DNA from: Elusimicrobiota bacterium | GTDB taxonomy: Bacteria > Elusimicrobiota > Elusimicrobia > Elusimicrobiales > UBA9959 | Direction: 5' to 3' | Assembly: GCA_030651035.1 (NCBI GenBank) | Contig: JAUSCK010000127.1 | Span: 1 to 43,654, forward strand | Length of the DNA stretch: 43,654 nucleotides | Shown here: one piece after another, positions 1-43,654 of the stretch | Layout of the letters: each line of letters opens with the position of its first letter | Position numbering within the stretch: the first letter of the stretch is position 1 | The notes under the pieces: generated by a model | Seen by the model: only the letters and a program-made list of their open reading frames with translations | Database searches by the model: none | What the model was told of the DNA's origin: nothing | Translations under genes and position numbers: made by a program

Positions 1-19
1 TCGGGCGGACTCTTCGGAT

Positions 20-127
20 TCACCGCTGAGGCGCAGAGGTCGCGGAGTTCGGAAGAGAAAATATTAATTCGTATTTCAACCCTCTTCTCACTCTGTTCTC
101 TGCGACCTCCGCGCCTCTGCGGTGAAC
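20..127 (+). repeat. Dispersed palindromic element, family A, copy 1 (complete)
   Basis: The left arm (about 20-45) begins TTCACCGCTGAGGCGCAGAG and the right arm (about 98-127) ends GCGCCTCTGCGGTGAA, so the ends are inverted repeats. The middle is asymmetric and contains AATATTAATTCGTATTTC. A second complete copy at 26902-27010 aligns with this one over its whole length when reverse-complemented. A right-end fragment lies at 24255-24303. Arms of this type are known to recur between genes of many unrelated environmental bacteria. Confidence 0.85.
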
Positions 128-180
128 TTTGAAATTCCTGAACATATATTTAACGCCCTTCGGGCGGACTCTTCATTAGA

Positions 181-258
181 GATTCACATGGATGAACAGG
201 ATGGACAGGATAGTAAAGAGGCAATAAAACCCTGCTTATCCTGTTTATCCATGTTCGA
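181..258 (+). repeat. Dispersed palindrome, family B, copy 1
   Basis: The left arm has CACATGGATGAACAGGATGG followed by ACAGGAT. The right arm has ATCCTGTTTATCCATGTTCG. The arms are imperfect inverted repeats around an A-rich loop. A second copy lies at 36919-36985 with the same outer bases (ATTCACATGGATG...ATCCATGTTCGAT). Both copies follow a gene's 3' end. Confidence 0.8.
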
Positions 259-275
259 TCTTTCATGCGGCGAAC

Positions 276-1658
276 TTATTGAGGGCCGGGCAGGGCTTTC
301 AGGATATCCGCCGCGAAATCGGCCAGCGTGGCGTCGCGCGCGCCCATGACGACAACGATGTCGCCGGGTTTCACCAGCTCCGAAACAGCGGCAGGGATCT
401 CGGGGCGGCTTTTAAAAAAGACGGCCTTATGACCTTTCAGCGCCACCGCGTCGGCTATATCTTTCGAGGAAATATCCTTGTTCGCAGTACCGCCGGCATA
501 ATAGATCTCCGGCATTATCAGGATGTCGCCCCCGTTCAGCCCGGAGGCGAAGCTTTCTATCAGCTCGGCCTTAAGGTGCCGGGTAGGGGTGAAGCCGTGC
601 GGCTGGTAAACGGCCAGCACGCGCCGCACGGGGGGCTGGTGGAGGGCCTTCAGCAGGGCGGAGATCTTTGCCGGGTTGTGGGCGTAGTCGTCTATCACGG
701 TCACGCCGTTTTTTTCGCCTATAAGAACGAAGCGGCGCTCCACGCCGAGGAAAGCTTTGAGCCCGGCGGCGGCGGTTTCCAACTTAACCCCGTAAACCGC
801 GGCGGCCGCGCAGGCGGCCAGCGCGTTCCCGATATTATAAAGCCCGGGCGCGGGCAGGCTGAACTGAACGCCGTTTATTTTAAAGTCCGACGAGAAAAGC
901 CCGGCCCTGATGTCCGTGACCTCCCAGCCGCCGGAGCTGAAGCCGAATTTCTCCGCCCCGGGCAGCAGCCTGGCCGAAGGGGCGTCGTCGGCGTTCACCA
1001 GCAGGCGGCCGCAGTGGCCGGCGAACTCGCCGAAGATCTTATTAAGCTCTTCAATCTCCTTATGGTCCTTGCTGATATTCAAAAGCAGGCCGGTTTTCGG
1101 GCGGTAGCGCACTATGGTGCCGTCCGATTCGTCCGCCTCTACCACAAGGATCGTCCCGCTGCCGCGGAAAGCGTTGCCTATCAGGCCGCGCTCTTTAAGG
1201 GCCACCAGCGCCCCGCCCGTTATTATGGAAGGCCCCAGCCCCCCAGCCTCGAGAATTGAGAAAAGCATGGCCGCGGTGGTGGATTTCCCGCTGGTGCCGG
1301 CCACGGCTATGGTATCGAAGCGGTTCACCTGCGCGGCCAGCAGTTCCGAGCGGTGGCTTATTTTAAGCCCCAGCTCTCTGGCTTTTACGACTTCGGGATT
1401 GCTGTCTTCTATGGCCGTGGAGAGGGCCAGTTCGGCGGAGGAGCCGTTTATGCCGGAGCCGCCCTGAGGGAAGATCTTTATGCCCAGTTTTTCAAGCGCG
1501 GCCTTCACGCCCAGGTTGCGCCCCCGGTCGAAATCGCGGTCGGAGCCGCTCACGGGGCGCGACCCGGCCGCGCCCTGAAGCCGGTCAAGGGCGGCCACCT
1601 GCGCCAGCGCGCTCATGCCCACGCCGCCTATGCCTGAGAAATGTAGGGTATCCCGCAT
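276..1658 (-). CDS. MurC-like Mur ligase (UDP-N-acetylmuramate--L-alanine ligase family)
   Basis: This is a 460-residue Mur ligase with all three domains. MurC joins L-alanine to UDP-MurNAc using ATP, the first peptide step of peptidoglycan synthesis in the cytoplasm. Visible motifs are GIGGVGM (residues 9-15), the ATP loop GTSGKST (121-127), EADESDGT (174-181), NISKDH (194-199), GVERRF (305-310) and DDYAHNP (323-329). The length fits MurC. Two motifs are unusual: textbook MurC has GTHGKTT in the loop and DDYGHHP late, so His is replaced in both. The gene is also not next to other division or cell-wall genes. It may be the organism's MurC or a related ligase such as Mpl or a paralogue. A -10-like AATAAT lies six bases before the ATG, with no Shine-Dalgarno sequence. 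Confidence 0.85.
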   Translation of the reverse strand: MRDTLHFSGIGGVGMSALAQVAALDRLQGAAGSRPVSGSDRDFDRGRNLGVKAALEKLGIKIFPQGGSGINGSSAELALSTAIEDSNPEVVKARELGLKISHRSELLAAQVNRFDTIAVAGTSGKSTTAAMLFSILEAGGLGPSIITGGALVALKERGLIGNAFRGSGTILVVEADESDGTIVRYRPKTGLLLNISKDHKEIEELNKIFGEFAGHCGRLLVNADDAPSARLLPGAEKFGFSSGGWEVTDIRAGLFSSDFKINGVQFSLPAPGLYNIGNALAACAAAAVYGVKLETAAAGLKAFLGVERRFVLIGEKNGVTVIDDYAHNPAKISALLKALHQPPVRRVLAVYQPHGFTPTRHLKAELIESFASGLNGGDILIMPEIYYAGGTANKDISSKDIADAVALKGHKAVFFKSRPEIPAAVSELVKPGDIVVVMGARDATLADFAADILKALPGPQ

Positions 1659-1664
1659 TTACAA

Positions 1665-1670
1665 ATTATT
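1665..1670 (-). promoter_or_regulatory. Putative -10 box of the MurC-like gene (leaderless start)
   Basis: Reading on the minus strand, AATAAT is followed by six bases (TTGTAA) and then the ATG. This would put the transcript start at or next to the start codon. No Shine-Dalgarno sequence is present and no clear -35 was found. Confidence 0.35.
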
Positions 1671-1703
1671 CATTATTATGCGAACCCGGGCAAGCCTTGG
1701 CGA

Positions 1704-3326
1704 TCACTCGGTTGCTTCCGCAGGCGCTTCTTCCGGCTCATCTTCGTAAACCGGCGGTTTCACGACAACGGGCGGCTTCTTGAAATCCATGGTATAGCGC
1801 CGCCACCTGGTCTTAACATACTTGACGCCCAAAACCAGTTTCGCGCTTTTTGCCGTCGTCATGGTCAGATAACTTCCGTTCACCTCGTGATCCTTGCACA
1901 GGTCGGGGGTCCAGCCGCAGGGAGTACGGTAGATCTCGGTCATTTTTCCGTATTTATTCTCCACCCTCTTCAGGAAAGTGTGTATCCTTTTTTTCAACTT
2001 CACCCGGCGCTCGCTGGACAGGTCGCTTAAATTTACCGGGTCGGGAACAACGGGAGCCTTGACATGAGCGTCCTTATTGGCGCGATCCCTGTTGGGGGCC
2101 TCCTTGCCGGCGGCATCGGCATCATCTTCGCTTTCGGCTACGGCGCCGGATTTCAGCAGTCCTTCCTCCACCGCGACCTGTGCCTCCTCGTCCGAAACAT
2201 ATTTCGCCTCCGTCCCGTTCAGCCTGTCCGTGACCACTGATTTTAAAAGGTCCTGGTCGTCAGCCGCGGACTCCCCCCGATAATAGCTCGGGCCTCTTTC
2301 CCTGGAAACAGGATCGGTCTTTGCATCCTTGTCCCCGGGTTTTGCGGCCGCATCCCCGGGTTTTGCGGCCGCATCCCCGGCCTTTGCGGAGGCGCCGCCG
2401 GCGGCATCTTCCTTGGCCGCGGAGGCCGCGGGAGCGGACCCGCCCGACGCAGCGGACGCCGCGGCGCCGCCGGACATCTTGGAATCATAATTGCTTTGTG
2501 AGCCGGCCTTCATCGCCTCCGAAGCGCCGTCAAGCGGAACGCCGGATTTTTGGCCTGGCATATTTGACAAGCCGCCGCCCTTGCGGGGCTGCCCGGAGCC
2601 ATATACCGGCGAGGCGCCGGGCTGGCCGCCGGGATTCAGGCCGGCATTCTCCGGGCTGTTTTTCCCCGGCAAAGAGGCGTACAGCCGCGGGGCGGCGGCG
2701 CTTTTCCCGTCCCCGGCCGGCCCCCCGAAACCCGCGCCCGGCGGGGGAACAGGTCCGGGGGCGCCGGAGGAGGCGGTCTCCGTTCCGGCCTTTTTCTGCG
2801 GCTCTTTAGGGGATGCTCCCTGCGAAGCGGTTTCGCTGAAGCTGCCGCCTCCGCCGCTTGAGGCCGATCCGCCCCCGCCCATATCCGCCCAGGCGGCGCC
2901 CGCCGAACCACCGCCTTTTCCGCTGTTGCCGGCGTAGTTCTTTTTATAATATTTTTCGAACGCGTCCCCATCGGAGTCGCCGCCCGAATAGTCTTCACCG
3001 CCGGGCGCCCGCTGGCCGGCCACTTCGCCGCCGGCCTCTTCGCCGCCGGAACCGGGGGCTGCCTGCGCGCCGCCGCCGAAGAAGCTGTCATAAATAGCTT
3101 CGCTCTTCTTCTGTATTATCCCTGCGCCTTTTTTAAAATCGCCTAAATACGTCGTGGGGGGAGCGGGAGCGGCGGCCGGCGCGCTGCGGGAGCCGAAACC
3201 GTAAGACATCCCCTGCACTTCCCTGCCGCTCACGCCTATATGTACGGTAAGCAGGAACGCGCTGGCGAAAAAGACGGTCAGTCCCAAAGCAAGAAGCGCA
3301 CCAGGGTTTTTGATATTGTTTCCCAT
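1704..3326 (-). CDS. Membrane-anchored low-complexity Gly/Ala/Pro-rich protein of unknown function
   Basis: I do not recognise the family. I start it at the ATG at 3326 (540 residues), preceded by GGCGGGGATT. The longer reading to 3569 would overlap the gene on the other strand. The N-terminus (MGNNIKNPGALL...) has one hydrophobic segment at about residues 8-30, so the protein is probably inner-membrane anchored or secreted. Residues ~40-350 are a Gly/Ser/Ala/Pro-rich, probably disordered, region with short repeats (KPGDAAA twice, DNA period 18 near 2331-2390). The last ~120 residues look folded and contain two Cys (TPCGW, DLCKDH) about seven residues apart that could form a disulfide outside the cytoplasm. 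The very end is Pro/Glu-rich. It could belong to cell-envelope or pilus-associated machinery, but nothing in the sequence proves that. Confidence 0.7.
   Translation of the reverse strand: MGNNIKNPGALLALGLTVFFASAFLLTVHIGVSGREVQGMSYGFGSRSAPAAAPAPPTTYLGDFKKGAGIIQKKSEAIYDSFFGGGAQAAPGSGGEEAGGEVAGQRAPGGEDYSGGDSDGDAFEKYYKKNYAGNSGKGGGSAGAAWADMGGGGSASSGGGGSFSETASQGASPKEPQKKAGTETASSGAPGPVPPPGAGFGGPAGDGKSAAAPRLYASLPGKNSPENAGLNPGGQPGASPVYGSGQPRKGGGLSNMPGQKSGVPLDGASEAMKAGSQSNYDSKMSGGAAASAASGGSAPAASAAKEDAAGGASAKAGDAAAKPGDAAAKPGDKDAKTDPVSRERGPSYYRGESAADDQDLLKSVVTDRLNGTEAKYVSDEEAQVAVEEGLLKSGAVAESEDDADAAGKEAPNRDRANKDAHVKAPVVPDPVNLSDLSSERRVKLKKRIHTFLKRVENKYGKMTEIYRTPCGWTPDLCKDHEVNGSYLTMTTAKSAKLVLGVKYVKTRWRRYTMDFKKPPVVVKPPVYEDEPEEAPAEATE
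2331..2390 (-). repeat. 18-bp in-frame tandem repeat in the low-complexity protein
   Basis: The unit encoding A-K-P-G-D-A (DNA core CCCCGGGTTTTGCGGCCGCA on the plus strand) occurs twice with a degenerate third copy. It keeps the reading frame and only lengthens the disordered region. Confidence 0.7.
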
Positions 3327-3525
3327 AATCCCCGCCTTAGAGTCCGGCCTATTCAACCTGAGGGCCGCCGCCGGTTTTAAAATTGGCCGTCTGATGGGCA
3401 TAGCCCCTGTTACGGCACCTGCATAGCAATGTCCCTGATAGTATACGTGGTTTTTTCCTCCGCTGCCAGTCCCCCCGCCAAAAAAACGCCCGCGGCCGCG
3501 AATTTTGGTAATATATTGTATTGCG

Positions 3526-3723
3526 ATGAACTGCAAAAAAGAGAGCAATATAAAGAGCTGCACCTGCACCTATGAGCCCTGCCCCCGCAAGGGGGTCTGC
3601 TGCGACTGCGTGGCCTACCACCGCGGCAGCAGCGAACTGCCCGGCTGCTATTTTACCCCCGAAGCGGAGCGCACCTACGACCGCTCAATAGTCAATTTCC
3701 TCCGCCTGAAGAAAAATTCATGA
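3526..3723 (+). CDS. DUF6485 family small cysteine-rich protein
   Basis: The protein has 65 residues from the ATG at 3526 (MNCKKES); a start 21 bases upstream is possible but less like the family. It has eight Cys in the pattern C..C.CTY..C..KG.CC.C..YHR, then ELPGCYF and a C-terminal YDRSI.NF, matching the conserved family known as DUF6485. The cysteines suggest a metal site (zinc or Fe-S); the function of the family is unknown to me. It lacks a clear Shine-Dalgarno and has AT-rich -10-like bases (TATATT, 3512-3517) just upstream. Its stop overlaps the RidA start by four bases (ATGA), so the two are translated together. Confidence 0.8.
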   Translation: MNCKKESNIKSCTCTYEPCPRKGVCCDCVAYHRGSSELPGCYFTPEAERTYDRSIVNFLRLKKNS

Positions 3724-4097
3724 AAAAAATAATTTCAACAAAGAACGCCCCTGCCGCCATAGGCCCCTACTCGCAGGCCGTAGAGGCCGGCGGGCTGCTC
3801 TTCATCTCCGGCCAGCTGCCGATAGACCCCGCCACGGGCAATATGGCCACGGCCGAGATAAAAGCCCAGACGGAAGCCGTGATAAAGAACCTGGAAAGCA
3901 TACTCGCGTCGGAAGGCCTCTCTCTTGAAAATATTTTAAAGACCACGGTCTTCATGGCCGACCTGGGCCAGTTCGCCCAGATGAACGAAGTCTATGGCAG
4001 GTTTTTCGCGAACGATCCCCCGGCCCGGGCCACGGTAGAGGTAAAAGCCCTTCCGAAGTCCGCGCTGGTGGAAATAGAAGCGGTAGCGGCGAGATAA
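3720..4097 (+). CDS. ridA: RidA family reactive enamine/imine deaminase
   Basis: This 125-residue protein is a typical RidA/YjgF/YER057c/UK114 member, about the normal family length. RidA hydrolyses reactive 2-aminoacrylate and related imines made by pyridoxal-phosphate enzymes, protecting other enzymes. Family marks are N-terminal IGPYSQA, FISGQLPIDP near residues 29-38 and the conserved Arg in PPARATVEV near residue 105 that binds the substrate carboxylate. The start overlaps the DUF6485 stop (ATGA). A link with the tryptophanase further along is possible, since that enzyme makes aminoacrylate, but they are not in one operon. Confidence 0.93.
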   Translation: MKKIISTKNAPAAIGPYSQAVEAGGLLFISGQLPIDPATGNMATAEIKAQTEAVIKNLESILASEGLSLENILKTTVFMADLGQFAQMNEVYGRFFANDPPARATVEVKALPKSALVEIEAVAAR

Positions 4098-4114
4098 GAG
4101 ATATAGGGGATTAA

Positions 4115-4164
4115 TAACTAAGCTTACTACTCACAACTCAATCCTTAATCCTTAATCCTTACTT
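4115..4164 (+). repeat. Family D intergenic repeat abutting the malQ start
   Basis: The sequence CTTACTACTCACAACTC is followed by three tandem copies of CCTTAAT-like units (AATCCTTAATCCTTAATCC) and then TTACTT directly before the ATG. A related copy, with both orientations of the unit, lies at 31443-31525 directly before the glcDE start. No Shine-Dalgarno sequence is visible in either place. Confidence 0.65.
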
Positions 4165-5724
4165 ATGCACCCATTACTAGAAAAAAAGCTCACAGGAACG
4201 CTCTTTCCTCTTTTCGCCATGCGCTCCAGGAAAGACTGGGGCATAGGCGACACCAGCTCTATGACCCTCTGGTTCGACGCCCTGAAGGCCCTGAACCTGA
4301 ACCTCCTGCAGGTGCTGCCCATAAACGAAATGCCCCCCGGAGTCTCCTGCCCCTATACCGCGCTCTCCGCTTTCGCCCTGGACCCCATCTACATAGCCGT
4401 GGACGACCTGCCGGAGCTGAAAGGATCGCCCGCCCTGATGGAGGAGATGAACTCGCGCCGCTTCCGGGCCGGTATAAAGCAGCTGCGCGTCTCCAAAACC
4501 GTGCTGTACAGCGAGGTCCGGCACCTGAAGCTCACCACTCTCTGGAAGGTTTACACCAATTTTCACCAGAACCATATCCTCAAGGATTCCAGCCTGGCGG
4601 CCGAGTTCAGAGCCTTCTGCCAGGCCAACGCCGCCTGGCTGGAAGACTACGCCGTGTTCCGCCGCCTGAAGGACACTCACAGCTGGGCCTCCTGGACGCA
4701 CTGGGAAGAGCCGCTCAAGACGCGGGACGCCGAGGCCCTTCGCGAAATACGCGGGCGCGAAGAGAATCAGATACTCTTTTTCAAATACCTGCAGTGGGCC
4801 ATACACCGCCAGTGGGCCGCGGCGCGCGCGCGCGCGGCCCAGCTCGACATACAGCTGCTCGGGGACCTGCCCTTCATGGTGAACCAGGAAAGCTCCGACG
4901 TCTGGGCCCGCCAGGCCGAGTTCGACATAGACAGGGAGATAGGCGCACCGCCGGACGCCTTCAGCGAGACGGGCCAGCGCTGGGGGCTGCCCGCCTATAA
5001 TTGGAGCGCGATAGAGGAAAACAATTTCGACTGGTGGCGCTCCAAGGTTAAAAAGGCCTCGGAATTCTACGACCTGTTCCGCATAGACCACATGGTGGGC
5101 TTCTTCCGCACCTGGGTGATTCCGCACGACGTGGCGCTCAGGGCCGATTTCGACATAACCGACGAGAAAGGCCAGCGCGAGCGCGGCAAAAGATTCCTGC
5201 AGGCGGTGGCCGGGGCCAGCAATATGCTGCCGGTGGCGGAGGACCTGGGGCTAATCCCGCCTTACGTCGGAGAAGTGCTGCGCGAGCTGAATATCCCCGG
5301 CTACAAGGTGATGCGCTGGGAAAAGGGCAAGGACGGCAATTACACCGACCCGGGAACTTACTATCCCGTTTCGCTGGCCACCTCCTCCACCCACGACAAC
5401 GAGACGCTGGCCGACTGGTGGGACACCGTGGACCCGGCGGAGAAAAAGCTTTTCTGGAAGCTGGTTTCGGGAGGGGAGTCGCGGCCCCCGGTTTACTCGA
5501 AAGCCAGGGGGAAAGCGCTGGCCTCGCTGCTGGGGGCCCGCTCGCGCATTGTCATCCTGCCCATACAGGACATCTTCGGTTCCCGGGAAAGAGTGAACAC
5601 TCCCGGCACGCTGGGCGGCCACAACTGGACCTACCGCTTCCCCACCCCCGCCGAGAACTTCATGAAAAAGCACGCGGACACCGCCGAAAGCTTCTCCGCG
5701 CTGGTCCGGGAGAAAAGAAAATGA
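4165..5724 (+). CDS. malQ: 4-alpha-glucanotransferase (amylomaltase, GH77)
   Basis: This 519-residue protein is a full-length GH77 amylomaltase. It moves alpha-1,4-glucan segments between acceptors and serves maltodextrin or glycogen metabolism in the cytoplasm. Motifs are CPYTALSAFALDPIYI near 73-88, FRIDHMVGFFRTW (nucleophile Asp region, about 302-314), AEDLGLI (acid/base Glu region) and TSSTHDNET (third carboxylate region). The end NWTYRFP is also typical. It overlaps the following tatT start by four bases (ATGA). No other glycogen gene is in the window. Confidence 0.93.
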   Translation: MHPLLEKKLTGTLFPLFAMRSRKDWGIGDTSSMTLWFDALKALNLNLLQVLPINEMPPGVSCPYTALSAFALDPIYIAVDDLPELKGSPALMEEMNSRRFRAGIKQLRVSKTVLYSEVRHLKLTTLWKVYTNFHQNHILKDSSLAAEFRAFCQANAAWLEDYAVFRRLKDTHSWASWTHWEEPLKTRDAEALREIRGREENQILFFKYLQWAIHRQWAAARARAAQLDIQLLGDLPFMVNQESSDVWARQAEFDIDREIGAPPDAFSETGQRWGLPAYNWSAIEENNFDWWRSKVKKASEFYDLFRIDHMVGFFRTWVIPHDVALRADFDITDEKGQRERGKRFLQAVAGASNMLPVAEDLGLIPPYVGEVLRELNIPGYKVMRWEKGKDGNYTDPGTYYPVSLATSSTHDNETLADWWDTVDPAEKKLFWKLVSGGESRPPVYSKARGKALASLLGARSRIVILPIQDIFGSRERVNTPGTLGGHNWTYRFPTPAENFMKKHADTAESFSALVREKRK

Positions 5725-6527
5725 AAAAAATCTGTTCCCTGTTCGCTTTAGTTCTCCTGTCCGGCTGCTCGCTCAACCGCGCCGCGGCGCGGGTCACCTC
5801 AGGCGTGATAGACAACGGCCTCCCTTCCGTCTTCAGCCAGTCCGACCCGCAGTACGTGAAGGAAGCCCTGCCGGCCAACCTGCAGCTGATGGAAATGCTT
5901 TTAGAGAGCCACCCGCATAACAAAAGACTGCTTGTCAACGCGGCCCAGGGCTTCTGCGGCTACGCGCTGATGTTCCTGGAGGACGAGAGCCCCGAGCGGG
6001 CCTCCGGTTTCTACGCCAAAGGCGAGGCCTACGCCGCGCGCGCCCTTAAAGGCGGCGCCCCGGCCGCCGCGAAGAAATGCGACGTTCCGCCGCTGTTCTG
6101 GAACACCTTCTGCAAGGCTCTTTACATAAACGTCAACCGCGACAACCCGGTAGCCATGGCCGAGCTGCCGACCCTTGAGCCGGCCATTGAAAAGCTGCTG
6201 GCGCTGGATCCTTCGTATTATTACAACGGCCCCCAGACCCTGATGGGAGCCTACTATTCCATGCGCCCGCGCATGTTCGGCGGCGATCCGGACAAGGCGA
6301 AAAAACATTTCGAGCTGGCGCTGAAAGGCGCGGGAGAGGCGTTCCTGCTGAACCGCTTCCTGTATGCCAGGATGGCCGCCGTGGCCGCGCAGGACCCGGA
6401 GCTTTTCGAGAGCCTGCTTAACGCGGTGATCTCGGCGGAGCCGAAGGAAGGCGGCACCCGCCTGCCCGACGAAGTGGCGAAAATAAAGGCAAAAAAACTA
6501 CTGGAGAAAAAAGATGAACTTTTTTAA
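5721..6527 (+). CDS. tatT: TatT-like TPR lipoprotein, TRAP transporter T-component
   Basis: This 268-residue protein starts with a lipoprotein signal peptide (MKKICSLFALVLLSGC), with the lipobox LSGC giving Cys16 as the lipid-bearing residue. The rest is helical and TPR-like, with the FGGDPDKAKKHFE segment characteristic of the TRAP TatT component family (Treponema Tp0956 type). Such proteins are periplasmic lipoproteins that bind ligand and work with a DctP-type receptor. The start overlaps the malQ stop (ATGA), and its own stop lies 14 bases inside the next gene, a DctP-type receptor, which strongly supports the partnership. The membrane subunits lie apart at 15279-17065. Confidence 0.85.
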   Translation: MKKICSLFALVLLSGCSLNRAAARVTSGVIDNGLPSVFSQSDPQYVKEALPANLQLMEMLLESHPHNKRLLVNAAQGFCGYALMFLEDESPERASGFYAKGEAYAARALKGGAPAAAKKCDVPPLFWNTFCKALYINVNRDNPVAMAELPTLEPAIEKLLALDPSYYYNGPQTLMGAYYSMRPRMFGGDPDKAKKHFELALKGAGEAFLLNRFLYARMAAVAAQDPELFESLLNAVISAEPKEGGTRLPDEVAKIKAKKLLEKKDELF

Positions 6528-7569
6528 AATAAAATTCCCTGCCGCCGGCAGCCGGCGGCCGGCAAAGATTTCGGCAATACTTCTGACTGGCTGCTGGCTG
6601 CTGGCTGCCGGCTGCCCTCTTCAGGCGCAGACCGTGGTCAAGTTCGCGACGCTGGCCCCGGACGGCTCCACCTGGATGAAGGCCATGAGACAGTTCGCGG
6701 AAGAGACCTCCGCCAAAACCGCGGGGCGCGTGAAGTTCAAGATATACCCGGGCGGGATCTCGGGCGACGACAAGGACGTGGTGCGCAAGATACGCCTCGG
6801 CCAGCTGCAGGCCGGCGGCTTCACCGGCCTGGGCATAGGCGAAATAGCGCCGGAAGCCAGGCTGCTGGACACGCCGTTCCTTTTTAAGAACGTCAGGGAA
6901 ATAGACTATATTTACAAGTCTTTGGACGCGGACTTCCGGAAGATCTTCGAAAGCCGGGGCTACGTGCTGCTGGGCTGGGCCGAGGTCGGCAATGTCAATA
7001 TTTTTTCCAACGCGCCGATCACCAGGCCCGAGGACCTGAAAAACATGAAGATGTGGCTGTGGGAAGGCGACCCGATAGCGGAAGCCATGTTCGCCGCGCT
7101 GAAAGTAAAACCTATCCCGCTCTCCGTAATGGACGTGATGAGTTCGCTGCAGACCGGCATGCTGAACGGGGTGTACGGCTCCCCCCTTTCCGTCATCGCG
7201 CTGCAGTGGTTCGCGCGCATGAAGTATGTTTTTTCCCTGCCTATAACCAACGCCTCCGGGGCGGCGCTGATCTCCAAAAAAACATTCGACGCGCTCTCCA
7301 GGGAAGACCAGAAGGCGCTGCTGGAACTGGGCGAAAAGCATTTCAGGGCGCTGACCCTGGCCAGCCGCAAGGACAACGAGCAGTCCATCGCCGTCCTTAA
7401 GGCAAAGAAGCTGGTGTTCACCGACCCCGCCGGCCCCGCCGTGGTCGCCCAGTTCGAGCGCGCGGGCGAGGAAGCCAGGCTCTCGCTGGTCGGCAAGCTC
7501 TACTCCAGGGAACTGCTGGACAAAGTGGAAGCCGCCCTGAAGGCCTTCCGCGCCGGCGGGAAGAAGTAG
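6514..7569 (+). CDS. TRAP transporter substrate-binding protein, DctP/TatP type
   Basis: This 351-residue protein is a DctP-family extracytoplasmic solute receptor. It has a long N-terminal signal (hydrophobic LLTGCWLLAAGC, residues ~23-34), which could be processed either as a lipoprotein at Cys34 or after LQA. The mature part begins VVKFATLAPDGSTWMKAM, followed by the family's GRVKFKIYPGG and the conserved late region NASGAALISKK and FDALSREDQKAL. DctP proteins usually bind carboxylates through a conserved Arg; the ligand here is not evident. It is translationally coupled to tatT (14-base overlap). The two match Tp0956-Tp0957 order. Confidence 0.9.
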   Translation: MNFFKIKFPAAGSRRPAKISAILLTGCWLLAAGCPLQAQTVVKFATLAPDGSTWMKAMRQFAEETSAKTAGRVKFKIYPGGISGDDKDVVRKIRLGQLQAGGFTGLGIGEIAPEARLLDTPFLFKNVREIDYIYKSLDADFRKIFESRGYVLLGWAEVGNVNIFSNAPITRPEDLKNMKMWLWEGDPIAEAMFAALKVKPIPLSVMDVMSSLQTGMLNGVYGSPLSVIALQWFARMKYVFSLPITNASGAALISKKTFDALSREDQKALLELGEKHFRALTLASRKDNEQSIAVLKAKKLVFTDPAGPAVVAQFERAGEEARLSLVGKLYSRELLDKVEAALKAFRAGGKK

Positions 7570-7683
7570 GATCCGCTAGCCTGTGCCCGCCGCAGTCCTC
7601 CGGACTATCCCCAGCCCTGCTATTACAGAGGTAAGCGGGGCCCGCAGCTTATGGGAAACGAGATAAGCGAAATCGTCCCTCGT

Positions 7684-8457
7684 CTACTCCAGCTGCCTGC
7701 GCCCGGTGATGTCCCTGGCTACGATCACGGCGTGCTCTGCCCCGCCGCCGGCCGCCACGGGAACACATTTTATCTCCAGAACGCTTTGCCGTCCATTCCA
7801 CAGGCCCGTGACTTCGGAAACTATTATCTTCCTTTCCGAAAATGCCCTCCTGCAGATCTCCGGGGTTTTTCCGGGCAGGGAGGAAACCGCTTCCGTCAGC
7901 CGCCCGCCGGTGACGTCCGGCGGCAAGGCGGCCCCTGAAGCTTTCTTGAAAGCGCGGTTCGCCATGATGATATTCAGTTCACGGTCGATGACCGCTATAG
8001 CGTCATCGAGCGAGTCTGTAAGCGCGCGGTAGCGCTCCTCCGAAGCGCGCAGGCTTACCTCTATGCGCTTGCGTTCAATAGAATAAATTATCGCCCGGGA
8101 CAGCGTCTTGCCGGTCACCTCTTTCTTCAGAAGATAATCCTGCGCCCCCATGTCCAGCGCCACTTGCCCCATGGCTTCATTTTCAAGTCCGGTGAGCACC
8201 ACCACGGGGGTATCCGCGGCGCGGTCCGCGATGGCCGCGAAGGTATTGAGCCCGTAGCTGTCCGGCAGGAAAAGGTCGGACAGGATCACGTCGTAACGTT
8301 TTGTTTCCAGCAGCGACAGCGCCCGGGACAGCGTTTCGGCGCCGGAAACCTCAAAACTCCGGCCGCGGACGGAGGTTTCGGCAAGATATGTCTCCAGGAG
8401 CCGCAAATACGACCTTTCATCCTCGACAACAAGCAGTTTAATGCTATTTGTTTCCAT
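7684..8457 (-). CDS. Response regulator receiver-PAS protein
   Basis: I start this gene at the ATG at 8457 (METNSIKLLVV; 257 residues); an upstream in-frame ATG at 8535 would add 26 poorly supported residues. Residues ~6-125 are a receiver domain with the acidic pair (VVEDE), phospho-acceptor Asp in ILSDLFLPD, VLTG and the Lys of LLKKE. A coiled linker (YSIERKRIEVSLRASEERYRAL) joins it to one PAS domain ending VARDITGRR. There is no kinase or DNA-binding output domain, so it may relay signals to partner proteins. It sits 100 bases downstream of a PAS histidine kinase on the same strand, likely its phosphodonor. Confidence 0.85.
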   Translation of the reverse strand: METNSIKLLVVEDERSYLRLLETYLAETSVRGRSFEVSGAETLSRALSLLETKRYDVILSDLFLPDSYGLNTFAAIADRAADTPVVVLTGLENEAMGQVALDMGAQDYLLKKEVTGKTLSRAIIYSIERKRIEVSLRASEERYRALTDSLDDAIAVIDRELNIIMANRAFKKASGAALPPDVTGGRLTEAVSSLPGKTPEICRRAFSERKIIVSEVTGLWNGRQSVLEIKCVPVAAGGGAEHAVIVARDITGRRQLE

Positions 8458-8556
8458 GTTTTCCAACCACCGGCCGCCCTGCGACCGAGAACCAGGAACT
8501 TCCTGTTGCTCCCGCCGCCCCGGCAGGCGCTTCAAACCCGCCCTTCCCCGGCGGGT

Positions 8557-10053
8557 TCAGGTCAGGGCGCGGGTATTGTTGCGCCTCGGGAGGCTGAAAG
8601 AAAAAACGGCCCCCTTGCCGGGCTCGGATTCCACCCAGATGCGCCCGCCGTGATTCTCGACTATTTTCCGGCACAAGGAAAGCCCCACTCCTGTGCCCGG
8701 GTATTCCTCCCGGGTATGAAGCCTCTGGAATATCTTAAAAACGCGCTCAAAGAACTGCGGGTCTATGCCGATGCCGTTGTCCCTGACCGTGAAAACATCC
8801 GCTTCTTCAGCCGCGGCGCAGGAAACAGAGATGCGCGGGGCGTCCGCCCCTTTGAATTTAATGGCGTTGTCCACCAGGTTCTGCAGAAGATGCGTCATCT
8901 GGGCCCTGTCCGCGAAGATCACCGGCAGCCGGCCGCAGGAGACCTCCGCCCGGGTCTCCTCTAGGGAGGCTCTCAGCAGCAGGAGCACCCGGCCCATGAC
9001 CTTGTTCATGTCCACTTCCTGCAGCTTTTCCGGATTCGCCCCTTCATGCAGGTAGCGCATAAGGTCTTCCAGCATCTTCTGCATCAGCCTGCCGCCGTTC
9101 ATGATATAGCCGAGGAACTCCTCGTCCTCCGCGTCGAGCTTCCCGGCCAGGCGTTTTTTCAGCTGCTGCGAATAGCTCTCTATCATCCGCATCGGCACCT
9201 GCAGGTCATGCGCTATAAGGCTGTTGAACTGCGAGATCTCGCCGTTGATCTTCTCCAGCTCGTTCAGGAGCCGCCGCTGCGCTTGTTCGGCCTCTTTCCG
9301 CGCGGTTATGTCCCTTACGACGCGCAGGATGAATTTTTCCCCGTAGAGTTCCACGGCGTGGGCGCGCGTCTCCGCGTGCATTATGCCGCCGTCCGTGCGC
9401 AAATACTCCGACTCGAACACCGCTTCCCCGAGGCTGGCGGCATGCTGAGTCTGTGCCGCGAATTCACCCGCGGACCCGGGAGTGAGCAGCTGCTTGAACA
9501 TCATATCGTTCATCGAATCTGCGGCATAGCCCAGCTGGACGTACGCCGCTTCGTTGGAGTAAACTATACGGCCCTCAAGGTCATGCAGAAAAACAGCGTC
9601 CTTTACCGAATCCAGAAGCATCGCCTTCATCTCGTGCTCATCCTCAAGGCGCTTGCGGTCGCTGATATCGTCGAACAATACCTGTACGACCTTTCTCCCG
9701 TCTATCTCCAGCACGGCCGCGCTTATCTGCACCGGGACCCGCGTCCCGTCCTTTCTCTCCACCAGCGCGTCCGGCAATACCGCGCTCCCGCCGCTCACAC
9801 AGTCCCGGAACTGCTGTTTATAATATTCAGCCTGGCCGGACGGATGCAGCTTCGCCAGGTCCATTCCTATAAGCTCGGCCTTTGCTTTCCCCGCCAGCCA
9901 CTCGGCTTTTTTGTTGCCGTCCAGAATGGCCCCGGTCTCGGCGTCCGCTATAAAGATAGCGGCGCCCGCGTTTTCAAAAAGGGCTTTGTATTTAGCCTCG
10001 CCCGGCCGCGGCGCGGCCTCAGCGGCAAGATCAGTATCGGAACCAGAATTCAT
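8557..10053 (-). CDS. Soluble PAS-PAS sensor histidine kinase
   Basis: This 498-residue protein has no membrane segment. It has two PAS domains (about 18-135 with VLFDDISDRKR, and 140-255 with VVRDITARKEA), a coiled segment, then a phytochrome-like HisKA helix with the phospho-His in IAHDLQVPM (about residue 280), and an HATPase domain with NLVDNAIKF, DNGIGID, GTGVGLSLC and GKGAVFSF. It should sense an internal signal through PAS and autophosphorylate. The receiver-PAS gene just downstream is the probable target. Together they form a two-gene unit divergent from the riboswitch-controlled antiporter. Confidence 0.92.
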   Translation of the reverse strand: MNSGSDTDLAAEAAPRPGEAKYKALFENAGAAIFIADAETGAILDGNKKAEWLAGKAKAELIGMDLAKLHPSGQAEYYKQQFRDCVSGGSAVLPDALVERKDGTRVPVQISAAVLEIDGRKVVQVLFDDISDRKRLEDEHEMKAMLLDSVKDAVFLHDLEGRIVYSNEAAYVQLGYAADSMNDMMFKQLLTPGSAGEFAAQTQHAASLGEAVFESEYLRTDGGIMHAETRAHAVELYGEKFILRVVRDITARKEAEQAQRRLLNELEKINGEISQFNSLIAHDLQVPMRMIESYSQQLKKRLAGKLDAEDEEFLGYIMNGGRLMQKMLEDLMRYLHEGANPEKLQEVDMNKVMGRVLLLLRASLEETRAEVSCGRLPVIFADRAQMTHLLQNLVDNAIKFKGADAPRISVSCAAAEEADVFTVRDNGIGIDPQFFERVFKIFQRLHTREEYPGTGVGLSLCRKIVENHGGRIWVESEPGKGAVFSFSLPRRNNTRALT

Positions 10054-10292
10054 ACGGTTGCACCTTCCGGCTTAACGCAAAGCCGCACCGTCCCGTTGCA
10101 GCGGTTTTATAGAAGCAGATTCAATAGAATGTCCCAACCCATAAAAATGTTACTAAATTTTACGGGTGTTTGTGCGTCTTGCTGTGTGATATTAGTTACA
10201 CCGCGGTTCCCGCCGCTTTTCACCTGCCGGCAGCGCGGCGGCTCCCTCTTTCCTTTAGCGAAGTCCGCACGGAACTGATATAATCGAATTAC
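10054..10292. other. Divergent intergenic region between the kinase and the fluoride riboswitch
   Basis: There is no gene here. The part next to the kinase is unremarkable; on the minus strand a TATAAA (10106-10111) could be a weak -10 for the kinase. The other end holds the promoter of the riboswitch transcript (10255-10284). Confidence 0.4.
10255..10284 (+). promoter_or_regulatory. Promoter of the fluoride-riboswitch transcript
   Basis: A perfect -10 TATAAT lies at 10279-10284. A poor -35 candidate (TTAGCG, 10255-10260) is 18 bases upstream. The expected start at about 10291 falls directly before the first bases of the riboswitch aptamer, which supports both calls. Confidence 0.6.
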
Positions 10293-10358
10293 GGCGATGA
10301 TGTCCGCCGCCCCGCGAGTTTCCGGGGGAACCGTCCGAAAGGACTGATGACCTCTACC
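10293..10358 (+). promoter_or_regulatory. Fluoride riboswitch aptamer (crcB motif)
   Basis: The 5' part GGCGATGATGTCCGCC and the 3' part CTGATGACCTCTAC match the two conserved blocks of the crcB/fluoride RNA. Between them are a hairpin CCCCG/CGGGG (10310-10314 with 10323-10327) and a tetraloop hairpin GTCC-GAAA-GGAC (10333-10344). Fluoride riboswitches bind fluoride through magnesium ions and are usually ON switches that prevent termination. Here the last aptamer bases are also the first arm of a terminator (10349-10385). The downstream gene is a CPA2 antiporter, a class of gene often found under this RNA. I identified it by eye; an Infernal search with the fluoride model would settle it. Confidence 0.9.
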
Positions 10359-10385
10359 TCAAGCCAAAGGTAGAGGTCTTTTTTT
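10349..10385 (+). terminator. Riboswitch expression platform: intrinsic terminator
   Basis: GACCTCTACCT (10349-10359) pairs perfectly with AGGTAGAGGTC (10368-10378), followed by seven T (10379-10385). The left arm includes the conserved 3' end of the fluoride aptamer. Aptamer and terminator are therefore mutually exclusive, which predicts read-through when fluoride is bound. Confidence 0.93.
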
Positions 10386-10394
10386 AGGAGCGCT

Positions 10395-11528
10395 ATGAAC
10401 ACGGGAACCGTGCCTCTGTTAGCCGGGCTTTTAATTTTTGCGGCCAGCGTTTTAAGCCTGCGGCTGGGGCTTTCAGTGGCCATCTTTGAAATACTGCTGG
10501 GGCTGGCGGCCGGCAATCTCGGCCTGCGGCCGGAGGAGTGGATGGTCTACATTGCCGGTTTCGGCGGCATAGTCCTCACTTTCCTCGCAGGGGCTGAAGT
10601 GGACGCCAGGCTGCTCAGGGATAATTTCAGGCGGGCCGCCCTGCTCAGCTTTTTTTCCTTTTTCGCGCCGCTGGCGGCGGGCTTTCTTTTCTGCCGTTAC
10701 GCCGCGGGCTGGAGCGCCGCGGCCTCGGCCGTAGGCGGGATAGCGCTCTCCGAAACTTCGCTGGCGGTGGTCTACTCCGTGCTGGTGGAAACGGGCCGCG
10801 CCGGCTCCAAGACCGGCAAGCTCCTGATGGCCTGCACCTTCCTTACCAATACGCTGACCGCCCTGGCGCTCAGCGCCGCCTTCCTCAAGCCGAACCTTTA
10901 CACCCTGATCTTTCTCGCGGCTTCCGGCGCTTTCCTTTTCTTTGCCGGGCGTTTCTCCGGGGGCGTCCTACGTCACCCGGCGCTGGCCGGCAAGGTTATA
11001 GAGCCGGAGATAAAATATATTTTCTTCGTGCTGCTGGCTTTCATCTACCTCGCCGAGCTGGGCGCCAGCCAGGCCATGCTGCCGGCTTTTATCTTCGGGC
11101 TGCTAATGAGCGGCCACCTCAGGGACGGGGCGGCGGCCGCGCCGGTAAAAAACCGCCTGCGCACGGTGGCCTACGCTTTTATCACCCCGCTGTTCTTTAT
11201 AGTGGCGGGGATGAAGGTTTCTCTGGCGGCGCTCCGGGGCGCGGCGGGGCTGTTCGCCGCGCTTTTCCTGGTCAGACAGGCGGCCAAGTTCGCGGGAGTA
11301 TATTTTTTCGCGCGCAAGTTTTTTCCGGCCAACAGCGGCTACTTCACATTGCTGATGTCCACCGGGCTTACCTTCGGGCTCATGGCGGCCCTGTTCGGGC
11401 TGAACGCGGGGCTGCTGGACCAGGGGCAGTACTCGGTGCTGACCGGTGTGTTGATAGCCAGCGCGGTCATCCCCACCTTCGCGGCCCAGCGCTGGTTCCC
11501 GCCGCTGGAAGAAGAAGATTTGCTATAG
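10395..11528 (+). CDS. CPA2-type cation:proton antiporter under fluoride riboswitch control
   Basis: This 377-residue membrane protein has 10-12 hydrophobic segments and the layout of the CPA2/KefB family (Na+/H+ exchanger domain), without the C-terminal TrkA-N or TrkA-C regulatory domains. Marks are LLGLAAGNLGL near 36-46, FLAGAEVD near 62-69 and a charged loop before FITPLFFIVAGMKV near 265-278, typical for the family. It lies at the inner membrane and exchanges a cation or anion with protons. The fluoride riboswitch just upstream (terminator ends ten bases before the ATG) suggests a role in fluoride stress, by direct export or by pH and ion adjustment. AGGAG lies at 10386-10390. Known fluoride exporters (CrcB/Fluc, CLC-F) are absent here. 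Confidence 0.88.
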   Translation: MNTGTVPLLAGLLIFAASVLSLRLGLSVAIFEILLGLAAGNLGLRPEEWMVYIAGFGGIVLTFLAGAEVDARLLRDNFRRAALLSFFSFFAPLAAGFLFCRYAAGWSAAASAVGGIALSETSLAVVYSVLVETGRAGSKTGKLLMACTFLTNTLTALALSAAFLKPNLYTLIFLAASGAFLFFAGRFSGGVLRHPALAGKVIEPEIKYIFFVLLAFIYLAELGASQAMLPAFIFGLLMSGHLRDGAAAAPVKNRLRTVAYAFITPLFFIVAGMKVSLAALRGAAGLFAALFLVRQAAKFAGVYFFARKFFPANSGYFTLLMSTGLTFGLMAALFGLNAGLLDQGQYSVLTGVLIASAVIPTFAAQRWFPPLEEEDLL

Positions 11529-11550
11529 TCATAGCAGGAAACTCCGACCT

Positions 11551-12927
11551 ATGGAAAAACCGGACCTTATCCTGGTTGACGAAAAAGATTTTTACTATCC
11601 GGACCTGGAATTGCCCCCGCTGCTTGCCTGGGTATACATATTTATAACGCGCTTTCTCGACGCCGTGCTGTGGTTCGAGCCGGACCCCCAGAAACTCGCC
11701 GTGCCTCTGCTCTCGGCTTACGCCAAAGACGCGGGCTTCCAGGTCGCGGTGGTCCGCGGCGTCTCGAATTATTTCTTCAGGAGGCGCAGGTTCATCGAAC
11801 TGCTGCGCCTGAAGCCGCTGGCCGTGGGGATCTCCACGGCGGCCGTAAAAAAGATCTCCACCGTGCGGAGAGTGGCGGCCATCGCGCGGCGGCACAGCCC
11901 CGGGTCTCTCATAATACTCGGCGGCTACGGGGCACAGTACTCCCCGGAGATGCGCAAAGCCGGCGACATAACCGTGACCGGTTACGGAGAGGCCGCGCTG
12001 GTCTGGCTCCTGCGGCGCCTGAAGTCCGGCTCAGGCATCACCGACGGAGTCGTAGCCGACCGCTACGGCTCGAAAATACTGCCGGGCAGCATCGGCTACA
12101 GCGGGCCGGAAAAAATGCTTTTCCCCGACTGGAGCGCGGCCCCCGCGCGCCCCAGGCATTATAATATCGAGGCCTCGCGCGGATGCAGGTTCAACTGCGT
12201 ATACTGCAACTTCCCGGGCAGGAAAAAACAGGTCTACAGGCCTGTGGAGGACGTCGCGGCGGAGATGGCTTGGGCGGTGGAGCGCTTCAGGGCGAAGGAA
12301 TTCGATTTCGTCGACTCGAACTTTACTTCGGAGCCGGGCTTCGCCTCAAAGCTGTCCGGACTGCTGGGGAAGAGCGGCCTTAAGGTGCGCTGGCGCTGCT
12401 TCGCGCGGGTGGCGGACTTCGCGCATTATCCGGGGCTGGCTGACGAAATGGCGGAAGCCGGCTGCACCCGGATCTTCCTCGGCATAGAATCCATAAACGA
12501 CTCCATCCTTGTAAAAATGAGGAAGGGCTACACTTTCGCGGAGGTAGAAGCCGGCATATCGGAAATAGAAAAGTCGGGCATACCCATGCACGCAAATTTC
12601 ATCGTCGGCTTTCCGGGAGAGACCGCGGAGACCGTGAGGGAGACCGAGAAGTTCATAAAAAAGCACCGCTTTAAATCCGTCTACCTTTCCGCCCTTATGG
12701 TCCCCGAGGAACTTTATGAGCGCGCCAGGCGGACCCCGGAAGAATTTAACAACCTTAGGGGGAACTCCCCCCGGACATGGGCGCACGACACCATGGACTA
12801 CAGGACAGCGGTCAAACTTGCGGGCCGGTCCGCCCTGAAGGTGAACCTCAGCAAATTCAGACCCGTGGTATTCCCGCTCGGCACTAACGTGCCCGACCCG
12901 GATAAAGACATCCTCCCCCCGGTTTAA
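11551..12927 (+). CDS. B12-binding-type radical SAM protein
   Basis: This 458-residue protein has an N-terminal Rossmann-like B12-binding-type domain (residues ~1-185, with LIILGGYGAQYSPE and TVTGYGE) and a radical SAM domain with the cluster motif CRFNCVYC (CX3CX2C, about residues 212-219) after the conserved EASRG. Later marks are FLGIES and FIVGFPGET. It should cut S-adenosylmethionine to start a radical reaction, possibly with cobalamin; the usual DxHxxG cobalamin ligand motif is not visible, so B12 may not bind. Substrate unknown. It lies 22 bases after the antiporter with no terminator between, so it is probably on the fluoride-controlled transcript. Confidence 0.85.
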   Translation: MEKPDLILVDEKDFYYPDLELPPLLAWVYIFITRFLDAVLWFEPDPQKLAVPLLSAYAKDAGFQVAVVRGVSNYFFRRRRFIELLRLKPLAVGISTAAVKKISTVRRVAAIARRHSPGSLIILGGYGAQYSPEMRKAGDITVTGYGEAALVWLLRRLKSGSGITDGVVADRYGSKILPGSIGYSGPEKMLFPDWSAAPARPRHYNIEASRGCRFNCVYCNFPGRKKQVYRPVEDVAAEMAWAVERFRAKEFDFVDSNFTSEPGFASKLSGLLGKSGLKVRWRCFARVADFAHYPGLADEMAEAGCTRIFLGIESINDSILVKMRKGYTFAEVEAGISEIEKSGIPMHANFIVGFPGETAETVRETEKFIKKHRFKSVYLSALMVPEELYERARRTPEEFNNLRGNSPRTWAHDTMDYRTAVKLAGRSALKVNLSKFRPVVFPLGTNVPDPDKDILPPV

Positions 12928-12942
12928 CCTGAAGTTTTCAGG
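12928..12942. terminator. Small hairpin between convergent genes
   Basis: CCTGAA-GTT-TTCAGG fills exactly the space between the stop codons of the radical SAM gene and the convergent glycosyltransferase. There is only a weak T/A tract, so it is a modest bidirectional terminator candidate. Confidence 0.45.
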
Positions 12943-13818
12943 CTAAAACCCGCGCGCGGCGGCCCCGGCGGCGTCCTGCGGGATCCCGACGCTGCGCCAG
13001 CCGTGCTTGCGCGCCAGATAAAAGCCCCCCCTGAACAGTCTCAGCAAAGTGCGCACCGGGAAAAGGCGCGCCGTCTGGGACCCGGCGTTATTCCCGGTGG
13101 GCTGCAGGCCGCGGCGCAGGCCGCCGTGGAACACAAAAGCGTCCGGCGCTACGGCCAGCTTCCACCCGGCGAGCCGCGCGCGGATGGCGTAATCTATCTC
13201 CTCGAGGTAGCCGTAGCCAAAGCCCTCGTCCAGCGGCCCCAGCCGGGCGTAGACTTCCCTGCGCATTAACGTGCAGAAACCGAGAAGCCACCCCGCTTCG
13301 AACGGCAGGGTACCGCGCGCGGCCAGGCGCCCGCCGAAGGCGTCGAAGCGCTCAAGCTCCGCCGCTGAAAAAGACCTGACCGGCTCAGGGCAGCCCCCTG
13401 CCTGCTGTATGGCCGAATTGAACGCCCCGTTGCTGACGGGTCCGACTATTCCGACGGAGGGATCCAGGTCGAGCGCCCGGCACATGGCGTCAAGGGAGCC
13501 GGGAGAGAGGCGGGTGTCGCTGTTGCAGATGAGAAGGAGTTCGCCCCCGGCCATGGAAAGCCCGCGGTTGACGGAACGGACATAGCCCAGGTTCTTTTGG
13601 TTGCGGCAGTACGACACCTTAGCCCACTCCCCGGCTTTACGCGCCTGTGCGGCCGTTTCCTTTTCCAGCGGGGAAGCGTCGTCCACTATTATAATTTCCA
13701 GGAGCCGCCCGGCGTTAAGGCGGAGCCCGGAAAGAAAAAGCTTTTCCAGCATTTCCGCCAGGTAGGCGTCGCAGCTGAAAACCGGGACTATTACGCTTAA
13801 GGTTTTTTCCTGTGGCAT
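12943..13818 (-). CDS. Glycosyltransferase family 2 (rhamnosyltransferase-like)
   Basis: This 291-residue GT-A enzyme starts SVIVPVFSCDAYL and has the first acidic motif VDDASP (about 45-50), NLGYVRSVNRGL, and the DxD-equivalent NSDTRL near residue 100. LDEGFGYGYLEEIDYAIRA (about 217-235) is the catalytic ED motif of wbbL/rhamnosyltransferase-type GT2 proteins. It transfers a sugar from a nucleotide donor in the cytoplasm; acceptor unknown. There is no C-terminal transmembrane part. It follows the methyltransferase by six bases, in the order ferritin, methyltransferase, glycosyltransferase. Confidence 0.88.
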   Translation of the reverse strand: MPQEKTLSVIVPVFSCDAYLAEMLEKLFLSGLRLNAGRLLEIIIVDDASPLEKETAAQARKAGEWAKVSYCRNQKNLGYVRSVNRGLSMAGGELLLICNSDTRLSPGSLDAMCRALDLDPSVGIVGPVSNGAFNSAIQQAGGCPEPVRSFSAAELERFDAFGGRLAARGTLPFEAGWLLGFCTLMRREVYARLGPLDEGFGYGYLEEIDYAIRARLAGWKLAVAPDAFVFHGGLRRGLQPTGNNAGSQTARLFPVRTLLRLFRGGFYLARKHGWRSVGIPQDAAGAAARGF

Positions 13819-13824
13819 GAGGGC

Positions 13825-14571
13825 TCAACCCGGCAGGCGCAGGGCTCCTATGCCGTAGCTGAGCTGGGAACTGTCCGCTATGAATTCGGCGCGTTTCCCG
13901 GGCAGCGGGTATTCTTTCCAGAAGCGGCTCACGGCCACGCCCAGCTCCAGTTCATACCCGGGCTGTATATCGTGGAACGCTATCACGCCGCCGGGCCTTA
14001 CGAACCCGGAGTACATCTCGAAGTCTGATCTTACTCCCTCAAAAGTGTGGTCGCCGTCTATAAAAAGCAGGTCCAGTTTTTTTCCGTCCAGCGCCTTGCT
14101 GAAGATCTCCGCCGAAGCCGGAGAGCGCGAATCCCCGTCTATCAGCCGCAGGTCCTGCCGCGGGCCTTTCATGGCCCTGAGCAGCGGAAGGCGCCAGCCG
14201 CCTTTATTAAAAAGCGGCAACGGTCCGCTATGGCGGCTGCCCGGGAGGTCCAGACTGATAACGAGCGCTTCGGGGGAAGCGGCGCGGCACAGCATAGCCA
14301 GCGTTCCCCCTTTGGCGCGGCCTATCTCGGCGACAACCTTGGGAGGAGACCCGAAAGTCTGGCGCAGAAAAGGCAGTATTTCCCCCCGCAGCTGCAGCGC
14401 CCCGACAAGCCCGAGGCCGGGGCCGAAGATAAAATCAGCCGTTTCCTCCAACCCGAGCGAAGAGAGCCTCCTGAGCGCGGAAAGACAGTAAAAATAATAG
14501 GCGCAGCCAAGCGCGGCCAGACATAGTATCGCCGGGATCGCGAACCTGGCCATGATCTCCTGAATATTCAT
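13825..14571 (-). CDS. Membrane-anchored class I SAM methyltransferase
   Basis: This 248-residue protein has one N-terminal transmembrane helix (FAIPAILCLAALGCAYYFY, residues ~11-29) followed by a Methyltransf_24-type domain. Marks are VVAEIGRAKGG (SAM loop, about 79-89), LDLLFIDGDHTFEGVRSDFE (about 164-183) and PGGVIAFHDI (about 192-201). Proteins of this type often modify glycans or cephalosporin-like and rhamnosyl acceptors. It overlaps the ferritin stop by four bases (ATGA) and is followed six bases later by a GT2 glycosyltransferase, so glycan modification at the inner membrane is a fair guess. Confidence 0.82.
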   Translation of the reverse strand: MNIQEIMARFAIPAILCLAALGCAYYFYCLSALRRLSSLGLEETADFIFGPGLGLVGALQLRGEILPFLRQTFGSPPKVVAEIGRAKGGTLAMLCRAASPEALVISLDLPGSRHSGPLPLFNKGGWRLPLLRAMKGPRQDLRLIDGDSRSPASAEIFSKALDGKKLDLLFIDGDHTFEGVRSDFEMYSGFVRPGGVIAFHDIQPGYELELGVAVSRFWKEYPLPGKRAEFIADSSQLSYGIGALRLPG

Positions 14572-15092
14572 GCGGCGCCGGCGGGCTGCGTGCTGTCCAC
14601 AAAAACGCGGGCGGAGAGCTCCTTGTCCAGCATGAAGAGCCCTTCCTTGGACTCGCCGATGAGCTTAAGCTTCCCGGCTATTTCAGAGGAGTTGGCTTCT
14701 TCCTCCACCTGCTCGTCTACGAACCAGTTAAGCATGCTGGCGGTGGCGTGGTCGCGCTCGCCGATCGCTATATCCACGATATTGTTTATCAGGGCGCTCA
14801 CTTTCTGTTCGTGCTCGTAGGCAGCCTCGAACATCTGAAGCGGGCTTTTCCAGTCGGAGGGGATGCCCTCGATGGCCGGGAAAGTCGCGTGGCCGTTCCT
14901 TTCCAGGATGAACCTGTAGAACTTCATGGCGTGCGTCATCTCTTCCTGGGCCTGCACGTAAAGCCAGTGGGCCATGCCCTTGAGGTTCAGCTCGGTGCAG
15001 CGCGCCGACATGCCGAGGTACAAGTATGCTGAATACAATTCGGCGTTCACCTGCTTGTTTATGGCGTCTTCAATCTTATTATTTATTTTCAT
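14568..15092 (-). CDS. ftnA: Ferritin (non-heme, FtnA-like)
   Basis: This 174-residue protein is a typical bacterial ferritin: a four-helix bundle that oxidises Fe(II) and stores iron in a 24-mer. Conserved ferroxidase residues are visible in NAELYSAYLY, EEMTHAMKFY (the ExxH pair) and WFVDEQVEEE. The start at 15092 (MKINNKIED) is preceded by GAGGG at proper spacing; a longer start at 15131 would add an atypical basic tail. Its stop overlaps the methyltransferase start (ATGA). An iron-store gene translationally coupled to a methyltransferase and a glycosyltransferase is unexpected. Confidence 0.93.
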   Translation of the reverse strand: MKINNKIEDAINKQVNAELYSAYLYLGMSARCTELNLKGMAHWLYVQAQEEMTHAMKFYRFILERNGHATFPAIEGIPSDWKSPLQMFEAAYEHEQKVSALINNIVDIAIGERDHATASMLNWFVDEQVEEEANSSEIAGKLKLIGESKEGLFMLDKELSARVFVDSTQPAGAA

Positions 15093-15242
15093 TTTATCCC
15101 TCTTTGTCTGGAATTTTCGAACCGCGGCCACCCGGCCCCGTCCTGCGGATAATGATACAAAAAAACCCGGCCCTTCTCACCGGCCCGCGCGCCGCTTTCC
15201 CGCGCTTTTAAGGTGACCGATATCTTTGGGCTGACCTTAGGC

Positions 15243-15272
15243 TTGCGGAAAGGGGCAGGCATTTAGGATAAT
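15243..15272 (+). promoter_or_regulatory. Promoter of dctQM, probably leaderless
   Basis: A -35 TTGCGG (15243-15248) is 18 bases from a -10 GATAAT (15267-15272). The ATG of dctQ follows six bases after the -10, so transcription should begin at about the start codon. No Shine-Dalgarno is visible. Confidence 0.5.
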
Positions 15273-15278
15273 AATAAT

Positions 15279-15803
15279 ATGCGTTTTGCGCTGAAAATTG
15301 AAGAGTACATAGTAAAGGCCGAAAAAGCCGTGGTGGTGGGGCTGATCTTCGCCATGGTGGGGCTTTCCTTCCTGCAGGTGCTGCTGCGCATCTTCTTCCA
15401 CTCCGGCATAGTCTGGCTGGACCCGCTGCTCAGGCACATGGTGCTTTGGGCCGGCCTCACAGGGGCCGCCCTGGCCGCCCGCTACTCCCATCACTTCGCG
15501 CTGGAGGCTTTCGTCAAATCCGCGCCTAAAAAGCTGCACCGCCCCCTTGAGATCTTCGCGGACGTTTTCATGATAGCCGCCTCCTGCCTGCTCTTCCACG
15601 CCTCTTATAAATTCATCCGCGACGAATTCGCGGCCGGCTCCACGGCTTTCTACATAGACCGCCTGGGAGTGCCGGGCGGCTGGGCTGAAATAATAATACC
15701 CGCCTCTTTCGCGCTTATAGCCTACCACGCTTTCATGGGCATTTTCCGCCCTGAGGACGCCCCGGAGGCCTCCGCTTTCGGCGTCCCCGAGGTGCACAAA
15801 TAA
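15279..15803 (+). CDS. TRAP transporter small permease, DctQ type
   Basis: This 174-residue protein has four hydrophobic helices and family marks VSGL-like LSFLQVLLRIFF (about 28-39), WLDPLLRHMVLWAGLTGAALAAR (about 47-69) and a conserved H in SHHFALEAF. DctQ is the small membrane subunit that pairs with DctM in the inner membrane. The last A of its TAA stop is the first base of dctM's ATG. The receptor components TatT and DctP are at 5721-7569, on the same strand but separated by unrelated genes. Confidence 0.88.
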   Translation: MRFALKIEEYIVKAEKAVVVGLIFAMVGLSFLQVLLRIFFHSGIVWLDPLLRHMVLWAGLTGAALAARYSHHFALEAFVKSAPKKLHRPLEIFADVFMIAASCLLFHASYKFIRDEFAAGSTAFYIDRLGVPGGWAEIIIPASFALIAYHAFMGIFRPEDAPEASAFGVPEVHK

Positions 15804-17065
15804 TGGGCATAATAGTCGGCCTGCTGATACTGCTGCTCGCCTTTCTGGGCGCGCCTGTCTTCACGCTTATCGGCGCCGGCTCCATCTACCTTTTTTCGGG
15901 AGCGGGCATAGATTCTTCGGCCGTGATAGTGGAGATGCTGCGCCTGGCTTCGCTGCCGGCGCTGATAGCGATACCGCTGTTCACTTTTTCAGGCTACCTC
16001 CTGGCGGAGAGCAGGGCCCCGCAGCGCATGCTGGCCCTGGCGGAGGCGCTGTTCGGCGCGCTGCCCGGCGGGCTGGCCATAGTGGCCCTTTTCACCACCG
16101 CGCTTTTCACGGCCTTTACCGGCGCCTCGGGCGTCACCATAATAGCGCTGGGCGGCCTTCTTTATCCCATGCTTTCCAAGCAGGGCTACCCGGAAAAATT
16201 CACGCTGGGCCTGCTTACGACCACCGGCAGCCTGGGCCTGCTTTTCCCCCCCAGCCTCCCGATAATACTTTACGGCCTGGTGGCCAAGATAAACATAGAC
16301 AGCCTTTTCAAGGCCGGCCTCCTGCCGGGCGGGCTGCTGCTGCTGGCTCTCTCGGCCTACGCCCTCTTTACCGCCCGCAAGGCGGGCATAAAGGGCGTTC
16401 CGTTCCGCCTGGCGGAACTTAAAAAGGCCAGCGCGGCAGCGGCCTGGGAAATACCGCTCCCCTTCGTGATAATAGGCGGAATTTACATGGGCCTGTTCAC
16501 GGCCGGCGAGGCCGCCTCGGTGATGGCTTTCTACGTCCTGGTGACCGAGGTTTTTATCTACAGGGACCTGAAGCTGTTCGCCGACGTGCCGCGCGTGGCG
16601 GTTAAAAGCATGCTGCTGGTGGGCGCCATCTTCCTGGTGCTGGGCACCGCGCTGGGCTTTACCAACTACCTGATAGACGCGGAGATACCGAAGAACATCT
16701 TCGAGTGGCTGCACGTCTACGTCTCCAGCAAGGTGGTGTTCCTGCTGCTCCTCAACGCCTTCCTGCTGGTCATCAACATGATAGAGATCTTCTCGGCGAT
16801 AATCATCGTGGTGCCGATAATAGTGCCGGTGGCGGCGCAGTACGGGATAAACCCGGTGCACCTGGGGATAATTTTCCTGCTGAACCTGGAGATAGGCTAC
16901 ATGCTGCCGCCGCTGGGGCTGAACCTTTTCCTGGCCAGCTCGCGCTTTCACAGGAAGCTGCCGGAGCTCTACCGCGCCACCGGGCCGTTCCTGCTGATAC
17001 TGCTGGTGATGCTGGCGCTTGTGACGTACCTGCCGTCCTTAAGCCTGCTAGGGGCCGGCGGATGA
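15803..17065 (+). CDS. TRAP transporter large permease, DctM type
   Basis: This 420-residue membrane protein belongs to the ion transporter superfamily. It has about 12 hydrophobic segments and the DctM marks: an early LGAPVF region, IPLFTFSGYLLAES (about 54-67), FTAFTGASGVTIIALGGLLYP (about 102-122), PPSLPIILYG, and the second repeat GLFTAGEAASVMAFY (about 230-244). It carries out sodium-driven uptake of the solute delivered by the periplasmic receptor. It begins on the last base of the dctQ stop codon. Confidence 0.93.
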   Translation: MGIIVGLLILLLAFLGAPVFTLIGAGSIYLFSGAGIDSSAVIVEMLRLASLPALIAIPLFTFSGYLLAESRAPQRMLALAEALFGALPGGLAIVALFTTALFTAFTGASGVTIIALGGLLYPMLSKQGYPEKFTLGLLTTTGSLGLLFPPSLPIILYGLVAKINIDSLFKAGLLPGGLLLLALSAYALFTARKAGIKGVPFRLAELKKASAAAAWEIPLPFVIIGGIYMGLFTAGEAASVMAFYVLVTEVFIYRDLKLFADVPRVAVKSMLLVGAIFLVLGTALGFTNYLIDAEIPKNIFEWLHVYVSSKVVFLLLLNAFLLVINMIEIFSAIIIVVPIIVPVAAQYGINPVHLGIIFLLNLEIGYMLPPLGLNLFLASSRFHRKLPELYRATGPFLLILLVMLALVTYLPSLSLLGAGG

Positions 17066-17136
17066 GCGTGAAGGCTGCGGGATAAAGGGAAGATACTGCG
17101 AAAGAACCCGTTAAATTTTGTAAAATAAAAGGCGAA

Positions 17137-18657
17137 GTGAACACTGAAAACAAACAACCTACAAGCCAGCCCGATCCGGATATTATTTCCGGCGGCATGG
17201 GCGTACGCATTTCCTGGTGGGTCATGGCGAGGATCGTCTCTATGATGGGCGGGCTCGGAGTGGTATCCGGCACGGCCCTCGAGATAGTGTACCCGCGCAT
17301 CCTGCAGGACGGCGATCCCGGCGGCAACGTGAAGCGCGCTTTCACCGAGCTTGTCCGGCGCCAGCCCTCGCTGGCCGGTCCCGTCTGGGAGCTTTTTAAC
17401 AAGTACTATATCGAAGGCGGCCGCGCGCCGGGAGCCCCTTACAAGCCGGTCTCCCCCTGCAGGCTGACGCGCATCGAGAATTTCCGCCCCGGCCCGGACT
17501 CTTTCTGGGAACTCCCCCGCGAGATGCAGGTGCTGGTGCTGGCGGCCAGCTTCGCCGAAGTCTGGCTGGCCAAGGAAGGGCACGACAAGCCTGTGGGGAT
17601 AAATTTCCTGCGCAAGGTGGAACGCCCCCTGCCCTGGGCGCTTTACGGCGCCATGCTGGCGGGCGCGGCCTATGTGCTGGTCGGGGCAGGCAGCCCCGAC
17701 GAGATGCCCGCCATGATAGAGAAGCTGTCCAGGCACGAGCCGGCGGCAATGTCGTTTAAAGTTTACGGTTCCAAGTCGGATACGGGTAATTTCTACGCCG
17801 CCGTACGCCCGGAGACTTTACTGGGAGCGCAGGCGCCGGACCTGCGGGCGCCAAAATTCCTGGCGATAGTTTCCTCTTTCGGGCTGGCCAGCGCGCTGGC
17901 CGGAAATCCCGCCACGCGCCCTTACGGTTTCGTGGTCGAGGGCTCGGAAGCCGGCGGGCACAGCGCGGCGCCGGCCAAAATGCGTTTTGACGCCGCGGGC
18001 CAGCCGCTGCTAGTGTACACCGACCAGGACAAGGCGGATATAGGGGCCATAGCCGGCATCGGGCTGCCCTTCTGGCTGGCGGGCTCCTTCGGCAGCCCGG
18101 CGCGCCTGCGCGAAGCCCGGGCGCTCGGCGCTTCGGGAGTGCAGATCGGAACGCTGGCCGCCCTTTCAGGCCAGTCCGGAACAGCTCCCGCATTAAGGGC
18201 CAAAGTTATGAAGCTGCTGGCCGCCGGTAAGCTGAAAGTCGCCAACACCATGATCTCTCCTACCGGCTTTCCCTTTAAGGTGGCTCAGGTGCCGGGCACT
18301 ATTTCCGACGAATCGGTTTACCGCGCCCGCGAGCGCAGGTGCGACATAGGCCTGCTGCTGGTCAACTATTTAACTCCCGGGGGGGGCTTGGGATACCGCT
18401 GCCCCGCCGAGCCGGTGGACGCTTTTACAGCCAAGGGCGGCCGGGTGCAGAACACCGTCGGGCGCGTCTGCTTGTGCAATGCCCTGCTCGCAGCGGCCGG
18501 ATTCCCGCAGCTGCGCCCCGGCGGCTACGAGGAGCCTCCTGTGGTAACACTGGGCGAGAACCTCGACTCCGCGCGGGACCTGCTGGCTACCCTGCCTCCC
18601 GGGCAGGAAACCTATACCATAGGCAAGGCTATGCTTTATCTGCGCGGCGCGTCGTAA
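17137..18657 (+). CDS. Nitronate monooxygenase-like FMN flavoprotein
   Basis: This 506-residue TIM-barrel protein resembles the long (~500 aa) nitronate monooxygenase/2-nitropropane dioxygenase group. Marks are GGMGVRIS (about 19-26), GGLGVVSGTALE (38-49), DPGGNVKRA, VGINFLRKVE, AAYVLVGAGSPDE (about 182-194), EGSEAGGHSA (the Gly-rich flavin segment), GLPFWLAGSFGSP and ASGVQIGTLAALS. Small members oxidise alkyl nitronates, but many of this group have unknown substrates. The chosen start is GTG at 17137, after AAAGGCGAA; an in-frame ATG at 17197 is too late to keep the conserved start. A TAAAAT at 17121-17126 could be its -10. Confidence 0.85.
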   Translation: MNTENKQPTSQPDPDIISGGMGVRISWWVMARIVSMMGGLGVVSGTALEIVYPRILQDGDPGGNVKRAFTELVRRQPSLAGPVWELFNKYYIEGGRAPGAPYKPVSPCRLTRIENFRPGPDSFWELPREMQVLVLAASFAEVWLAKEGHDKPVGINFLRKVERPLPWALYGAMLAGAAYVLVGAGSPDEMPAMIEKLSRHEPAAMSFKVYGSKSDTGNFYAAVRPETLLGAQAPDLRAPKFLAIVSSFGLASALAGNPATRPYGFVVEGSEAGGHSAAPAKMRFDAAGQPLLVYTDQDKADIGAIAGIGLPFWLAGSFGSPARLREARALGASGVQIGTLAALSGQSGTAPALRAKVMKLLAAGKLKVANTMISPTGFPFKVAQVPGTISDESVYRARERRCDIGLLLVNYLTPGGGLGYRCPAEPVDAFTAKGGRVQNTVGRVCLCNALLAAAGFPQLRPGGYEEPPVVTLGENLDSARDLLATLPPGQETYTIGKAMLYLRGAS

Positions 18658-18701
18658 ATTTTGCATCTTCTGGGTTGGTGCGTGCATATAGGGGGGAAAA
18701 T

Positions 18702-19427
18702 ATGCGCGGTAAAATACTTCTTGTAGACGACAATAAAGACCTGCGTACCGATTTCAAGCTCTGGTACGAGGAATATGATATCACGGAGGCGTCCTGCGCG
18801 CAGGAGGCCCTTGAGATATTAAAAAAGCCCAACGAGCTGGACCTGATAATCCTCGACGTGCAGATGCCCGGCATGAGCGGCCTGGCCGCGCTGGAAAAGA
18901 TAAAGGCCATCGCGCCCGAGAAGAGCGTGATCATAATGACCGGCTTCAGCACCAAGGACGTCGCCATACACGCGCTTATAGCCAAGGCCGACAACTATAT
19001 CGAAAAGCCTTTCGATATCAGAACGATGCGGGAGGCCATAGAAAAAGAGCTCCGGACCAGGTCAGGCGCGGGCCGCCCGGACGAGATGGACATCGCCGGG
19101 AAGATCGAGCATGTCCGGTGGTTCCTGGAAGGCAACTGCTTTAAAAAGATCACCCTGCAGGACGCCGCGAAGATAGTGTACATGAGCCCCAAGTATCTGA
19201 GCCGCATCTTCCGGGAAAAGACCGGGATGGGGTTTAATGAATACAGGCTGAAGGTGAAAATGGCGCAGGCCAAGAAAATACTCAGAACGACGGGCAGCAG
19301 CGTCAAACAGATCTCCACCAAACTGGGCTACGCTAACGCCGAATCCTTCATCAAGCAATTTGAAAAGATCGTCAGAACCACGCCTTCCTGCTACCGCAAA
19401 AACTGCAAACCTAAAACCCCCCGCTGA
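18702..19427 (+). CDS. Response regulator with AraC-type DNA-binding domain
   Basis: This 241-residue regulator has a receiver domain (residues 1-118) with VDDNKD, phospho-acceptor Asp in ILDVQMPGMSG, IMTGFS and EKPF, and a C-terminal AraC/XylS pair of helix-turn-helices (LQDAAKIVYMSPKYLSRIFREK and ISTKLGYANAESFIKQFEK). It should bind DNA when phosphorylated. The ATG at 18702 follows GGGGGGAAAAT; a longer upstream frame runs back inside the previous gene and is not coding. It precedes the receiver-GspE and histidine kinase genes, so it may serve the same system. Confidence 0.9.
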   Translation: MRGKILLVDDNKDLRTDFKLWYEEYDITEASCAQEALEILKKPNELDLIILDVQMPGMSGLAALEKIKAIAPEKSVIIMTGFSTKDVAIHALIAKADNYIEKPFDIRTMREAIEKELRTRSGAGRPDEMDIAGKIEHVRWFLEGNCFKKITLQDAAKIVYMSPKYLSRIFREKTGMGFNEYRLKVKMAQAKKILRTTGSSVKQISTKLGYANAESFIKQFEKIVRTTPSCYRKNCKPKTPR

Positions 19428-19582
19428 CCCTTCCCCTGCTCCCCGCCCCCGCTTCCCGATTCTTGACCCCCGACTCCCGACCCCCGATTCCCACCCCCGA
19501 GCCACGACTCCCGACCCCTGCCCCAGTTCCCCCGATTTCCCAAAAAGGTGGATAAAAGTCAGTAGAAAAGGGAATCCGCCAA
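19428..19582 (+). repeat. C-rich low-complexity intergenic tract
   Basis: After the AraC-type gene there is an irregular repeat of CCCGACTCCCGACCC and CCCGATTCCC units, roughly 19441-19540. No gene is present. It resembles short tandem tracts found between genes in some environmental genomes. Its function is unknown. Confidence 0.55.
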
Positions 19583-19611
19583 TTGTATAAACCGGGCCGT
19601 GCCTATATACT
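19583..19611 (+). promoter_or_regulatory. Promoter of the receiver-GspE/kinase operon
   Basis: A -35 TTGTAT (19583-19588) and -10 TATACT (19606-19611) are 17 bases apart. The transcript would begin near 19618. Its leader contains a strong hairpin, GCCGCCGG (19622-19629) with CCGGCGGC (19646-19653), before the Shine-Dalgarno-like GAGGGCGGG. Confidence 0.55.
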
Positions 19612-19687
19612 ATAGGTGTGAGCCGCCGGGATACAGGAGCGCTTGCCGGCGGCGGACAAATGAGCGGCGGATTACGAGGGCGGGATT

Positions 19688-21817
19688 ATGGAAACGCATA
19701 TCCAGAATAATCCGGGTACGGCTGTGGAGGAGATGTTCAGGAATCCGCAGGCCGGCCCCCAGGCGCGGGTGCAGCCCGCCCCGGCCGCTCAAACCGCGGC
19801 CAGGCCGGCGCAGCCCCAGGCGCCCGCCGGCAAGACCGTGCTGGTGGTTGACGACAATAAGGATTACAGGGAGCTGGTCAAGCACCTGCTGAGCGTGAAC
19901 CATTACAAGGTCCTGGAGGCGGGCGACGGCCAGCAAGCGCTTACGATAATCAGCAAGATACCTCCGGACCTGGTGCTGGTGGATTTCAACATGCCCAAAA
20001 TGAACGGGTATGAGCTTATACAGGAGGTGCGCAGCAACTATGAAACGCGCAAGATGCGCATAATAATGTTCACCGGGGCCACCAACCGGCAGCATTTGCG
20101 GACGCTTAACATGGACATTTCCGATTTTCTTGAAAAACCGGTTTCGAACGCCAAACTTCTTGAAAGTATATCCAAAGTTTTACAGGTCAGCCGCCCGCCC
20201 CTTCCGGAAAGGAGGCCGGCGCCCAGGCCCGAGCCTAAACCAGCCCCGGCCAAGCCGGCCATTGACATAGAGCCTGAGCCGCTTTCCCTGGAAATCGAGC
20301 GGTTTGAAAAAGCCGAACCCGCGCCGCATGCCGAGCCCGCGCCGCAACCCGTCCCCGAGCCGAAGCGGCAGGCTGTTCCAGAGCCTGAACCTCCGGCTGC
20401 GGTTGTGCCCGTAGAGCTGCCGCCGGAGGCCCTGCAGGCTCCGGAACCTGAGCCCGTGCCCGAACCGGTGTCCGAGCCCGAAGCAGTGCCGGAGCCCGAA
20501 GCCGTGCCCGAGCCCGAACTTGAACCCGAAACTGAACCCATAGTCCCGGAAATAGACATGCTGGCGGGGGAAGACGTGCAGGCGCTCGAAATGCTTGAAA
20601 GCGGCGCCCCGCGCAAGGAAGAGGCGCAGAGCGCGGTGGGCCTTGAAAACATCGCCAACGATTCCCCGCTTATACAGCGCGTAAATAAAATACTGATGGC
20701 GGCCGTCGAGATGCGCGCTTCCGATATACATATCGAGCCGTTCGAAGACCGCGTGCTGGTCAGGATCCGCGTTGACGGCGTCCTGAGGCAGCTGACCACC
20801 CTGCCCATAGGCCTGCATCCGCGCGTGACGGCCCGCATAAAGATCATGAGCAGCCTGGTGATAACCGAAAGGCGCCTGCCGCAGGACGGCCAGTTCCGGG
20901 TCCAGCTGCGGGGCCAGAAAATAGAGTTCCGCGTCAGCACCCTGCCCTGCATCAAGGGCGAAAAAATAGTCATGCGCATACTGGGGCAGAGCAAGCTTAA
21001 CAGCGACCTGGCGCAGCTGTCTTTAACCCCGCGCGAACTTAAATGCGTGCAGGGCGCCCTTAAAAGCGCCAATGGCCTGATGCTGGTGACGGGGCCCACC
21101 GGCAGCGGGAAGACCACTACGCTTTACACCATGATCAACGTCCTCAACCGGCCGGACGTGAATATAATGACGGCGGAAGACCCGGTGGAGTACGAAGTGC
21201 CCAATGTCAACCAGGTCAAGATCCTGTCGTCCATCGGCCTGACGTTCGAGTCCACCCTGAGGGCTTTCCTGCGCCAGGACCCCGACATCATGCTGGTGGG
21301 TGAAATCCGCGACGTTGAGACGGCCGAGATAGCCATAAAAGCCTCTATCACGGGGCATTTGGTATTTTCGACGCTGCACACCAACAGCGCGCCGGCCACC
21401 ATAACCCGCCTTACCCACATGGGCGTAGCCCCTTACCTGGTGGCCGCAAGCGTGAAGATGGTGATCGCCCAGCGCCTGGTGCGCACGCTCTGCCCCCAGT
21501 GCCGGGCCCGGGGCGCTCTGACCGCGGATGATAAAAAATTCCTGACTGAAAAAGAGGCGGCCCTTTTACAAACCGTCTACCACCCCGTCGGCTGCCGCGC
21601 GTGCAGCCAGGGCTATGCCGGGCGGAAGGCCGTTTTCGAGGTTATGCCCGTGACAACTTCAGCTATGCGCCAGCTCATTACTACCAGCAGCAATGTGGAC
21701 CTGCTTACCGAACTGGCCGTCAGCGAAGGAATGACCACGCTGCGCCAGTCAGCGCTCGAAGCCGTAAGGCAGGGACAAACCTCCCTGCATGAAGCGTTTA
21801 AGATAATGATGGGGTGA
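19688..21817 (+). CDS. Receiver-GspE/PilB fusion: type IV pilus/type II secretion-type ATPase
   Basis: This 709-residue protein is a fusion. Residues ~48-165 are a response-regulator receiver with the acidic pair in VVDDNKD, phospho-acceptor Asp in [16 protein letters not shown] and the Lys of LEKP. Residues ~170-300 are a Pro/Glu/Ala-rich linker with many PEPE repeats. Residues ~325-709 are a complete GspE/PilB ATPase: SDIHIEP, Walker A GPTGSGKT (469-476), Asp box, Walker [14 protein letters not shown], and a zinc-type tetracysteine (CPQC...GCRAC) that marks GspE/PilB rather than PilT. The usual N-terminal MshEN/GspE-N domain is missing. It probably powers pilus or secretion assembly at the inner membrane under phosphorylation control. 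Its stop overlaps the kinase gene. Confidence 0.92.
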
Positions 21818-21822
21818 TCTAT

Positions 21823-24150
21823 ATGGAACCGCCAGATCAGGAAACCGCCGGGGAGATCAGTGACACGTATACGCCCGAGAACGAGCGGTATGCGAAGTCC
21901 TACCCGGAGCTTTGTTCCGAATTCCTGTCGACCCTGGCTAAAGCTATAAAGAACACCGCGCTTTATACCTTAAGCCACCCCGTCGTGCTCGAATCCCTGC
22001 GCAAGAATCGCGCTCTCCTGGGCATGTTGTTCGACGCTAAAAAAGAGAGGGAGATAACGCTCTCCTTCGTAAATGACGCCTGGCTTTTCAATGATTCGGC
22101 TGTTCCCGCAGTCACCCAGGAATCGCAGAACCTGAACGCTTTTTTCAAGGCGCATCATCTCCAGGGCCTCACATTCGTAGACGGAGTGCAGTCTTTTGAG
22201 CTCGGCGCCCTGTGCGAGTTCCTTGGAGCACAGGCGAAAACCCGGCCGGCTGGGTACATCGAGGAGTTCTTCGCCGGGAAAGACGTCACCAATATCCGCC
22301 CGGAAACAGTGCATTATGTAAAAGAAGGCGGTTACGCGCCCCAGGCCCAGGCTTTCAGGGGCGCCCCTGAGGCGGGCCAGGGCCCCAGGCCCGCGGCGGC
22401 CAGGCCGGTCCCGGAGATATTTCCATCGCAGCAGGCGCGCGCAGCCGCCCCCAGGCCGGTCCCGGAGATATTTCCATCGCAGCAGGCGCGCGCAGCCGCC
22501 CCCAGGCCGGTCCCGGAAATATTCCCGTCTCAGCAGGCCCGCCCGGCCGCAGCCAGACCGGCGCCCGAGATGATGCCCGCCCAGCAGGCGCGCGCAGCCG
22601 CCCCCAGGCCGGCGCCTGACACGACGCCCGCGCAGCAGGCGCGCACTTATGCGCCCAGGCCGGCCCCCGAGATAATTCCCGCACAACAGACCCGCCCGGC
22701 CGCAGCCAGGCCGACGCCGGTGATGACGCCCGCGCAGCAGGCGCGCACTTACGCGCCCAGGCCGGCCCCTGAGGCTAAGCCAGATCAAGCGCCTGGAGCC
22801 CCAAAAGCAGATCTGGATGCCATATTCGGCCCAGTGCCAAGTCCGGGAACTGCCGGCGGGCCAGGCGGCGGCAAAGCCGGAGAAGGGCCCGGGGGCGGCA
22901 AAGCCCAGGAAAACGCACTGGAAAGCCTGAGTTTCGGCGGAATTTTAAAGGGGCTTGTGGAATCAGCGATAAAAGACCCCAAAGACCGCGTCCGCGCCTA
23001 CGAGGACGCGGTTAAGATCATGGAGCAGCAGGTGGCGGAGTCGACCAAGGCCGTCGAGGCGGAAAAACAGGCGGCCCTGAACACGCGGGCGCGCACGGAA
23101 CATGTCCTGGCGAAAGTGGCCGACGGGAAGGTCATCATTGACAAAGACGGGAAAATACTGATGATGAACCCGGCGGCCGAGGAAATAGCCGGCAGGAAAT
23201 TCGCCGACGCCGTGGGCAGGCATATCAGCGAGCAGTTGAGGCCCGGCGAGCATATCCTCACCCTGTCAAAGGACATGGACCTTTCCGGCGGGAAGATCGT
23301 TACCGGAGAGGTGGAAGTAGCCGGGGACGAGAACATAGGGCGGACGCTCCGCCGCTCCGTGGCGATGCTTGTGGACGCCGAGGGCCGCGTGGTCGGGGAA
23401 TTAAGAACCCTGCCGGAAATCACGAAATATAAAGAGACGCAGCGTATGCAGGAGGAGTTCCTTTCCCGCGTGACCCACGACCTGCAGTCGCCGCTCGCCT
23501 CGATAACCTCGGCGCTGGAGATGCTTACCGACGCGGCCACCAGCAAATTGGATCCCACGGAGAGCAAATTCCTGGATATCAGCATCAGGAACAGCCACCG
23601 CCTGAGCCAGATGATACGCGGCATACTGGATTTTTCCAAGCTCCAGGCCGGCAAAATGGACGTGCACCCGGCGCCCGCTCCGCTGGCGCCCATACTCTCC
23701 GAAGCCGTGGACGGGCTTACGCCATGGGCTAAAACAAAAGGGATAGCGCTTACTTTGCGGCCTGTACCCGGAGACCTGCGCGTGATGGCCGACCCGCCCC
23801 GCATCGTGCAGGTGCTAACCAACCTGATCTCCAACGCCATCAAAGCCACGCCCGAAGGCGGGACGGTGATCGTGGCGGCCGCTCCCGACCCCAGCCAGAA
23901 CGGCAGCGTCCTCGTCGGGGTCAGGGACACCGGGCACGGGATCCCTAAAGAAGACTTGAACAAGCTCTTCCAGAAATTCGTGCAGCTCCCCTCGCGCCAC
24001 TCGATGGAGGGGGTGGGGCTGGGACTGGCTATCGTAAGCGATTTCCTGAAACTCCACAACGGGAAGATCTGGGCCGCGAGCGAGGTGGGCAAGGGCTCCA
24101 CCTTCTACTTCACCCTGCCCCTGGCGGAAAGAAAGCCGGAACCCATATAA
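21823..24150 (+). CDS. Soluble histidine kinase with 17-residue repeats and PAS domain
   Basis: I chose the ATG at 21823, which follows GGGGTGA at good spacing; a GTG at 21814 that overlaps the previous stop is the alternative. The protein has about 775 residues and no membrane helix. Residues ~1-165 are an unrecognised helical domain. Residues ~193-322 are 7.6 copies of a 17-residue Pro/Ala/Gln repeat. A coiled segment and a PAS domain (about 415-535, with MMNPAAEEIAG) follow, then the kinase core: phospho-His in VTHDLQSPL, NLISNAIKAT, DTGHGIP, GVGLGLAIV, GKGSTFYFTLP. Its coupling to the receiver-GspE fusion suggests that receiver is its target. Confidence 0.9.
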   Translation: MEPPDQETAGEISDTYTPENERYAKSYPELCSEFLSTLAKAIKNTALYTLSHPVVLESLRKNRALLGMLFDAKKEREITLSFVNDAWLFNDSAVPAVTQESQNLNAFFKAHHLQGLTFVDGVQSFELGALCEFLGAQAKTRPAGYIEEFFAGKDVTNIRPETVHYVKEGGYAPQAQAFRGAPEAGQGPRPAAARPVPEIFPSQQARAAAPRPVPEIFPSQQARAAAPRPVPEIFPSQQARPAAARPAPEMMPAQQARAAAPRPAPDTTPAQQARTYAPRPAPEIIPAQQTRPAAARPTPVMTPAQQARTYAPRPAPEAKPDQAPGAPKADLDAIFGPVPSPGTAGGPGGGKAGEGPGGGKAQENALESLSFGGILKGLVESAIKDPKDRVRAYEDAVKIMEQQVAESTKAVEAEKQAALNTRARTEHVLAKVADGKVIIDKDGKILMMNPAAEEIAGRKFADAVGRHISEQLRPGEHILTLSKDMDLSGGKIVTGEVEVAGDENIGRTLRRSVAMLVDAEGRVVGELRTLPEITKYKETQRMQEEFLSRVTHDLQSPLASITSALEMLTDAATSKLDPTESKFLDISIRNSHRLSQMIRGILDFSKLQAGKMDVHPAPAPLAPILSEAVDGLTPWAKTKGIALTLRPVPGDLRVMADPPRIVQVLTNLISNAIKATPEGGTVIVAAAPDPSQNGSVLVGVRDTGHGIPKEDLNKLFQKFVQLPSRHSMEGVGLGLAIVSDFLKLHNGKIWAASEVGKGSTFYFTLPLAERKPEPI
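22399..22788 (+). repeat. 51-bp in-frame tandem repeat (17 residues) in the histidine kinase
   Basis: The unit (A/P)RP.PE..P.QQAR..A starts at 22399, 22450, 22501, 22552, 22603, 22654, 22705 and, partly, 22756. The first three copies are nearly identical at DNA level (RPVPEIFPSQQAR), which points to recent duplication. Later copies have diverged to RPAPE..PAQQAR. Copy number may vary between strains. Confidence 0.93.
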
Positions 24151-24155
24151 ATTAT

Positions 24156-24245
24156 CACACAAAGACACGAAGGCACGAAGAAGAGTTATAAGCGATGGTG
24201 GGTTATGACACCAGTATAACTTTGTGGCTTTGTGCCTTTGTGTGA
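24156..24245. repeat. Dispersed palindrome, family C
   Basis: The left arm CACACAAAGACACGAAGGCA (24156 onward) is matched by the right arm CTTTGTGCCTTTGTGTGA (to 24245). The loop is about 40 bases. It lies just after the kinase stop and before the convergent nucleotidyltransferase, and could act as a bidirectional terminator. Similar arms recur between genes in many environmental genomes. Confidence 0.75.
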
Positions 24246-24254
24246 GAAAATCTT

Positions 24255-24303
24255 CTCCGCGACCTCTGCGCCTCTGCGGTGAACTTTGTAATTCCTGAGC
24301 ATT
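24255..24303 (+). repeat. Family A element, right-end fragment
   Basis: CTCCGCGACCTCTGCGCCTC followed by TGCGGTGAACTTTG and AATTCCTGAGCAT matches the right arm of copy 1 and also about 20 bases beyond the arm (113-145). The left arm is absent; the family C palindrome sits in its place. Confidence 0.75.
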
Positions 24304-24306
24304 AAA

Positions 24307-25311
24307 CTACCCGCAGATGCTTTTGTCGAACTTTATTTCGGAGTTTTCTCCGACGTTAAGCTGGTCCTTGCGCCCGATCACAGTGGCGCTGGGACCCACG
24401 AGAGAGCCGCTCAGGTTCATGTTGACGATGAAGGCGTTCTCGTTGACTATCGAGTCCGAGATGATGGAGGAGTCTATATTGGCCCCGTCGCCTATCGAGG
24501 CGTACGGCCCCACTATGGAATTCTCCACCTTGGCCGTCGGAGAAATGTATACTGGCGGTATTATCAGCGAATTCTTGGCCCGGGGAGAGAATTTCTTCTT
24601 GTCCAGGATGTGGCGGTTGGTCTCGAGCAGGGTCTCGGGCTTGCCGCAGTCGTACCACCCGTCTATGGCCACCGGCTTTATCTTGTGCCCCTCTTTCACC
24701 ATCAGGGCCATCGCGTCGGTGAACTGTATCTCGCCCTTGGTGGTCTGACCTGAATCCACCAGCCGCTCCAGGCTGTTGTAGAGCACGGAAGAATTGCGGA
24801 ACGAGTAGATGCCGACTATGGCCAGGTTAGTCCTGGGCTTTTCAGGTTTCTCCACCATGGCGGAGATATAGCCGCCTCTGGTCTCTACCACGCCGAAGCG
24901 GCGGGGGTCCTTCACTTCCTTAACGGCGAGGCAGTCCTCCTTCGAGGTCATGAATTTGGAGAGGTCCGCGTCCAGTATGGTGTCGCCCAGCATCACCAGC
25001 ACCGGCCCGGTGACGCAGCGGCGGGTGAGCCAGATGGCGTGGCCCAGGCCCTTCGGCTCGGGCTGCTCCACGTAGCTGACATTAAGCTGCCTGTAATTTT
25101 TAGCGACGTATTCCTTGATCTTGTCGCCGAGGTAGCCGGTGACCATGCAGATCTTCTTCACGCCGGCCGCGGAGAGCTCGTCCAGGATATGGCCTATTAT
25201 GGGCTTGTCGCCGACCGTGAGCAGCACCTTGGGGTAGCTGTAAGTGTGCGGACGCAGCCGCGTCCCCGCCCCCGCCACCGGGACCACCGCCGTAAATTCG
25301 GTTTTTTTCAT
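24307..25311 (-). CDS. Sugar-1-phosphate nucleotidyltransferase with left-handed beta-helix tail
   Basis: This 334-residue protein makes NDP-sugars from a sugar-1-phosphate and an NTP. The N-terminal domain has the signature VPVAGAGTRLRPHTYSYPKVLLTVGDKPII (in two parts around residues 10-39), VMLGDTILD (metal Asp) and EKPEKP. Residues ~240-330 are hexapeptide repeats (VENSIVGPYASIGDGANI) forming a beta-helix. It resembles long glucose-1-phosphate thymidylyltransferases and archaeal-type NDP-sugar synthases; the base and sugar cannot be read. It is the last gene of a minus-strand run and lies 14 bases after a TPR gene. It may feed the glycan genes at 37-43 kb. Confidence 0.88.
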   Translation of the reverse strand: MKKTEFTAVVPVAGAGTRLRPHTYSYPKVLLTVGDKPIIGHILDELSAAGVKKICMVTGYLGDKIKEYVAKNYRQLNVSYVEQPEPKGLGHAIWLTRRCVTGPVLVMLGDTILDADLSKFMTSKEDCLAVKEVKDPRRFGVVETRGGYISAMVEKPEKPRTNLAIVGIYSFRNSSVLYNSLERLVDSGQTTKGEIQFTDAMALMVKEGHKIKPVAIDGWYDCGKPETLLETNRHILDKKKFSPRAKNSLIIPPVYISPTAKVENSIVGPYASIGDGANIDSSIISDSIVNENAFIVNMNLSGSLVGPSATVIGRKDQLNVGENSEIKFDKSICG

Positions 25312-25325
25312 AAAGCGCCTCTCCC

Positions 25326-26573
25326 CTAGTCCACCGTCATCTGGCGGTAAACTTCCCCGAAGTCCGGGGCCTTTTTAAGGCCCGCTTTGGCGTATTTTTT
25401 AGAGTCCCAGAAATTGGGGCGCCCCAGCGCCGTCTTATAATCCGCCAGCGCCGCCTCCCGCTGCCCGGCCAGGTCTCTCGCCTGCGCCCGGCGCAGATAG
25501 CAATAAGTCACCCAGCCCTTTTCAGGGAAGCCCGTTTTCTCTATCCCGCCGGTCAGCCAGGCCGCCGCTTCCTCATAACGCTTCAGCCCCACCAGCGCGT
25601 CTCCGGCCGCGAGGTAGACCGAGCCCACCTGCTGCTCAAGCCCCTTCTGCGGCTTCAGCTGCCAGGCGCCCAGAAAAGCCTCGGATTCGCCCAGCACCCC
25701 CTGCCAGTCCTGCGCCTGCAGATGCGTCATTATCTCGCCGAGGCGGAAGAGCATATTTGACGGGTCCTGCGCGCGCAGGGCTTCGCACTCGGCGAACGCG
25801 GCCTTGAAATCCCGCTCGTGGCGCGAATATATCTCTATAAGGAAAAAGCGCGCTTCCAGTTTAAAAAATCGGCCCTTATCGCGGGCGACCTTGACATATT
25901 CCATCCCCCTCGCCCTGTCCCCGCCCGCAAAAAGATGGGCGGCGAAACCCAGCGCGCCGGGCAGCGTGGCCGCGTAGTAGTCAAAGATGCCGAGCCCGAG
26001 GTAGGCGTCGTATATCGCGGGGTTGGTTTCAACGCATTTTTTCAGGAACTTGCGCGCCTTCTTGCCGCGGCTGTAGGCCTTGAACCAGCTGCGCTGTACC
26101 GCGTACCAGCGGCCCTGCAGGCCGTAGGCGGTGCCCATGAAAAAATACGCCTGGTCCAGGTCGCGCTTCTGCTTTACCATCTTTTTGGAAAGCGCTATCA
26201 CCTTGTCCGAGTTAGAAAGGAAGTCGGCCTCGACGTCTTTCAGAGCCGCCTCCATGTCGAAATTCTGCGAGTAGCGCCACCAGGAGAGGGCGGCCAGCGC
26301 GCAATAGCCGGCCGGGCTCTCCGGCGCCAGGACCGTTATTTCGCGGAAGGCGGCCTCGGCCTTGTCGAATTCCAGCCGGTACATCAGGGCGATACCGATA
26401 TCATAGCGCTCGTCGGCGCCGGGGCTGAGGATAAAAGGCCTGGTGGAGGCCCGCAGGTCGACCAGCGCCGGCCCGAGCCCGGCGTCGTCCGCCGAGTAAG
26501 CGGCGGGCTCAAGCAGCGGTTGCGCCGCCGCCGGAGCGCAGAATGCCATTGAGAGGAGCAGAAAAATTTTCAT
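25326..26573 (-). CDS. Secreted TPR-repeat protein
   Basis: This 415-residue protein starts with a signal peptide (MKIFLLLSMAFCAPAAAQ, cleavage likely after AAA or AAAQ). The rest is made of helical TPR-like pairs, such as IGIALMYRLEFDKAEAAFREI and AQARDLAGQREAALADYKTA. It is probably periplasmic and may be a scaffold. No catalytic motif is visible. It lies between DUF1634 and the nucleotidyltransferase on the same strand. Confidence 0.82.
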   Translation of the reverse strand: MKIFLLLSMAFCAPAAAQPLLEPAAYSADDAGLGPALVDLRASTRPFILSPGADERYDIGIALMYRLEFDKAEAAFREITVLAPESPAGYCALAALSWWRYSQNFDMEAALKDVEADFLSNSDKVIALSKKMVKQKRDLDQAYFFMGTAYGLQGRWYAVQRSWFKAYSRGKKARKFLKKCVETNPAIYDAYLGLGIFDYYAATLPGALGFAAHLFAGGDRARGMEYVKVARDKGRFFKLEARFFLIEIYSRHERDFKAAFAECEALRAQDPSNMLFRLGEIMTHLQAQDWQGVLGESEAFLGAWQLKPQKGLEQQVGSVYLAAGDALVGLKRYEEAAAWLTGGIEKTGFPEKGWVTYCYLRRAQARDLAGQREAALADYKTALGRPNFWDSKKYAKAGLKKAPDFGEVYRQMTVD

Positions 26574-26591
26574 TATTTATATATATGCTAC

Positions 26592-26867
26592 TTAAACAAG
26601 CAGCGGCACGGCAAGCAGCCCCAGCACCGCAAAAGAGGCCAGCGCGAAATAATATTCCCCGCCGCGCCAGTAGCCGTAGACCAGCATCGCTACGCGCGCC
26701 GCCGGGGTGAGCAGGAGCGCCAGCACGCCGGCCCTGAGCAGCCCGCCGCCCAGCGGGGCCCCCGCCAGCGAAAACCCGAAACCCAGGAAAAGCAAAAAAA
26801 GGCTAAAGAACACCCCGCCCAGCAGCGTGCGCTGTATCAATTTCGCAAAAATTTTTTCTGAAAACAT
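26592..26867 (-). CDS. DUF1634-like small membrane protein
   Basis: This is a 91-residue protein with three hydrophobic segments (about residues 11-33, 39-58 and 68-91) and the conserved LLTPAARVAMLVYGYWRGGEYYFA block of DUF1634-type proteins. I start it at the ATG at 26867; a start at 26906 would lie inside the family A repeat. DUF1634 genes often sit beside TauE/SafE transporter genes, and here the TauE gene is directly upstream, separated only by a repeat element. It is probably an accessory subunit of that transporter. Confidence 0.75.
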   Translation of the reverse strand: MFSEKIFAKLIQRTLLGGVFFSLFLLFLGFGFSLAGAPLGGGLLRAGVLALLLTPAARVAMLVYGYWRGGEYYFALASFAVLGLLAVPLLV

Positions 26868-26901
26868 AAATTTATTAAAGACACAGAACAGACTTTCCGC
26901 A

Positions 26902-27010
26902 TTCACCGCTGAGGCGCAGAGGTCGCTGAGAACGGAGTGAGCAGAGCGTAGAAATACGAATTAATATCTTCTCCTCTTAACTCTGCGACCTCTGCGCCTC
27001 AGCGGTGAAA
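26902..27010 (-). repeat. Family A palindromic element, copy 2 (complete, inverted)
   Basis: The ends TTCACCGCTGAGGCGCAGAG and GCGCCTCAGCGGTGAA are inverted repeats. The interior GAAATACGAATTAATATC is the reverse complement of the interior of copy 1, so the whole element lies in the opposite orientation. It occupies the space between the TauE and DUF1634 genes. Confidence 0.85.
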
Positions 27011-27020
27011 TTCTTCTCTT

Positions 27021-27875
27021 CTATATCGCCGCCATCAGCATCTTCACGGCTACCAGCATGGTAAGCGCCGAAAAAACCAGCTGCAGCTTCTCCGACCTGG
27101 CCCTGTACAGGACGTAGATGCCGAGGAAAGAGCCGATAAGCACGCCTACCACTATTACGGCGGTCAGCTCGAAAGGTATGAGCCCCCTGCGGAAATACAC
27201 ATAGGCGCTGGCCGCCGCTGAAACGCCGATTATAAAGTTGCTGGTCGCGGCCGCGGCCTTCATCGGCACGCCGCACAGCAGGCTCATCATGGGCACCTGC
27301 ACTACGCCGCCGCCCATGCCCAGCAGCCCTGAAAGAGAGCCCACGAAAAACGAGATGAGGGAAGCCGGGGCCATGTTTTTCACCCGGTAATGCGTATGCT
27401 CGTCGGCCGCCGGGTCGAAAAAAGCGGAATCGAAAGCCGAGGGCTGAGGGGCGAGGGATGAGGGATGAAGAGCGGGAGCGGCGCTTTTTCCCAAAGAGCG
27501 CCTGCCCTTCAGGAACATCATGACTGAAACGGGGAAAAGCATGAGGGCGAACATGAGCTGCACCGCGCCCCCGGGGACCCGGCTGGCTATCAGCGCGCCG
27601 GCTATGGAGCCCAGGGCCGTAGTAACCTCCAGGGTTATTCCCAGCCTTATATTGGCCAGGCCCCTCTCGACGTTCACCGCGGCCACCGCGCTTGAAGTGG
27701 CCACTATGGCGACCAGCGAGGCCGCGACCGCCTGGTGTATGGGGATCTTCAGCGCCAGCACCAGGAAAGGGACCATGAAGACCCCGCCGCCCACGCCCAG
27801 CGCTGAGCCGAGGAGGCCGATGAGGACCCCGAAGAAAAGGAGGATCGAAAAATTAGCGGGACCAAGCTCCGGCAT
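27021..27875 (-). CDS. TauE/SafE family anion exporter
   Basis: This 284-residue membrane protein has about eight hydrophobic helices in two repeats, each starting with the TauE signature: LIGLLGSALGVGGGVFMVP (about 18-36) and SLSGLLGMGGGVVQVP (about 179-194). The family exports sulfite, sulfoacetate and similar anions, or takes up related solutes. The loop between halves (about 130-165) includes an unusual PSSLAPQPSAF stretch encoded by GAGGGATGAGGGATGAAG-like repeat DNA (27439-27475). It starts four bases after the patatin stop and is followed by the linked DUF1634. Confidence 0.88.
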   Translation of the reverse strand: MPELGPANFSILLFFGVLIGLLGSALGVGGGVFMVPFLVLALKIPIHQAVAASLVAIVATSSAVAAVNVERGLANIRLGITLEVTTALGSIAGALIASRVPGGAVQLMFALMLFPVSVMMFLKGRRSLGKSAAPALHPSSLAPQPSAFDSAFFDPAADEHTHYRVKNMAPASLISFFVGSLSGLLGMGGGVVQVPMMSLLCGVPMKAAAATSNFIIGVSAAASAYVYFRRGLIPFELTAVIVVGVLIGSFLGIYVLYRARSEKLQLVFSALTMLVAVKMLMAAI

Positions 27876-27879
27876 ATTC

Positions 27880-28812
27880 TTATTTGTGCGCCTGCTCGAT
27901 GTTCTGCAGGAAAATTTTCGCTTCGGCCTCGCCTATGTCAAAAGCCTTTTCGCATTTAGCCCCGTCGAACTCAAGCAGGTTAAGGCCCAGGTCCATTGGC
28001 GGCTTTATCAGGTAAACATCGGGCTCGGAATTTATGAACACGCGGGATTCGTAGATCTTCTGCGTGTGCATGGCCAGCATGCGGCGGACCTTGCGCTCGA
28101 AATAGCCGAAGGGCCCCCTGCCCGGGAAATCCATGTCCTCAGGGCGGGAGTTGCCTATAACTATCACGGTGCGGCACCCTTCGAAAATGCTCAGGTTTAT
28201 GGTGGCAATGCCTATAACGCCGCCGTCAACCAGGTGGTGCTTGCGGCCGTGCTCCTCCACCTGCACCGGCGGAAAAACCATCGGTATGGCGCAGCTGGCC
28301 ACCAGCGCGTCGGTAAAAGACAGGTTATGGCTCTGCGTAGAGCCGTCGAAGGTGACGATATACGGCAGCTTCAACTCCACAGCGTGGCTTATGACGTAAA
28401 ATTTTATATTGCGCTGGAACTGCGGGCCGCTCTTCACCAGCCAGCCGTTGAGCAGGTCATAAAGCGGCTTGTTCGAGAAGAGCGTGAGCTTCGCGAGGCG
28501 GTTCTGGAAAAAGAAGTTCACCTTGTTGGCCAGGCTGCCTTCGTGCTGCTGGTAAAGCTCCAGCGGGATATTGAAATACCTCGGCTTCAGTGACAGGATC
28601 GACTCCGGCTTCATGTTGCGCCAGATCCGGCGCAGATCCCCGGTCTTGTTGTAGCAGTAGGCCGCGCCATTGAGCGAGCCTATGCTGAAACCGGCCACCG
28701 CGTCGAAATGCAGGCCCTGGCGCACCAGCTCCGCCAGCACCCCGGACTGCCAGGAGCCCAGCGCGCCGCCGCCGCAGAGAAAAAGACCTACCGGCCGCCT
28801 GAGCTTGAACAT
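27880..28812 (-). CDS. Patatin-like phospholipase
   Basis: This protein has 310 residues from the ATG at 28812 (MFKLRRPVG). It carries the patatin signatures: oxyanion Gly loop LCGGGALGSW, nucleophile serine in GFSIGSLNG (about residues 36-44) and catalytic Asp in VDGGVIG. Patatins hydrolyse acyl groups of lipids. There is no signal peptide, so it may act in the cytoplasm or at the inner membrane. Upstream ATGs at 28851 and 28947 are possible starts, but the first overlaps a likely -10 box. It opens a five-gene minus-strand run. Confidence 0.88.
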   Translation of the reverse strand: MFKLRRPVGLFLCGGGALGSWQSGVLAELVRQGLHFDAVAGFSIGSLNGAAYCYNKTGDLRRIWRNMKPESILSLKPRYFNIPLELYQQHEGSLANKVNFFFQNRLAKLTLFSNKPLYDLLNGWLVKSGPQFQRNIKFYVISHAVELKLPYIVTFDGSTQSHNLSFTDALVASCAIPMVFPPVQVEEHGRKHHLVDGGVIGIATINLSIFEGCRTVIVIGNSRPEDMDFPGRGPFGYFERKVRRMLAMHTQKIYESRVFINSEPDVYLIKPPMDLGLNLLEFDGAKCEKAFDIGEAEAKIFLQNIEQAHK

Positions 28813-28849
28813 ATCGCTTTTGATATCCTTTTTAAAATAATAGAATACC

Positions 28850-28858
28850 ATTGTAGCA
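28850..28858 (-). promoter_or_regulatory. Extended -10 promoter of the patatin operon
   Basis: Read on the minus strand, TGCTACAAT forms an extended -10 (TGn before TACAAT). The transcript would start about 28843, leaving about 31 bases with AAGGAT before the ATG at 28812. No good -35 is visible. Confidence 0.4.
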
Positions 28859-28978
28859 CAATGCGCGCTGCTGGCGTGCCGGCGAGCGGACGTACCGGCA
28901 TTCCGGAGCAGATTTTCCGCACACCGCAGCAGTGCCGGGAAACTCATACGCCGGCGCGCTCGTACATAAAGGACACCT

Positions 28979-30028
28979 ATGTCTGACTACCTGGTAATAG
29001 CCGGCTTGACGGTAATAATGGGCCTCACGCTGGTCCTCCCGTTTTCAGTGAAGCGCGTAGAGGAGGAACTTGAGGCCTTCCTTTTCGTGATGGGGCTCGG
29101 CGCGGTCACCATCTCCGGGATCTGGAGCCTCCACCTGGTAAAAGAAGCCTTTAAAGAGCCCCTTGCCATCACGGCTGCCGTGGGCATTGTGGGCTGGATG
29201 TTCAGGGAAGTGCGCCACCACCTGCGAGGCTGGATGGACGCGCTCATTAAAAAGCTGGGCCTCGGCGGGGCGATTTTCGTGATAGTCTTATTTCTGGGCC
29301 TGGGCTCCAGCGTGTTCACCGCCATCGTAGCGGCTATAATGCTGGCCGAGGTGGTGACCCTGCTGAAGCTCAGCCGCGAATACGAGGTAAAGCTGACGGT
29401 TTACGCCTGCTACGCCATCGGCCTGGGCGCGGCGCTCACCCCGCTTGGGGAACCGCTTTCGACCATTGTAGTGGCCAAATTAAAAGGCCCGCCGCATTAC
29501 GCTGATTTCTTTTACCTGATAAAACAGGTCGGGATGTGGATAGTCCCCGGGGTGCTGCTTTGCGCGGCCATGGCGTCCCGCGGCGCAAAAAAGGCCGACA
29601 CAGGTGAACCCGGTCTCCGTGAAGACGCGCACGACACTAACAGGATTATCGCCACGCGCGCCGGCAAGGTATACATTTTCGTGATGGCCCTCATTTTCCT
29701 GGGCGCCGGGCTGTCGCCGCTGGCCGAGCGCTTCGTGGCGCAGATGCCCACTTGGGCGCTCTTCTGGGCGAACTCCGTGTCCGCCATCCTCGACAACGCC
29801 ACGCTGGCCGCCGCCGAGATAGCGCCGGTCATGACCGACCGGCAGATAACTTTCATACTGATGGGGCTGCTTGTATCCGGCGGCATGCTTATCCCCGGCA
29901 ATATCCCGAACATCGTCAGCTCGGCAAAGCTCGGAATAAAGTCCCGCGAATGGGCAAAAGCCGCCCTCCCCTTCGGCGGCGCGCTGATGCTGGCTTATTT
30001 TATAATTATGACGCTGCTGGTGAAGTAA
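28979..30028 (+). CDS. DUF1646 family membrane transporter
   Basis: This 349-residue protein has about nine hydrophobic segments and matches the DUF1646 family, a branch of the ion transporter superfamily. Marks are GLGSSVFTAIVAAIMLAEV (about 106-124), IGLGAALTPLGEPLSTI (about 145-161) and the late SVSAILDNATLAAAEIAP (about 264-281) and GGMLIPGNIPNIV. The duplicated helix-loop signatures are typical of ion-coupled carriers. Substrate unknown. AAAGGA precedes the ATG. It lies 26 bases before tryptophanase, so it may carry tryptophan, indole or a related compound. Confidence 0.82.
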   Translation: MSDYLVIAGLTVIMGLTLVLPFSVKRVEEELEAFLFVMGLGAVTISGIWSLHLVKEAFKEPLAITAAVGIVGWMFREVRHHLRGWMDALIKKLGLGGAIFVIVLFLGLGSSVFTAIVAAIMLAEVVTLLKLSREYEVKLTVYACYAIGLGAALTPLGEPLSTIVVAKLKGPPHYADFFYLIKQVGMWIVPGVLLCAAMASRGAKKADTGEPGLREDAHDTNRIIATRAGKVYIFVMALIFLGAGLSPLAERFVAQMPTWALFWANSVSAILDNATLAAAEIAPVMTDRQITFILMGLLVSGGMLIPGNIPNIVSSAKLGIKSREWAKAALPFGGALMLAYFIIMTLLVK

Positions 30029-30054
30029 GAAACGGCTGATTAAGGAGAGATCCT

Positions 30055-31464
30055 ATGGAATGGAAATGGAAAACTATAATAGAGCCTTTCAAGATAAAGA
30101 GCGTCGAGCCGCTGGGCCTGACCACGCGCGAAGAAAGGCTGACCGCGCTGGAACAGGCGCACTATAACCTTTTCAACATAAGGGCGGAGAAGGTGCTGAT
30201 AGACCTGCTGACCGACAGCGGCACAGGGGCTATGAGCGCGGCCCAGTGGGGCGGTATCATGGTGGGCGACGAGTCCTACGCCGGGGCGCGCAGCTACTAC
30301 AATTTCGAGGCGGAGATAAAAGCGCTGACCGGCTTCGACGAGATAATCCCGGTGCACCAGGGCCGCGCCGCCGAAAAGATACTTTTCGGCGTAATAGGCG
30401 GGAAGGGCAGGTATATCATCTCCAACTCCCACTTCGACACCACGCGCGCCAACGTGGAGTTTTCAGGCGCCGAGGCCATGGACTTCCCGGCTAAGGAAGC
30501 CCTGGACTTCGACAAACCCGCTCCTTTCAAAGGCAACGCCGACGTGGCCGCGATGGAGAAGTTCATAAAGGAAAAAGGCGCGGCGAACATCCCGCTAGCC
30601 GTGATGACCGTCACCAACAACTCGCTGGGCGGCCAGCCGGTCTCGATGAAGAACCTCAAGGCCGTGCAGAACCTAGCCCGCAAATACGGCATACCGATGT
30701 TCCTCGACTGCGCGCGCTTCGCGGAGAACGCCTATTTCATAAAGCTGCGGGAGAAAGGCTACGCGCAGTGCCCGGTGCGCAAAATAGCGGAAGGGATGTT
30801 TGAGCTGGCCGACGGCGCCTGGATGAGCGCCAAGAAGGACGCGCTGGTCAACATGGGGGGCTTCCTCGCCATGAACAACAAAGAGTGGTCGGCCAGGGCG
30901 CGCCAGATGCTGATACTCACCGAGGGGTTCAGCACCTACGGCGGGCTGGCTGGCAGGGACCTCGAAGCGATAGCCATAGGCCTGCGCGAGGTTCTCGACG
31001 AGAATTACCTGCAGTACCGCATCCGCTCGGCGCAGTACCTGGGCGAGGGTCTGCTCGGGCACGGCGTGCCGATAATAAACCCCCCCGGCGGCCACGGGGT
31101 TTACGTCAACGCCAAAAAATTCCTGCCGCACATAAAACCGCGACAGTTCCCGGCCCAGGCGCTGGCCTGCGCGCTTTACCTTGAGGGCGGCATACGCGGG
31201 GTCGAGATAGGCACGCTGATGTTCGGCAAGCGGGACAAGGACGGCCATTTCCTCGGCGCCCCGATGGAGCTGGTGCGCCTGGCTATGCCGCGGCGGGTCT
31301 ACACGCAGAGCCACATCGACTACGTGATAGAAGTTTTCGGGTGGCTGGCGAAGAACAAGAAAGGGATAAAGGGCCTGGACGTCGTAGAGGCGCCCGCGAT
31401 ACTCCCCCACTTCACCGCCAAGCTGCGCCCGAGCCGGGAACAAGGAGTAAGGATTAAGTACTAA
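30055..31464 (+). CDS. tnaA: Tryptophanase (beta-eliminating, PLP-dependent)
   Basis: This 469-residue PLP enzyme belongs to the tryptophanase/tyrosine phenol-lyase family and splits L-tryptophan into indole, pyruvate and ammonia. Marks are HQGRAAEKILF, TNNSLGGQPVSM, LDCARFAENAYFI, the PLP-lysine block WMSAKKDALVN and YGGLAGRDLEA. It has FDTTR where tyrosine phenol-lyases carry FTTTR, and VEIG where they have MERG, so the tryptophanase call is preferred. A strong AGGAGA (30043-30048) lies before the ATG. The final residues (about REQGVRIKY) are encoded by a family D repeat. No tnaC-like leader is visible. Confidence 0.88.
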   Translation: MEWKWKTIIEPFKIKSVEPLGLTTREERLTALEQAHYNLFNIRAEKVLIDLLTDSGTGAMSAAQWGGIMVGDESYAGARSYYNFEAEIKALTGFDEIIPVHQGRAAEKILFGVIGGKGRYIISNSHFDTTRANVEFSGAEAMDFPAKEALDFDKPAPFKGNADVAAMEKFIKEKGAANIPLAVMTVTNNSLGGQPVSMKNLKAVQNLARKYGIPMFLDCARFAENAYFIKLREKGYAQCPVRKIAEGMFELADGAWMSAKKDALVNMGGFLAMNNKEWSARARQMLILTEGFSTYGGLAGRDLEAIAIGLREVLDENYLQYRIRSAQYLGEGLLGHGVPIINPPGGHGVYVNAKKFLPHIKPRQFPAQALACALYLEGGIRGVEIGTLMFGKRDKDGHFLGAPMELVRLAMPRRVYTQSHIDYVIEVFGWLAKNKKGIKGLDVVEAPAILPHFTAKLRPSREQGVRIKY

Positions 31465-31525
31465 GGATTAAGTTTTACCGCGCAGTTACTTACAACTTAC
31501 TACTTAATCCTTACCACTTTCTTAT
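31443..31525. repeat. Family D repeat overlapping the tnaA end
   Basis: AAGGAGTAAGGATTAAGTAC and CTAAGGATTAAG are matched in inverse orientation by ACTTACTACTTAATCC near 31490-31515. The element supplies the last codons and stop of tryptophanase and ends a few bases before the next start codon. A related copy is at 4115-4164. Confidence 0.7.
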
Positions 31526-33673
31526 ATGTTCAAACAAGACAAGATCAGCGCTATACGGGCCGGGCTGGAGTCCATAGTCGGCAGGGAGAACGTCCGCACC
31601 GACGAGGCCGAGATACTCATGTATTCCTACGACGCCGGCATGGCCCGCGCCCGCCCCGACATAGTGATAAACTTCACCGCCGCGGAGCAGGTCGCCCCGG
31701 TGGTAAAATTGTTTTACGGGGCCGGCATTCCCTTCCTGCCCCGCCTGGCGGGGACCAACCTTTCCGGCGGCACCATCCCCCTCAGGGGCGGGGCCATACT
31801 CAACCTGTCCCGGCTTAAGAAGATACGGCAGATAGACACAGGCGCCCGCCTGGCCCTGGTGGAGCCCGGCGTGGTGAACCTTGAGCTGCAGAAGGCGCTG
31901 GAGCCTTTCGGTTTCTTTTACGCCCCCGACCCCTCCAGCCAGAAAGTCTCCACCATAGGCGGGAACGTCGGGGAGAACGCCGGCGGCCCGCTCTGCCTGA
32001 AATACGGCGTCACCTCCGACAATGTTGAAAAGCTGGAAGTGGTGACCCCGCAGGGCGAAGTGAGGACCTGGTCATACAAAGACCGGGGGCCGGACCTGAT
32101 GAGCGTTATAGTCGGTTCGGAGGGCACGCTGGGGATAGTGACCAGCGCCTGGCTTAAGATACTGCCCATTCCGCCCCTCATCAAGACCGCCTCGGCGGCT
32201 TTTCCTTCGCTGGAAAGCGCCCTGGGCGCGGTGACCCGCATCATTGGCAGCGGCATACTGCCCCGCGCCCTGGAGGCGATGGATAAAGTATCGATGGACG
32301 CCGCCCGGCTCGGCAAAGCGGACCCTTTTCCCGGCGGCACCGAAGCCGTGCTGATAATAGAGCTGGACGGCTCAGAGGAGGCCGTCCTGGCGGCGGAGCT
32401 TGAGACCGTGCACAAGATCTGCGCGGATAACGCGTGTTCCGCTTTTAAAATGGCCGGTGACGAAGCCGAGCGGACGCTGCTGTGGGCCGCCCGCAAGGGC
32501 GCCTACCCGGCCATGGCCCGCCTTGCCCCCGACGTGCTGGTAGAGGACGGCGTGGTGCCGAGGCCCCGCCTGCCCGAGGCCCTGAGGGAAACCCGCGCGA
32601 TAATTTCAAAGTACAAGCTCACGGCCGGCCTGCTTTTTCACGCCGGGGACGGGAACCTGCACCCCAACATACTTTTCGACCGCCGGGACATACAGGAAGT
32701 GAAGCGCGTAAGGAAAGCCGGCTATGAGATACTCAAGTCCTGCATACGGCTGGGCGGGACCATTTCCGGCGAGCACGGCATAGGCGTTGAAAAGAGGGTG
32801 GCGATGAACTGGCTCTACGGCCGCGAGGAGCTGGATTTTTTTCAAAGCATAAAGCGGGCCTTTGATCCGGCCGGCCTGGCGAACCCGGACAAGATACTGC
32901 CCGTGGCCACCGAGAAGGCCGCCGGCGCCCCTGGGTCGCAGGCTTTCGGAAGCCAGTTCGCCGGCCAGGAGAAGTCTTCCGTGTTTTCAGGCAGGGCCGC
33001 CCTGAGCCCGGCCGCGCGCGGCATTCTGGACGAGCTGCGCCTGCGCTCCGATGCCGGCGCCAGGACCGCGGTGACGGGCCTGGGCACCAGGCTGAAGGCG
33101 GAGAGAATAATGGAAGGCGCCAGGCCGCTGGGACTGGGAAGGCTTTCCGGCGGGGCCGAGATAGACAGGGAAAACCTGACCGCCAGGGTGGAAGCCGGTT
33201 TATCTTTTGAAGAGCTGGACGGGCAGCTAAGGGCGGCCGGGTTTTACCTGGACCTGCCCCCGCTGAAAGGCAGCGTAGGCGGATTGATCGCCTCAAAGGC
33301 CTGCCCGGAGATACGCGGCACCCTGCTGGGCCTGGAGGTGGCGCTGGCGGACGGCTCGCTGCTGGAGCTGGGCGGGAAAACCGTAAAGAACGTGGCCGGC
33401 TACGACGCGGTAAGGCTGTTTTGCGGCTCGCTGGGCGCCTACGGCGTAATAATAGCCGCCACTTTCAAACTCCGCGCCGGACCCGCCCCGCACTTTGGCC
33501 CGGGCACGGGAAAAAGTGCGGGGCTGGCCCCGGCCCGGGAGCCGCTTAAGGAGGCTCCGGACTGGGACGCCTTTGAGCCTGAAGCTATACACCGCAGGCT
33601 TAAAAAAGAATTTGACCCGCGTAACCTCCTCAACCCCTGGGTATATAGAGGGGAAGGTTTGAGGGATGAGTGA
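31526..33673 (+). CDS. GlcD-GlcE fusion: FAD-linked 2-hydroxyacid dehydrogenase
   Basis: This 715-residue protein joins two FAD-binding_4 units. Residues ~1-465 are a complete GlcD-like enzyme: RLAGTNLSGGTIP (about 73-85), STIGGNVGENAGGP, IVGSEGTLGIVT, AGDGNLHPN, SGEHGIG (about 413-419) and ANPDKILP. Residues ~470-715 resemble GlcE: AVTGLGTRLK, KGSVGGLIAS and KTVKNVAGYDAVRL, ending FDPRNLLNPW. Glycolate oxidase normally uses separate GlcD and GlcE. It oxidises glycolate or D-lactate and passes electrons to the Fe-S protein encoded next. Residues ~654-666 are encoded by a palindromic element (33485-33524). Confidence 0.9.
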   Translation: MFKQDKISAIRAGLESIVGRENVRTDEAEILMYSYDAGMARARPDIVINFTAAEQVAPVVKLFYGAGIPFLPRLAGTNLSGGTIPLRGGAILNLSRLKKIRQIDTGARLALVEPGVVNLELQKALEPFGFFYAPDPSSQKVSTIGGNVGENAGGPLCLKYGVTSDNVEKLEVVTPQGEVRTWSYKDRGPDLMSVIVGSEGTLGIVTSAWLKILPIPPLIKTASAAFPSLESALGAVTRIIGSGILPRALEAMDKVSMDAARLGKADPFPGGTEAVLIIELDGSEEAVLAAELETVHKICADNACSAFKMAGDEAERTLLWAARKGAYPAMARLAPDVLVEDGVVPRPRLPEALRETRAIISKYKLTAGLLFHAGDGNLHPNILFDRRDIQEVKRVRKAGYEILKSCIRLGGTISGEHGIGVEKRVAMNWLYGREELDFFQSIKRAFDPAGLANPDKILPVATEKAAGAPGSQAFGSQFAGQEKSSVFSGRAALSPAARGILDELRLRSDAGARTAVTGLGTRLKAERIMEGARPLGLGRLSGGAEIDRENLTARVEAGLSFEELDGQLRAAGFYLDLPPLKGSVGGLIASKACPEIRGTLLGLEVALADGSLLELGGKTVKNVAGYDAVRLFCGSLGAYGVIIAATFKLRAGPAPHFGPGTGKSAGLAPAREPLKEAPDWDAFEPEAIHRRLKKEFDPRNLLNPWVYRGEGLRDE
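33485..33524 (+). repeat. Coding palindromic element, copy 1 (in glcDE)
   Basis: Perfect 12-base arms, GCCCCGCACTTT (33485-33496) and AAAGTGCGGGGC (33513-33524), flank a 16-base spacer. The frame reads A-P-H-F-G...K-S-A-G. The same arms recur in the OsmC gene at 36555-36597 in a different reading frame. Confidence 0.9.
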
Positions 33674-33705
33674 TGAGGGATAAGGAAAACTCGGGGACCA
33701 CTTCA

Positions 33706-35163
33706 ATGAGCGACAACAACTTGACGGACAGCGAAGAGCAGGTTAAAACCACCTGGGAGCCGGACTACGACCAGTCCTCGCCGGGAGCGCGCCATTTCCA
33801 CAACGAAGTGAACGAGCTCTACCCCCATGAGAGCGCCGACAGGCACCTGGGCGCCCTGCTTACCGACCTGGGAGAAAGGAATCTTTACGACGCGGCCGCG
33901 CAGTGCAACCGCTGCGGCTATTGCGAGACCTCCTGCCCCACCTACATGCTGACCGGCCGGGAAACCATATCCGCGCGCGGCCGCAACCAGTTCGTGCGGA
34001 TGCTGGTGGAAGGGCAGGCGAGGGACCCGGTCGCGGCGACCGAGTCCCTGTCTACATGCTTATTGTGCGGCGCCTGCTCCAGCGCCTGCTACGCCAAAGT
34101 TCCGACTCCCGACATAGTGCTTGAGGGCAGGCGCGCCCTGACCGGCTACGGGGAGGGCTTCTTCGCCCGGGCCGCCGTAGGCACGCTGCTGAACGCGCCG
34201 CGGCTCTTCGCCTTCTGGCTGAAGTTGGCTTATCTCGCAAAGATGACCGGCCTTCCCCGGCTGGCGGCCCGCATGGGGCTTTACGACTTTATAGGCATGC
34301 CCGGGCTGGCGGAAGCGGAGAGCGCTATAGAGCACACGCCCCTGCGCTTCGCCTCCGAGATCCTGCGCAGGGACCAGGAGCTGAAGCCGCAGGGCAAAAG
34401 GCAGGCCAACTGGGCTTATTTCGCGGCGTGCGGTCCCAATTTTGTTTTCACGGAGATAGCCCTTGCCACCGTGCGGGTGCTTAAAAAGAACTGCGGCGAC
34501 GGCGTCTTTACGGATAACCTCTGCTGCGGCCTGATGGCCCACAATTACGGCCGCCTCGGCGACGCCCGCGAGTTCGCCCGCCGCAACATAGCCCGCTACG
34601 AGGAACTTAAGGCCGGGCTGGGTGAATTCCCGGTCATAGCCGACTGCTCGTCGTGCGCGGCCTTCATGAAATCCTATGAGCAGCTTTTTACGGGGGACGA
34701 GGAATGGCGCCCCAGGGCCAGGGCTTTCGCGGCGGCGGTAAAAGACATACTGGAGTTCATCCCCCCGGAAAAAGCCGGGCGCGCCGCGCCCGCCGCGCTT
34801 GCGCAGGCCGGCCGCGTCACCTACCACGATTCCTGCCGCGCGGCCCACGGGCAGGGGCTGCGGGCCGAGCCCAGGGCGGTGCTGCGCAAGCTGGCCGGCG
34901 AGCAGTACCGCGAGCTGCCGGAAAGCGACTGGTGCTGCGGCGGGGCCGGGGCTTTCGCCTTCACCCAGCCGGAGATCTCCAGGGCTGTGCTGGACCGCAA
35001 GCTCAGGAACATAGCCTCGGTGCAGGCGGACACGGTGGTGGTCGGCGCCACCTCCTGCCTGGCGCAGATCAACGCCGGGCTAAGGGAAGCCTACCCCTCC
35101 GCCAGGGCGGTGCACTACAGCGTGTTCCTCGACGAAGTGACAAGGGAAGACGGGCAGCAATAG
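33706..35163 (+). CDS. GlcF/LldE-like Fe-S oxidoreductase with two CCG domains
   Basis: I start it at 33706 (MSDNNLTDS), after GGGGA; starts at 33670 (GTG) or 33673 are possible but lie in repeat-like DNA overlapping the previous stop. The protein has about 485 residues. Two 4Fe-4S sites are visible: CNRCGYCETSCP (about 80-91) and CLLCGACSSACY (about 126-137). Two CCG domains follow: DNLCCGLMAHNYG with DCSSCAAF, and DSCRAAHGQ with WCCGGAGAF. It carries electrons from the GlcDE flavoprotein to the quinone pool or another acceptor at the membrane. This matches GlcF or LldE roles. Confidence 0.9.
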   Translation: MSDNNLTDSEEQVKTTWEPDYDQSSPGARHFHNEVNELYPHESADRHLGALLTDLGERNLYDAAAQCNRCGYCETSCPTYMLTGRETISARGRNQFVRMLVEGQARDPVAATESLSTCLLCGACSSACYAKVPTPDIVLEGRRALTGYGEGFFARAAVGTLLNAPRLFAFWLKLAYLAKMTGLPRLAARMGLYDFIGMPGLAEAESAIEHTPLRFASEILRRDQELKPQGKRQANWAYFAACGPNFVFTEIALATVRVLKKNCGDGVFTDNLCCGLMAHNYGRLGDAREFARRNIARYEELKAGLGEFPVIADCSSCAAFMKSYEQLFTGDEEWRPRARAFAAAVKDILEFIPPEKAGRAAPAALAQAGRVTYHDSCRAAHGQGLRAEPRAVLRKLAGEQYRELPESDWCCGGAGAFAFTQPEISRAVLDRKLRNIASVQADTVVVGATSCLAQINAGLREAYPSARAVHYSVFLDEVTREDGQQ

Positions 35164-35187
35164 ATCTGCCGCGAACTTGAGTATTTA

Positions 35188-35220
35188 TTGACAGTCGTTT
35201 TACCGGGATAATGCTAGAAT
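35188..35220 (+). promoter_or_regulatory. Promoter-like region of the HD-GYP gene
   Basis: A perfect -35 TTGACA (35188-35193) precedes two -10 candidates: GATAAT (35207-35212, spacer 13) and TAGAAT (35215-35220, spacer 21). Neither has the usual 17-base spacing, so the exact boxes are unsure. TAGAAT lies six bases before the ATG and no Shine-Dalgarno is present. Confidence 0.4.
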
Positions 35221-35226
35221 AATTCT

Positions 35227-36387
35227 ATGACCAGGGTCGAAGAACTTGAAAACCGCCTGCGCCTCCTTGTGAATTTCGGCGGGGTCGTGTCCAAGGAAAC
35301 CAACCTTAACAAGCTGCTTGAGCTGATCGCCGAGCAGGTTAAGGCCATTTTGGTCTGCGACCGCTGCAGCGTCTTCATCCTTGACCGCCAGACCAACGAG
35401 CTCTGGTCCAAGGTGGCGCTGGGGATGCAGCACACCGAGATACGCGTGCCTTTCGGCAAGGGCATAGTGGGGCACGTGGCCTCCACCGGGCTGACGCTCA
35501 ACATCAATGACGCCTACCAGGACGACCGCTTCACCCACGACATCGACCGCCTCACTGGCTACCGTACCCGCAGCATACTGGCCATGCCGCTTAAGAACGT
35601 AAGCGGCCACATCATAGGCGTGTTCGAGGCCATGAACAAGAACGGCACGCCTTTTAATGTGGACGACGAGGGCATACTGCAGCTTATAAGCTCGCTGGCC
35701 GCCTCGGGCATCGAGAACGCGCAGCTTTACGAGAGCCTCTCCAAGTCCCAGCTGGAAACTATTTACCGCCTGGCCGTCACCGCCGAATACCGCGACCAGC
35801 AGGACACGGCCATACACCTGCGGCATATAAGCGAATACTCCGCGCTGATAGCGCAGGGCCTCGGCCTGCCGGAACGCGAGGTGGAGAACATCCGCTACGC
35901 GAGCCCGCTGCACGACATCGGCAAGGTGGGCATAGCCGACGCCATACTGCTGAAGCCGGGCAAGCTGACCGTGGAAGAATTCGAGGAGATGAAGAAGCAC
36001 ACCGTCTACGGGGCCAAGATACTCTGCAACGCGGAGAGCTCCCTGCTGCAGATCGCCTGCAAGGTGGCCGGCTCGCACCATGAGAAATTCGACGGCACGG
36101 GCTACCCTGCCCGCCTGAAGGCCGAGCAGATACCCATCTACGCGCGCATAGTTTCGGTGGCGGATGTATTTGACGCCCTGTGCGCGCAGCGCGTATACAA
36201 GCCAAAATGGGATCCCCAGAAGGCCCGCGAGTATATACTCGGGGAAACAGGCAAGGCCTTTGACCCCTTAGTTGTGGAGGCCTTCGAGAAGGTTTACGGC
36301 GAGATCCTCAAGATGCACGCCATAGGCGACGGCAAGAGCACCATCATCCCCGGCATAACCAAAGAGCTGCACCGCCATACTTATTAG
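35227..36387 (+). CDS. GAF-HD-GYP cyclic-di-GMP phosphodiesterase
   Basis: This 386-residue protein has an N-terminal GAF domain (about 20-175, CDRCSVFILD, VPFGKGIVGHVA, SILAMPL) and a C-terminal HD-GYP domain (about 180-365). The metal-binding motif HDIGKVGI and the signature HHEKFDGTGYP are intact, as is the late SVADVFDALCA. Such proteins hydrolyse cyclic-di-GMP or related dinucleotides; GAF senses the signal. It is soluble. It stands alone with its own terminator. Confidence 0.92.
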   Translation: MTRVEELENRLRLLVNFGGVVSKETNLNKLLELIAEQVKAILVCDRCSVFILDRQTNELWSKVALGMQHTEIRVPFGKGIVGHVASTGLTLNINDAYQDDRFTHDIDRLTGYRTRSILAMPLKNVSGHIIGVFEAMNKNGTPFNVDDEGILQLISSLAASGIENAQLYESLSKSQLETIYRLAVTAEYRDQQDTAIHLRHISEYSALIAQGLGLPEREVENIRYASPLHDIGKVGIADAILLKPGKLTVEEFEEMKKHTVYGAKILCNAESSLLQIACKVAGSHHEKFDGTGYPARLKAEQIPIYARIVSVADVFDALCAQRVYKPKWDPQKAREYILGETGKAFDPLVVEAFEKVYGEILKMHAIGDGKSTIIPGITKELHRHTY

Positions 36388-36409
36388 GCACAGGCCGGCC
36401 GGAGCCCGC

Positions 36410-36439
36410 AAAAGAGCCTGAAACTTTCAGGCTCTTTTT
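36410..36439 (+). terminator. Intrinsic terminator after the HD-GYP gene
   Basis: AGAGCCTGAAA pairs with TTTCAGGCTCT around a single C, followed by a run of five T. It lies about 20 bases after the stop codon. The next gene, OsmC, therefore needs its own promoter. Confidence 0.92.
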
Positions 36440-36474
36440 GCATCTAATAGTTAGAAACATTAAAGGAGAACATT

Positions 36475-36912
36475 ATGAGCGACATGGAAATAGTATTCCC
36501 GGGCGGAAAAAAGATCAGCGCGCTGTGGCACGGTTTTGAAATAAAGACGGACCAGCCCCGCACTTTGGCTGCTGGCTCAGCGGAAAAAGTGCGGGGCCAG
36601 CCGGCCGGCGGCGGCGGCGAAGGCTCGGCCCCCACACCTTTCGACCTTTTCCTGGCCTCGCTGGGGACCTGCGCCGGGATCTTCGCGCTGGGCTTCATAC
36701 AGTCCAGGGGGCTGAGCGCCGAGGGATTAAAAATAAACGTTTCCTTTGAACAGGACGAGGCCACCCACCTCCTGAGCAAGGCGGCCATGAGGATAACCCT
36801 GCCCAAGGACTTCCCCCCCAAGTACAAAGACGCCGTCATAAAAGCCGCCGAGCAGTGCCTCGTAAAGCGCACCATGGACAACCCCCCCGCTTTCGAGATT
36901 ACGGCGGTTTAA
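36475..36912 (+). CDS. OsmC family peroxiredoxin-like protein
   Basis: This 145-residue protein has both catalytic cysteines of the OsmC/Ohr family: SLGTCAGIFALGF (about residue 65) and QCLVKR (about 122). OsmC proteins reduce organic hydroperoxides, but many YhfA-like members have unknown activity. Between the usual DQP (about residue 26) and the GGG...APTPFDLFLASLG block there is an extra ~15-residue insert, RTLAAGSAEKVRGQ, encoded by the palindromic element at 36555-36597. Its start has a good AAAGGAG. The insert would lie in a surface loop. Confidence 0.9.
   Translation: MSDMEIVFPGGKKISALWHGFEIKTDQPRTLAAGSAEKVRGQPAGGGGEGSAPTPFDLFLASLGTCAGIFALGFIQSRGLSAEGLKINVSFEQDEATHLLSKAAMRITLPKDFPPKYKDAVIKAAEQCLVKRTMDNPPAFEITAV
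36555..36597 (+). repeat. Coding palindromic element, copy 2 (in osmC)
   Basis: The same 12-base arms as in glcDE: GCCCCGCACTTT (36555-36566) and AAAGTGCGGGGC (36586-36597), here around a 19-base spacer. The two copies differ in length by exactly three bases. The frame differs from copy 1: it reads P-R-T-L...K-V-R-G here. Confidence 0.9.
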
Positions 36913-36918
36913 AAAGCC

Positions 36919-36985
36919 ATTCACATGGATGAGCAGGATGGACAGGATAAAAGATCCTGTATATCCTGTCTATCCATGTTCGATT
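36919..36985 (+). repeat. Dispersed palindrome, family B, copy 2
   Basis: CACATGGATGAGCAGGATGG with ACAGGAT is matched by ATCCTGTCTATCCATG. It lies between the convergent OsmC and WecA-like genes and may end transcription from either side. Copy 1 is at 181-258. Confidence 0.8.
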
Positions 36986-37007
36986 TTATATAAGCCGGGA
37001 AACGGTC

Positions 37008-38045
37008 CTATATCTTTATCTTGGCGATGGCGATGCCGACCAGGATGAATTCCACGGCGAGCACGCTGACGATCAATACGCCCCAGCCCAGCGGCACCTG
37101 GGTGATGAGCCACGCGAAGACCGAGAGGCCGAGCGTGACCAGCGAGGAGAGCCGGACTACCCGGCGCCGCGAAAAGCCTATCTTTTCCAGCCTCAGCGCG
37201 AAGTGGTCATTGCTGCCGAGGAATGGGGAATGCCCCCGCCTCATGCGCATCACCGAAACGAAGAGGGTGTCGTAAATGGGCACGGCCAGGATGAACAGCG
37301 GGGCGTAGACGCCCAGCGGGTTCACGTCGGTGTATTTCGTACCCATGGCCACCACCGCCAGCACGAAGCCGCAAAGCAGGCTGCCGGAATCGCCCATGAA
37401 GATCTTGTATTTATGGGAAACATTGTAAGGCAGGAAACCCAGCGCCGCGCCCGCCAGGGACGCCGAGGCGAAATTCACGTAGATGGATTCCGACGGGAAG
37501 GCTATAAGCAGGAAGCCGAAGGACGCCAGCGCGGCCTGCCCGGACGAAAGCCCGTCCATGATGTCGATGATATTAAAAGCGTTCGAGACCCCCACTATCC
37601 AGAGGACGCTCAGCGCGAAAGACAGGTACTCCGGCTGTATGAAGTGTATCCGTATGCCGTAGTAGGCGGTGAAGGCGGCCACCGCGAACTGCACGGCGAA
37701 CTTGGTCTTGAAGCCGAGGCCGTGCGGCTTGCGCATGTCGTCGATAAATCCCAGGGCGAACATCACCGCGCCGCCGAGCAGCAGCACCCGCAGGTCGCGC
37801 AGTGTGCCGGTGGGGAAAGAGGTGTAGAAACGCATGAAGACCAGCGACGCCGCGAAGGCGAAAAAAACAGCCGCCCCCCCCAGCAGCGGCGTGGGGAGCT
37901 TGTGGGTCTTTATGTCGGTAGGCTTGTCCAGGTGACCGAACTTCAGCGCCAGCAGCCGCAGCAGCGGGGTAAAGCCCAGCGAAAGCAGGAGGGGCAGGAG
38001 GAAAGCCAGGAAGTAAAGCCTGAAATTTTCAAGCAGGTCATTCAT
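37008..38045 (-). CDS. WecA/MraY-like polyprenyl-phosphate sugar-phosphate transferase
   Basis: This 345-residue protein has about 10-11 transmembrane helices. Marks of the GT4 PNPT superfamily are GGAAVFFAF, FALGFIDDMRK (metal Asp pair, about 94-104), NAFNIIDIMDGLSSG (about 155-169), IFMGDSGS (about 216-223) and the loop SNDHFALRL near 280. It moves a sugar-1-phosphate from a UDP-sugar to undecaprenyl phosphate at the inner membrane, starting glycan assembly. WecA/TagO-like is more likely than true MraY, because the neighbours are glycan genes. It lies 55 bases after the GT2 gene on the same strand. Confidence 0.88.
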   Translation of the reverse strand: MNDLLENFRLYFLAFLLPLLLSLGFTPLLRLLALKFGHLDKPTDIKTHKLPTPLLGGAAVFFAFAASLVFMRFYTSFPTGTLRDLRVLLLGGAVMFALGFIDDMRKPHGLGFKTKFAVQFAVAAFTAYYGIRIHFIQPEYLSFALSVLWIVGVSNAFNIIDIMDGLSSGQAALASFGFLLIAFPSESIYVNFASASLAGAALGFLPYNVSHKYKIFMGDSGSLLCGFVLAVVAMGTKYTDVNPLGVYAPLFILAVPIYDTLFVSVMRMRRGHSPFLGSNDHFALRLEKIGFSRRRVVRLSSLVTLGLSVFAWLITQVPLGWGVLIVSVLAVEFILVGIAIAKIKI

Positions 38046-38100
38046 ACTTTTTTGTCGCGGGCTTTAGTCGCAGGCGGGAGCGGACAGGCGGGCGGCGGGA

Positions 38101-38820
38101 TCATACTTCAAAATCCGCACGCCTGAGTGTCAGCCGGAGCTTAAGGATCTTAAGCACGCCTTTTATGGCGTCCTTGTAATTTATCTTCTTGCCCTCGTGC
38201 CTGGAGCGGGAGGCGTACGTCACTGAAAGTTCCTCGAACCTGAGCCCCAGGAAAGCCATCTTGCAGGACATCTCGGCCTCTATCTCGAAACCCGTGGAGA
38301 CCAGGCGCATTTTTTTAAGGAGCGGGGCGCGGAAGGCCTTGTAGCAGGTATAGGAATCCGTCATTCCGGCGCCGAAAAAAAGGTTGACCAGGAAAGTGAG
38401 GAACAGGTTTCCCCAGAGATAGAGCATGTTATAGGTGTCGGCCCTGCCCTGGAGGAACCTTGAGCCGAACACCGCATCGGCCCTGCCCTCCTCTATGGGC
38501 TTTACGATGGAAGGGATGCAGTTCGGGTCGTATTCCAGGTCCGCGTCCTGGACTATCACGATATCGCCGGACGCGGCGTTGAAGCCGGTAAGAAGTGCGC
38601 CGCCCTTCCCGGTGTTTTCCTCGTGCTTTATGATCTTCAGGTCGAAGGGAAATTCTTTAGAGGAAATAGCCTTGTCCACCCATTCCCGGGTGCCGTCGCT
38701 GGAGCCGTCGTCCACCACTATAACTTCTTTTTCAAGAACCACGCCGGCAAGGGCTTTCAGCACGGCCGGCAGCGTCTTCATCTCGTTGTAAGATGGAATT
38801 ATTATGGTGGTTCTCATCAT
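38101..38820 (-). CDS. GT2 dolichyl-phosphate mannose synthase-like glycosyltransferase
   Basis: This 239-residue GT-A enzyme has TTIIIPSYNEMKTLP (about 4-18), IVVDDGSSDGT (about 34-44), GKGGALLTGF, and the DxD metal site QDADLEYDP (about 90-98). The Cys/Tyr-rich SYTCYKAFR and FEIEAEMSCKMA blocks are typical of the DPM1-like group, which loads a sugar onto a polyprenyl phosphate lipid. No C-terminal membrane helices are present. It is probably the donor for the divergent GT39-type transferase. M1 or M2 may be the true start. Confidence 0.9.
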   Translation of the reverse strand: MMRTTIIIPSYNEMKTLPAVLKALAGVVLEKEVIVVDDGSSDGTREWVDKAISSKEFPFDLKIIKHEENTGKGGALLTGFNAASGDIVIVQDADLEYDPNCIPSIVKPIEEGRADAVFGSRFLQGRADTYNMLYLWGNLFLTFLVNLFFGAGMTDSYTCYKAFRAPLLKKMRLVSTGFEIEAEMSCKMAFLGLRFEELSVTYASRSRHEGKKINYKDAIKGVLKILKLRLTLRRADFEV

Positions 38821-38825
38821 CCATC

Positions 38826-38831
38826 ATTATA
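38826..38831 (-). promoter_or_regulatory. Extended -10 of the GT2/WecA-like operon, leaderless
   Basis: On the minus strand TGT precedes a perfect TATAAT, forming an extended -10. The first ATG begins five bases later and a second follows at once. No Shine-Dalgarno is present, so the mRNA is probably leaderless. Confidence 0.55.
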
Positions 38832-38892
38832 ACAAAAGTGTGGAAACAATGACCAAGCCCCGGCCCGCGCGCCGCCCTGGCTGGCGCAGATA

Positions 38893-38901
38893 TGGTAAAA
38901 T
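38893..38901 (+). promoter_or_regulatory. Extended -10 of the GT39 transcript
   Basis: TGGTAAAAT forms an extended -10 (TGn before TAAAAT). The transcript would begin near 38908, just before a 12-codon reading frame that is coupled to the GT39 gene. Confidence 0.4.
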
Positions 38902-38911
38902 TTCCATCGTT

Positions 38912-38950
38912 ATGAAGACTCCACGCCGCGGCGGAAAAGCCGCAAGATGA
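38912..38950 (+). CDS. Possible 12-residue leader peptide coupled to GT39
   Basis: A short frame M-K-T-P-R-R-G-G-K-A-A-R ends in TGA, overlapping the GT39 start in ATGA. It is basic and has no obvious family. It may be only translated to couple the next gene, or it may not be real. Confidence 0.3.
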   Translation: MKTPRRGGKAAR

Positions 38951-40572
38951 GGAAATGGCTTTTTCTCCTCCTGGTACTGCTCCCCGGCATCTATCTCCGG
39001 GTCTGCGGCCTTCAATGGGGCCTTCCCGTCGGTAAATTTTTTCATTCCACGATGTATCACCCCGATGAGTCCGGCACTATTGAGGACATAGCCGATATGA
39101 ACCCGCGCAAGCTGGATTTCAGGGTCCGCCTTAACGCTTTTCGCGGTACTGCGCAAATCTACATGACTGCGGCCTGGCTGGGACTTGCGAAAGTTACCCA
39201 TGCAGTAAAGATCGTTCCATCTTACGGTTATTACAAGGAGAACCCGGGGGAATTCACAAAGCTTTTCGTAGCCGCGCGGAGCCTCTCCGTCCTGTTCGGG
39301 ATAGCCACCATACTGCTGCTTTTTTTCAGCGGCGGAATATTCTACGGGAGCCCCGGCACAGGCTTCCTGGCGGCATTTTTTCTGGCGATAGCCCCGCTGC
39401 ACGCCGTGTGGTCGCACTATATAGGCACCGACGCGATACTAACCTTTGAAGTCTGCCTGCTTTTGATCCTGAGCCGGCGGGGCATGGAGACCGGCCGGTA
39501 TTATATTCTGAGCGGCATACTCGCCGGCATCACCATAGCGACCAAATACAGCGCCCTGCCGGTCCTGATCATCCCTCTGACGGCCCGGCTGCTCGCGAAA
39601 AAAAGCCTTTTCGACAAGCCCACCCTTTTTTATTTCTGCGCGGTGGCCGCCGGGTTTGTCATAGGGAACCCGTACGTAGTGATCGATCCCGGCTGGCTCA
39701 TCTCCACTCTACGAAAAACGATCGACATTACTGTAACGAACACGGCCAGGACCGGCGACGCTTTTGGGAGCGTTCCCGGGATTATCTATTACCTCACCAC
39801 CGCCCCCAAATATAGCCTGGGCCTGCCGCTGGCCCTGCTTTCCGCCTCCGGGCTGCTCTATGCCGCGTTCAAGCGTGAAAAGACTGACCTGCTGCTGCTG
39901 CCGTTCATACTGCTGCTGCTGGTGGAACTGAGTTTGCCGCCCTGGCGGCTGGTAAGGTGGTTCATGCCTTTCGTGCCGCTGCTCTGCCTGCTGGCTGCCA
40001 GGTTCGTTCTCTTGTCGCGGAAGCGGTTTTTTTTAGCGGCGCTGGCGGCGGCGGTCTCGGCCTATACGCTGTTCTACACGGCCTCCTACGTGAGGACAAT
40101 GGCCACGGAAGACGTAAGGGACGCCTCCTCCCGGTGGATAGAGGAGAACATAGCGGAAAACAGCAGGATAGCCGTTCCGCGGATGTTTTTCTGGAACCCG
40201 GCCATACTTACCTCACTTTACTGGTTCAATGAGACCGAGCCCTTCCGGAAGAACATAAAAAAATATAAGGTGCTGCAGACCCCTTCCGTGCAGGAGCTTT
40301 CAGCCGCGCACCCGGATTACGTGATAATCTCCGACTACGAGTATTACCCGGCTCTCAACCTGAAGGGCAAGTACCCGAACCCGCAAGCCTCCGAACTTTT
40401 TAATAAGCTTTCCGGAAGCGGGGATTATACGCTTATCAAAAAGTTCGAGAAATCCCCCTCATTATTCGGAATAAAGCCGATCGGCGGTTTTTACCCGCAC
40501 GACTGGCGTTACCCATTCCCGACCCTCCTCGTATTCAAAGCGGAGAAGGACAAGCCGGCAAAAAAGCGCTGA
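38947..40572 (+). CDS. GT39/ArnT-like membrane glycosyltransferase
   Basis: This 541-residue protein has an N-terminal membrane helix, a periplasmic loop with the acidic motif YHPDESGT (about 37-44), then about ten more helices and a soluble C-terminal region (about 385-541). This is the GT-C layout of the PMT/ArnT-like group, which uses polyprenyl-phosphate sugars to modify proteins or lipids at the outer face of the inner membrane. The divergent DPM1-like GT2 is a natural donor-making partner. The start overlaps a 12-codon frame. Confidence 0.83.
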   Translation: MRKWLFLLLVLLPGIYLRVCGLQWGLPVGKFFHSTMYHPDESGTIEDIADMNPRKLDFRVRLNAFRGTAQIYMTAAWLGLAKVTHAVKIVPSYGYYKENPGEFTKLFVAARSLSVLFGIATILLLFFSGGIFYGSPGTGFLAAFFLAIAPLHAVWSHYIGTDAILTFEVCLLLILSRRGMETGRYYILSGILAGITIATKYSALPVLIIPLTARLLAKKSLFDKPTLFYFCAVAAGFVIGNPYVVIDPGWLISTLRKTIDITVTNTARTGDAFGSVPGIIYYLTTAPKYSLGLPLALLSASGLLYAAFKREKTDLLLLPFILLLLVELSLPPWRLVRWFMPFVPLLCLLAARFVLLSRKRFFLAALAAAVSAYTLFYTASYVRTMATEDVRDASSRWIEENIAENSRIAVPRMFFWNPAILTSLYWFNETEPFRKNIKKYKVLQTPSVQELSAAHPDYVIISDYEYYPALNLKGKYPNPQASELFNKLSGSGDYTLIKKFEKSPSLFGIKPIGGFYPHDWRYPFPTLLVFKAEKDKPAKKR

Positions 40573-40612
40573 CAGGTTAGCCGGGCCTTCAACGTATCAA
40601 AACCGGAGTATT

Positions 40613-40636
40613 GAGAATTACGTGAGCTTTTGGGGT
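40613..40636 (+). promoter_or_regulatory. Conserved upstream motif, copy 1
   Basis: AATTACGTGAG followed by CTTTTGGGGTC matches AATTATGTGAG and TTTTCGGGGCC at 41877-41898, differing only by C/T changes. It lies before a T-run and the -10 of the methyltransferase transcript. The function is unknown. Confidence 0.45.
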
Positions 40637-40646
40637 CTTTTTTTTG

Positions 40647-40652
40647 TAAAAT
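40647..40652 (+). promoter_or_regulatory. Putative -10 before the small coupled frame
   Basis: TAAAAT ends six bases before the ATG at 40659, again suggesting a leaderless start. No good -35 was found. Confidence 0.35.
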
Positions 40653-40658
40653 TGGGAC

Positions 40659-40784
40659 ATGAAAAAGCGCGCTATATTGCCGGCTCCCTTTCCCTTATCT
40701 GCCGGCGATTCCGGCCCTGAGGCCCTGGGGATTCAATTTACCCTTACCGGTAAAAACAAATACGGAATAAAATTCTACACATGA
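40659..40784 (+). CDS. Possible 41-residue peptide coupled to the methyltransferase
   Basis: A 41-codon frame (MKKRAILPAPFPLSAG..., ending KYGIKFYT) ends in TGA overlapping the methyltransferase ATG (ATGA). It has an appropriate -10 just upstream. It is not recognised as a family. It may be a leader peptide, a small protein or a chance frame. Confidence 0.4.
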   Translation: MKKRAILPAPFPLSAGDSGPEALGIQFTLTGKNKYGIKFYT

Positions 40785-41725
40785 ACGTCCCTGAAAACGC
40801 CGCACGGTGCGATCACCAGAATCATAAGGAGGCCTACCGGTTCGGGGCGGCGGGCCTTCTCCGGTGCGAGGCGTGCGGGCTCGTCTTTGTCGATATGCCC
40901 CGGGAGACTCCCAGCCCCGACCTGGTTTATGAGAAGTATTACAGGAATGAAACCGCGGCCAGGTTTAATTTCGGGATCGAATATGTGATCAGGCTGTTCC
41001 GTTTCTTCCGGGCATTTAAAATGTTCACTGTCTGCCCCGGCGCCCGAACGATCATGGATATCGGCAGCGGGCGGGGGTTCATGCTGTACTATCTGAAAAA
41101 ATATTACGGCTACACAAGGGCGGCGGGAATCCAGATCTCCAGAAATGCCGTCGAGTTTTCCAGGAACAGGCTGGGCCTGGAGATCTACGACAAGGACCTG
41201 CTGGAGCTTCCACTCGATAATGCGCGGTTTGAGGTGATAACGATGTGGCATGTTCTGGAGCACCTCACCGGCCCGGACAAATACATTGAAAAGATCTCCG
41301 GCCTGCTGGGGGAGCGCGGCAAGCTGATAATCGAAGTGCCGAATTTTAATTCATGGACGCGGGTGTTCACCCGCGGGCGCTGGCTCAGCCTTGACCTGAA
41401 ACATCACCTGACCTTCTTTACGCCGGAATCGCTGACCCTGATGCTTGAAAGGCATGGCTTCGCGGTAGAGACCGTGCACACGTTCTCCCTGGAATATTCG
41501 GTCTTCACCTCGCTGCAAAGCATCGTAAGCTGGCTGACAAACAGCGACCATGACTTTTTCACATGGCTTCAGGGAGGCGATTTCACCCCCCGGATCATCT
41601 TTCATTCGCTGCTTTTTGTCGCATTATCGCCCCTCTGCTTTTTGATCAATGCGCTGCTTTATTTTTCAAAATACGGTGAAGTGATCTTTATTGTCGCCGG
41701 GAAAAAATGCGGCCAGCCCGTGTGA
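40781..41725 (+). CDS. Class I SAM methyltransferase (Methyltransf_23 type)
   Basis: This 314-residue protein starts with a small Cys-containing segment, ending LLRCEACGLVFVD (about 28-40), like the zinc-ribbon found before several sugar methyltransferases. The Rossmann SAM domain follows: IMDIGSGRGFMLYYL (about 91-105), ITMWHVLEHL (about 149-158) and ERGKLIIEVPN. Near the C-terminus there is a hydrophobic helix (about 271-295). Such proteins often methylate sugars or polyprenyl-linked glycans, which fits the glycan context. It has its own terminator. Confidence 0.88.
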   Translation: MNVPENAARCDHQNHKEAYRFGAAGLLRCEACGLVFVDMPRETPSPDLVYEKYYRNETAARFNFGIEYVIRLFRFFRAFKMFTVCPGARTIMDIGSGRGFMLYYLKKYYGYTRAAGIQISRNAVEFSRNRLGLEIYDKDLLELPLDNARFEVITMWHVLEHLTGPDKYIEKISGLLGERGKLIIEVPNFNSWTRVFTRGRWLSLDLKHHLTFFTPESLTLMLERHGFAVETVHTFSLEYSVFTSLQSIVSWLTNSDHDFFTWLQGGDFTPRIIFHSLLFVALSPLCFLINALLYFSKYGEVIFIVAGKKCGQPV

Positions 41726-41743
41726 TTTCCCTCACGGGCTTTT
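41715..41743 (+). terminator. Intrinsic terminator at the methyltransferase stop
   Basis: AGCCCGTG (41715-41722) pairs with CACGGGCT (41733-41740), followed by TTT. The hairpin includes the stop codon in its loop. Confidence 0.85.
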
Positions 41744-41876
41744 CAGCGCCCCGCTTACGGCTGAAGCGCCAGTGAAAAGCGGTACAGTCAAATGCACCCG
41801 GCTGGCCGCGAGACAGTTTTAAACGGAAGATTTTTCAATTTCAAGCGTCTTCCGGGCATCTAAATCAATCAATTAA

Positions 41877-41898
41877 AAATTATGTGAGTTTTCGGGGC
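41877..41898 (+). promoter_or_regulatory. Conserved upstream motif, copy 2
   Basis: AATTATGTGAG then TTTTCGGGGCC; see the copy at 40613-40636. It is followed by the hairpin ATGGCC-TTGCGT-GGCCAT with a TCTTTT tail (41908-41929), then by the TATAAT promoter of the DegT gene. Confidence 0.45.
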
Positions 41899-41932
41899 CT
41901 TCTTTCTATGGCCTTGCGTGGCCATCTTTTAA

Positions 41933-41962
41933 TATAATTTATCTGTTGATAATTACTGGAGG
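41933..41962 (+). promoter_or_regulatory. Promoter and Shine-Dalgarno of the DegT gene
   Basis: A perfect TATAAT (41933-41938) is followed by a strong GGAGG (41958-41962), seven bases before the ATG. No clear -35 is present at normal spacing. The preceding AT-rich stretch stands out from the local GC content. Confidence 0.55.
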
Positions 41963-41968
41963 ACAATC

Positions 41969-43105
41969 ATGAAAGTACCAATGGTAGACATGCTGGCGGG
42001 ATACCCCCCCATAAAAGATGAGATAGAGACCGCGGTTAAAAATGTTTTCAACAAGGCCAATTTCATACTCGGAGAGGAAGTCGCCAAGTTCGAAAAAGAA
42101 TTCGCCGCCCATAACGGCACTAAATACGCGGTAGGCGTGGCCAACGGCACCGACGCGCTGCGCATGGCCTTCATAGCCAGCGGCATAAAGCCCGGCGACG
42201 AAATAATAACCTCCCCCTTCACCTTCATCGCCACCACCGAAACCATCAGCCAGGTCGGCGCGGTCCCCGTGTTCGCCGACATCGACCCGGTTACCTACAA
42301 CCTGGACCCCGCGTCCGTCGAAAAGAAGATCACCGGCAAGACCCGCGCCATAGTCCCGGTGCACCTCTACGGCATGCCCTGCGACATGGACTCCCTCATG
42401 GCGCTGGCGAAGAAGCACAACCTCATCGTCATCGAGGACACGGCGCAGGCCTTCACCGGCAAGTACAAAATGGGCGGGAAAGACTGGAAGTACCTGGGCT
42501 CGATAGGCGACTGCGGAACCTACAGCTTCTTCCCGGCCAAGAACCTGGGCGCCTTCGGCGACGGCGGGGCCATCACCACCAGCGACGACAAGATCCTTGA
42601 GACGCTCAAGCAGCTGCGCAACCACGGCAGCAAGGTGCGCTACCATCACGAGATGGAAGGTTTCAACAGCCGCCTCGACACCGTGCAGGCCGCCATCCTC
42701 TCGGTGCGCCTCAAGCGCGTGGAGAAATGGACCGGGATGCGCAACGCCGTGGCCGCCAAGTACGCCGAGGCCCTGAAAGGCGTCTGCGTCACCCCGGTGG
42801 TCCCGGCCAACTGCGTGCACTCCTTCAACTACTACACCATACGCTTCGACTCGAAGGCCAAGCGCGACAACGCGCAGAAATACCTTACCGAGCAGGGCAT
42901 CGCCAACCAGATCTACTACCCGATAGCGCTTCACCTGCAGCAGGCGTACGCGCACCTGGGCGGCAGGAAGGGCGACCTGCCCGTCTGCGACGCGGTGATG
43001 GACACCGTTTTCTCGCTGCCGATGTACCCGGAGCTGACCGACGGGCAGATAAAAACGGTGACCGACGCGGTGAAAGCCTCGCTCGCCGTGGGCGTCAGCA
43101 AGTAA
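41969..43105 (+). CDS. DegT/DnrJ/EryC1/StrS family sugar aminotransferase
   Basis: This 378-residue PLP enzyme has MVDMLAGYPPIKDEI at its start, ANGTDALRMA (about 58-67), SPFTFIATTE, the PLP aspartate in VIEDTAQAF (about 151-159) and the PLP lysine in SFFPAKNLGAFGDGG (about 188-202). The family adds an amino group to keto sugars such as those bound to dTDP or UDP. It probably makes an amino sugar for the surface glycan. Three bases separate its stop from the next gene's start. Confidence 0.92.
   Translation: MKVPMVDMLAGYPPIKDEIETAVKNVFNKANFILGEEVAKFEKEFAAHNGTKYAVGVANGTDALRMAFIASGIKPGDEIITSPFTFIATTETISQVGAVPVFADIDPVTYNLDPASVEKKITGKTRAIVPVHLYGMPCDMDSLMALAKKHNLIVIEDTAQAFTGKYKMGGKDWKYLGSIGDCGTYSFFPAKNLGAFGDGGAITTSDDKILETLKQLRNHGSKVRYHHEMEGFNSRLDTVQAAILSVRLKRVEKWTGMRNAVAAKYAEALKGVCVTPVVPANCVHSFNYYTIRFDSKAKRDNAQKYLTEQGIANQIYYPIALHLQQAYAHLGGRKGDLPVCDAVMDTVFSLPMYPELTDGQIKTVTDAVKASLAVGVSK

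Positions 43106-43654
<549 letters not shown>

Follow-up and report, generated by a model that had tools for sequence, protein, structure and literature searches.

The window, by which we mean the whole 43.7-kb stretch of DNA analysed here, comes from an Elusimicrobiota genome of 4.47 Mb in 320 contigs, which is 96% complete. A fluoride riboswitch is found at positions 10284-10363, and the start of a transporter gene of the PF00999/CPA2 type (10395-11528, coding for a 377 aa protein with an NhaA fold) lies 32 nt after its end. All features of the window described here are on the forward strand. A gene for a B12-binding radical SAM protein (11551-12927) begins 22 nt 3' of the transporter and is possibly co-transcribed with it. 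We do not consider it part of the system, as it adjoins the transporter in only one other of the genomes examined (G138). The window also contains two TRAP transporter genes, DctP (6514-7566) and DctM (15803-17062), with 8 kb between them, and a gene for a DUF1646 protein (28979-30025). DUF1646 is the family which first gave the Na+ riboswitch class its name, and no riboswitch is detected before this gene at the Rfam cut-off.

The preliminary description had proposed a fluoride riboswitch from the sequence alone, and the covariance model agrees with it. RF01734 matches over its full length (model positions 1-64) with 41.9 bits, against a gathering threshold of 34 (E 2.2e-8, cmscan against Rfam). 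No other Rfam family reaches its cut-off in the window, and the 4.47-Mb genome has no second copy of RF01734: its sole copy is the leader of the transporter gene. The aptamer, as placed by cmscan and by pair counts in 21 relatives, has P1 at 10293-10308, an extra hairpin at 10310-10327, P3 at 10333-10344 and a pseudoknot between 10299-10303 and 10350-10354. The predicted fold of the RNA from 10284 to 10390 (-43.6 kcal/mol, z -3.6) contains P1, the extra C-rich hairpin, P3 and also the terminator.

An intrinsic terminator follows at 10349-10385, with an 11-bp stem (10349-10378) and then TTTTTTT. It is found by the terminator scan, by folding and by conservation. Its 5' arm is the 3' strand of the aptamer, as had been claimed, and includes the pseudoknot strand 10350-10354, so the bound aptamer and the terminator are mutually exclusive. 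Upstream, the TATAAT reported before the aptamer (10279-10284) is the core of a perfect extended -10 element, TGaTATAAT (10276-10284), and transcription is predicted to start at about 10291, in the first bases of P1. A -10-like hexamer is found directly 5' of the aptamer in most of 24 relatives. A full sigma-70 promoter was rejected: a scan finds no site at 9/12 and no convincing -35, which leaves the extended -10 alone. A probable ribosome-binding site, AGGAG, is located at 10386-10390.

The leader is well conserved as a structure. In the 21 relatives, 99.2% of the cells in P1, P2, P3 and the terminator are paired, and eight pairs are compensated, with both sides changed, against 1.7 in shuffled controls. 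Pairing collapses if the partners are shifted by one column. In the terminator 99% of the cells are paired, and three of its ten counted pairs are compensated. P1 and the four standard pairs of the pseudoknot are invariant. The pseudoknot of this genus has four standard pairs out of five, the fifth being U.C or A.C, and one A-U pair is found where the Rfam consensus has G-C. The leader is a living switch, with a presumed binding of fluoride that is taken from the RF01734 class.

Six close homologues have no riboswitch ahead of the gene in a search with permissive filters. In one of them, L109 (G152:C108), a relic riboswitch can be seen by eye before the transporter gene at 1489. Half of the aptamer (P1 and the loop) has been deleted, P3 and the terminator are kept, and the transporter gene is intact. 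In L085 (G135:C343, 1609-2061) the riboswitch is intact, but a large internal deletion has disrupted the transporter gene behind it; this genome has a CLC of the ordinary type.

PF00999 (104.9 bits, cut-off 26.2) is the sole domain of the 377 aa protein, so there is no TrkA/RCK domain of the kind found at the C-terminus of KefB and KefC. The switch thus precedes a CPA2-type gene without TrkA, as the preliminary description had stated. The name KefB-like given there is imprecise: NapA, and not KefB, is the closest solved structure, in the profile comparison as well as in fold. The NCBIfam CPA2 model TIGR00932 gives 74.3 bits (E 1.1e-20) and does not reach its curated score of 238.3, which indicates a related protein below the cut-off. 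With the single protein, phmmer finds no match in the PDB. A profile is required, and NapA structures are then the best among those solved (E 2e-19). The AlphaFold2 model (pLDDT 86, pTM 0.86) has the helix breaks of the NhaA fold, near residues 120-122 and 322-325, and Foldseek with this model retrieves NapA (5bz2, TM 0.80) and also PaNhaP and KefC. With PF00999 and an NhaA fold with two broken helices, the protein belongs in the CPA superfamily. Values of dN/dS between 0.09 and 0.14, in comparison with seven close relatives in the genus, point to purifying selection.

The ion-binding site of this protein is unusual. CPA proteins have a motif X1X2X3X4...X6D7...[R/K]8, in which D7 is present in 94% of the proteins and has repeatedly been shown to be essential (Masrati et al. 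2018, PMC6181914). The window protein reads E120-T121-S122-L123 ... T151-N152 ... K298. Glu120 (codon 10752-10754) is at motif position 1, in the unwound TM4, where most relatives have Thr. Asn152 (codon 10848-10850) is at position 7, where most CPA proteins have Asp, and aligns with D157 of NapA. Among 117 homologues, residues 120 and 152 are Thr/Asp in 71, Glu/Asn in 42, Glu/Asp in three and Cys/Asn in one; Thr/Asn is never found. The Asp of position 7 is thus replaced by Asn in the window protein and in 42 of 42 Glu/Asn sequences, and the basic residue of position 8, Lys298, is present in all 117, as are E32, E132 and K207. Every intact copy in the genus combines Asp152 to Asn with Thr120 to Glu.

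A tree of the homologues, built without columns 120 and 152, places the Glu/Asn form in one clade (SH-aLRT 99), which includes sequences from Nitrospinota, Nitrospirota, Deltaproteobacteria, a Methanobrevibacter and Elusimicrobiota. In Methanoperedens the tree indicates a separate gain of Glu beside Asp. Since the swap arose about once, Glu/Asn is better described as a conserved substitution pair. We do not claim statistical covariation of both positions, as an independent-pairs test has too few events. Judging from the alignment, at least one carboxylate is retained at the site, with the single Cys/Asn sequence as the exception, and it would have shifted from TM5 to the TM4 break. Glu120, Asn152 and Lys298 are probably close to each other, according to the NapA alignment and the published motif. 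The leader of the archaeal member of the clade (L179, Methanobrevibacter sp. 87.7) resembles the riboswitch but scores below the Rfam threshold; this homologue suggests a transfer between domains.

Recognised fluoride exporters belong to two families: CrcB/Fluc, with the eukaryotic FEX, and CLC-F. The window genome, at 96% completeness, lacks both CrcB and CLC and has no further PF00999 protein. We have compared it with a sample of 341 genomes of the phylum, most of them MAGs, in which 88 copies of the riboswitch are found in 74 genomes. The commonest gene within 600 nt 3' of these copies is the transporter family (43), followed by CrcB (22) and CLC (3). Among the other 20 we have read genes for an enolase, an EamA transporter, an MFS-like protein and a Nuo-like protein. 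The 74 genomes divide into 42 with the transporter only, 24 with CrcB only, three with both and five with neither (Fisher p 1.5e-11, with both families counted at the search tool's own thresholds and species which are not independent). All five genomes with neither have some CLC. The count by genera, which partly corrects for the dependence between species, gives 14 with the transporter, 13 with CrcB, one mixed and one with neither (p 2.9e-6).

In the whole sample, some CrcB or CLC is present in 11 of the 49 genomes with the transporter, against 189 of the 292 without it; the baseline for CrcB is 121 of these 292. Swaps are found even within genera: three of them (g1, g13 and g64) have the transporter in some species and CrcB in others. 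Within one family (f1), the exclusion between transporter and CrcB is borderline if all genomes are counted (p 0.057), and p is 0.0005 for the genomes with a riboswitch. The three genomes with both types (G143, G145 and G154) have a second transporter, 40% identical, which shares an operon with Usp and CrcB. In the last of them, four riboswitches lie within 11 kb in a fluoride island (L041, G154:C7, 1-11160), with genes for enolase, a dynamin-like GTPase, the operon transporter-Usp-CrcB-DUF190/CBS, an EamA transporter and a 5'-nucleotidase. Pieces of an island of this type are found in G143 (L092, G143:C48) and in G145.

We have also examined whether the CLCs of genomes with the transporter are CLC-F, using their motifs, and have discarded this idea: most of those outside Elusimicrobiota have the ordinary GREGP, and one has no recognised motif. 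In genus g1 (CLC loci L213-L219) the motif scan gives GREGP in one genome and, in several, a CLC of about 456 aa with the unusual GKEGP in place of GREGP or GREGT. Three CLCs linked to a riboswitch have GREGT or GREGA.

The transporter is not limited to this phylum. A single scan across the GTDB species genomes yields 80 loci, in Nitrospirota, Nitrospinota, Methanoperedens and other archaea, Chloroflexota, Rokubacteria, Actinomycetota and other groups. In most of the loci scanned for it, and in most unrelated phyla, a fluoride riboswitch is located directly 5' of the gene, and some that fall below the threshold can be seen by eye. CrcB is present in three and CLC in seven of 50 genomes with the transporter outside the phylum, and the other 40 have neither. 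One class of Chloroflexota has CrcB in 97 of 259 genomes: two of the seven with the transporter, a very small number, against 95 of the 252 others. Homologues with 37-40% identity, preceded by RF01734, are found on enterobacterial, Rubrobacter, Rhizobium and Methylocystis plasmids, where they adjoin genes for Usp, a MutS-like protein or CrcB. In homologues with Glu120/Asn152 from Nitrospirota and Deltaproteobacteria (L132, L134, L136, L138, L143 and L160) no fluoride riboswitch is detected ahead of the gene.

These results suggest that a CPA-superfamily transporter under riboswitch control may be an unrecognised third route for fluoride out of cells, since the known exporters are almost never found in such genomes and the ion-binding site has been rebuilt. 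The earlier proposal that this protein helps cells to survive fluoride is well supported by the genomic data; the near exclusion between the transporter and CrcB, and the loss of the Asp held to be essential in CPA exchangers, had escaped that description. The best reading is a fluoride-induced transporter that would do the job of the exporters: it would move fluoride itself, or else lower the pH of the cytoplasm and let HF escape. Fluoride would enter as HF and bind the nascent leader RNA. To judge from the RF01734 class, this would keep the 3' strand 10350-10354 in the pseudoknot, which would block the terminator and allow the transcription of the transporter gene. The transporter would then cut cytoplasmic fluoride, the role of CrcB or CLC-F elsewhere, presumably by moving it with proton coupling through the NhaA-fold site. 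The single buried carboxylate, Asp152 of TM5 in the relatives, would here be Glu120 at the TM4 break, near the invariant Lys298. We hold with moderate confidence that the transporter lowers cytoplasmic fluoride in place of CrcB or CLC-F, most likely as a proton-coupled fluoride carrier. Somewhat more tentatively, the whole riboswitch-linked CPA2 clade may be a third family of microbial fluoride exporters, which many uncultured bacteria and archaea would use instead of CrcB and CLC-F, with a Glu120/Asn152 branch which would have moved the coupling carboxylate from TM5 to the TM4 break.

The published reading is different. Na+/H+ antiporters are the next-most common fluoride riboswitch genes after exporters, and are ascribed to pH homeostasis in the summary of Baker et al. 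2012 given in PMC11139923. The preliminary description had named this link as known, and its remark that such a function is not well described for CPA2 proteins must be qualified, as the antiporters are already named there as riboswitch genes. The transporter would then be an ordinary Na+/H+ antiporter that resets the pH after HF entry. Operons with a universal stress protein, enolase and CrcB show that a helper role is possible; in Enterobacter, operons with enolase, Usp and CrcB confer fluoride resistance (PMC5533749). The family shares operons with CrcB in L130 and L041, which counts against the exporter reading and fits a helper as well. A helper, however, is expected to co-occur with exporters, and mutual exclusion with CrcB is found instead, which is hard to reconcile with a mere helper and argues for a substitute. 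The motif Asp7 is also lost, and we consider pH homeostasis improbable.

A Kef-like K+(Na+)/H+ exchanger would replace an exporter too, by lowering the cytoplasmic pH on exposure to fluoride, and would account for the exclusion of CrcB equally well. Since the pH difference governs how fluoride distributes, as HF, a collapse of this difference would let HF leave without any fluoride carrier. The protein retains the CPA fold, a carboxylate and Lys298, and acclimated yeast resist fluoride by intracellular acidification, according to a reference cited in PMC11139923. Nevertheless, this protein has Asn in place of the Asp that is described as essential for cation/proton exchange, and a growth cost would be expected. 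We regard this mechanism as rather unlikely, if a little less so than simple pH homeostasis. The loss of Asp7 leads us to prefer a fluoride carrier over an acidifying exchanger, but the data do not separate the two. The same loss could mean that the Glu120/Asn152 form is a degenerate CPA protein, or one with altered coupling, and that export is due to an unknown gene at another site of the genome, in which no other exporter of a known family is found. A dN/dS of about 0.1, the conservation of Glu120, Asn152 and Lys298 in the whole genus and the control of this gene by the only fluoride riboswitch of the genome make this highly improbable. Against the reading as an exporter we should also note that the absence of CrcB and CLC has been counted on MAGs from species that are not independent, and that some Glu/Asn homologues in other phyla have no detectable riboswitch.

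If this clade exports fluoride, or frees HF by acidification, it would explain how many bacteria and archaea without either exporter survive fluoride. It would also provide new parts for the engineering of defluorinating microbes, and it would mean that the Asp described as essential in CPA proteins can change its place. There is a precedent for such a reassignment: EriC/CLC-F was for a long time wrongly annotated as a chloride transporter, and it was the riboswitch that revealed its role (PMC7266159). In the literature searched, with most subscription papers outside our reach, no study turned up in which the transport of fluoride by a CPA2 protein was put to an experimental test.

In summary, the riboswitch class and its link with antiporters are already known; the pattern of exclusion with CrcB and the relocated carboxylate are new. 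The leader resembles the RF01734 terminator switch of the B. cereus type in its aptamer, in the pseudoknot strand shared with an intrinsic terminator and in its site before a transporter gene. It differs in having A-U for one G-C pair of the pseudoknot, one U.C and the extra C-rich hairpin between P1 and P3. The riboswitch-linked antiporters of enterobacterial plasmids (L127) and of Methylocystis (L130) belong to the same family (37-40% identity) and have the same riboswitch directly upstream, but they keep Thr120/Asp152 and are found in operons with Usp, MutS-like or CrcB genes, while the window gene has Glu120/Asn152 and no CrcB. NapA of Thermus (PDB 4bwz/5bz2) is similar in fold and profile, and its T126, S127 and K305 correspond to Thr121, Ser122 and Lys298; at about 20% identity, its D156-D157 and A125 are replaced in the window protein by T151-N152 and E120. 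CrcB/Fluc and CLC-F have folds unrelated to that of the transporter and no sequence relation with it, but they share its regulatory RNA and apparently occupy the same slot in the genome.

Follow-up and report, generated by a model that had tools for sequence, protein, structure and literature searches.

Two genes of an Elusimicrobiales bacterium probably carry copies of a minimal hairpin insertion element

Introduction

How does one palindrome come to lie inside two unrelated protein-coding genes, read in a different frame in each? The question is raised by a 43,654-nt stretch of DNA (the window; contig JAUSCK010000127.1 of the Elusimicrobiales metagenome assembly GCA_030651035.1), in which a glcDE-type gene and an osmC gene share the same inverted arms. 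The original prediction was that a dispersed palindromic element, similar to those of Rickettsia, had inserted into both genes. We followed the element through its genome, its relatives and the rest of the phylum.

Results

Two in-frame copies in the window

The perfect 12-base arm pair reported for the two sites, GCCCCGCACTTT...AAAGTGCGGGGC, is present at 33485-33524 and 36555-36597 (Table 1). The hairpins proper (CCCC...GGGG) are 38 and 41 nt long and thus differ by one codon, as had been stated, and they are read in different frames of their hosts (phase 1 in the FAD-oxidase gene, phase 0 in osmC). The OsmC segment was also correctly described as absent from the family: its 15 residues are missing in all 25 relatives compared (≥60% identity), and 0/25 carry the segment without the palindrome. 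The predicted structure places the insert in a low-confidence loop (residues 27-49, pLDDT <50), where disorder is expected. The glcDE site is a variable linker, where 11 of the 22 relatives compared show one gap of 14 residues (42 nt = 38 + 4); the remaining relatives align unevenly, and the linker is too divergent for an exact junction to be read.

Table 1. Host genes, hairpin copies and flanking tetranucleotides in the window
Feature	Position	Strand	Remarks
Host gene 1: fused FAD-linked oxidase, GlcD-GlcE-like	31526..33673	+	FAD_binding_4 in two stretches, FAD-oxidase_C
5ʹ flank of copy 1: CCCG	33482..33485	+	CNNG type
Hairpin copy 1, 38 nt	33486..33523	+	Loop type CCCGGGCACGGG, commonest in the genome
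3ʹ flank of copy 1: CTGG	33524..33527	+	CNNG type, differs from 5ʹ flank
Host gene 2: OsmC-family protein	36475..36912	+	
Target duplication CCAG, 5ʹ copy	36552..36555	+	In osmC
Hairpin copy 2, 41 nt	36556..36596	+	
Target duplication CCAG, 3ʹ copy	36597..36600	+	In osmC; CCAG is single at relatives' empty sites

A dispersed hairpin of 33-41 nt

The prediction of a dispersed element that inserts into proteins was borne out beyond the two copies of the window. The genome has 32 exact copies of CCCCGCACTTT-loop-AAAGTGCGGGG and none of a reversed-pattern control, which excludes chance as the source of the palindrome. Exact copies occur in 7 of the 340 genomes of the phylum, all within one family; together these carriers hold 78, every one of 33-41 nt. 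The outer stem, CCCCGCACTTT/AAAGTGCGGGG, is 11 bp long and is followed by a conserved GG/AA mismatch (GG in 45/48, AA in 44/48) and a variable inner hairpin with covariation in its stem (second pair, 40/48 versus 30.1 in shuffled sequences). Two longer relatives measure 65 and 117 nt arm to arm. Stop codons are absent from the arms in all frames; because our genes were called as open frames, the lack of in-frame stops in part reflects the way they were called.

Of 100 exact arms in the genome, 64 form pairs in exact hairpins, and the remainder mostly belong to degenerate ones. Uptake signals of the Haemophilus type have the core AAGTGCGGT; this pairing of the arms led us to reject an uptake signal of that kind. 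Copies occur singly and as inverted pairs, and the two members of a pair share one tetranucleotide at L008, L020 and L021. Four copies sit in the loops of terminator-like hairpins (L017, L018). The viral contigs searched gave no exact match, an Rfam search of four sources gave no match at the element, and the open-access literature on Elusimicrobia/Elusimicrobiota returned nothing on such repeats under the terms used. The 1.595 Mb of G019, the closest relative, gave no other arm sequences of the same design in the first nine over-represented groups: these comprised terminators, chance palindromes of high GC content, one Y1-type repeat and a run of N.

Empty sites in relatives

Compared with its relatives, the osmC gene has 45 additional nt, that is, the hairpin of 41 plus 4, bounded by a CCAG direct repeat. 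Empty-site comparisons likewise give a TAAA repeat at L001, where there is a further 12-nt difference upstream, and a CAGG repeat at L003. Other copies have a native tetranucleotide on one side and a new one on the other: at L010a, CGGG at the 3ʹ side is native and CTTG at the 5ʹ side new; at L010b, CTGG at the 5ʹ side is native and CGAG at the 3ʹ side new. In the poorly conserved linker at L006:1501, CCGG at the 3ʹ side is apparently native, and at L015:1898 TTTA and CTATATAG enclose 34 nt, where comparison with the relative reveals no duplication. At several sites the total length added is the hairpin plus 4 nt, or L+4.

In G019, at least one flank was matched for 18 of the 32 sites (4 of them by one flank only, of which 2, at L010, have no drawable alignment) and no flank for 14. 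The element is absent from every alignment at the matched sites. A fuzzy scan of G019 found one family hairpin, on a contig without any of the site matches.

Flanking tetranucleotides

Identical 4-nt flanks surround 22 of 95 copies, versus 2.4 expected, a number reached in 0/2000 shuffles; agreement just outside the four columns is at expectation. This identity marks the hairpin as an insertion element. The flanks of the other 73 copies are not identical, and matches at three of four positions are in small excess (18 versus 11.3). The count includes 57 copies from this genome, 32 of them with perfect arms. Decay of a 4-nt duplication was considered as the sole reason for the mismatched flanks and was rejected in part, since 26 of these 32 copies lack identical flanks and yet keep perfect arms.

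The two sides of the hairpin differ. Among the 32 exact copies of this genome, CNNG or TNNA is found at the 5ʹ foot in 32 and at the 3ʹ side in 18. CTTG, TTTA, CCTG, CAGG and TAAA are the commonest 5ʹ tetranucleotides, and their middle bases vary widely. Copies with CTTG, CCTG, TTTA or CTCG at the 5ʹ foot have identical repeats in 2/39 cases, as against 20/56 for the remaining copies. Furthermore, the target flanks resemble the element's own core, with CGGGG ahead of YNNR.

Position in genes and reading frame

All 32 exact copies that lie in genes are 35, 38 or 41 nt long (2 mod 3), compared with 18 of the 46 other exact copies (p = 3.8e-9; genes were called with our codon-usage script, in which frame-breaking copies inside genes would tend to score as outside). 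With 4 nt added, these frame-neutral lengths amount to 13-15 codons. The element uses all six combinations of orientation and phase. Hosts include DNA polymerase I, DnaX, IspG, TsaD and a PurB-like lyase, and 29 of the 30 host proteins scanned have Pfam matches. In this genome 22/32 exact copies are within genes, versus 10/46 in the other carriers; for frame-neutral exact copies the fractions are 22/25 here and 10/25 in the other six carriers. The latter count does not look neutral. Coding density in the window is ~0.92.

Search for a mobilizing gene

The Y1, tyrosine-recombinase, IS1380-type and DDE_Tnp_1 genes examined yielded no mobilizing gene or autonomous copy. We inspected 29 Y1 genes from five carriers (9 in this genome and 20 in G041, G044, G049 and G038), and the hairpin directly bounds none of them, in draft assemblies where copies may be lost in gaps. 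Several Y1 genes of this genome have other inverted repeats at their ends. Of the 20 loci in the other four carriers, 17 have no arm within one mismatch and 2 have a single one-mismatch arm; at L337 (G041), an exact copy is found ~0.9 kb away on one side and a degenerate copy ~1.4 kb away on the other, neither of them as a gene end. G034 and G035 have eight or nine Y1 genes yet no exact copy. Of 34 tyrosine-recombinase (Phage_integrase) loci in three genomes, the 30 examined have no paired arms, and single one-mismatch arms occur at 3 of them. No arms were found at 11 IS1380-type and DDE_Tnp_1 loci; with these two DDE families searched, G041 and G049 (16 and 10 copies) gave no hit. Inspection by eye of the 100 exact arms in this draft assembly of 320 contigs revealed no full-length copy and no autonomous relative sharing these ends, nor was an autonomous relative seen among the best 100 of 139 near matches.

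Discussion

The glcDE and osmC palindromes very probably both represent one minimal, non-coding insertion element, mobilized in trans by an enzyme. The unit would be the hairpin of 33-41 nt; on insertion, a YNNR target, in most cases CNNG or TNNA and frequently with CGGGG ahead, would gain the hairpin and 4 nt. Some copies would keep the native 4 nt on both sides, as a 4-bp target duplication, and others would have a different, recurring tetranucleotide such as CTTG on one side. Where L+4 is a multiple of three, the insert would simply be translated along with the rest of the protein; the OsmC insert peptide, for example, would be placed in a tolerant loop. Where L+4 is not a multiple of three, copies in genes would be purged and intergenic ones would survive. 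A selfish or neutral element is the best reading, rather than one with a host function. Points against this account are the failure to find a mobilizing gene or autonomous copy among the genes and arms searched, the 73/95 copies with non-identical flanks, the copy at L015:1898 that shows no duplication, and the count of 10/25 in the other carriers.

What kind of enzyme could move such a short hairpin? Three readings name an enzyme class, and since they are sub-cases of movement in trans their likelihoods overlap with that of the main explanation. It is doubtful that this is a strict REP family, that is, tagged hairpins that a Y1 (RAYT) transposase mobilizes in single-stranded form, with CTTG or TTTA at the 5ʹ foot as the tag. 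The size, the imperfect hairpin, the inverted pairs with a common tetranucleotide, the strong 5ʹ bias, the nine Y1 genes of this genome and the distant copies on each side of L337 all fit, and PMC3733652 describes intragenic REPs. However, the tetranucleotide is highly variable in its middle bases, no Y1 gene is directly bounded by the hairpin, and two Y1-rich genomes are without an exact copy. Identical 4-nt repeats are, moreover, about nine times as frequent as chance predicts, and Y1-type transposition is not known to make them. We consider it similarly doubtful that the element is a MITE derived from a conventional insertion sequence of the DDE-transposase kind, having CCCCGCACTTT as terminal inverted repeat and a 4-bp duplication, with the interior deleted down to the two ends. 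The clean duplications, the inverted termini and the versions of 65 and 117 nt are consistent with this; the lack of a full-length copy among the arms inspected, the carriers without an IS1380-type or DDE_Tnp_1 hit, and copies with native CGGG on one side and CTTG on the other, as at L010, are not. Two abutting ends in <42 bp would also leave little room for a paired-end complex. A tentative possibility is integration of the site-specific-recombinase type at a core GTGCGGGG-YNNR-CCCCGCAC, with a 4-nt spacer, such that the inserted copy is flanked by the donor spacer at one end and by that of the target at the other. Tn916-type elements leave coupling sequences in this way. The core-like target flanks, the native and new tetranucleotides on opposite sides at L010a and L010b, the seemingly native CCGG at L006:1501 and the scarcity of identical repeats where a recurring 5ʹ tetranucleotide is present all point in this direction. 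Against it, the integrase loci examined have no paired arms, and identical 4-nt repeats would then require a preference for homology. A double-stranded circle of 42 bp also seems implausible, and hence the recombinase reading needs a single-strand route. Conceivably, the ~38-nt hairpin is a self-sufficient integration substrate, its arms and spacer forming the core, that integrates beside look-alike half-cores and brings its spacer with it; in this genome it would have become locked into a coding form of 13-15 codons and would have spread in genes almost as in neutral territory.

Two readings dispense with insertion into the protein or with mobility. That the insert is skipped, by ribosomal bypassing or RNA removal, and never appears in the protein is extremely improbable. 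Hairpin elements of some mitochondria are described as bypassed or removed, and a stable hairpin with short direct repeats around some copies in conserved genes would suit this; but skipping has no need of lengths that are multiples of three, and every exact copy in a gene is frame-neutral. It is very improbable that the hairpin is conserved for a function, be it as a terminator, a regulatory RNA or a protein-binding site, instead of being mobile. The conserved GG/AA mismatch, the covarying inner stem and the copies in terminator-like loops would be expected of it, whereas the unrelated host genes, the use of both orientations and all frames, its absence from the matched G019 sites and the Rfam result argue against it.

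With this element, palindromes that code for protein are seen in a GC-rich lineage distant from Rickettsia. The copies, empty sites and length classes suffice for a direct measurement of selection, and the natural insertions of 13-15 residues, for instance in DNA polymerase I, DnaX, IspG, TsaD and the PurB-like lyase, could serve to map insertion tolerance. The mobile unit is very small, and its enzyme is worth finding.

The likeness to Rickettsia palindromic elements (RPEs) holds for behavior and fails for size. As described in PMC10969869 and PMC2229807, RPEs are palindromic repeats found in frame in many unrelated conserved proteins and also between genes, and a Wolbachia counterpart is cited in the RPE literature; the hairpin element likewise lies in frame in unrelated protein genes. 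However, RPEs are 105-146 bp long (PMC2229807), whereas all 78 exact copies are 33-41 nt, and their target duplication is marked '?' in PMC2229807, whereas the hairpin element leaves 4-nt duplications. By description rather than by sequence, the comparison is also one of ten named RPE families (PMC10969869) with one hairpin family in six frames. MITEs are similar in their terminal inverted repeats (here 11-bp arms), their duplications (here in 22/95 copies) and their non-autonomy, but they are 70-300 bp long (PMC3733652), and we found no parent element for the hairpin among the matches inspected in the draft assembly. Tn916-like elements have an integrase gene with the core at the element ends, an arrangement that was absent from the 30 of 34 loci examined in three genomes. 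According to PMC3733652, GTAG and CGTC REPs are hairpins of 20-40 bp, single or in inverted pairs, some of them intragenic, including in DNA polymerase I; intragenic REPs are reported for Opitutus terrae, and RPE-4 and RPE-6 of Rickettsia conorii are so classed. The imperfect hairpin of up to 41 nt, in singles and inverted pairs, has the same format. It differs in having neither a fixed GTAG nor a fixed CGTC tag at its foot, in that no RAYT gene is directly flanked by the same hairpin, as one would be in GTAG REPs, in its 4-nt target repeats, and in its location, since REPs are mostly intergenic and 22 of the 32 exact copies here are within genes (10/46 in other carriers). In size and hairpin shape, the element is nearer to REP elements than to RPEs.

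Copy number and structure of the hairpin family

Both palindromes are present at exactly the coordinates claimed for them within glcDE and osmC. The genome-wide search for their arms, proposed in the original prediction, returned 32 exact copies, not two only. The pattern CCCCGCACTTT-N5..30-AAAGTGCGGGG gave these 32 matches in the organism's own assembly (4.47 Mb, 320 contigs) and none for a reversed control; a single arm occurs exactly 100 times, against 2 for the control. Exact copies were found in 7 of 340 genomes of the phylum (32 in the own genome, 16 in G041, 16 in G044, 10 in G049, 2 in G038, and 1 each in G054 and G008), using exact arms only, such that older copies elsewhere would escape. 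Every carrier lies within the window's family, and viral contigs gave no matches to the element. A fuzzy scan of fetched loci, allowing up to three arm mismatches, added 58 own-genome copies beyond the two in the window, 38 in other carriers and 1 in G019, a close relative; own-genome loci were centred on exact arms, so copies mutated in both arms escape. One loop type, CTCGTTTACAG, is common to the own genome and G044, a member of another genus, at different sites, which suggests that one subfamily has spread recently or has passed from genus to genus.

With GG on the 5ʹ side, the element reads CCCCGCACTTT GG C...G AA AAAGTGCGGGG. Among 48 distinct exact hairpins, the mismatch bases are GG in 45 and AA in 44. 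Watson-Crick pairing holds at the first inner pair in 46, a position thus too nearly invariant to inform on covariation, and at the second in 40, with several pair types (shuffled 30.1; 0 of 2000 shuffles as high). Six strands from four hairpins, folded as single-stranded DNA, have predicted energies of -14.5 to -18.1 kcal/mol (z -5.0 to -6.3). Copies are single, in direct tandem, or in inverted pairs with one common tetranucleotide (loci L008, L020 and L021). The hairpin has two longer relatives, with arm-to-arm lengths of 65 and 117 nt, and a degenerate copy followed by CCTACCGCAGGGG is included in a dispersed repeat of ~75–200 bp. One copy overlaps a tRNA gene and contributes, through its foot, some of the bases of the acceptor stem. 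Others occupy the loop of repeated terminator-like hairpins; terminators of this type are present without the element in G019, and one in G041 holds a degenerate copy.

Coordinates of hairpin copies and associated features (L numbers denote fetched loci, with the position in the locus after the colon)
Feature	Position	Strand	Remarks
Hairpin in glcDE	window 33486-33523		38 nt
Hairpin in osmC	window 36556-36596		41 nt
Fluoride riboswitch	window 10284-10363	+	Rfam RF01734, 41.9 bits
Copies with loop CTCGTTTACAG	L004:1501, L027:2003, L163, L164
Longer dispersed repeat	L031:1952-2163, L036:1942-2146, L038:1951-2156, L040:1947-2031
Copy at tRNA gene	L015:1501-1537		37 nt; ends on first five bases of gene
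tRNA-Pro(TGG) gene	L015:1434-1505	-
Copies in terminator-like loops	L017:2014; L018:2069, 2880, 3833; L337:100-160		terminators resemble AACCGCCGGG...CCCGGCGGTT

Frame lock and host proteins

Genes were called for all 78 exact copies in the seven genomes with a codon-usage script trained on G019. All 32 exact copies inside genes have hairpins of 35, 38 or 41 nt, which with 4 additional nt make 13, 14 or 15 codons, whereas only 18 of the 46 outside genes have these lengths (Fisher p = 3.8e-9). With degenerate copies included, frame neutrality holds for 42 of 45 copies in genes; of the exceptions, one is near a stop codon, one has two mismatches and one is the 65-nt version clipped by the scan. 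In-gene copies use all six combinations of orientation and phase (phases 0, 1 and 2: sense 8, 14 and 1; antisense 4, 3 and 2). All six frames of the glcDE hairpin are free of stop codons (APHFGPGTGKSAG, PRTLARAREKVRG and others), as are those of 32 of the 48 distinct hairpins, compared to 13% of shuffles.

Some circularity may contribute to the contrast, because any copy that breaks the frame also splits the gene it lies in. Nonetheless, Pfam matches flanking several inserts on both sides and the lengths at empty sites argue that the frame lock is mostly real. Genes hold 22 of 32 exact copies in the own genome and 10 of 46 in other carriers. For frame-neutral exact copies the figure is 22 of 25 in the own genome, near the coding density of ~0.92, but 10 of 25 in other carriers, so near-neutrality of in-gene insertion is not general.

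Pfam matches were found in 29 of 30 host proteins scanned, counting hosts of degenerate copies. Among the own-genome hosts are DNA polymerase I, DnaX (two copies), IspG, a PurB-like adenylosuccinate lyase (two tandem copies, the second degenerate), glycerate kinase (three tandem copies, two degenerate), AnmK, methylmalonyl-CoA mutase (N-terminus), a GH94 enzyme, a Mur-ligase-type protein and PanB (near the C-terminus); those in other carriers include TsaD, an electron transfer flavoprotein domain protein and Memo-AMMECR1. It had been asked whether the inserts fall in surface loops. For OsmC, a model (40 sequences, mean pLDDT 78.9) places the insert within residues 27-49, the only segment of at least three residues with pLDDT <50, which would link a predicted strand (21-26) and helix (55-77).

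Empty sites and flanking tetranucleotides

The extra segment in OsmC was predicted to be missing from family members, and 25 relatives with at least 60% identity indeed lack the 15 residues at the hairpin. The closest are Elusimicrobia and Elusimicrobiales metagenome assemblies. The DNA insert is 45 nt (41 + 4), bracketed by CCAG direct repeats where the nearest relatives have a single CCAG. When the 32 own copies were compared with 1.595 Mb of G019, at least one flank was matched for 18 and none for 14; the element is absent from every alignment drawn among these 18 sites, of which four were matched by one flank only (two of those, at L010, gave no drawable alignment) and several others are uneven. 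The sole family hairpin found in fetched G019 sequence is on a contig without any of the flank matches.

How does the hairpin enter these sites? The 4 bases on either side are identical in 22 of 95 copies with at most two arm mismatches (shuffles 2.4, never 22 in 2000), and 5ʹ/3ʹ agreement exceeds expectation in exactly four columns, with sites just outside at expectation. Comparison with G019 shows a duplication like that in osmC at two further sites, of CAGG at L003 and of TAAA at L001, the latter with an extra 12-nt difference upstream. Contrary to this pattern of hairpin length plus four, L015:1898 differs from G019 by a bare 34 nt, with no duplication. Against other relatives, native CTGG at L052 is now CTTG-hairpin-TTGG; one L010 copy retains native CGGG 3ʹ with CTTG 5ʹ, the other has native CTGG 5ʹ and CGAG 3ʹ; and L034 has two hairpins and three CNNG tetranucleotides (alignments for L020, L032 and some rows of L034 and L010 are less clear). 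A CNNG or TNNA tetranucleotide adjoins the 5ʹ side of 82 of 95 copies and the 3ʹ side of 52 of 95, and CGGGG is preferred upstream. Identical repeats flank 2 of 39 copies whose 5ʹ foot is CTTG, CCTG, TTTA or CTCG, compared to 20 of the remaining 56, a split chosen post hoc once the data had been seen. Judged from these flanks, plain target duplication fits part of the copies, and others bear on one side a recurring tetranucleotide that is perhaps donor-derived. Because of this mixed pattern, we assign no single enzyme class.

Candidate mobilising enzymes

None of nine own-genome Y1_Tnp (Y1/RAYT) transposase genes is bounded by the hairpin, several ending in other inverted repeats. Four other carriers have 20 Y1 genes, none directly bounded by it. 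One of these, at L337 in G041, stands between two copies: an exact one ~0.9 kb away and, on the opposite side at ~1.4 kb, a degenerate one within a terminator-like hairpin. Paired arms are absent from 30 integrase loci examined out of 34 matches; G041 and G049 gave no matches for IS1380-type or DDE_Tnp_1 genes, and the 11 such loci of the other two genomes searched have no arms. An autonomous copy can be hidden by draft assembly.

Own-genome Y1 genes at L132-L140 (242-351 aa, stop to stop), several with GGGGAC-containing inverted repeats alongside, resemble the TIR-flanked “TIRYT” genes with a GGGGWSAS motif described in PMC3733652. Fetched G019 sequence includes four stand-alone hairpins of type GGGACAGGCTGCTTT...AAAGCAGCCTGTCCC, perhaps a non-autonomous form of this TIRYT-like group.

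Comparison with known palindromic repeats

We conclude that these very small insertion hairpins form a real family, whose frame lock is strong and measurable. Its interest lies in the number of core enzymes hit, the clean length classes and the mode of movement. Searches of an open-access collection for Elusimicrobia or Elusimicrobiota by name gave no account of such repeats. Palindromes in frame within proteins are already known from Rickettsia (PMC10969869 and PMC2229807), and intragenic REPs from several species, many of their hosts being genes for DNA synthesis or repair, polymerase I included (PMC3733652). The resemblance to Rickettsia palindromic elements proposed originally extends to behaviour, in-frame palindromes in proteins, but not to length, for which the Elusimicrobiota hairpin is too short. 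It also behaves like REPs, but has neither a GTAG or CGTC tag nor a RAYT gene bounded by it. The hairpin family acts like both groups, and shares the full set of defining features with neither.
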